Source: a virus
Direction: 5' to 3' (one strand)
Virus record (IMG/VR): IMGVR_UViG_3300013116_000221
Coordinates: 1-22,027 of that record
DNA: 22,027 nucleotides
The position numbers and the translations under genes are program-made. Below the pieces are notes generated by a model. The model was not told the origin of the DNA, made no database searches, and worked only from the letters and a program-made list of their open reading frames with translations. Positions 1-22,027 of this stretch are shown piece by piece (positions within the stretch are counted from its first letter, which is position 1; each line of letters opens with the position of its first letter).

Positions 1-206
1 AAAGATATTTCTTTTATCTTTTCGCGTTTTGTTGTTTTTGCCTTTAGGCCATTTTTAGCTAAAAATTTACTAACACTACGTCCTTCTTTTGATCTCCCAT
101 CAAGCTCGTCATCATTAAATACCTTTTTTGTAATGTTGATTATATTCGGATCGTCTTCGAACATATTTAGGATAAATTCTTTTTGATCGTCTGTTAATTG
201 AATCAT
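1..206 (-). CDS. Hypothetical small basic protein, 3' end cut by the window edge
   Basis: An open frame runs from an ATG at 206 off the left edge, giving about 68 visible residues beginning MIQLTDDQKEFILNMF and becoming lysine-rich (KTTKREK near the edge). The ATG overlaps the TGA of the upstream sigma-like gene in an ATGA arrangement, which implies translational coupling. The acidic start followed by a basic stretch with GRSKEGRSV suggests a nucleic-acid-binding protein, but I recognise no domain. Position directly behind a sigma-like factor makes a role in late transcription possible; this is inference only. Confidence 0.7.
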   Translation of the reverse strand, partial: MIQLTDDQKEFILNMFEDDPNIINITKKVFNDDELDGRSKEGRSVSKFLAKNGLKAKTTKREKIKEIS

Positions 207-874
207 ATAATATCCTTATTTTTAATAATTTTCTTAGCTTTGTCTTGAAAAATTTTTTTCAAATTTTTGATTTGCTTATATCCCGCCGACCTCTTTTTTT
301 CTGTTGTTTTGAAGCCTAAAAATTTTGCGACATCTTCTTCAGATTTGTTTTGAATAAAGAGCATCTTAAAAGCTGTAAACTGCCTTGGCGTAAGCTCTTC
401 CTCGATTTCACTCGAAAGCTTGCGCGTCGCTAACTCTAGATCAAGAAATTCATCTTTTCTTTCATAAACCTCGTGAGTGTGATGCTCTATTGTAACGGCG
501 AGCTTAATATCATAAGCAGCTTTTTTCTTTCGCTCCCAGTCTTTATATTCTGTGCAATGGTTATCCTGCATTCCGCTTTTTGTTTTACTGCAGCCATCTC
601 CTCCAAGATTATACTTGCACCTCAAACATGGTCTGGCATAATTGCCGTAATGATTTCGGAGCAAGTTTTTAAATTGATTCGATACAACTCTACTTAACCA
701 AGGTTCGATTGGTTTCGATTGATTCCATAAATGCCACTTTTTATGTATATGACACATAATAGTTTGCTTGATGTCGTCGTAATCAATATAAGCTAAGGCA
801 TCTAAATCCCATTTTGATCTCTTACGTTCTAAGGCTGTTTCTATTTCCTTGAGCTTGTCTTCGAAACTGTACAT
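203..874 (-). CDS. Phage RNA polymerase sigma-70-like factor with a cysteine-rich insert
   Basis: The 223-residue protein has the outline of a minimal sigma factor that would direct host RNA polymerase to phage promoters. Residues about 29-75 resemble sigma region 2 (DYDDIKQTIM, then PWLSRVVSNQFKNLLRNHY, compare the PWLYRIARN...RRR pattern of ECF sigmas). Residues about 160-210 resemble region 4: LTPRQFTAFKMLF, then an HTH-like EEDVAKFLGF followed by a basic helix. Between them lies a Cys cluster (CLRC near residue 83, further Cys near 94 and 106), probably zinc-binding, not found in ordinary sigma factors. The start overlaps the stop of the zinc-ribbon gene by one base (TAATG), so the genes are co-translated. 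Sequence divergence is high; the assignment rests on region order and motif pattern. Confidence 0.7.
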   Translation of the reverse strand: MYSFEDKLKEIETALERKRSKWDLDALAYIDYDDIKQTIMCHIHKKWHLWNQSKPIEPWLSRVVSNQFKNLLRNHYGNYARPCLRCKYNLGGDGCSKTKSGMQDNHCTEYKDWERKKKAAYDIKLAVTIEHHTHEVYERKDEFLDLELATRKLSSEIEEELTPRQFTAFKMLFIQNKSEEDVAKFLGFKTTEKKRSAGYKQIKNLKKIFQDKAKKIIKNKDII

Positions 875-1188
875 TATAAATCATTAATGTCTCTAACTAT
901 TCTCCTCTTTCTGCTTAAGGGGCGTTTGCCAGCAAGAGAACCCATTGTTTGTTGCGCGTCTGCGCCAAAAGTATCGATTTCGTATTCAAGCTTTGTGATA
1001 CGAGGTACAGATTCTGCATCTGTCTCATCTTCACTTAGAGCTTCAATTTTTTTCACTTTTCTGTTGATTGGTAAATCTTCGTTTGCATAAGATGAGCCAA
1101 ACGGACTTCCACAATCAGAACAAAACTTGGGCGGGCTGAATTTATATTCAACCTTCTTACCGCAATCTGTACAAAACTTAATAGCCAT
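874..1188 (-). CDS. Small zinc-ribbon protein
   Basis: 104 residues. The N-terminus carries two CxxC knuckles (CTDCG at about 6-10 and CSDCG at about 23-27), a classic zinc ribbon. The rest is a charged, probably flexible region with a basic C-terminal patch (KRPLSRKRRIVRD). Such short zinc ribbons commonly contact nucleic acid or RNA polymerase. It lies between PhoH and the sigma-like gene and overlaps the latter by one base, so a shared role in transcription control is plausible but unproven. No Shine-Dalgarno sequence precedes the ATG. Confidence 0.65.
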   Translation of the reverse strand: MAIKFCTDCGKKVEYKFSPPKFCSDCGSPFGSSYANEDLPINRKVKKIEALSEDETDAESVPRITKLEYEIDTFGADAQQTMGSLAGKRPLSRKRRIVRDINDL

Positions 1189-1207
1189 AAATTATTATAA
1201 ATTTATT

Positions 1208-1900
1208 TTAATTATTCTCAAGTTTAGATACGATAAATTTTACAATTTTACTTCTCTTTATGTCTTCTGTGGTGAATTGTTTGCATATGACTCCATTTTC
1301 CACAGAGTCTTCGTTGTCAAACGTTTTGAAAATTTCAGTAAAGCCACTATTATTAATATCGCTTTGCATAATGTCTCCGCATATAATTATTTTTGAATCC
1401 TCTCCTATTCTTGTTAAAACAGTCACTAATTCACCATAAGAGAAGTTTTGAGCCTCATCAATTATTACAATTGTATCGTCCCAGTTCGCGCCCCTTACAT
1501 AATTAACAGGTATGCAATCAAACATATTTTTTTCTCTTAAAATTTTAATGTCAGAAGTATCAAGCATTTCATCGAGCTTATCATAAAATGGACCCGCAAA
1601 AACTGCAAACTTTTCTTCTAAAGACCCTGGCAGCGCACCCATGCTTCTCTGCGCGCTCTCAGCTATGCTTCTGATATATAGAATACCTTTTTCAAGGTTA
1701 GAGTCCATCATGACCTGTAAAGCCGAATATACAGCCATATAGGTCTTTGCGGTGCCAGCGGGACCAGATAAAAACAATAATTTTGAATCTGGGTCAAGTG
1801 CTGTTTTTAGAAAATCAATTTGATTTTCAGTAAATTTAAATTTACGCTCTTTGAATCTTAGTTTATGATTCAATTGTTTGAATTCAAGCTTGTTAGACAT
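1208..1900 (-). CDS. phoH: PhoH-family P-loop ATPase
   Basis: 230 residues matching the PhoH core, an ATPase common in phage genomes whose cellular role is still debated (RNA-helicase-like). Walker A is GPAGTAKT at about 46-53 and Walker B is IVIIDEAQN at about 144-152; the PhoH signature YIRSIAESAQRSMGALPGS follows the first strand, and IICGDIMQSD is the sensor-like strand. Length is typical of the phage version, which lacks the PIN domain. A GTGTAA box sits 10 nt upstream of the ATG, after the stop of the structural gene. It belongs to the late leftward block. Confidence 0.93.
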   Translation of the reverse strand: MSNKLEFKQLNHKLRFKERKFKFTENQIDFLKTALDPDSKLLFLSGPAGTAKTYMAVYSALQVMMDSNLEKGILYIRSIAESAQRSMGALPGSLEEKFAVFAGPFYDKLDEMLDTSDIKILREKNMFDCIPVNYVRGANWDDTIVIIDEAQNFSYGELVTVLTRIGEDSKIIICGDIMQSDINNSGFTEIFKTFDNEDSVENGVICKQFTTEDIKRSKIVKFIVSKLENN

Positions 1901-1910
1901 TCAAAACTTA

Positions 1911-1916
1911 TTACAC
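1911..1916 (-). promoter_or_regulatory. GTGTAA box upstream of phoH (candidate late promoter element)
   Basis: On the minus strand the junction reads AAAGTGTAATAAG and then, 10 nt after GTGTAA, the ATG of phoH. The same box and spacing recur at 2808-2813, 4917-4922, 5075-5080 and 5455-5460. The function is inferred from position only. Confidence 0.4.
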
Positions 1917-1917
1917 T

Positions 1918-2799
1918 TTAAGATATCTTTTTTACCGCCCAAGCGTGAATTCTTGGTCTTAAAGATTGGAATGCATTGTAAAAAAATAAAGAATCTGGCA
2001 AAGCTAAAGCGCTTGCATCTTTGTTCCAAACAAATCCTGTTGATGTATTATAGTGTAAATCTGGGTATTGATATTCTCCTATACCATTTATTATATTTTT
2101 TAAATTTTCTATACTTGGATCCTCTATTCTATTATATAGCAAGCTGTTTCTAGAACCAGGCACAGAAGATATATCATACTGTGAGGCTTTAAAACTGATC
2201 AACTGATCGCTCTGTCCTTTATTTAAAACCTTATAGTTAAGACCCCAATAGGAGCAAAAATAATCTTCTTTATGTGGATATGCGAAGGTGGTAGAAGTTC
2301 CTGTTGTTCCTACTATATTAAAATTTCCTTGACTTTCAGTTATTTCTCTCTCCTCTAACTCTTGACCCTGGTAACTTGAAAAAAATTTATTATCACCTAG
2401 GGTGGAGCCGCCATAATCAGGGTGCGTCATTTTATTGTAGGCATAGGTACTAGTATTGTTTAAAAACGCATATCTAGATTGAGTACCAATAAAGCCGCTA
2501 TTATTTGTAGATAATGGCAAAGAGTTTTGATCTTGCTCTTTAATTAATCCTAAATAAGTAAAAGTATCATTTGTTGTCCCGCCAGCGTCAATCGTGGTTG
2601 AGGTTGGAGTACCTTTATTTTCGTTTCCTACTCCTGTTTGCACAAAACTAACAAACATACCTATTTTTATTTCTTCCCAATCGCTACCAAATGTAAATGG
2701 GACTTGGTAAGCATAATTCGGTTCAATAAGTAAGCTTTTGTCCGTGCCTCCCTGAAAAGCACTATCTATTGTTTTTTCGTATATAAATCCACCAGCCAT
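1918..2799 (-). CDS. Hypothetical virion-associated protein
   Basis: 293 residues, rich in Ser, Thr, Asn, Gly and aromatic residues, with no signal peptide or membrane segment. This composition is typical of phage structural proteins. It starts MAGGFIYEKTIDSAF and has several Gly/Thr-rich loops (for example VGTTGTSTTFAYP). It follows two tail-tube-like genes in transcription order with 17 bases between them. No named domain is recognised; a tail or neck protein is the likeliest role. A GTGTAA box lies 8 nt before the ATG. Confidence 0.65.
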   Translation of the reverse strand: MAGGFIYEKTIDSAFQGGTDKSLLIEPNYAYQVPFTFGSDWEEIKIGMFVSFVQTGVGNENKGTPTSTTIDAGGTTNDTFTYLGLIKEQDQNSLPLSTNNSGFIGTQSRYAFLNNTSTYAYNKMTHPDYGGSTLGDNKFFSSYQGQELEEREITESQGNFNIVGTTGTSTTFAYPHKEDYFCSYWGLNYKVLNKGQSDQLISFKASQYDISSVPGSRNSLLYNRIEDPSIENLKNIINGIGEYQYPDLHYNTSTGFVWNKDASALALPDSLFFYNAFQSLRPRIHAWAVKKIS

Positions 2800-2807
2800 A
2801 ATACTTA

Positions 2808-2813
2808 TTACAC
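2808..2813 (-). promoter_or_regulatory. GTGTAA box upstream of the 2799-1918 gene
   Basis: The minus strand reads AAAAGTGTAATAAGTATT followed directly by ATG. It is nearly identical to the junction upstream of phoH (shared AAAGTGTAATAAGT), although the flanking genes are unrelated. Confidence 0.4.
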
Positions 2814-2816
2814 TTT

Positions 2817-4127
2817 TTAAAATTGATTTAAATCTTGATTTGTTTCTCCAGTGCTTATATTTTCGAAATCGACTTCGTTTTCGTAATAAATATCAATAAA
2901 ACTTAATAATTCTTCATCTGTTTGTCCAGTATTTTCGTTTTCAAAATCAGTTTGACTTTCATAGTATGTGTCAATATGGGCTTTTATGTTTGCAGCATAT
3001 GTACCTAGAATCTTAAGCTCAAAATCTTCTCCAGTTTTTGGTTCTCTTGTTACTATTTCACGTAGCCATAAATTGAAATTAGTTTGACCTGCTTCTCTAT
3101 CTTCAAAGTCAACTTGGTTTGCATAAAAAGTGCCATTTAATCTAAATAAAGCAGTATTAAGATTTTCTTCTAATTGGGATAAATGTTCTGCACAAGTATT
3201 GAATTCCGATGGGGTTGGTAGAGAGCCAGTTACTTTTTTAATTGTTGAATAGGCGCTGTACTCATTAGATAGTTGAACAACTTCTCCAGCTCTAGAATCT
3301 AATGTTTGATTTGTTAGTGCACTTTTTTCAAATTGAAAAGAATTTAATGCACAAGTACCCATCGAAAAATCTAAGTCATCTAAAGTTATGCCGCTAGATT
3401 TTATATCCTTTATTATTGATTGTATTTCAGAAATTCTATTGATGCTTGATTCGTTTTCTTTTGGAGAAAAGATTATATCTATTTTTTTATTAAATTTATC
3501 TTCCTCAATTAACCCTGTGACATCTTCTACTTCTTGCTCCAGCATTTCTATATTAGCATTTATTTTATGAACTACTGGAGAAAATATATTGACATTTGAA
3601 TAATTTATGCTGCCAATATTGTTTGTGGGTTTTACATCAAATGAAGCTTCATAATTTAAAGATTTTATAGCAGAATTTTTACCATCTAGATTAAGAGAAA
3701 AAATAGAAGGGGTCATATCTAACGCCTCGAAATCAGCAGAGGCTGTTAAAAGTTTTAAATTGGTAGTGGGTTTCATGTCTCCAAAAATTTGAAGTGTCAC
3801 GTTTATTTCCCCAAAACCATTTGAATCTAAATTCAAACCATAACTAGAAATAGCCGCATTAGTGAAATCTATTGCATTATTTTTGTATACAAATTGCCCA
3901 GATAAGTTAGTCGCCCCAGTTAATGATTGCAGATAGTCCTTGCCATTATAAGGTTTAGAAAAACTACAAGTCGTTGTCGGCGGCTTATAAATTTTTCTGT
4001 TTATTCCTTTGTTTGCGAGTAGCTTTGTAGCCCCTTCCTGATTGGTCGATTGGAAAGATATGTTACTTATTCCAGTTAGTAATACATCTTGCAGTATTAC
4101 ATAGCTCTCTTCTGATCCATTAAACAT
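2817..4127 (-). CDS. Tail-tube-like structural protein with C-terminal repeats
   Basis: 436 residues. Residues 1-150 align closely with the upstream gene product: both have MF-GSE, then a TG-ISF stretch, a KPY-G-D-LQ--TG motif, LSGQFVY, ISSY and IFGD-KPTTN. The pair therefore arose by duplication. Function as a tail tube or tube-associated protein is inferred from the late location and the duplication. Unlike its paralog it carries a C-terminal extension containing three diverged repeats of the pattern (Y/F)Y---DFE---GQT at about 334-359, 388-413 and 414-436, possibly a multimerisation or receptor-contact module. Its ATG overlaps the upstream stop by 8 bases, so translation is probably coupled. 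Confidence 0.7.
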   Translation of the reverse strand: MFNGSEESYVILQDVLLTGISNISFQSTNQEGATKLLANKGINRKIYKPPTTTCSFSKPYNGKDYLQSLTGATNLSGQFVYKNNAIDFTNAAISSYGLNLDSNGFGEINVTLQIFGDMKPTTNLKLLTASADFEALDMTPSIFSLNLDGKNSAIKSLNYEASFDVKPTNNIGSINYSNVNIFSPVVHKINANIEMLEQEVEDVTGLIEEDKFNKKIDIIFSPKENESSINRISEIQSIIKDIKSSGITLDDLDFSMGTCALNSFQFEKSALTNQTLDSRAGEVVQLSNEYSAYSTIKKVTGSLPTPSEFNTCAEHLSQLEENLNTALFRLNGTFYANQVDFEDREAGQTNFNLWLREIVTREPKTGEDFELKILGTYAANIKAHIDTYYESQTDFENENTGQTDEELLSFIDIYYENEVDFENISTGETNQDLNQF

Positions 4128-4908
4128 TTAATTGCAATCCCTGATATTGTATTGAAAACTGAACCAAATCTCCAGCCGCAACACTAACTTCTTGGGAACT
4201 TATGCTTGCGTTTGGAATATTATAAGTATTTAAAACAGAGTTCCCTGTATCTCGTATATCAAATGTTATATTTCTGTTAAATGTTTCTGATTGAATTAAC
4301 CCCGTAACATCTTCAAATTCTTGTTCGTCCATTAACATTTTGGCGGATGTGCTATATTTTATTGGAGATAATATTTTGGCGCTGGAAGATTTTATAGAAT
4401 CTATTTCGTATGTAGGCTTTACATCAAAATTTACACTATATGAAAAATCTGTTAAAATTGAATTGCGCCCTTCAACATCCACTGAAACCGAATCTGGACC
4501 CAACTCCTCGAAAGAATAATCGCTCTGCGTGGCTGCAATATTTGTTGTTGGTTTAAAATCTCCAAATATTTTCATATCTATTGATATTTTCGGAGAACTG
4601 TTGGTATCTACAGATACGGAATATGAAGAAATAGTCGCCTCATTAAATTCTACGGCATTTGCGCCATATACAAATTGGCCAGAAAGATCGGTCATTCCTG
4701 TAAATTCTTGCAGTCTATCTCTTCCCAAATAAGGTTTTGAAATTTTGCATTGTATTGTGTGCCCTTTATTGATCTTTCTGGTTATTCCTCTTTCAGCAAG
4801 TAACACAACCGCATCTTCTTCAACATTAGAAGTGAATGATATATCTGTGACACCAGTGATGGCATAACCTTGCATAATTACCTTTGTATCTTCCGAACCT
4901 ACAAACAT
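4120..4908 (-). CDS. Tail-tube-like structural protein (paralog of the next gene)
   Basis: 263 residues from the ATG at 4908. The frame stays open to an ATG at 5028, but I chose 4908 because its protein starts MFVGSEDTKVIMQ, aligning with MFNGSEESYVILQ of the downstream paralog, because a GTGTAA box sits 8 nt upstream, and because the extra 40 residues are a lysine-rich low-complexity stretch. Shared blocks with the paralog include GI-RKI, KPYLGRDRLQEFTG, DLSGQFVYGANA, FGDFKPTTN and the EQEFEDVTGLI segment. A mostly beta, tube-forming virion protein is the likely role. Confidence 0.7.
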   Translation of the reverse strand: MFVGSEDTKVIMQGYAITGVTDISFTSNVEEDAVVLLAERGITRKINKGHTIQCKISKPYLGRDRLQEFTGMTDLSGQFVYGANAVEFNEATISSYSVSVDTNSSPKISIDMKIFGDFKPTTNIAATQSDYSFEELGPDSVSVDVEGRNSILTDFSYSVNFDVKPTYEIDSIKSSSAKILSPIKYSTSAKMLMDEQEFEDVTGLIQSETFNRNITFDIRDTGNSVLNTYNIPNASISSQEVSVAAGDLVQFSIQYQGLQLNV

Positions 4909-4916
4909 AAATTCAT

Positions 4917-4922
4917 TTACAC
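4917..4922 (-). promoter_or_regulatory. GTGTAA box upstream of the first tail-tube-like gene
   Basis: The minus strand reads AAAAAGTGTAAATGAATTT then ATG; the box-to-ATG gap is 8 nt, the same as at 2808-2813. It supports the internal start at 4908. Confidence 0.4.
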
Positions 4923-5032
4923 TTTTTCTTTTTAAAATTTTTTTTCTTTTTTCTTTGTTTTTAAGTGTAACACTACTCGCCCCCATCTGCTTAATCGCGT
5001 GGTGTGTTTTTGCTATCGGTCGTAACAAATTT

Positions 5033-5069
5033 AAGCCCCATTTTCTTGGTTCTCAAGATTATGGGGCTT
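5033..5069 (+). terminator. Strong hairpin between divergent gene blocks
   Basis: AAGCCCCAT (5033-5041) pairs with ATGGGGCTT (5061-5069); an inner stem TCTTG/CAAGA extends it, and TTTTT-like sequence follows on the plus strand. It looks like an intrinsic terminator facing right, yet it lies between divergent starts (4908 minus, 5093 plus). It may instead insulate the two blocks or be part of the leader of the 5093 gene. Confidence 0.55.
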
Positions 5070-5074
5070 TTTAT

Positions 5075-5080
5075 GTGTAA
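5075..5080 (+). promoter_or_regulatory. GTGTAA box upstream of the 5093 gene
   Basis: Plus-strand TATGTGTAAAAG, 12 nt before the ATG at 5093. It matches the minus-strand boxes in the structural block. Confidence 0.35.
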
Positions 5081-5092
5081 AAGAATTAGTAC

Positions 5093-5455
5093 ATGAGCAT
5101 AGAAAATATCCATCTTTTAGAAAAAGAAATACACCAAACATTTAATTGGGATAACGACACCATTAACTCCCTAACAAGTCGGATAGGCTCTCTTTTAGTT
5201 TTCTATCCAATCAGCGAATCTCAAAACCTCCATATGTTTACGCATCTTTTACAAGAGTTAAACAGAAAATTAGACAAATTTGGATTTAGTGAAAATATTT
5301 CTAGGCCTGTAGATGCTGGGTTCAGACCCTTGAATATCGAAGATTTTTTTGGTAATTCGCCTACTCCAGGTGCTAACGATTACCTAAAGCTAGAAGATAG
5401 TTCGTATCTATTCCAAGAAAATGCATTCAAATTGATCCTAGAGCAGGATATTTAG
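5093..5455 (+). CDS. Hypothetical protein
   Basis: 120 residues, first gene of the rightward block. The N-terminal half looks helical (IENIHLLEKEIHQTF, then MFTHLLQELNRKLDKFGF); the C-terminal half is Pro/Gly-richer and ends LILEQDI. No signal peptide, membrane segment or known motif is visible. Its GTGTAA box suggests co-regulation with the leftward structural genes, so it may be a small virion protein. No Shine-Dalgarno sequence is seen. Confidence 0.6.
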   Translation: MSIENIHLLEKEIHQTFNWDNDTINSLTSRIGSLLVFYPISESQNLHMFTHLLQELNRKLDKFGFSENISRPVDAGFRPLNIEDFFGNSPTPGANDYLKLEDSSYLFQENAFKLILEQDI

Positions 5456-5460
5456 TGTAA
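5455..5460 (+). promoter_or_regulatory. GTGTAA box overlapping the stop of the 5093 gene
   Basis: TTTAGTGTAATATAAC spans the TAG stop of the 5093-5455 gene and lies 12 nt before an ATG at 5473. A very similar TCTAGTGTAATATGA occurs at 20174-20187. Confidence 0.3.
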
Positions 5461-5472
5461 TATAACACGCAG

Positions 5473-5538
5473 ATGCTTATAAAGACAACAGAAACGAATA
5501 ATAGACCACAATCAAGTATTGGGGCTTTCGTTGTGTAG
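5473..5538 (+). CDS. Micro-ORF (21 residues), doubtful
   Basis: ATG to TAG encodes a 21-residue hydrophilic peptide beginning MLIKTTETNNRP. It is supported only by position: it follows a GTGTAA box at the standard distance and is followed within 30 bases by a strong terminator. It could equally be a spacer or the start of a short RNA. Confidence 0.25.
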   Translation: MLIKTTETNNRPQSSIGAFVV

Positions 5539-5566
5539 TTTTTTATAACTCTCCGAATCAACGTAG

Positions 5567-5596
5567 CCCCGACTTGTAAAAAAGTTGGGGTTTTTT
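5567..5596 (+). terminator. Intrinsic terminator
   Basis: CCCCGACTT (5567-5575) pairs with AAGTTGGGG (5582-5590) with one G-T pair, loop of 6, followed by TTTTTT. It ends the short rightward unit before the tRNA promoter. Confidence 0.85.
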
Positions 5597-5606
5597 GTTT
5601 TTAGGG

Positions 5607-5634
5607 TTGACATTTTATTTTTTATGTACATAGT
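5607..5634 (+). promoter_or_regulatory. Probable promoter of the tRNA cluster
   Basis: TTGACA at 5607-5612 and CATAGT at 5629-5634, 16-nt spacer, about 40 nt upstream of the first tRNA and directly after the terminator. Confidence 0.6.
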
Positions 5635-5676
5635 GTTTGTTATTGATCTTTGATAGTTTATTTTTTGAAATTTTTA

Positions 5677-5748
5677 TGTAGGGAGGTTAGGTAGCCAACG
5701 GAGTCTCATAAGCTTCGTGAGCAGGTTCAATTCCTGCCCCTGCAACCA
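5677..5748 (+). tRNA. tRNA-Met(CAT), possibly tRNA-Ile2
   Basis: A full cloverleaf can be drawn: acceptor TGTAGGG/CCCTGCA, anticodon stem GGAGT/GCTTC with loop CTCATAA (anticodon CAT at 5707-5709), T arm GCAGG/CCTGC, A73 and an encoded CCA. The paired position 1-72 argues against an initiator tRNA. A CAT anticodon cannot be told apart from a lysidine-modified Ile tRNA by eye. Confidence 0.85.
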
Positions 5749-5753
5749 TTTAA

Positions 5754-5828
5754 GCCCCTATCGTCTAGCCAGGTCTAGGACACTTGGTTTTCATCCAAGC
5801 GACTGCGGTTCGAATCCGCATAGGGGTA
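5754..5828 (+). tRNA. tRNA-Glu(TTC)
   Basis: Acceptor GCCCCTA/TAGGGGT, anticodon stem CTTGG/CCAAG, anticodon TTC at 5790-5792, T arm TGCGG/CCGCA, A73. CCA is not encoded, so it relies on CCA addition, unlike most of its neighbours. Confidence 0.92.
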
Positions 5829-5832
5829 CTTA

Positions 5833-5908
5833 GGTCGCATAGTTTTAATTGGCAAAACAGCTGATTTGTAATCAGCCTTTCTCGGTTCAAATCCGAGTGT
5901 GACCTCCA
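5833..5908 (+). tRNA. tRNA-Thr(TGT)
   Basis: Acceptor GGTCGCA/TGTGACC, D stem GTTT/AAAC, anticodon stem GCTGA/TCAGC with TGT at 5867-5869, T arm CTCGG/CCGAG, discriminator T, encoded CCA. Confidence 0.92.
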
Positions 5909-5915
5909 TTTTTAT

Positions 5916-5990
<75 letters not shown>

Positions 5991-5998
5991 TTTTAACA

Positions 5999-6042
5999 CA
6001 CCCAGTGATCCTCTTCTTCATTGAATGATCATAAAGGCTGGG
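5999..6042 (+). other. Intergenic hairpin between tRNA-Asn and ncRNA candidate A
   Basis: ACCCAG (about 5999-6005) pairs with CTGGGT (about 6037-6042), with an inner TGATC/GATCA stem. It could be a processing site in the polycistronic tRNA transcript or the first domain of the adjacent RNA. Confidence 0.35.
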
Positions 6043-6049
6043 TACATTT

Positions 6050-6246
6050 TACACAGGCGGTGTTGAAAGTAGAAACACTGCGTGGGCCAGCGTCCGAGGA
6101 AGGCGGAATATCGACTCGGTTAATTCTATGGCATTTTCGTGACCGTAACTGCAAAACGCGAAGCGCATAGAAGCATGGTGATCGATTGGTAATCGTAAGC
6201 CTAGTTCCACAAAGACCGTAATAGGAGTAACGACCTATCCTGTGTA
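6050..6246 (+). ncRNA. Structured RNA candidate A, about 200 nt
   Basis: No ORF spans this stretch. A perfect 8-bp closing helix joins TACACAGG (6050-6057) to CCTGTGTA (6239-6246). Inside it, successive hairpins can be drawn: CGGTGTT/AACACTG (6058-6080), CCGAG/CTCGG (about 6094-6119), CTATG/CATAG (6126 to about 6170), CGATT/AATCG (about 6184-6195) and ATAGG/CCTAT (about 6212-6238). This is a multibranched RNA ending 4 nt before tRNA-Lys. It lacks tmRNA and RNase P hallmark sequences as far as I can see. Embedding in a phage tRNA operon is typical of stable phage RNAs such as T4 RNA C/D; the class here is unknown. Confidence 0.6.
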
Positions 6247-6250
6247 TTAA

Positions 6251-6326
6251 GCACCTTTAGCTCAATCGGTAGAGCAGTTGACTTTTAATCAATTGGTTCT
6301 GGGTTCAAGTCCCAGAGGGTGTACCA
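6251..6326 (+). tRNA. tRNA-Lys(TTT)
   Basis: Acceptor GCACCTT/AGGGTGT, D stem GCTC/GAGC, anticodon TTT at 6284-6286, T arm CTGGG/CCCAG, A73 and encoded CCA. Confidence 0.94.
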
Positions 6327-6333
6327 ATTTTAT

Positions 6334-6410
6334 TGGTTCGTGGTGAAGTGGCCTAACACAACTGGTTTTGATCCAGTCATTCGCAGGTTCAAATCCTGCC
6401 GAACCTACCA
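6334..6410 (+). tRNA. tRNA-Gln(TTG)
   Basis: Acceptor TGGTTCG/CGAACCT with a T-T mismatch at the end pair (a weak first pair is common in Gln tRNAs), anticodon stem ACTGG/CCAGT with TTG at 6368-6370, T arm GCAGG/CCTGC, A73 and encoded CCA. Confidence 0.9.
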
Positions 6411-7004
6411 CCTTGACCCCTAATGCCTCTCATCTAAGTAGCCTTGATGATATGATGCACACTATAGGTAAAAAAAGCAGAGAACGTACCGCTCTGTCAT
6501 AGGTCGTCAAATCGGTATCGTGAGGAGCAAACACGTTAACGTATCCAGCAGTGCAAGTGATGTAGGCTATTGCTCACTGCTGATCAATTTAATAGTTCTG
6601 ATACTTTTCAAGAAGTATTGGGTAATGATCCACCATTCCAAATAGGGGGAAACTAAAAAAGTAGTGTAGAACGTACTAGGATATGAGGCTTGTGGAATAG
6701 GCGTTGATTGAGCGGTATGCTGTTAGATCGATCATTTGTCATACAAGGTAACTTCTCTACGTCATCTATTGGGTTAACTATTATCAAAGTAGACCTGCCA
6801 TGCCTCTGAATGACGAAATTCGGACCTCAAGTGCCGTGAGAGTCGAAAGACTCCTATATCATTCAAGCATAATTTGGCGAAAAAGTATAAGAATCTGATC
6901 AAATCTTATATTGGTGTTTAGATTGAGTTTGTAATTTCTCTGCGACGGCGGGGGTTGATAATGAGGATAAGGACTGCGTAGCGGTCGACTCCCTCACACT
7001 TTTA
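6411..7004 (+). ncRNA. Large structured RNA candidate B, about 590 nt (possible ROOL/GOLLD-like RNA)
   Basis: The 594 bases between tRNA-Gln and tRNA-Met hold no credible ORF on either strand but many stable hairpins: CAGAG/CTCTG (6479-6496), CAGCAGT...ACTGCTG (6547-6583) with an inner GCAA/TTGC, ATACTT/AAGTAT (6601-6618), TCTGAAT/ATTCGGA (about 6805-6823), GAGTC-GAAA-GACTC (6839-6852, a GNRA tetraloop), TATAAGA/TCTTATA (about 6886-6910) and GACTGC/GCGGTC (about 6972-6986) nested in TGAGG/CCTCA. An ORF-free, ornate RNA of this size next to phage tRNAs is the known setting of ROOL (about 580 nt) and GOLLD (about 800 nt) RNAs. I cannot match the consensus by eye, so the class is a hypothesis. 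Confidence 0.65.
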
Positions 7005-7081
7005 GGGCCTGTAGCTTAATTGGTGAAAGCAGCGAACTCATAATTCGTTGAGTCTCGGTTCAAGTCCGAGCGGGCCCACCA
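7005..7081 (+). tRNA. tRNA-Met(CAT), second CAT tRNA
   Basis: Acceptor GGGCCTG/CGGGCCC, anticodon stem GCGAA/TTCGT with CAT at 7039-7041, T arm CTCGG/CCGAG, A73 and encoded CCA. Two differing CAT tRNAs suggest that one reads ATA as lysidine-modified Ile2; which one cannot be decided here. Confidence 0.9.
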
Positions 7082-7087
7082 TTTTAT

Positions 7088-7159
7088 GTCGCAGTGTTTA
7101 AGGTAAACAAGTGGTCTCCAAAACCGCCAAAGGGGATTCGATTTCTCCCTGCGGCGCCA
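7088..7159 (+). tRNA. tRNA-Trp(CCA)
   Basis: Acceptor GTCGCAG/CTGCGGC with one G-T pair, compact D arm GTTT/AAAC, anticodon stem GTGGT/ACCGC with CCA at 7118-7120, T arm GGGGA/TCTCC, G73 (usual for Trp) and encoded CCA. Confidence 0.88.
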
Positions 7160-7167
7160 TTTTTAGC

Positions 7168-7198
7168 TTGACTTTTATTTTTGGGGCAATAGTATACA
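7168..7198 (+). promoter_or_regulatory. Possible promoter of the nuclease gene
   Basis: TTGACT (7168-7173) and TATACA (7193-7198), with a long 19-nt spacer; the -10-like box ends 5 nt before the ATG at 7204, the same geometry as the small-gene promoters further right. Confidence 0.45.
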
Positions 7199-7203
7199 CA
7201 CTC

Positions 7204-7743
7204 ATGGTAGAAGTTGAAGTTACAAAATTCATGCTTGATGAAGCAAATCAAAGAAATAAAAAATTCTATGAAATGTTCGGACATACAGGCACTCACAGAT
7301 CAAACAAACACAGACAAAGAATAACTGGTTATCTAGCCGAAGCAGCAATTAGCAACGCTTATGCAGATATAGTTTATGCGGAAGGTCATTCTGTTGATTT
7401 TGTTTTAAAAAACTCAGACACAATAGATTCCAAAGCTCAAGGGTGCAATGGCAAACCAATGTCTAATTATAGTGCCACCTTATATGAAGAGCAAAAAAAT
7501 AGAGCCACCGATTACTATATTTTCAGTAGAGTCAAGAACGATTTTAGCGTTGTTTGGATATGCGGCATTATATCCAAAAAAAAGTTTTTCAAAATAGCTG
7601 ACTTAAAGAAAGCTGGAACCAAAACCAATAATTTCACTTATGATCAAAGTAGATATGAAATCGAATATAATCAATTAGCAGATATTGACACTTTTTTGAA
7701 CTGGCACAAAAAAACAAACGCTCCGATAGTTAAAGGGATATAA
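7204..7743 (+). CDS. PD-(D/E)XK-type nuclease, probable homing endonuclease, ending inside tRNA-Arg
   Basis: 179 residues. The catalytic pattern of the PD-(D/E)XK fold is visible in order: E46 in GYLAEAA, D65 in SVDFVL, then D75-S-K77 followed by Q79 (IDSKAQG). The N-terminus is basic (HRSNKHRQR). I chose the ATG at 7204 because the longer frame starts at 7111 inside tRNA-Trp. The last 24 bases are also the 5' part of tRNA-Arg: residues APIVKGI and the stop are encoded by its acceptor strand and D arm. PD-(D/E)XK homing enzymes linked to tRNA genes are known (I-Ssp6803I in a cyanobacterial tRNA-fMet intron), which supports a selfish element that targets this locus. A resident restriction-like phage enzyme is the alternative. 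Confidence 0.75.
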   Translation: MVEVEVTKFMLDEANQRNKKFYEMFGHTGTHRSNKHRQRITGYLAEAAISNAYADIVYAEGHSVDFVLKNSDTIDSKAQGCNGKPMSNYSATLYEEQKNRATDYYIFSRVKNDFSVVWICGIISKKKFFKIADLKKAGTKTNNFTYDQSRYEIEYNQLADIDTFLNWHKKTNAPIVKGI

Positions 7744-7794
7744 CCGCTGATTTCTAATCTGCTATTCCAGGTTCGAATCCTGGTCGGAGTACCA
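7720..7794 (+). tRNA. tRNA-Arg(TCT), overlapped by the nuclease gene
   Basis: Acceptor GCTCCGA/TCGGAGT, D stem GTTA/TAAC, anticodon stem GCTGA/TCTGC (one T-T mismatch) with anticodon TCT at 7753-7755, T arm CCAGG/CCTGG, A73 and encoded CCA. It is complete despite sharing its first 24 bases with the nuclease reading frame, so no intron needs to be invoked. Confidence 0.88.
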
Positions 7795-7797
7795 ATT

Positions 7798-7878
7798 TTA
7801 AAAAAGAACTGCAAAACTGTATTTTGTTATGCGCTAATTGCCATAAGGAAGAACATGAAAGGCTTAGGCAAAAATAGG
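7798..7878 (+). pseudogene. Remnant of an HNH endonuclease (C-terminal HNH motif only)
   Basis: The open frame ending in TAG at 7876 encodes ELQNCILLCANCHKEEHERL, which matches the C-terminal half of small HNH endonucleases (LLCANCHRE-H pattern). No start or N-terminal part of the domain is present; upstream in frame lie tRNA-Arg and then the stop of the nuclease gene. It is most simply the 3' relic of a homing endonuclease left by recombination or replacement. Confidence 0.65.
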
Positions 7879-8055
7879 TCTCGTATTTTTTTGGTTTTTT
7901 CTATATGTGGTTCATAGCAGGTGCGCCGATTCTACCACAAAGGTAGGGGGGTACTTGCGCGAACGTTTCGCCGTTGTTTCAAATCGTGAAAATGTGTTTG
8001 GAGATTGAGGAAACTCTCCCCCCCGCTTGTTCTGTGTTTCTCTGGACACGTTTTT
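7879..8055. other. Non-coding stretch, nothing firm
   Basis: No credible ORF. One short hairpin, CTACC/GGTAG (7932-7946), lies in a C- and G-run-containing stretch. It marks the border between the tRNA cluster and the small-gene array. Confidence 0.4.
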
Positions 8056-8084
8056 TTGACAATGGGGTAGGGTGTCTGTATAAA
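8056..8084 (+). promoter_or_regulatory. Sigma-70-type promoter
   Basis: TTGACA (8056-8061), 17-nt spacer, TATAAA (8079-8084). It is the first promoter of the array and would give a leader of about 55 nt to the 8145 gene, in addition to the gene's own promoter. Confidence 0.7.
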
Positions 8085-8109
8085 ACTTTTATTTTTTTTC
8101 TATTAGGGG

Positions 8110-8139
8110 TTGACAACCGCAATGGATTCCACATACTGT
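8110..8139 (+). promoter_or_regulatory. Promoter of the 8145 gene, predicted leaderless
   Basis: TTGACA (8110-8115), 18-nt spacer, TACTGT (8134-8139), then 5 nt to ATG. Initiation about 7 nt after the -10 box would fall on the start codon. Confidence 0.75.
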
Positions 8140-8144
8140 AAGAC

Positions 8145-8324
8145 ATGATAAGCAATAAAGAAATCGACAACGTCATTGACCACCTCACGCAAGCGAGCTA
8201 CAACACTCAGCGCAAGCTGTACCCTGAGATCAAAGCTAGTCGTTGGGGCAAAGTTTACGGCGAGGGCGTAGCAAAAAAACTTGAAAGTAATTTTCAAAAA
8301 CACTTGACAATCGCACAAAAATAA
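8145..8324 (+). CDS. Small protein, paralog of the 9849 gene
   Basis: 59 residues. It shares its plan with the 60-residue product at 9849-10031: (V/E)VIDHLT near the start, then RKL-PEI--SRWGK(V/I)YGE in the middle, and a C-terminus LT-A-K. The family is unknown; the conserved SRWGK-YGE block is probably functional. The final codons (TTG ACA ...) are at the same time the -35 box of the next gene's promoter, and the TAA stop lies in that promoter's spacer. No Shine-Dalgarno sequence. Confidence 0.75.
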   Translation: MISNKEIDNVIDHLTQASYNTQRKLYPEIKASRWGKVYGEGVAKKLESNFQKHLTIAQK

Positions 8325-8333
8325 CCATACTAT
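8304..8333 (+). promoter_or_regulatory. Promoter embedded in the end of the 8145 gene
   Basis: TTGACA (8304-8309), 18-nt spacer, TACTAT (8328-8333), 5 nt to the ATG at 8339. The spacer half CACAAAAATAACCATACTAT recurs almost exactly at 8539-8558. Confidence 0.75.
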
Positions 8334-8338
8334 AAATC

Positions 8339-8524
8339 ATGAGTAAAATTGAATCAATAATTGAAGCTGAGTGCTACGATTGGAAGCCTTCCGATATTGA
8401 ATGGTCTCTGCGAAAAGAAGATGTACCAGAAATTGCAAGAACCATTAAGAAACTTCTCATTGAAGAGATTAAAAACTACGCAGAACATATTGACGATGCG
8501 GTTCGATTTATAGACGATTTTTAG
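8339..8524 (+). CDS. Small acidic protein, unknown
   Basis: 61 residues, helical and acidic, with the stretch ARTIKKLLIEEIKNYAEHI and the end FIDDF. No known motif. The start is fixed by the promoter whose -10 box ends 5 nt upstream. Confidence 0.7.
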   Translation: MSKIESIIEAECYDWKPSDIEWSLRKEDVPEIARTIKKLLIEEIKNYAEHIDDAVRFIDDF

Positions 8525-8552
8525 GGACTCTAATATCACACAAAAATAACCA

Positions 8553-8558
8553 TACTAT
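8553..8558 (+). promoter_or_regulatory. -10 box of the 8564 gene with a degenerate -35
   Basis: TACTAT, 5 nt before ATG, in a sequence copied from the promoter at 8304-8333 (same CACAAAAATAACCA spacer), but no TTGACA is present upstream. Either a weak or activator-dependent promoter, or read-through from 8304. Confidence 0.45.
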
Positions 8559-8563
8559 ATAAC

Positions 8564-8722
8564 ATGAAAACTAAGATTACATACGAAGAATACGACATGA
8601 TGTGGTTTGATCTCCGCGAAGGAAAGATCAGCGAAGAAGAATGGAGAGCGTTCTGCGATGAGCTTTTCGAGCAAGAGCTTGAGCGTAACAAGGGCGTAAT
8701 GATTCGCCTAAAGAATCGTTAA
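8564..8722 (+). CDS. Small acidic protein, unknown
   Basis: 52 residues beginning MKTKITYEEYDMMWFDL and containing GKISEEEWRAFCDELFEQEL. It is acidic and probably all-helical. It lies 39 bases after the previous gene, with a conserved -10 box and no Shine-Dalgarno sequence. Confidence 0.65.
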   Translation: MKTKITYEEYDMMWFDLREGKISEEEWRAFCDELFEQELERNKGVMIRLKNR

Positions 8723-8750
8723 AAAAAATTAAAAAAAGTTTACGATAAGC

Positions 8751-8778
8751 TTGACATCACCCCTTGAATCCCTATTGT
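8751..8778 (+). promoter_or_regulatory. Promoter of the 8785 gene
   Basis: TTGACA (8751-8756), 16-nt spacer, TATTGT (8773-8778), 6 nt to ATG. The upstream flank CGATAAGCTTGAC is repeated at 9121-9133. Confidence 0.65.
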
Positions 8779-8784
8779 ATACAT

Positions 8785-8994
8785 ATGATAACAAATAAAA
8801 CATACACAGTCACCACAGTCGAATTCTCTAACACAGGCGAGATGCGCGAGCAAGTGCGCGACTTCCCTAAGTCTCGTGAGGGTCTCGCCGAAGCTTACGC
8901 TTTCGCTAATCCTTGCGACGAGTGGGCGATCTGGTTCGGCGACGAGCTGGTAGACGACAGCTGCTGCACCCCTGCTCACCTAGTGGTAGCGTAA
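8785..8994 (+). CDS. Small protein, unknown
   Basis: 69 residues from the ATG at 8785 (an upstream in-frame ATG at 8764 lies inside the promoter and is rejected). The sequence MITNKTYTVTTVEF, then DEWAIWFGDELVDD, suggests a small beta-alpha fold. It has two adjacent Cys (DSCCTP). Followed directly by the first array repeat. Confidence 0.65.
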   Translation: MITNKTYTVTTVEFSNTGEMREQVRDFPKSREGLAEAYAFANPCDEWAIWFGDELVDDSCCTPAHLVVA

Positions 8995-9006
8995 CACCGA
9001 AGCCCC

Positions 9007-9083
9007 TAAGTCGCTGACAGTCAACGACTTACGGGGCCGAGGCCGCCCCGCGCGCGTAAGTGCTTGATACTCAACGACTTACG
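9007..9083 (+). repeat. Array repeat copy 1 (hairpin - GC core - hairpin)
   Basis: Hairpin A at 9007-9033 (TAAGTCGCTGAC against GTCAACGACTTA), GC core GGGGC...GCCCC at about 9033-9050, hairpin B at 9055-9083 (CGTAAGT/ACTTACG with an inner TTGA/TCAA). Confidence 0.9.
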
Positions 9084-9128
9084 ACACGAAAAAAACTTTA
9101 AAAAACTTAAAAAAACTTTGCGATAAGC

Positions 9129-9156
9129 TTGACTTGCCACTTCTTTAACCTATACT
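9129..9156 (+). promoter_or_regulatory. Promoter of the 9163 gene
   Basis: TTGACT (9129-9134), 16-nt spacer, TATACT (9151-9156), 6 nt to ATG. Confidence 0.7.
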
Positions 9157-9162
9157 GTAAGC

Positions 9163-9342
9163 ATGATTAAATATAACGAATTGCACGACCTCTCTTGCCA
9201 ATACTGGGATGCTCTTGACCGCCAAGATTATGACTGGGCTGACTTCATCGACTCATGCCTTGAGCGTGAAGGCGTGGAGCGTCTTCCTCGCGAAGATTGC
9301 GAAGAGCCCATCCTTGACCTTTCTCCTCTCGAAGTAAACTAA
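9163..9342 (+). CDS. Small acidic protein, unknown
   Basis: 59 residues, acidic, with QYWDALDRQDYDWADFID near the middle of the N-terminal half and two Cys. First gene of a two-gene unit with the DUF3846 protein, which starts 4 nt later and has no promoter of its own. Confidence 0.65.
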   Translation: MIKYNELHDLSCQYWDALDRQDYDWADFIDSCLEREGVERLPREDCEEPILDLSPLEVN

Positions 9343-9346
9343 CCAA

Positions 9347-9682
9347 ATGACGATTATGACAAAAGCAATACTAGTAGACCCTTTTCTCCCCGCGATCTCA
9401 ACTGTTGAGGTTGACGGGTTCGAAGATATCCAACGCATGATCGATTGCCGCTGCTTTACTTGTGTGAGGTTTCCCGATGGCAAGCATGTCGCATACATTG
9501 ACGACGAAGGATTAATCAATGGTACGCAAAGAGGCGTTAGGTTTATCGACAAGATTTACCCCGATGCCTTAGCTGGTCGCGTTCTTATCCTTGCCGACGA
9601 CGGGCAAGGTGGCGACGCTGACTGCGAGCTGACAGGCGCTGATATCCAAGCGATGATAAAAGGAATCGTGGAATTCGGATAA
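9347..9682 (+). CDS. DUF3846-like protein
   Basis: 111 residues with the DUF3846 pattern: a short strand (AILVDPFLPAISTVEVDGF), a helix (EDIQRMID), the strand pair VRFPDGKHVAYIDDEGLING, and a late segment AGRVLILADDGQGGDADCEL corresponding to the family's G-A-V-G-DDEGGD motif. DUF3846 proteins are small phage and plasmid proteins of unknown biochemical role. The gene is cotranscribed with the 9163 gene and ends 14 nt before repeat 2. Confidence 0.7.
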   Translation: MTIMTKAILVDPFLPAISTVEVDGFEDIQRMIDCRCFTCVRFPDGKHVAYIDDEGLINGTQRGVRFIDKIYPDALAGRVLILADDGQGGDADCELTGADIQAMIKGIVEFG

Positions 9683-9696
9683 AAAAGCTTGACACC

Positions 9697-9775
9697 CGTA
9701 AGTTGCTGATTATCAACGACTTACGGGCCCAGGGCCGCCCGCGCCGCGCAAGTGCTTGATAACCAAGGACTTGCG
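9697..9775 (+). repeat. Array repeat copy 2, with compensatory stem change
   Basis: Hairpin A at 9697-9725 has the common stem CGTAAGT/ACTTACG. Hairpin B at 9747-9775 has CGCAAGT/ACTTGCG: both arms changed together, so pairing is kept. GC core at about 9725-9746. TTGACA lies immediately upstream (about 9690-9695). Confidence 0.9.
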
Positions 9776-9812
9776 TAATCTAAAATAAAAAACAAAAAAG
9801 TTTCCAAAACGC

Positions 9813-9840
9813 TTGACAACCACACAAAATTTCCTATTCT
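9813..9840 (+). promoter_or_regulatory. Promoter of the 9849 gene
   Basis: TTGACA (9813-9818), 16-nt spacer, TATTCT (9835-9840), 8 nt to ATG. Confidence 0.65.
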
Positions 9841-9848
9841 ATAAGATA

Positions 9849-10031
9849 ATGAAAGACACAAACAAATTAATCACCGAAGTAATCGACCACCTAACTTTTT
9901 CTAGCTATGCTCACAACCGCAAGCTAAATCCCGAAATCTCACCTTCTCGTTGGGGCAAGATCTACGGAGAAAAAGAAGTTGTTTTAATGGAAAAAACTTT
10001 CCAAAATACCTTGACAACCGCAAAAAAATAA
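9849..10031 (+). CDS. Small protein, paralog of the 8145 gene
   Basis: 60 residues: VIDHLTF--SYAHNRKLNPEI--SRWGKIYGE, matching the 8145 product. As in that gene, the last codons contain the -35 box of the next promoter (10011). The duplication of gene plus embedded promoter suggests that the two travelled as one unit. Function unknown. Confidence 0.75.
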   Translation: MKDTNKLITEVIDHLTFSSYAHNRKLNPEISPSRWGKIYGEKEVVLMEKTFQNTLTTAKK

Positions 10032-10040
10032 TCATACTGT
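10011..10040 (+). promoter_or_regulatory. Promoter embedded in the end of the 9849 gene
   Basis: TTGACA (10011-10016), 18-nt spacer, TACTGT (10035-10040), 5 nt to the ATG at 10046. Confidence 0.75.
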
Positions 10041-10045
10041 ATAAC

Positions 10046-10204
10046 ATGAACATTAGAAAAGAAATTAAAGTCTCATCAATTCTAACCGACGAAGTATTGC
10101 GTCAACAAAAAGAGTTAATCTCTAAAGGCTTTCAGCACGTCAATAACATTAAAAATGGTCGTCTTTCGGATGGTTACACAATGATTTTTGTTAAACAAGG
10201 GTAA
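10046..10204 (+). CDS. Small basic protein, unknown
   Basis: 52 residues: MNIRKEIKVSSILTDEVL, then ISKGFQHVNNIKNGRLSDGY and a hydrophobic end. No known family. The start is chosen from the promoter-to-ATG spacing; the longer open frame overlaps the 9849 gene. Confidence 0.65.
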   Translation: MNIRKEIKVSSILTDEVLRQQKELISKGFQHVNNIKNGRLSDGYTMIFVKQG

Positions 10205-10208
10205 TAAT

Positions 10209-10358
10209 ATGAAAATTTGGGAACTTTTAACTCTGGTGCTTTTTGGACTCATTCTTGGGTTGGCAATGTTTGTCGGGCTTAAGCTCGACGACAAAGCTCA
10301 ACAAACGAAAGAAGCGACATGGGAACGCTTCGAGGAAATCGACAACGCAATCAAATAA
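10209..10358 (+). CDS. Small single-span membrane protein
   Basis: 49 residues: residues about 4-24 are a hydrophobic segment (LLTLVLFGLILGLAMFVG), followed by a charged helical tail (DDKAQQTKEATWERFEEID). It is followed after 1 base by a second small membrane protein and, one repeat later, by an exported lytic enzyme, so a holin or spanin-like role is possible. This is inference; such tiny proteins are not diagnostic. Confidence 0.65.
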   Translation: MKIWELLTLVLFGLILGLAMFVGLKLDDKAQQTKEATWERFEEIDNAIK

Positions 10359-10359
10359 A

Positions 10360-10497
10360 ATGAAAATAACTATTGACAAAACAACTGCAATTTGCTTGAC
10401 AGTCGCGGCTTGCACTTACTTCATCGCAAATAAAATTAGCTGGTTTCAAAAAATGTTTGACACTGTCTCAGGGGTTGCGATAAACTCAATCATGTAA
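10360..10497 (+). CDS. Small single-span membrane protein whose stop lies in a repeat
   Basis: 45 residues: a short polar start, then the hydrophobic stretch AICLTVAACTYFIANKI and a second mildly hydrophobic tail. It begins 1 base after the preceding stop. Its TAA stop is the TAA of the GTAAGTG that opens repeat 3. Confidence 0.6.
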   Translation: MKITIDKTTAICLTVAACTYFIANKISWFQKMFDTVSGVAINSIM

Positions 10498-10571
10498 GTG
10501 CTTGAATATCAACGACTTACGGGGCCAGGGCCGCCCGCGCCGCGCAAACCCTTGATAAACAACGACTTACG
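10494..10571 (+). repeat. Array repeat copy 3
   Basis: Hairpin A 10494-10520, GC core about 10521-10542, half B 10543-10571, where the left arm has decayed (CGCAAAC) while the right arm CAACGACTTACG is intact. Confidence 0.88.
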
Positions 10572-10595
10572 CAACTAAAAAAAAGAAAAAGACTC

Positions 10596-10626
10596 TTGAC
10601 AACCGCACAAAAATAACCATCATACA
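10596..10626 (+). promoter_or_regulatory. Promoter of the 10631 gene
   Basis: TTGACA (10596-10601), conserved spacer CACAAAAATAACCAT, and CATACA at 10621-10626 as the closest -10 box, 4 nt before ATG. The -10 is weaker than in sister promoters. Confidence 0.5.
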
Positions 10627-10630
10627 AACT

Positions 10631-10963
10631 ATGAAACCACTAAGCAAAACACTGACAGAACTAGGGATTGCATTTAGCTTTCCTATTGAGATTAAAGACG
10701 CTAATGGCAAGCCGACTTACCGAGAGTACAGCGATGGCTACTGGTATAAGTTTGAGTATGATGACAATAATAAAATAACTTACTGCAAGAATAGTCATAA
10801 CTACTCGTATAGGTGTCAGTATGATGACAATGGCAACAGGAATTACTTCGAGGACAGCAATGGTCTCCGAGAAGGTGCGCCACGTCCAGCCAAATCAACT
10901 AATACCTGCGAAGGCAAGGTTGTCGAAGTGGACGGGATCAAATATAAATTAACAGCACTATGA
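10631..10963 (+). CDS. YD-repeat-like small protein
   Basis: 110 residues. The middle holds repeats of the kind Y-Y-DGYW-KFEYDDNNKITY and QYDDNGNRNYFEDSNG, resembling the YDDNGN/ENSDGYW repeats of small phage proteins and, distantly, RHS/YD repeats. The C-terminus is a short GKVVEVDGIKYKL beta segment. Its TGA overlaps the ATG of the lytic-enzyme gene by 4 bases, so the two are coupled. Function unknown. Confidence 0.65.
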   Translation: MKPLSKTLTELGIAFSFPIEIKDANGKPTYREYSDGYWYKFEYDDNNKITYCKNSHNYSYRCQYDDNGNRNYFEDSNGLREGAPRPAKSTNTCEGKVVEVDGIKYKLTAL

Positions 10964-11391
10964 AAAAATTAATCTTACTAACATTCGCCATCTGCGCATC
11001 AATAGCACAAGGCGCGACATTAACTGATTTAATTGTTGCTTTAGAAAAAGTGGAAAGCAATTGCAATCCTTCCGCTTATAACGAAAGCGAAAAAGCGTTA
11101 GGCTCTCTTCAGATTAGACCTATCATGTTGGCTGATTATAATCGCATCTATGGCACGAATATAAAGCACAAGCAAATGTCAAACCGCTTGACTTCCCATA
11201 ATATCGCAATCGGAATCTTTCGTCACTATGAAAAGTATATCAAACGTAATGGCGAAAAGTTAAATGCAAAACATCTTGCCTTCGTTTGGAATGGAGGAGG
11301 ATCAGCTTGGAAACGGGTTGCAAATCCGAAAAGCGACAAAAAGCAAAAAAATCTAGAAATTTACTGGACAAAGGTCTCAAAGCATCTGTAA
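10960..11391 (+). CDS. Exported lytic transglycosylase-like (lysozyme-fold) protein
   Basis: 143 residues. Residues 1-18 form a signal peptide (MKKLILLTFAICASIAQG, cleavage likely before A19). The mature part has the SLT/lysozyme-like pattern: candidate catalytic Glu in ALEKVES at about 31, NCNPSAYN, then GSLQI and later AFVWNGGGSAW (the YNGG-type motif). It would cut peptidoglycan after Sec export, as an endolysin or a remodelling enzyme. Coupled with the YD-like gene by ATGA. The stop TAA is inside repeat 4. Confidence 0.75.
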   Translation: MKKLILLTFAICASIAQGATLTDLIVALEKVESNCNPSAYNESEKALGSLQIRPIMLADYNRIYGTNIKHKQMSNRLTSHNIAIGIFRHYEKYIKRNGEKLNAKHLAFVWNGGGSAWKRVANPKSDKKQKNLEIYWTKVSKHL

Positions 11392-11415
11392 GTTACTGGT
11401 ATTCAACGACTTACG
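11388..11415 (+). repeat. Array repeat copy 4 (single hairpin, no GC core)
   Basis: GTAAGTTACTGG...TCAACGACTTACG only; the GC core and second hairpin are absent. It shows that the element can exist as a half unit. The following 40 bases are identical to those after repeat 5. Confidence 0.8.
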
Positions 11416-11449
11416 CAACAAAAAAACTTTAATCTTTTTTCAAAATCGC

Positions 11450-11477
11450 TTGACAGCCTAACCTTTTTTCTTATTCT
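11450..11477 (+). promoter_or_regulatory. Promoter of the 11504 gene
   Basis: TTGACA (11450-11455), 16-nt spacer, TATTCT (11472-11477). The ATG is 26 nt further on, so this mRNA has a short leader, without a Shine-Dalgarno sequence. Confidence 0.6.
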
Positions 11478-11503
11478 TTTTTAAGCATTAACAACATCAC
11501 TTT

Positions 11504-11698
11504 ATGATTGATAAACGAACAGAAAAACAAATCAAGAGGCTCTTCTCGGTGGTAGTAGACGACTCACTCATGGACGCTGACTTTGAATATGTCCAAGCAG
11601 CTATTGCTTGCGTTCGTAAAGAGTGTGATCAAGTTGAAGAATACATGAAGGAGATGGATAGACTTGCTGATGAAGATTCTATATCTAACACAATATGA
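11504..11698 (+). CDS. Small acidic helical protein
   Basis: 64 residues: basic start (IDKRTEKQIKRLFS), then acidic helices (ADFEYVQAAIACVRKEC, VEEYMKEMDRLADED). Unknown. Overlaps the next micro-gene by 4 bases (ATGA). Confidence 0.65.
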   Translation: MIDKRTEKQIKRLFSVVVDDSLMDADFEYVQAAIACVRKECDQVEEYMKEMDRLADEDSISNTI

Positions 11699-11787
11699 GA
11701 CAATTCACCAACGGCGACACGGGCGAGGTCAAGACTATAGCTGAGGTCTTTGCCCTAATCCGCGAAGAGAGAGAAGGAGAGCCGTAA
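11695..11787 (+). CDS. Micro-gene (30 residues), stop in repeat 5
   Basis: ATG overlapping the previous TGA, encoding MRQFTNGDTGEVKTIAEVFA and a charged end REEREGEP. The TAA stop is the TAA of the CGTAAGTC opening repeat 5. Translational coupling and the repeat-provided stop, as in neighbouring genes, support it. Confidence 0.5.
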   Translation: MRQFTNGDTGEVKTIAEVFALIREEREGEP

Positions 11788-11861
11788 GTCTCTGACAGTC
11801 AACGACTTACGGGCCCAGGGCCGCGCCCGCCGCGCAAGTGCTTGATATACAACGACTTACG
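11783..11861 (+). repeat. Array repeat copy 5
   Basis: Hairpin A 11783-11811, GC core about 11811-11832, hairpin B 11833-11861 (CGCAAGT against ACTTACG, a C-A mismatch in the stem). Confidence 0.9.
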
Positions 11862-11895
11862 CAACAAAAAAACTTTAATCTTTTTTCAAAATCGC

Positions 11896-11923
11896 TTGAC
11901 AACCTCACCAAAATTCTTATTGT
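11896..11923 (+). promoter_or_regulatory. Promoter of the 11931 gene
   Basis: TTGACA (11896-11901), 16-nt spacer, TATTGT (11918-11923), 7 nt to ATG. It belongs to the block duplicated from 11404-11455. Confidence 0.65.
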
Positions 11924-11930
11924 TTTAATT

Positions 11931-12113
11931 ATGACTACTACTGATTCCTTCTCTGATTCTTCTTTTGACCCTTGGGCTGACTTGTCCGAGGCCGAGTTCG
12001 CTGAGTTCGAAGCCGATATGTTGCGCGAGCAACAGGAGCGTGAAAGCGCCGAGGCGATGGCTCACGAAGCTCAGCTTGAGCGCGAGCTTATGGAAAGAGC
12101 CGACTTCCGCTAA
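11931..12113 (+). CDS. Small very acidic coiled-coil-like protein
   Basis: 60 residues, about a third Asp/Glu: a Ser/Asp-rich start (TDSFSDSSFDPWADLSEAEF) followed by a long charged helix (MLREQQERESAEAMAHEAQL). DNA mimicry or protein-partner binding can be imagined, but nothing proves it. The longer frame from 11838 overlaps repeat 5 and the promoter, so I use 11931. Confidence 0.65.
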   Translation: MTTTDSFSDSSFDPWADLSEAEFAEFEADMLREQQERESAEAMAHEAQLERELMERADFR

Positions 12114-12120
12114 GGGGTTG

Positions 12121-12198
12121 CGCAAGCCCTTGACAGTCAACGACTTACGGGGCCGAGGCCGCCCCGCGCGCGTAAGTCCTTGATACTCAGCAACTTAC
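12121..12198 (+). repeat. Array repeat copy 6
   Basis: Hairpin A 12121-12149 (CGCAAG left arm), GC core identical to that of copy 1 (GGGGCCGAGGCCGCCCC), hairpin B 12171-12198 with a decayed right arm (CAGCAACTTAC). Confidence 0.88.
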
Positions 12199-12202
12199 AG
12201 AG

Positions 12203-12226
12203 GTTCCCGAAATTCATTTCGGGAAC
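12203..12226. other. Perfect 11-bp inverted repeat
   Basis: GTTCCCGAAAT (12203-12213) and ATTTCGGGAAC (12216-12226) separated by 2 bases. No T-run follows on either side, so an operator-like protein site or an RNA hairpin is more likely than a terminator. Confidence 0.6.
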
Positions 12227-12272
12227 ATACATAACTGCTTGATCATTAGATATATACGCTATTTGTCTTGTA

Positions 12273-12294
12273 TTTGCGTTCGATTTGCGTTCGA
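12273..12294 (+). repeat. Tandem 11-bp direct repeat
   Basis: TTTGCGTTCGA occurs twice back to back (12273-12283, 12284-12294), followed by a partial third unit TTTGATTTGGCG. It lies about 35 bases upstream of the promoter of ncRNA candidate C and could be a regulator site. Confidence 0.55.
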
Positions 12295-12327
12295 TTTGAT
12301 TTGGCGCTATTTTTTTTCAAAAAAGGG

Positions 12328-12355
12328 TTGACTAATGCCCAAAACAATACATAAT
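12328..12355 (+). promoter_or_regulatory. Promoter of ncRNA candidate C
   Basis: TTGACT (12328-12333), 16-nt spacer, CATAAT (12350-12355); no start codon with a usable frame follows. Confidence 0.6.
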
Positions 12356-12800
12356 GTAAAACATAATCGTTCTTTAACATTTTACAATTTAGACAAGCGA
12401 GTCCTAGAAGCTGGTAGATGAAATTGCTTTAGTAGGCTACCAAGGTTAAGCAAATCGTTTGTCTCTTATCTAACTCGAAGAAAGCCAGGTAAACAGCCGA
12501 GCATGGGGATCTGCTGGCAATGCGTCGAGGACAGCGTGGGGGTGCGTTGATAAGATTGATTAGTTAAACACCCTCAAGATTTAACCTCGCTTGGATGACG
12601 TCTGCCTTAGAAGGGCATCCCCAAGCCAACTGGATTCGCAAATAGCGAAGAGGGAGTTGCCACTGCTCTGAGGTTTTAACATTTTAAGCGGAGAATTTGA
12701 ACGCTCGACCTAAACGCCTAAAGGGTTCACCCAAGCGGAAATGAGTCGAAAGACCGAGAGCGCCAACCAATTGAAACAGGTTATATCCGCACCAATCTAA
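12356..12800 (+). ncRNA. Large structured RNA candidate C, about 440 nt
   Basis: No ORF, own promoter, and nested helices: AGACAAGCGA (12391-12400) with TCGTTTGTCT (12455-12464), 10 bp; TCTTATC (12464-12470) with GATAAGA (12549-12555); GGGTG/CACCC (12539-12574); AACCTC (about 12582) with GAGGTT (about 12673) closing a domain with GGATG/CATCC, TTCGC/GCGAA and CAACT/AGTTG; then GCGGA/TCCGC (about 12688-12790) enclosing CGCTC/GAGCG and a GTC-GAAA-GAC tetraloop stem. The order and nesting suggest a three-domain RNA. It is unlike tmRNA, RNase P or SRP RNA to the eye. It could be an unassigned phage RNA class or a long leader of the 12880 gene, which however has its own promoter. Confidence 0.65.
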
Positions 12801-12808
12801 AAAAACTA

Positions 12809-12837
12809 TTGACAAAGCTCAACTTTTGTGATTTAAT
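12809..12837 (+). promoter_or_regulatory. Promoter of the 12880 gene
   Basis: TTGACA (12809-12814), 17-nt spacer, TTTAAT (12832-12837), with an overlapping TATAAT at 12837-12842. The leader of about 36 nt contains a Shine-Dalgarno-like GGAG at 12866-12869, exceptional in this array. Confidence 0.65.
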
Positions 12838-12879
12838 ATAATCTTAACAATCGAAAATCCAAAACGGAGAAAAGAAAAC

Positions 12880-13131
12880 ATGAAAAACCTAAAACTAAAT
12901 CCAATCCAAAAAACTCGCCTTGCTATTCGTCGCGCTTTCGCTAAGAATAATATGGCTCAAATCACCTACAAGAAAAAGTCTGATGAGACTGTTGGCTCTT
13001 ATGTCATTGACATGAATTTCATTGAAGACTTGGGCGATATGTTCAACACCTATTCTTACGCCACTGGCGCGAAGCACAGCGGCATCCGCTCCTTCTATAA
13101 AAACCGAATCGAAAAAATTAAACTTGTGTAG
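12880..13131 (+). CDS. Small basic protein with a WYL/SH3-like pattern
   Basis: 83 residues. Basic start (KLNPIQKTRLAIRRAF), then QITYKKKSDETVGSYVI and the end GIRSFYKNRIEKIKL, resembling the beta strands and the terminal IR-F---RI--I motif of WYL-like ligand-sensing modules. This is a weak pattern match. Unusually it has a Shine-Dalgarno sequence 10 nt before the ATG and two strong terminators after it, so it is a self-contained, probably well expressed transcription unit. Confidence 0.65.
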   Translation: MKNLKLNPIQKTRLAIRRAFAKNNMAQITYKKKSDETVGSYVIDMNFIEDLGDMFNTYSYATGAKHSGIRSFYKNRIEKIKLV

Positions 13132-13153
13132 CGTGATTGGTTAACGTGTGTGT

Positions 13154-13185
13154 GCCGCCTCGTCTTGTGGTTAGGGCGAGGCGGC
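13154..13185 (+). terminator. First of two tandem terminators
   Basis: GCCGCCTCG (13154-13162) pairs with CGAGGCGGC (13177-13185); the tail TTAAATTTCTTTT is T-rich. Confidence 0.75.
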
Positions 13186-13224
13186 TTAAATTTCTTTTGT
13201 TGTAGTCGTGTGCAACGTGTGTGT

Positions 13225-13262
13225 GCCGTCTTACCTTTTGTGTATGGGGTAAGGCGGCTTTT
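13225..13262 (+). terminator. Second tandem terminator
   Basis: GCCGTCTTACC (13225-13235) pairs over 11 bp with GGTAAGGCGGC (13248-13258), followed by TTTT. The 15 bases AACGTGTGTGTGCCG at its left edge also precede the first terminator, so one arose from the other or both face the same constraint. Confidence 0.78.
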
Positions 13263-13283
13263 CGCTATATGGATCAAGAGTTC

Positions 13284-13362
13284 TGTAAGTCCTTGATGGT
13301 CAACGATTTACGCGGCGGGGGCCAGCGCAGACCCGCAAGTGCTTGATAATCAACAACTTACG
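13284..13362 (+). repeat. Array repeat copy 7
   Basis: Hairpin A 13284-13312 (right arm ATTTACG, keeping pairing through a G-T pair), GC core about 13312-13333, hairpin B 13334-13362 (CGCAAGT left arm, CAACAACTTACG right arm). Confidence 0.88.
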
Positions 13363-13397
13363 AATTCAAATAAATTTAAATAAATTTTTAAAAAGGG

Positions 13398-13426
13398 TTG
13401 ACTCGTCGAATTAAATAATACATTAT
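13398..13426 (+). promoter_or_regulatory. Promoter of the 13433 gene
   Basis: TTGACT (13398-13403), 17-nt spacer, CATTAT (13421-13426), 6 nt to ATG. Confidence 0.6.
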
Positions 13427-13432
13427 ACTAAT

Positions 13433-13723
13433 ATGAAAATGACAAAAACAACTACAGAAAACCTCACCCTTGAAAACTCATTCGGAACAATCCGCGAAGA
13501 AAATGGAGTCCAGATGAATATATCCGTGCATGTCCAGCCAAACAAAAATTATGGTTCGTTTGAAATGTATGACGAAGAAACTGGAGGTGAAGAATGGTAT
13601 GCCGAAGGAGGTCTTTGGTTTGAGGGCAAGGAACTGGTTGACTACGATGGAGTTTTTGCTCTATCTCCGTCAATTATTCAAATCTTAGAAGACAAAGGTT
13701 ATGATGCTTCTTATGCAAAGTAA
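13433..13723 (+). CDS. Acidic protein, unknown
   Basis: 96 residues, acidic and probably beta-rich: MNISVHVQPNKNYGSFEMYD, EEWYAEGGLWFEGKELVDYD, with a helical end (PSIIQILEDKGYDASYAK). The layout resembles small phage proteins of unknown function. The next gene's promoter starts 3 nt after its stop. Confidence 0.65.
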   Translation: MKMTKTTTENLTLENSFGTIREENGVQMNISVHVQPNKNYGSFEMYDEETGGEEWYAEGGLWFEGKELVDYDGVFALSPSIIQILEDKGYDASYAK

Positions 13724-13726
13724 TAC

Positions 13727-13755
13727 TTGACTAATCACAAAAAATAATACATCAT
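13727..13755 (+). promoter_or_regulatory. Promoter of the 13762 gene
   Basis: TTGACT (13727-13732), 17-nt spacer, CATCAT (13750-13755), 6 nt to ATG. The sequence ACAAAAAATAATACAT resembles the spacer of the preceding promoter. Confidence 0.55.
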
Positions 13756-13761
13756 ATCAAC

Positions 13762-14103
13762 ATGAAGAAAATAACCTTATCACTACACCGCAGCGAAGAT
13801 GAACCTTTTGTTCAGAAATGGGAGGTCGCTCGCAAATGTGTTTTTGCTGTTCGGCTGAACGTAGAGCATATCGAATATCCACATATTCCGTCAAAGCTTG
13901 CTGAGCTTTTGTTTCACGTTACTAACGCGCCGACCGAGCTTATCACTAAAACACACGAAAAAATTCTTTTGGCTCTGTGGGAAAACTGCTCGGACAAGAG
14001 AACCTTTCACTCTACAAGTGTCGGAGATGTCGTTAAGATCTGTGATTGTAACGGACACCCAACAACTTTAATGTGCAAATCAGTTGGATGGGAGGAGCTA
14101 TAA
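13762..14103 (+). CDS. Hypothetical protein, first gene of a three-gene unit
   Basis: 113 residues with a basic N-terminal half and Cys residues at the end (VVKICDCNGHPTTLMCKSVG), perhaps metal-binding. No family recognised. The stop TAA shares a base with the ATG of the next gene (TAATG), giving translational coupling. Confidence 0.65.
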   Translation: MKKITLSLHRSEDEPFVQKWEVARKCVFAVRLNVEHIEYPHIPSKLAELLFHVTNAPTELITKTHEKILLALWENCSDKRTFHSTSVGDVVKICDCNGHPTTLMCKSVGWEEL

Positions 14104-14282
14104 TGACAATCGATCAAATAAATTCATACTGCTACGAACATTACGAAGACGGCGGCGATATTGTAGTAGAGTGCATGGAAGATGAAGAGAAGCTCAAACG
14201 TTTTGAAACTTTGGAAGACCTCAGACAATACATTGAGATACGCCAAGAGCATCGCCGAGAAATTGAATCAACCATTTGGTAA
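14103..14282 (+). CDS. Small acidic protein, translationally coupled
   Basis: 59 residues from the ATG overlapping the upstream stop: MTIDQINSYCYEHYEDGGDI, then EKLKRFETLEDLRQYIEIRQ. Acidic, helical C-terminal half. The next gene begins 1 base after its stop. Confidence 0.65.
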   Translation: MTIDQINSYCYEHYEDGGDIVVECMEDEEKLKRFETLEDLRQYIEIRQEHRREIESTIW

Positions 14283-14283
14283 T

Positions 14284-14631
14284 ATGAAAGTAAGAGTATA
14301 CAGAAACCTGCACAAAAAATGTTTTTCGGTTCAAGAGAAGACAGAAAAAGGCTGGCGAGTCAAACGCCACGCCACTTCTATCGTGCTTAAAAACGCCTCG
14401 TTTCGTGTTTCTGAAGCTGGACGCAAAAGAGTGTTAAAAGAAAAAAGAAAAAATGTTCACGCTTTTATAGAGGGCTATGAAATAAAAAACAGCACACAAA
14501 AACACAAGTGCGAAGTTTGTGTTAGCTACAATCCTTACAAGTGTGACCACTTTGAAACTAACTCCCACGATCCAGTTTTTTTTGCTCGACTCGCTCATGT
14601 TAATCTCTCAGGGTGCAAAATCCATAAGTAG
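14284..14631 (+). CDS. Phage conserved hypothetical protein, stop in repeat 8
   Basis: 115 residues. The N-terminal domain has a recognisable phage family pattern: VRVYRNLHKKCFSVQ, then SIVLKNASFRVSEAGRKRVL and KRKNVHAFIEGY, very basic. The C-terminal part adds Cys/His pairs (HKCEVC, YNPYKCDHF) and may bind zinc. Function unknown; the basic character suggests nucleic-acid contact. The TAG stop is inside repeat 8, whose left arm has TAAGTAG in place of the usual TAAGTCC. Confidence 0.7.
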   Translation: MKVRVYRNLHKKCFSVQEKTEKGWRVKRHATSIVLKNASFRVSEAGRKRVLKEKRKNVHAFIEGYEIKNSTQKHKCEVCVSYNPYKCDHFETNSHDPVFFARLAHVNLSGCKIHK

Positions 14632-14701
14632 TTGATATTCAACGACTTACGCGGCCGCGGCGGCCCCCGCGTCGTAAGTCCTTGATATTCAACGACTTAC
14701 G
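14623..14701 (+). repeat. Array repeat copy 8
   Basis: Hairpin A 14623-14651, core CGGCCGCGGCGGCCCCCG at about 14652-14669, hairpin B 14673-14701 (CGTAAGTCCTTGA with TCAACGACTTACG, only one internal mismatch). Confidence 0.92.
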
Positions 14702-14777
14702 CAACTTTGACTGCTCTGGGGCTCAAGTTCCGTGCCAACTTTTTTTCTAATTATTTTTTTATTTTTTTGGTAAACGC

Positions 14778-14806
14778 TTGACACCACATTGATTTTCTCA
14801 TATGAT
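14778..14806 (+). promoter_or_regulatory. Strong promoter of the DUF932 gene
   Basis: TTGACA (14778-14783), 17-nt spacer, TATGAT (14801-14806). The leader is about 37 nt, AT-rich, with no Shine-Dalgarno sequence. Confidence 0.75.
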
Positions 14807-14849
14807 GTAATCTCACAATTAAATAATAATACTATATAAAGTTAATACT

Positions 14850-15650
14850 ATGAACATCGAAAATACACACCCTGCAAATCAAGAACTCCTTCGCCTTAAC
14901 GTGTGCGAATCAAAACAGTGCGACTTCTCTAAGGTTCAAGCTGTCTCTACTCCCGACGCTTCTGATCGTTGGACTCCTATCGCTCACGATGCTTTGGTTG
15001 GTCAATTCCGCGAGTCTATCGGCAACACTGATCTTGAGATCGTGAATGAGCATCACGCGTTGCACCGCTATGGTCAACGCTACTTTGGCTTGTTCCAAGT
15101 CAAGGGCGTAGGTCGCAAGCATGGCGATGACGTTGGCACTGTTATGTGTCTTCGCAATTCTCACGATAAGGCTTTCCGCGCTGGCATCTCTGCTGGTGAT
15201 GCGCCTTTCGTTTGCTCCAACTTGATCTTCTCTAACGAGATCGTGCTTGGTCGCCGCCATACTACTCACATCATGCGCGACTTACCGCAAATCATTTCAC
15301 GTGCGATTGGTCAACTTATGGAGTCTTGGATTACTACGGACAACCGCATTGACTCCTACAAGTCAACCGAGATTGATGATCGTGTGGCTCACGACTTAAT
15401 CCTGCGCGGCTTTCAAGCTGGCGCGTGTGGCAAGACGCAAATTGCTGACATCTTCACACAGTGGCACAAGCCCGAACATGAGAACTTTGAGGGTCGCGAC
15501 CTTTGGAGTCTTCAAAACGCCTTCACGAACGTGTGGAGGGGCAACACGCTCAACACGGCGAACCGCTCAAGCTCGCTCTACTCCGTGCTTGACACCTTCG
15601 CGGCTCACGCCAAACCAGTTGAGGGCGAATTAGTTCTCAACGCTTCCTAA
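14850..15650 (+). CDS. DUF932-family phage/plasmid protein
   Basis: 266 residues. The DUF932 pattern is clear in the middle: RYGQRYFGLFQVKG, GTVMCLRNSHDKAFRAGI, APFVCSNLIFSNEIVLGRRHT. The family is widespread in phages and plasmids and is of unknown biochemical function. Codon use is visibly GC-richer than in the tail genes of the window, and expression signals are the strongest in the array (TTGACA/TATGAT promoter, ideal terminator), so this is probably an abundant early protein. Confidence 0.85.
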   Translation: MNIENTHPANQELLRLNVCESKQCDFSKVQAVSTPDASDRWTPIAHDALVGQFRESIGNTDLEIVNEHHALHRYGQRYFGLFQVKGVGRKHGDDVGTVMCLRNSHDKAFRAGISAGDAPFVCSNLIFSNEIVLGRRHTTHIMRDLPQIISRAIGQLMESWITTDNRIDSYKSTEIDDRVAHDLILRGFQAGACGKTQIADIFTQWHKPEHENFEGRDLWSLQNAFTNVWRGNTLNTANRSSSLYSVLDTFAAHAKPVEGELVLNAS

Positions 15651-15658
15651 CGGCTCTC

Positions 15659-15690
15659 GCCTCACCCTTCGGGGTGGGGCTTTTCTTTTT
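15659..15690 (+). terminator. Intrinsic terminator of the DUF932 gene
   Basis: GCCTCACCC (15659-15667), loop TTCG, GGGTGGGGC (15672-15680), then TTTTCTTTTT. Confidence 0.9.
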
Positions 15691-15702
15691 CTGCTTGACA
15701 TT

Positions 15703-15781
15703 CGTAAGTGCTTGATAATCAACGACTTACGCGGCCGCGGCCGCCCCCGCGTCGCAAGTCCTTGGTATTCAACGACTTACG
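15703..15781 (+). repeat. Array repeat copy 9
   Basis: Hairpin A 15703-15731, core CGGCCGCGGCCGCCCCCG at about 15732-15749, hairpin B 15753-15781. A TTGACA lies 2 bases upstream (15695-15700), as at copy 2. Confidence 0.92.
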
Positions 15782-15871
15782 CAACTTCTTTCACGCGCTG
15801 GTCGCTGAGCTTGTCAAGTCTTTTCTTTAGGTTTTTTTTGAAAAGTTTTTTTAATTTATTTTAAATATCGC

Positions 15872-15900
15872 TTGACTTGCGCGACAAATTCTCAGATAAT
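15872..15900 (+). promoter_or_regulatory. Promoter of the GP88-like gene
   Basis: TTGACT (15872-15877), 17-nt spacer, GATAAT (15895-15900), 6 nt to the ATG at 15907: another predicted leaderless start. Confidence 0.72.
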
Positions 15901-15906
15901 GCTTTT

Positions 15907-16614
15907 ATGACTAAACTACTAAACAACGGAAACTCGAAAACAATCAAAGGCGAAAAACTTGGATGGACTACTTTTGGTCTACACCTTGCGCCTTTTAACT
16001 TGGCTGGCAAAAATGTTTGCGCCCATGCTTCGGCTGGATGCGCTGCTGCTTGTCTCAACACTGCTGGACGCGGCGCGATGTCGAATGTGCAAAAATCTCG
16101 CATTGCAAAAACACAAAAATTCTTTGCCGATAAAAATGCTTTCGTATGGCAACTTGCTAAAGAGATTAGCAACGCTGTTAAACTTTCCGCAAAAAAAGAC
16201 ATGAAGCCATGCTTTCGTCTCAATCTTACAAGCGATCTGCCTTGGGAAAACATAAAAGTTGAATCGCACGGAAAAAAGCTTTCGCTTATGGAGATGTATC
16301 CCGATGTGCAGTTTTACGATTATACCAAGTCTTTTCCGCGTATGCAAAAATATCTAAAAGGTGAAATGCCAAGCAACTATCATCTTACCTTTTCGCGTAG
16401 TGAATGTAATGACAACTTAGTTGACTTGGTTCTCAAGCTTGGCGGAAATGTCGCGGCAGTCTTTCGCAATGAGTTTCCTAAGTCTTGGAAGTCTGTGGAA
16501 GTTGTCAACGGTGACGAAACAGACTTGCGTTTTTTAGATGCGCAAAATAAAATTGTTGGACTTGTGCAAAAAGGACTTGCCAAGAAGGACGAAACAGGCT
16601 TTGTTATAGGCTAG
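15907..16614 (+). CDS. GP88-like conserved phage protein
   Basis: 235 residues. It has the conserved plan of the phage 'gene product 88' family: NSKTIKGEKLGW, LAPFNLAGKNVCAHASAGC followed by AAACLNTAGRG (a CX(n)CX3C cysteine set), KSRIAKTQKFF, RLNLTSDLPWE, then VQFYDYTKSF and NYHLTFSRSE, and GGNVAAVFR. The invariant cysteines suggest a metal or cluster site, but the activity is not established. I use the ATG at 15907, 6 nt after the -10 box; the frame is also open further upstream, across the promoter. Confidence 0.78.
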   Translation: MTKLLNNGNSKTIKGEKLGWTTFGLHLAPFNLAGKNVCAHASAGCAAACLNTAGRGAMSNVQKSRIAKTQKFFADKNAFVWQLAKEISNAVKLSAKKDMKPCFRLNLTSDLPWENIKVESHGKKLSLMEMYPDVQFYDYTKSFPRMQKYLKGEMPSNYHLTFSRSECNDNLVDLVLKLGGNVAAVFRNEFPKSWKSVEVVNGDETDLRFLDAQNKIVGLVQKGLAKKDETGFVIG

Positions 16615-16617
16615 TAA

Positions 16618-16680
16618 ATGATAATAATTCTAACCCTCTTAATCTTCTTAATGATAACACTCAACCATGAATCCTACTGA
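16618..16680 (+). CDS. Possible hydrophobic micro-protein (20 residues)
   Basis: ATG 3 bases after the preceding stop encodes IIILTLLIFLMITL and a short polar end: one membrane span and nothing else. It overlaps the next start by 14 bases. Weakly supported. Confidence 0.3.
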   Translation: MIIILTLLIFLMITLNHESY

Positions 16681-16873
16681 ACGATATAATCTAATCAAAA
16701 AAATCTGTGAAAGCAAAAATCAAATCAACTCGCACGGGCAACTGCCCACGACCGAAACCGACTTGCAAGACGAATTCTTACGCTTCCAAACTAGCGTCGA
16801 ACCTCTTGCAACTAAACAAGACTCAAGGCTATGGCAAAAAAGTTTCTTCCAAAACTTAGTCTTCGGCAGTTAG
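16667..16873 (+). CDS. Small hypothetical protein
   Basis: 68 residues, polar: MNPTERYNLIKKICESKNQI, then TTETDLQDEFLRFQTSVEPL. Unknown. Its last 43 bases overlap the next gene in another frame. Confidence 0.5.
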   Translation: MNPTERYNLIKKICESKNQINSHGQLPTTETDLQDEFLRFQTSVEPLATKQDSRLWQKSFFQNLVFGS

Positions 16874-16974
16874 AAAAAACCGTTAGGAAAGGGTTAGGCT
16901 TAATGCCTTCCCGCCCCTTTCGCGACCGCTCGAAATACAACCGCAAAAACAAACACAAAAAAACGTTAGACTAA
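16831..16974 (+). CDS. Small highly basic protein
   Basis: 47 residues: MAKKFLPKLSLRQLEKTVRK, then SRPFRDRSKYNRKNKHKKT. About a third Arg/Lys, so RNA or DNA binding is likely, resembling short basic phage proteins ending RSKYNRK-KHK. It begins inside the 16667 gene in a different frame, and the next gene starts 1 base after its stop. Confidence 0.6.
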   Translation: MAKKFLPKLSLRQLEKTVRKGLGLMPSRPFRDRSKYNRKNKHKKTLD

Positions 16975-16975
16975 A

Positions 16976-17152
16976 ATGAACTACAGTAAAAAATTCGGCT
17001 TCTATAATCCTAAAACTAAAATTGCTCAAGTGTATGACGGCTCCAAGCGCACTCCAACTAATACCGTTGTAAATGGTAAGGTTGGCTTTAGCATACCAAA
17101 AATTTTTGACGGTAAATGCTCGCGAGCGCAGTTTGATAAACTGATCTCATAA
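16976..17152 (+). CDS. Small basic protein, stop in repeat 10
   Basis: 58 residues: MNYSKKFGFYNPKTKIAQVY, then VVNGKVGFSIPKIFDGK and a short helix. Probably a small beta protein. The TAA stop lies at the left edge of repeat 10 (TCATAAGCGC). Confidence 0.6.
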   Translation: MNYSKKFGFYNPKTKIAQVYDGSKRTPTNTVVNGKVGFSIPKIFDGKCSRAQFDKLIS

Positions 17153-17270
17153 GCGCTTGAGCTTCAACGACTTAGGGATCGGCTAGAATTCCCTAAGTCG
17201 CTGGTAGTCAACGACTTACGCGGCGGGGGCCGCCCCCGCGTCGTAAGTGCTTGATATAGAACGACTTACG
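17148..17270 (+). repeat. Array repeat copy 10 (three-hairpin version)
   Basis: An extra hairpin at 17148-17177 (TAAGCGCTTGA/TCAACGACTTA) precedes a full element: hairpin A 17191-17220, core CGGCGGGGGCCGCCCCCGCG at 17221-17240, hairpin B 17242-17270. A short EcoRI-site-containing spacer separates the extra hairpin. Confidence 0.9.
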
Positions 17271-17276
17271 CAACTT

Positions 17277-17305
17277 GCTCGCAGGAGACAGAGCGGGCTT
17301 TTTTT
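17277..17305 (+). terminator. Intrinsic terminator
   Basis: GCTCGC (17277-17282) pairs with GCGGGC (17293-17298), followed by seven T. It lies immediately after repeat 10, which implies that the repeat does not itself terminate transcription. Confidence 0.7.
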
Positions 17306-17316
17306 AAAAATAATAG

Positions 17317-17344
17317 TTGACAGAACCATTTTTTTCGTTAGACT
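17317..17344 (+). promoter_or_regulatory. Promoter of the 17351 gene
   Basis: TTGACA (17317-17322), 16-nt spacer, TAGACT (17339-17344), 6 nt to ATG. Confidence 0.62.
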
Positions 17345-17350
17345 GTAGTC

Positions 17351-17545
17351 ATGATAATCAAAAAAGATGACCTCCTCCGCCCCACTCGCAACCACGCTCG
17401 CACCGTCAAGGTAATGTTTACCTACTCTTGTGGGAAACTCGCCATGATCTACTGCCCTACTGTTGGGCGTGGCGATGTCAGGCACATCGACCTCTACGAA
17501 GGTTGGGCTATCGAGCGTGACGGGAATCACGTCGGGACTGTGTAA
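17351..17545 (+). CDS. Small protein, last gene of the array
   Basis: 64 residues: MIIKKDDLLRPTRNHARTVK, VMFTYSCGKLAMIYCPTVG, then DLYEGWAIERDGNHVGTV. Beta-rich, two Cys. Unknown. The TAA stop is part of the GTGTAAGTCC opening repeat 11. Confidence 0.62.
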   Translation: MIIKKDDLLRPTRNHARTVKVMFTYSCGKLAMIYCPTVGRGDVRHIDLYEGWAIERDGNHVGTV

Positions 17546-17619
17546 GTCCTTGCTAGCCAACGACTTGTGGGGCGGGGGCCGCCCGCGACGCGCAACTCCT
17601 TGATATACAACAACTTACA
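17541..17619 (+). repeat. Array repeat copy 11 (decayed)
   Basis: Half A 17541-17569 (TGTAAGT left arm, ACTTGTG right arm), GC core about 17569-17588, half B 17591-17619 (CGCAACTCCTTGA against CAACAACTTACA). Most diverged copy, at the very end of the array. Confidence 0.85.
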
Positions 17620-17653
17620 AAACTTCAGTCTCAATATAGTCTCATTTAATTTT

Positions 17654-17765
17654 TTTGGTTTGGTATATTATTAAGTCTTTATTTGGTTTGGTATAGATTC
17701 CCACTCATATTTGGTATAATACAAATTGTCAAGCTTATTTGGTTACTATATAATTCGGCACGAAA
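17654..17765 (+). repeat. Four-unit 28-bp phased repeat (iteron-like)
   Basis: TTTGGT starts at 17654, 17682, 17710 and 17738, exactly 28 bases apart. The first two units share TTTGGTTTGGTATA; the third has TTTGGTATAAT and the fourth TTTGGTTACTATA. The rest of each unit differs, so only the box and phase are conserved: a pattern typical of protein-binding iterons, in an AT-rich region between convergent gene blocks. Confidence 0.6.
17726..17754 (+). promoter_or_regulatory. Promoter-like sequence within the phased repeat
   Basis: TTGTCA (17726-17731), 17-nt spacer, TATAAT (17749-17754), reading right into the 3' end of the oppositely oriented RuvB-like gene. Its ATTTGGT and TATAATTCGGCA parts recur at about 20349-20372. 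Confidence 0.45.
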
Positions 17766-17794
17766 AAGCCGCCACTCCCGAAGGAATGACGGCT
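17763..17794 (-). terminator. Terminator of the RuvB-like gene
   Basis: On the minus strand AGCCGTCATTCC pairs over 12 bp (with G-T pairs) with GGAGTGGCGGCT around a TTCG loop, followed by TTTTT. It lies 25 bases after the stop at 17819. Confidence 0.9.
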
Positions 17795-17818
17795 CAACAC
17801 ACAACACGCTATGAAATA

Positions 17819-18751
17819 CTACATATCTTTTAATATGTTTACACCTTTGCCGCTTATCTCACGCTGACCATTGATCTTCATTAGACCACGCTTGAGAAGA
17901 TAGAGTTCTGCTTCTTTCTGGATTGCTGTGCGACTCATACCTGTAACGGCTGAGAGCATCTGAAGTGAGCAGTTGCCACGCTCCTTGAGGATGCTGAGAA
18001 TCTCAAGCTCAATGTTGGACAACCCAAGAGGCTTGATACCCAAGGTGTGAGACATCTTCTCCCAATCCTTTTTGGAATAGTCCTTGTTATTCACAGACTC
18101 GCAGTAGAGCATGATCTCTTTGGAACGCTTGACTGCTGAACGAGCGTTGCCCCTTGTAGTCTCAGCAATCTCTGTGAGAATCCCATCCTCAAACTCAATC
18201 TCGCCACAAACCAAATCAATAATTTCAGATAGCTCGTCAACTGTATAAGGCTTGAAGTCTACGATAGTGAGGCGATCCTTGAAGGGAGCAAACAACTTAT
18301 CCATCTCAGTAGTAGCGAAGATGAAATTTTGTTGGGCAAAATCAAAAGCAAAAATCTGTTCGCCATGATGATACTCTTTGAAGTTGCTCTTCTCTGTGTT
18401 GAATACAGTAAGGAAGGCGTTAACCAAATCCTTGGGAAGCATGTGCGCCTCGTCCAATAGGATGGTAATCTCGTTGTGCATCACAATGGGCAAGAAGATT
18501 TGCTCAAAGAAAGCATTAGCATTTTTAATAGTGGAGCAGTTGATCTCAAGGAATGGACGTTGACTGCCATCCTTGTTCTTGAGATTGGAAGCATACTCCT
18601 TAGCGAACTCAGTCTTACCCAAGCCCTTTGCCCCACTCAACATAAGAAATGGTGCGACTCCAGTAGAATTTTGTGCTTTAGCGTAAAAGGAAAGCTGACG
18701 CTTTACCTCGTCTTGACCGATTAGGTTTTTGAACATAGTTTTAGTAATCAT
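17819..18751 (-). CDS. RuvB-like AAA+ ATPase
   Basis: 310 residues in the order AAA+ domain, lid, winged helix. IGQDEVKRQL opens the fold; Walker A is GAKGLGKTE, Walker B ILLDEAHML, sensor 1 FIFATTE, arginine-finger region PFKDRL, sensor 2 RGNARSAVK. The C-terminal 70 residues (LGLSNIELEILSIL, MSRTAIQKEAELYLLKRGLM, then INGQREISGKG) follow the RuvB winged-helix DNA-binding domain. In cells RuvB drives Holliday-junction migration with RuvA; no RuvA or RuvC is seen here, so it may use host partners or serve replication in another way (clamp-loader-like AAA+ is the alternative). The start may be at 18751 or 18736. Confidence 0.82.
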   Translation of the reverse strand: MITKTMFKNLIGQDEVKRQLSFYAKAQNSTGVAPFLMLSGAKGLGKTEFAKEYASNLKNKDGSQRPFLEINCSTIKNANAFFEQIFLPIVMHNEITILLDEAHMLPKDLVNAFLTVFNTEKSNFKEYHHGEQIFAFDFAQQNFIFATTEMDKLFAPFKDRLTIVDFKPYTVDELSEIIDLVCGEIEFEDGILTEIAETTRGNARSAVKRSKEIMLYCESVNNKDYSKKDWEKMSHTLGIKPLGLSNIELEILSILKERGNCSLQMLSAVTGMSRTAIQKEAELYLLKRGLMKINGQREISGKGVNILKDM

Positions 18752-18760
18752 AGGACTTTC

Positions 18761-18788
18761 AGTATGTGGATTTTTGTGGTTGTGTCAA
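18761..18788 (-). promoter_or_regulatory. Promoter of the RuvB-like gene
   Basis: On the minus strand TTGACA (18788-18783), 16-nt spacer, CATACT (18766-18761), 9 nt to ATG. The stretch TCCACATACTG-AAG is shared with the promoter at 8110-8139. Confidence 0.65.
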
Positions 18789-18839
18789 TCCTTTTGTGCA
18801 AAGTTTTTTAAAATTAGTTTCTCTGTGTTTCCCATGATA

Positions 18840-19094
18840 TTACTTATGTAGAGTGAATGAGATTTTTTGTTCGGCTTCTGGCTCTGGGGCTACTGTTGAT
18901 ACAGGAGCAGGTACAGTGTCCTCAATTGATGCACCCATACGCTCAAGCCACACACGACTTACTGGAATACCTGTTGCTGAACCGCAAAACTTTTCTAGTT
19001 CGGTTAAGGTGATGTTGACGAAGGAAGTTGCACCCTTCTTGCGACCACTACCTGTCTTACGAGGAGTGCCATCTTTGTTTAATGTTTTTTTCAT
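18840..19094 (-). CDS. Small basic protein, unknown
   Basis: 84 residues: a basic AT-hook-like start (KDGTPRKTGSGRKKGATSFV), then a helical NITLTELEKFCGSATGIPVS segment and a Pro/Glu-rich tail. The core recalls small phage proteins with GRPKGATSFV, of unknown role; DNA binding is plausible. It sits just upstream of the RuvB-like gene, with its own promoter. Confidence 0.65.
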   Translation of the reverse strand: MKKTLNKDGTPRKTGSGRKKGATSFVNITLTELEKFCGSATGIPVSRVWLERMGASIEDTVPAPVSTVAPEPEAEQKISFTLHK

Positions 19095-19104
19095 GATGTA
19101 AACC

Positions 19105-19132
19105 AGTATGTCTTAATATTCCAATATGTCAA
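19105..19132 (-). promoter_or_regulatory. Promoter of the 19094 gene
   Basis: Minus strand TTGACA (19132-19127), 16-nt spacer, CATACT (19110-19105), 10 nt to ATG. Confidence 0.6.
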
Positions 19133-19224
19133 ACATAATTTAAATAAATTTAAAAAAACTTAGGCAGGAATCATATTGGGATCGGGACACTATGCTAGAA
19201 CTAGCTGATTCGTCTGTCGTTTAA

Positions 19225-19250
19225 TTTGTGCCGACCGAGCGACGCACAAA
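19225..19250 (-). other. Hairpin after the four-gene leftward operon
   Basis: TTTGTGC and GCACAAA form a perfect 7-bp stem around a GC-rich 12-base loop. It lies about 24 bases after the stop at 19274; the T-run is weak, so it may be a terminator or a 3'-end stabiliser. Confidence 0.4.
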
Positions 19251-19273
19251 ACCTAAGCTAAATTTTTGTTTGA

Positions 19274-19435
19274 TTACTTTTGCTGAAGAAATGGTTGCAT
19301 GGCTCTAGCTTGCTCAATCATAGCCTCACCAAATTTTTCGTGCGATTCTGGGTCTTGCTCATTCAGTTCTTGCAACGCTCCCAGTAATCGAAAGGTTTTT
19401 TCTGTTAGGTTGTCGATAGGTGTTTTAGTTTCCAT
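19274..19435 (-). CDS. Small helical protein, last gene of a four-gene operon
   Basis: 53 residues: METKTPIDNLTEKTFRLLGA, then EQDPESHEKFGEAMIEQA. Unknown. Its ATG overlaps the stop of the upstream membrane-protein gene by one base (TAATG). Confidence 0.62.
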   Translation of the reverse strand: METKTPIDNLTEKTFRLLGALQELNEQDPESHEKFGEAMIEQARAMQPFLQQK

Positions 19436-19683
19436 TATGTAAATTTATCGTGATGATGTTTTTTTAGTATATCTATTAAGATGTTTATTTTTTTGTTTTG
19501 TATTTTTATTTGCTCCTCCACAGACTCAGTTAATCGTTCTTGTTTTTCTATGCGGTTTTCCAACTCTATAATATCAGAACCTAAGCAATAAAATGATGCG
19601 ATTAAAAGACCTGCCAATATTCCCACAACTATAATCGAAAAAGTTTTTGGCTTTGGTTTGTGGGGGTCAATATTTGGCTTCAT
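19435..19683 (-). CDS. Membrane-anchored coiled-coil protein
   Basis: 82 residues: a Pro/Lys-rich cytoplasmic start, one membrane span at about 15-34 (SIIVVGILAGLLIASFYCL), and a long charged coiled coil (ELENRIEKQERLTESVEEQ). This topology is like inner-membrane spanins (Rz) or other phage membrane anchors, but the length is short and no outer-membrane partner is evident, so the role is open. Confidence 0.65.
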   Translation of the reverse strand: MKPNIDPHKPKPKTFSIIVVGILAGLLIASFYCLGSDIIELENRIEKQERLTESVEEQIKIQNKKINILIDILKKHHHDKFT

Positions 19684-19685
19684 AA

Positions 19686-19901
19686 TTATTTGGCGACAGA
19701 TTCTATATTGATACCATTATTCATGAGGTCTTGTTCAGTTGTAATGTCATGCCCCTCATCTTTAAATAATTTAAAAATATCTTCCATGCTTTCAAATTCG
19801 GCGGGTTCATTGTTATTCTCTACATCCAGTAGATACTCTTTCCCATCTGGGAATTTGTCTCTCTGGCTTCCTTGTATATTTCTAAAGATTCTGAGTTTCA
19901 T
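19686..19901 (-). CDS. Small acidic protein
   Basis: 71 residues: MKLRIFRNIQGSQRDKFPDG, then SMEDIFKLFKDEGHDITTEQ. Compact alpha/beta look, no known motif. Starts 3 bases after the stop of the upstream gene and ends 2 bases before the next. Confidence 0.65.
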   Translation of the reverse strand: MKLRIFRNIQGSQRDKFPDGKEYLLDVENNNEPAEFESMEDIFKLFKDEGHDITTEQDLMNNGINIESVAK

Positions 19902-19904
19902 TGT

Positions 19905-20093
19905 TTACTTTGCCTCCTTGCTAAAATCATATTTTATGCCATTAATGAGGTCGTCCATCAAGAAAGATGAGACAATGGCACAGGCATCTGCCTCTCCGTA
20001 GTCGCGATCTTTGGCATAGTCTGCCGCATGTTCATTTAACTCTTGTGCCATATTTTTTAAATATTTAATTAATTCCCTTTTCTTGATTTTCAT
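19905..20093 (-). CDS. Small protein, first gene of the leftward operon
   Basis: 62 residues from the ATG at 20093: MKIKKRELIKYLKNMAQELN, then a hydrophilic helix and FLMDDLINGIKY. The start is set by an ideal promoter whose -10 box ends 6 nt upstream; the longer frame to 20132 would run through that promoter. Confidence 0.68.
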   Translation of the reverse strand: MKIKKRELIKYLKNMAQELNEHAADYAKDRDYGEADACAIVSSFLMDDLINGIKYDFSKEAK

Positions 20094-20099
20094 AGTAGT

Positions 20100-20128
20100 A
20101 GTATATTTGAAGTTGGCGCAAATGTCAA
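20100..20128 (-). promoter_or_regulatory. Near-consensus promoter of the four-gene operon, predicted leaderless
   Basis: Minus strand TTGACA (20128-20123), 17-nt spacer, TATACT (20105-20100), 6 nt to ATG. Confidence 0.78.
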
Positions 20129-20462
20129 GCAATATTTGGATTTTTTTTGATTCCCAGTGGAATTTTTATTTCTCTAGTGTAATATGATATGTCAACGTGC
20201 GAAGGGTCGCACAATAATCCGCCCAATTTTTTTAAATTTTTTTAAATTCTGCTTTAAGGAAAACCTAGTAGTAGTCTCGAAACAACCAATAAAATTGTTT
20301 TGTAAACTTAACAAGCACTCGATTTAAACCAAGACAGTCAAGCAGTATATTTGGTCGAGTTATAATTCGGCAACAGATCCTATTGAAATTACGATTTCAC
20401 CATAGGAATTTTTTGTTTATGGCTATAATGCGATATTTGAAATAATTTCTATTCCCACCAGA
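20129..20462. other. Intergenic region with hairpins and a short promoter-terminator pair
   Basis: No convincing gene. Seen here: a GTGTAA box at 20177-20182; a GTGCGA/TCGCAC hairpin (about 20195-20210); TATAAT at 20361-20366 in a copy of the 17738 sequence (ATTTGGT, TATAATTCGGCA); and a plus-strand hairpin TCCTAT/ATAGGA with an inner GAAAT/ATTTC followed by ATTTTTT (about 20378-20415), which could end a very short rightward RNA. Confidence 0.45.
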
Positions 20463-20690
20463 TTAGTTTAGATTGTTGTTTTTTTGTTTTAATCCTTCTA
20501 CTTTCAGCCAAAAGTTATAGTGAAATGCACTAGCCATTGTTGGAATGAAAAAGAACGTGTCGTACGCTATGCCGCCTACGCAGTAGGCTAGACGCACAGC
20601 GGTAATAAAAACCCCATAGAATGGAGTAATAATTGCGCCTATGATAAAGCATAGTACCATGCCTAAATAATATTGTGTTTTTGTCGTCAT
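20463..20690 (-). CDS. Small two-span membrane protein
   Basis: 75 residues with two hydrophobic segments (YYLGMVLCFIIGAIITPFYG and VRLAYCVGGIAYDTFFFIP) and a polar, Asn/Lys-rich C-terminus. Holin-like size and topology, but there is no lysis gene next to it. No clear promoter is seen. Confidence 0.6.
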   Translation of the reverse strand: MTTKTQYYLGMVLCFIIGAIITPFYGVFITAVRLAYCVGGIAYDTFFFIPTMASAFHYNFWLKVEGLKQKNNNLN

Positions 20691-20986
20691 ATTTTAATCG
20701 AATAATATTTTTTGTTGTTTTATAGAGAGAAAAGGGAGAATACCCATCCCATCTTTTTAACCATTTTATATAATATAATTATCTTTCTCTTTTACTTATA
20801 CTATATCCTTTATTCTATAAGGGTTGGGGAAGGATAGGAGGGTAGGGAAAGCGAGGGAATTTGGGGTGTAAAAGGGCTAAAGTAAGGGGTAAAAAGGGGT
20901 AAACGTACTGCAAACGCAAACAGAATTTAAATAAATTTTAAAATAAAACATAATACGTTGTAGTTATAGTTTTTTGTAGTTTGTAA
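20691..20986. other. Non-coding region: AT-rich block followed by clustered G-runs
   Basis: No gene. An AT-rich stretch (about 20755-20820) borders about 80 bases (20820-20905) whose plus strand is almost all purine, with many runs of three or four G (GGGTTGGGG, GGAGGGTAGGG, AAGGGGTAAAAAGGGG). The G-runs can form quadruplexes on the plus strand. The combination resembles an origin or a regulatory region, without direct proof. Confidence 0.5.
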
Positions 20987-21187
20987 TCAATTTGTTTTTT
21001 TTACTGCTCCATTTGCAACTATGCTCTGTAAATCGCCCTCAAGGTTATTATAAGCATAACAAGGGCTATGTTCACCTGCTTCCTCTCTAAAGAGTTCTAG
21101 GAGGTCTTGTGCCTCATTCTGGAGCAATACTTTGTTGTCGATAGCTTTACGGATAATTCGGATTGCTTGTGTTTCGTATGCGTCCAT
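20987..21187 (-). CDS. Small acidic protein, last gene of the macro-domain operon
   Basis: 66 residues: helical start (YETQAIRIIRKAIDNKVLLQ), then AQDLLELFREEAGEHSPCYA. Unknown. It starts 2 bases after the stop of the preceding gene. Confidence 0.62.
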   Translation of the reverse strand: MDAYETQAIRIIRKAIDNKVLLQNEAQDLLELFREEAGEHSPCYAYNNLEGDLQSIVANGAVKKTN

Positions 21188-21189
21188 TA

Positions 21190-21345
21190 TTAGGAATTTG
21201 TTTCTGACTTTTTGAGAGCGTGATACATTACTTCTTCAGTTACTTCATCTTCAAACTCTGCGGCAGAAGATGGATCAATAGAATTGAGTTTTGCCAAAAT
21301 CTTGACCAAGACTTGTTCTGATAGTGTTAGTTTTTCTAGTTTCAT
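21190..21345 (-). CDS. Small acidic protein
   Basis: 51 residues: MKLEKLTLSEQVLVKILAKL, then SAAEFEDEVTEEVMYHALKK. All-helical, unknown. Lies 3 bases after the macro-domain stop, so it is co-transcribed. Confidence 0.62.
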   Translation of the reverse strand: MKLEKLTLSEQVLVKILAKLNSIDPSSAAEFEDEVTEEVMYHALKKSETNS

Positions 21346-21348
21346 ATT

Positions 21349-21840
21349 TTATACTTTATACTTTATAATAAATCCTTTTAGGTTAAATTCTTCTAGGGCT
21401 TCTTTAATAATACTCTCTACGATTTTCCAATCTCCACCTCCTAGTCCACACCCCATTCCGTAGGGAAAACCACAAATTGCATCATCACAGTATCCAGAGA
21501 ACGTAGTATGGTCATCTAAGCAACGCCTCAAAGCGTCCCTTAAAGCAAAATAATCAGTCGGAATACCCCAAACACTATCCTCACCCAATCTTTGACCATA
21601 GAGATTCACCACCAATTTATAATCTTTAGAGTCTCCACTTACAAGTGCTTGAGTATAATGCCCCAATCTTTCTTTTCCTTTTGGCACGAAATAATCCTTG
21701 TCTGCTTTATGTGCTTGTGGATAACGCTTACGAATTTGTGATGCGATTCCTGCACCCATAACATTTTCTGTATTAGCTTGATGGAATATCATGTTAATCC
21801 CATTTGGGAAGTCTAATAGATTTCCTTGTATTGTCTGCAT
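21349..21840 (-). CDS. Macro-domain protein (ADP-ribose binding or hydrolase)
   Basis: 163 residues, the length of a stand-alone macro domain. GNLLD near the start, the ligand loop HQANTENVMGAGIASQI, LVVNLYGQ, and the second ligand loop GFPYGMGCGLGGGDW are all present; the last two resemble Poa1p/OARD1/DarG-type macrodomains that hydrolyse ADP-ribose-1''-phosphate or remove ADP-ribose from targets. In a phage this could recycle NAD-derived metabolites or undo host ADP-ribosylation defence such as DarT. The specific substrate is inference. Confidence 0.88.
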   Translation of the reverse strand: MQTIQGNLLDFPNGINMIFHQANTENVMGAGIASQIRKRYPQAHKADKDYFVPKGKERLGHYTQALVSGDSKDYKLVVNLYGQRLGEDSVWGIPTDYFALRDALRRCLDDHTTFSGYCDDAICGFPYGMGCGLGGGDWKIVESIIKEALEEFNLKGFIIKYKV

Positions 21841-21857
21841 ATTTTTTTTAAATTTTT

Positions 21858-22027
21858 TTAAATTGTTGTGGCGATGATTTTTTCTACTGAGTAGTCATAC
21901 CAATGAGGTTTGTTTGCTTTCCAGTTTGCTAGGTGAGCCTTGTCAATCTTGTAATACAGTCTATATTGTAAGACAGGGTGCAGATCGCCAAAATTCTTTA
22001 TCTTGCGACATTCTGAATCTTCTGATA
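21858..22027 (-). CDS. Hypothetical protein, 5' end cut by the window edge
   Basis: The last 56 or so residues of a gene entering from the right: CRKIKNFGDLHPVLQYRLYY, then KAHLANWKANKPHWYDYSVE and the end KIIATTI. Basic and aromatic, unknown. It ends 17 bases before the macro-domain start and so probably heads the same operon. Confidence 0.6.
   Translation of the reverse strand, partial: SEDSECRKIKNFGDLHPVLQYRLYYKIDKAHLANWKANKPHWYDYSVEKIIATTI

Follow-up and report, generated by a model that had tools for sequence, protein, structure and literature searches.

A paired palindromic element as a candidate recombination seam between small-gene cassettes of uncultured tailed phages

The T4-type phages RB49/phi1 are said to carry PeSL (promoter-early stem-loop) cassettes, in accounts attributed to Arbiol 2010 and Comeau 2014. 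PeSLs are treated in sections of PMC4503421, and integron cassette arrays with their attC sites in sections of PMC4792948. Here we describe a repeated element in an IMG/VR phage fragment of 22,027 nucleotides (the window), which on our best reading works like PeSLs or integron arrays, with membership in neither demonstrated. As with PeSLs, a variable region has its small genes interspersed with stem-loop repeats and sigma70-like promoters, the repeats are places where gene order is shuffled, and promoters adjoin the stem-loops, a promoter-like match following 166 of 341 elements compared with 43 in shuffled sequence. As in integrons, small genes form an array with a palindromic, recombination-like site near the stop codon at each junction. 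From comparison of sequences, we consider it on balance probable that, in a large clade of uncultured tailed phages, the element is a DNA recombination seam that divides the variable gene block into promoter-gene(-terminator) cassettes.

The block of small genes split by the elements spans 9005..17619 on the + strand, and a second record (G001), 99.96% identical to the window, has the same arrangement. The earlier note had reported repeat copies in a single orientation, including a half copy and a triple, and all of this was confirmed: the window holds 10 full elements, each made of site A, core and site B, together with a half copy and an extra half-site, every one on the + strand. Elements 1 to 3 occupy 9005..9083, 9697..9775 and 10493..10571; they are followed by the half element, a single site at 11387..11415 whose TAA serves as stop codon for the gene at 10960-11391. 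Elements 5 to 8 of the earlier list lie at 11783..11861, 12121..12199, 13284..13362 and 14623..14701. Element 9 (15703..15781) has a terminator-like hairpin and T-run upstream, at about 15655-15690 as judged by eye. The triple element (17148..17270) has sites at 17148, 17192 and 17242, the first being the extra half-site and the second opening the full copy, and element 11 (17541..17619) again supplies, with its TAA, the stop codon of a gene (17351-17545). A putative terminator after copy 10 was likewise read by eye.

Each half-site is a 29-bp imperfect palindrome, approximately CGTAAGTnnTTGA-nnn-TCAACGACTTACG, in which two inverted 11-bp arms surround a 7-bp centre and the bases AA, T, A and TT are nearly invariant. 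Half-sites in the window start 50 bp apart (family D3), except for the first pair of the triple, at 44 bp. The core, previously called GC-only, is better described as GC-rich, since several window cores contain A or T. The double compensatory change in copy 2 (CGCAAGT/ACTTGCG) is real and lies in site B, but the same stems are broken in other copies: over the 220 stem cells of 10 copies and both sites, excluding the variable positions 7-8, 185 are Watson-Crick, 9 are G-U and 26 are mismatches. Between sites A and B the inner arms can indeed pair over most of their length (9 to 12 of 13 pairs), and, as had also been noted, no T-run directly follows the window copies on their 3' side, which sets them apart from intrinsic terminators. 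The Rfam 15 models matched only tRNAs in the window, and no family matched the element. The region 12205-12875 had been taken as a candidate structured region, which a later check did not bear out.

After removal of window duplicates (L001-L008), a weight matrix detected 1,180 half-sites scoring above 13 bits, spread over 122 loci (1.20 Mb), and none at all in a dinucleotide-block shuffle, so that the repeats far exceed what chance would give. These half-sites pair up into 546 elements in 107 loci; among 608 clusters, 48 are single, 18 triple and 11 larger. Many other genomes carry the element between different genes, a distribution that the earlier note had thought worth looking for. The A-B spacing is constant within each genome and takes many different values between genomes, and elements are confined to one block in 11 of 12 contigs over 100 kb. 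A strict two-site pattern of low sensitivity (it recovers 15 of the 546 virus elements) matched 21 stretches on 19 contigs of viral_contigs and 2 stretches among 84,980 species genomes, a search that yielded no host for these phages: one stretch (L128) is a phage-like contig inside a MAG named Rhodobacteraceae, and the other (L129) a lone hairpin adjoining what by its appearance is a putative tRNA gene. The collection searched held no close isolates, either by DNA or by one structural protein, and terminase and clamp-loader matches were remote only. The terminase matches listed were with phages of Bacillus, Lactococcus, Clostridioides and Microcystis and with others; they share about 25% identity and span about 60% of the protein. 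Among the titles and abstract openings listed from the open-access literature, none describes the element.

The elements mark the points at which gene order changes between related genomes. Neighbouring genes were separated at 163 of 220 element junctions, compared with 23 of 53 long gaps without an element and 136 of 408 short gaps (Fisher tests, 3e-5 and 6e-23, respectively; counted over genome pairs that had at least 5 reciprocal hits and a median identity of no more than 97%). The count was repeated with 72 representatives, collapsing relatives over 93% and leaving out those with fewer than 3 hits, and gave 177/226, 18/40 and 134/389, with bootstrap differences of 0.05-0.62 and 0.25-0.60.

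Similarity also switches within the element. The linkage tests were run on clusters with exactly two sites, elements within 400 bp of a gene and relatives up to 97%; their gene calls are crude and the comparisons are not independent of each other. Where only the upstream gene was shared (379 comparisons, 30 families), the left arm of A was linked to it (+0.085, interval 0.044 to 0.129) and the spacer of site A was not (-0.006, -0.056 to 0.042). Where both genes were shared (49 comparisons), the spacer was linked as well (+0.149, 0.084 to 0.215), a difference of 0.174 (0.077 to 0.275) from the upstream-only class. Where only the downstream gene was shared (232 comparisons), linkage appeared in the 40 bases past the element (+0.069 to +0.084) and neither in site A nor in the right arm of B, although before family averaging small values for the whole of site A (+0.017) and the core (+0.017) were significant. 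In the compared sequences, at junctions that have changed, similarity that goes with the upstream gene stops at the left arm of A, and similarity that goes with the downstream gene lies past site B. The boundary is not sharp in every class: with upstream-only sharing, bases 20-40 past the element were also linked (+0.082), as were the first 8 core bases at protein identity of at least 60% (+0.084) and site B (+0.028) with the following 25 bases (+0.091) at identity of at least 70%, and the spacer retained +0.138 in the 27 comparisons with a stop codon less than 10 bp away. Individual cases agree with such exchange, with G029 and L067 carrying the same downstream gene and promoter behind cores of different class, and five related records in which the 3' end of a tRNA-Cys gene replaces the left arm of site A. 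Cores resemble those elsewhere in their own genome, and orthology is not clearly reflected in them (identity 0.78 for orthologous and 0.74 for non-orthologous elements, p 0.13), whereas site A identity is 0.85 and 0.75, respectively.

These patterns suggest that genes are swapped by recombination inside the element, rather than that the element acts as an RNA hairpin, and they lend support to one of the options of the earlier note, a recombination site for gene cassettes. The nearly fixed bases of both 29-bp sites would be recognised by a protein that either the phage or the host supplies, and exchange would occur in or adjoining the site A spacer, at times deeper in the element. Because of this position, the seam would let whole transcription units be swapped among related phages with their genes left intact, and exchange among the elements of one genome may keep its cores uniform. 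We lean towards this reading, tempered by the fact that no recombinase was found, that part of the linkage does not fit it, including the right arm of B, that the long-gap control is small and that unit boundaries are safe break points anyway.

The last point leads to an alternative that we regard as unlikely, namely that the element is an insulator or terminator ending each transcription unit, where order breaks because such boundaries are safe. The element is most frequent in convergent gaps (77/137, against 353/1411 co-directional and 33/158 divergent ones; the counts omit 28 elements inside called genes and 55 without a called gene on both sides, of 546), an excess compatible with a role at gene ends that counts against the seam. 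In 24 of the 353 co-directional cases site A provides the stop codon through its TAA, the downstream promoters fit a unit boundary, and some copies are very stable as folded RNA, the z-scores of five window copies being -4.9, -4.5, -1.7, -2.1 and -1.6. Against an insulator, however, the U-run is absent and separate intrinsic terminators precede 37 of 341 elements and follow 1 of 341; similarity switches inside the element, and long gaps lacking it break less. Its polarity, moreover, shows no tie to the direction of the genes (143 same, 116 opposite, counted over elements with a polarity score difference of at least 4 and a neighbourhood of clear direction), and covariation within genomes, taken over loci with at least 3 elements, did not exceed within-genome shuffles, so that the covariation which the earlier note had looked to as a check is not beyond chance. 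These last observations also weigh on a role in RNA processing or stability, which the earlier note had put forward and which we now consider very improbable; here the hairpins would stand between early messages in the manner of the RNase III sites of T7. Although the palindromes are intergenic and some copies have stable predicted folds, on the gene strand G-U is no commoner than A-C, with G-T and A-C mismatches in similar numbers, core hairpins are weak (mean fold z -0.68, with 38% of 235 cores below -1), and some copies lie past a terminator. Since covariation is lacking, polarity is untied from genes and terminators precede the element, the evidence points to DNA rather than RNA as the level at which it may act.

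A DNA site could also be bound by a protein, from phage or host, that serves some other function, such as regulation, genome compaction, segregation or packaging, with recombination a by-product of the repeats. The nearly invariant bases of each palindrome, the two sites at a spacing constant per genome and the polarity, which runs along the genome strand where a contig has genes on both strands (74 same, 7 different pairs), would all suit such a protein, yet in nearly all long contigs the elements keep to a single variable block instead of spreading genome-wide, their spacing differs between genomes, and the switch at the spacer of A is left unexplained; we find this reading as doubtful as the insulator. 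The least probable, in our judgement, is a REP- or MITE-type mobile palindrome that inserts itself between genes. The many similar copies per genome, the half copies and the arrays would agree with mobility, and REP/BIME elements are likewise short, paired, intergenic palindromes in many copies. These, however, form an inverted pair and are associated with RAYT transposases, while here the pair is direct and lies in a single block, no Y1 transposase (PF01797) was found in 43 records, and where both neighbouring genes are conserved the element is present in both genomes at 54 junctions and in one only at 6. The free-standing mobile element envisaged by the earlier note is therefore weakly placed.

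If the seam is a recombination site, the layout of its half-sites recalls that of dif/XerCD, a tyrosine-recombinase core site with inverted 11-bp arms on either side of a 7-bp centre, and the similarity switch falls at the corresponding centre of site A. Unlike dif, the element has two sites, its arms do not resemble the dif consensus, and no phage-encoded tyrosine recombinase (PF00589, including the integron integrase) exceeded the cut-off in 44 records, which may be fragments; G013 gave a weak match below it. Serine recombinases (PF00239), which would be expected for res sites of serine resolvases, were found in 0 of 43 records. A conserved 252-aa core protein (L205:10572-11330) had been considered, by its appearance, as a strand-annealing protein, and profile searches with it gave nothing significant. 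The phages have a RecA-like protein and a nuclease of their own that could carry out the exchange; a dedicated site-specific recombinase, or one of the host, is conceivable too, as is a serine recombinase or Y1 transposase encoded by the host instead of the phage. An integron-like phage cassette system, in which an unrecognised recombinase of the phage core or the host performs site-specific exchange in the site A spacer, the clade trades promoter-gene cassettes through this shared site and repeated exchange among its elements keeps the core of each genome uniform, is a tentative possibility.

Set against integrons proper, the array lacks an integrase above the cut-off, its cassettes carry their own promoters, and the R boxes RYYYAAC and GTTRRRY occur in 42/391 and 30/391 elements, both in 1/391. 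Whereas attC sites are recognised by single-strand structure and have no conserved sequence, the arm sequence here is conserved and its pairing appears free of covariation. The differences from PeSLs are that two direct 29-bp palindromes flank a GC core, that separate terminators precede some of the elements (the stem-loop of a PeSL being itself an effective terminator), that the sites are conserved clade-wide with genome-specific cores, and that T4-type phages are absent among the terminase matches listed, which covered 30 of 61 and 15 of 89 records.

There is still little explanation of how phages build up and trade their numerous small accessory genes, and the seam would mark cassette boundaries in a clade for which the searched collection has no close isolate. 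Because one sequence-defined seam marks these boundaries, cassettes could be delimited automatically. If the switch mapping holds, either the PeSL principle has been reinvented in a quite different clade or tailed phages possess a site-specific cassette system, and both outcomes would make phage gene exchange testable from sequencing reads. In one further locus (L056), a core occurs in both orientations, and inversion of the whole element would look identical.

The window, a virus record of 22,027 bases, matches part of the 112.8-kb contig G001 at 99.96% identity from end to end (G- and L-numbers are handles of related contigs and loci). It encodes PhoH, GP88 and DUF932 proteins, an AAA ATPase resembling a clamp loader, and eight tRNAs. 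The small rightward genes at 9005-17619 are interspersed with ten full elements, a half element and a further half-site. Each full element consists of two same-direction 29-bp imperfect palindromes, sites A and B, 50 bp apart and flanking a 21-bp GC-rich core, and none of this matched Rfam. About 670 bases at 12205-12875 contain no called gene and gave no Rfam match at E 1; the predicted structure of 12366-12800 is no greater than in shuffles (z 0.41), and the region is partly kept in the related contig G002 (82% over 101 bases).

The element occurs widely, for the most part in viruses. In the virus collection a one-site pattern matched at least 119 stretches, and a half-site weight matrix trained on the 119 listed detected 1,180 half-sites, spread over 122 loci (1.20 Mb); shuffled sequence gave none. 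Paired, these half-sites make up 546 elements at 107 loci, and the distance between the two sites is approximately constant in most loci and differs among them (about 42, 46-48, 50, 52-53 or 58 bp). The strict two-site pattern occurs in 21 stretches in viral_contigs and in two from a genome set covering 84,980 species, one of the two apparently in a phage-like contig. L128 (CAKZNY010000259.1), which is 5.7 kb long and comes from a MAG named Rhodobacteraceae, has three elements among its small genes and is probably a misbinned phage contig.

A terminase match was obtained in 37 of the 44 records searched, and 29 of 30 extracted terminases form one group at 34-100% identity; the outlier, contig G006, looks like a chance match of the pattern. 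Isolates in the phage collection are only remotely related to these phages. A terminase profile search of virus stretches gave at least 600 matches, with 599 of the 600 listed confirmed as relatives at E 1e-3. Eighteen of 80 terminase records, selected on length (G047-G064), were examined for the element, and two contain pattern sites. Fifteen of the 18 stop less than 9 kb from the terminase in the direction of the element block, judged by where the block lies in G001, G007, G008 and G012, as if assemblies break at this repeated, variable region. A matrix scan of four terminase contigs, which covered the two ends of G052, found the block in G057 and G052, single weak sites only in G049 and none in G048. 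The element is thus common in the terminase clade yet not universal.

In 11 of 12 contigs longer than 100 kb, all two-site elements fall within one stretch of about 5-17 kb, with G007 treated as circular and some blocks cut by the contig end; the exception, G011, has two clusters, and three shorter stretches fit the one-block pattern. The 93 blocks comprise 608 site clusters (531 two-site, 48 one-site, 18 three-site and 11 larger). By counts that rest on a crude gene caller, 28 of 546 elements are situated inside called genes, and elements separate 353 of 1411 co-directional, 77 of 137 convergent and 33 of 158 divergent gene pairs. The most frequent single distance from the upstream stop to the element is -5, where the TAA of site A is itself the stop codon (24/353). 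Of 341 cases, 37 have a strict intrinsic terminator ahead of the element, after the upstream stop (2 in shuffles), and 1 has such a terminator behind the element (shuffle 2); promoter-like matches follow the element in 166 (shuffle 43) and precede it in 34 (shuffle 14). Typically a gene is followed by the element, sometimes after a terminator, and then by a promoter and the next gene.

Read by eye, many small genes of the window seem to have a strong sigma70-like promoter with its -10 box just a few bases ahead of the ATG (8102-8148, 8296-8342, 9805-9851, 10003-10049 and 10588-10634; repeat families D4 and D6), as though their messages lacked leaders. A third motif, approximately TTCA-N6-GTGCCAA, follows site B at a constant spacing in many loci (G007, G009, G003, L049, L124 and others). 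NTGCCAA was found 82 times 10-40 bp after an element, 57 of them at 19-20 bp, and of the NCGTGCCAA-type motifs 62 out of 123 follow an element by no more than 60 bp, against an expectation of 1.4%. The copy in the window (14732-14738) is farther from its element, about 31 bp.

Gene order breaks preferentially at elements. Among 175 genome pairs, neighbors that both have orthologs in the related genome were separated across the element in 163 of 220 cases, across long element-free gaps in 23 of 53 and across short gaps in 136 of 408. With near relatives collapsed, these values became 177/226, 18/40 and 134/389, and the bootstrap interval of the difference between elements and long gaps was 0.05 to 0.62. 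Where neighbors were kept together, the element was present in both genomes in 54 cases and in one only in 6. Comparison of the window with G002 shows a number of small genes moved, lost or gained around elements, along with some gene changes that have no element at their edge. Between G029 and L067, whose cores are of unequal length, the same downstream promoter and gene follow different cores, the downstream proteins being 98% and 90% identical at two junctions.

We mapped where similarity switches by comparing each segment with non-orthologous elements of the same genome pair, averaged by gene family. Where elements have the upstream gene alone in common (379 comparisons, 30 families), an excess of similarity over the 40 bases leading up to the element (+0.128, +0.100) continues into the site A left arm (+0.085 [0.044, 0.129]) and is gone at the site A spacer (-0.006 [-0.056, 0.042]). 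With both genes shared (49), this spacer keeps +0.149 [0.084, 0.215], a difference of 0.174 [0.077, 0.275] from the upstream-only class, and the core is without excess (+0.02). Coding overlap is not the cause: where the stop lies at least 10 bp from the element, the left arm shows +0.093 and the spacer +0.003 (302 comparisons). When only the downstream gene is shared (232 comparisons, 29 families), the excess covers the 60 bases that follow the element (+0.069, +0.084, +0.057), is weak in the site B spacer (+0.048) and absent from site A; the site B right arm showed no linkage to the downstream gene.

Several values fit such a switch poorly. In upstream-only comparisons, the site A spacer retains +0.138 at stop distances below 10 bp (27 comparisons), an excess of +0.082 falls 20-40 bases past the element, site B (+0.028) and the next 25 bases (+0.091) are linked at protein identities of at least 70%, and the first 8 core bases show +0.084 at 60% or more. 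In downstream-only comparisons, site A and the core each show +0.017 without family averaging, and the 20 bases before the element +0.052 at 60% identity or more. Missed genes would blur the sharing classes and could give such values. In five records the last 10-11 bases of a tRNA-Cys replace the site A left arm: G007 (58866-58936, rotated coordinates), G009 (24322-24394), G015 (128678-128748), L017 (783-854) and L083 (11681-11752). tRNA-Met genes end within 2 bases of the element in G007, G009, G015 and L113.

Orthologous elements (51) exceed non-orthologous ones (182) in identity at site A (0.85 vs 0.75, p 2e-8) and site B (0.83 vs 0.77, p 0.005), with no clear difference in the core (0.78 vs 0.74, p 0.13). 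Within one genome, a core resembles the other cores at 0.82 (p 0.08 against orthologous cores). Across 45 genomes, the first 8 core bases agree at 0.64 within and 0.42 between genomes, whereas the corresponding difference for the arms is only 0.035-0.056. Because within-genome agreement is high and the orthology signal weak, the core looks to be homogenized within each genome, with common descent of copies inside a genome also contributing. Between similar sites of L056 the core can stand either way round, and the loop triplets of the L041 group (TTC, GAA, GTA and TAC) form reverse-complement pairs; L035 is grouped with these loci.

As far as can be judged from sequence, the element does not appear to be an RNA device. 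When partners were shuffled within each locus (239 elements from 53 loci, oriented by gene), pairing in sites A and B did not exceed that of the shuffles (z -0.3, -1.0). In the inner and outer helices it fell below them (z -7.1, -5.4), an effect we attribute to sites A and B having the same polarity. In 295 elements, mismatches that could form a wobble pair on one or other strand are about equally G-T and A-C (270 vs 317 in site A, 256 vs 287 in site B). Polarity relative to genes was the same in 143 cases and opposite in 116; in the 11 contigs that carry genes on both strands, two elements next to genes of opposite direction agree in polarity in 74 pairs and disagree in 7, most of these pairs coming from a few contigs, mainly of the 42-bp spacing class. 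Site positions 3-4, 10, 18 and 24-25 are close to invariant, which suggests that a protein recognizes them; the search pattern may account for part of this, as it specified several of the bases for one or more sites per locus.

No tyrosine recombinase exceeded the cut-off in 44 records (one weak match, in G013), and neither a serine recombinase nor a Y1 transposase was found in 43. The phages' own general recombination enzymes could act at the element, since G001 proteins common to 9-11 of 14 other records include a RecA-like protein, a PD-(D/E)XK nuclease, a DnaB-like helicase and a primase; a host enzyme is likewise possible. Another shared G001 protein resembles homing endonucleases.

In the way it works, the nearest known system is the promoter-early stem-loop (PeSL) cassette of T4-type phages (PMC4503421). 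Both combine a promoter link with gene shuffling at repeats. A terminator role of the element is at most putative, the element phages are not T4-type by the matches listed for their terminases, and the two-site build differs from PeSL. The element block has the same overall plan as integron arrays (PMC4792948), but no integrase exceeded the cut-off and the elements do not follow the R-box consensus.
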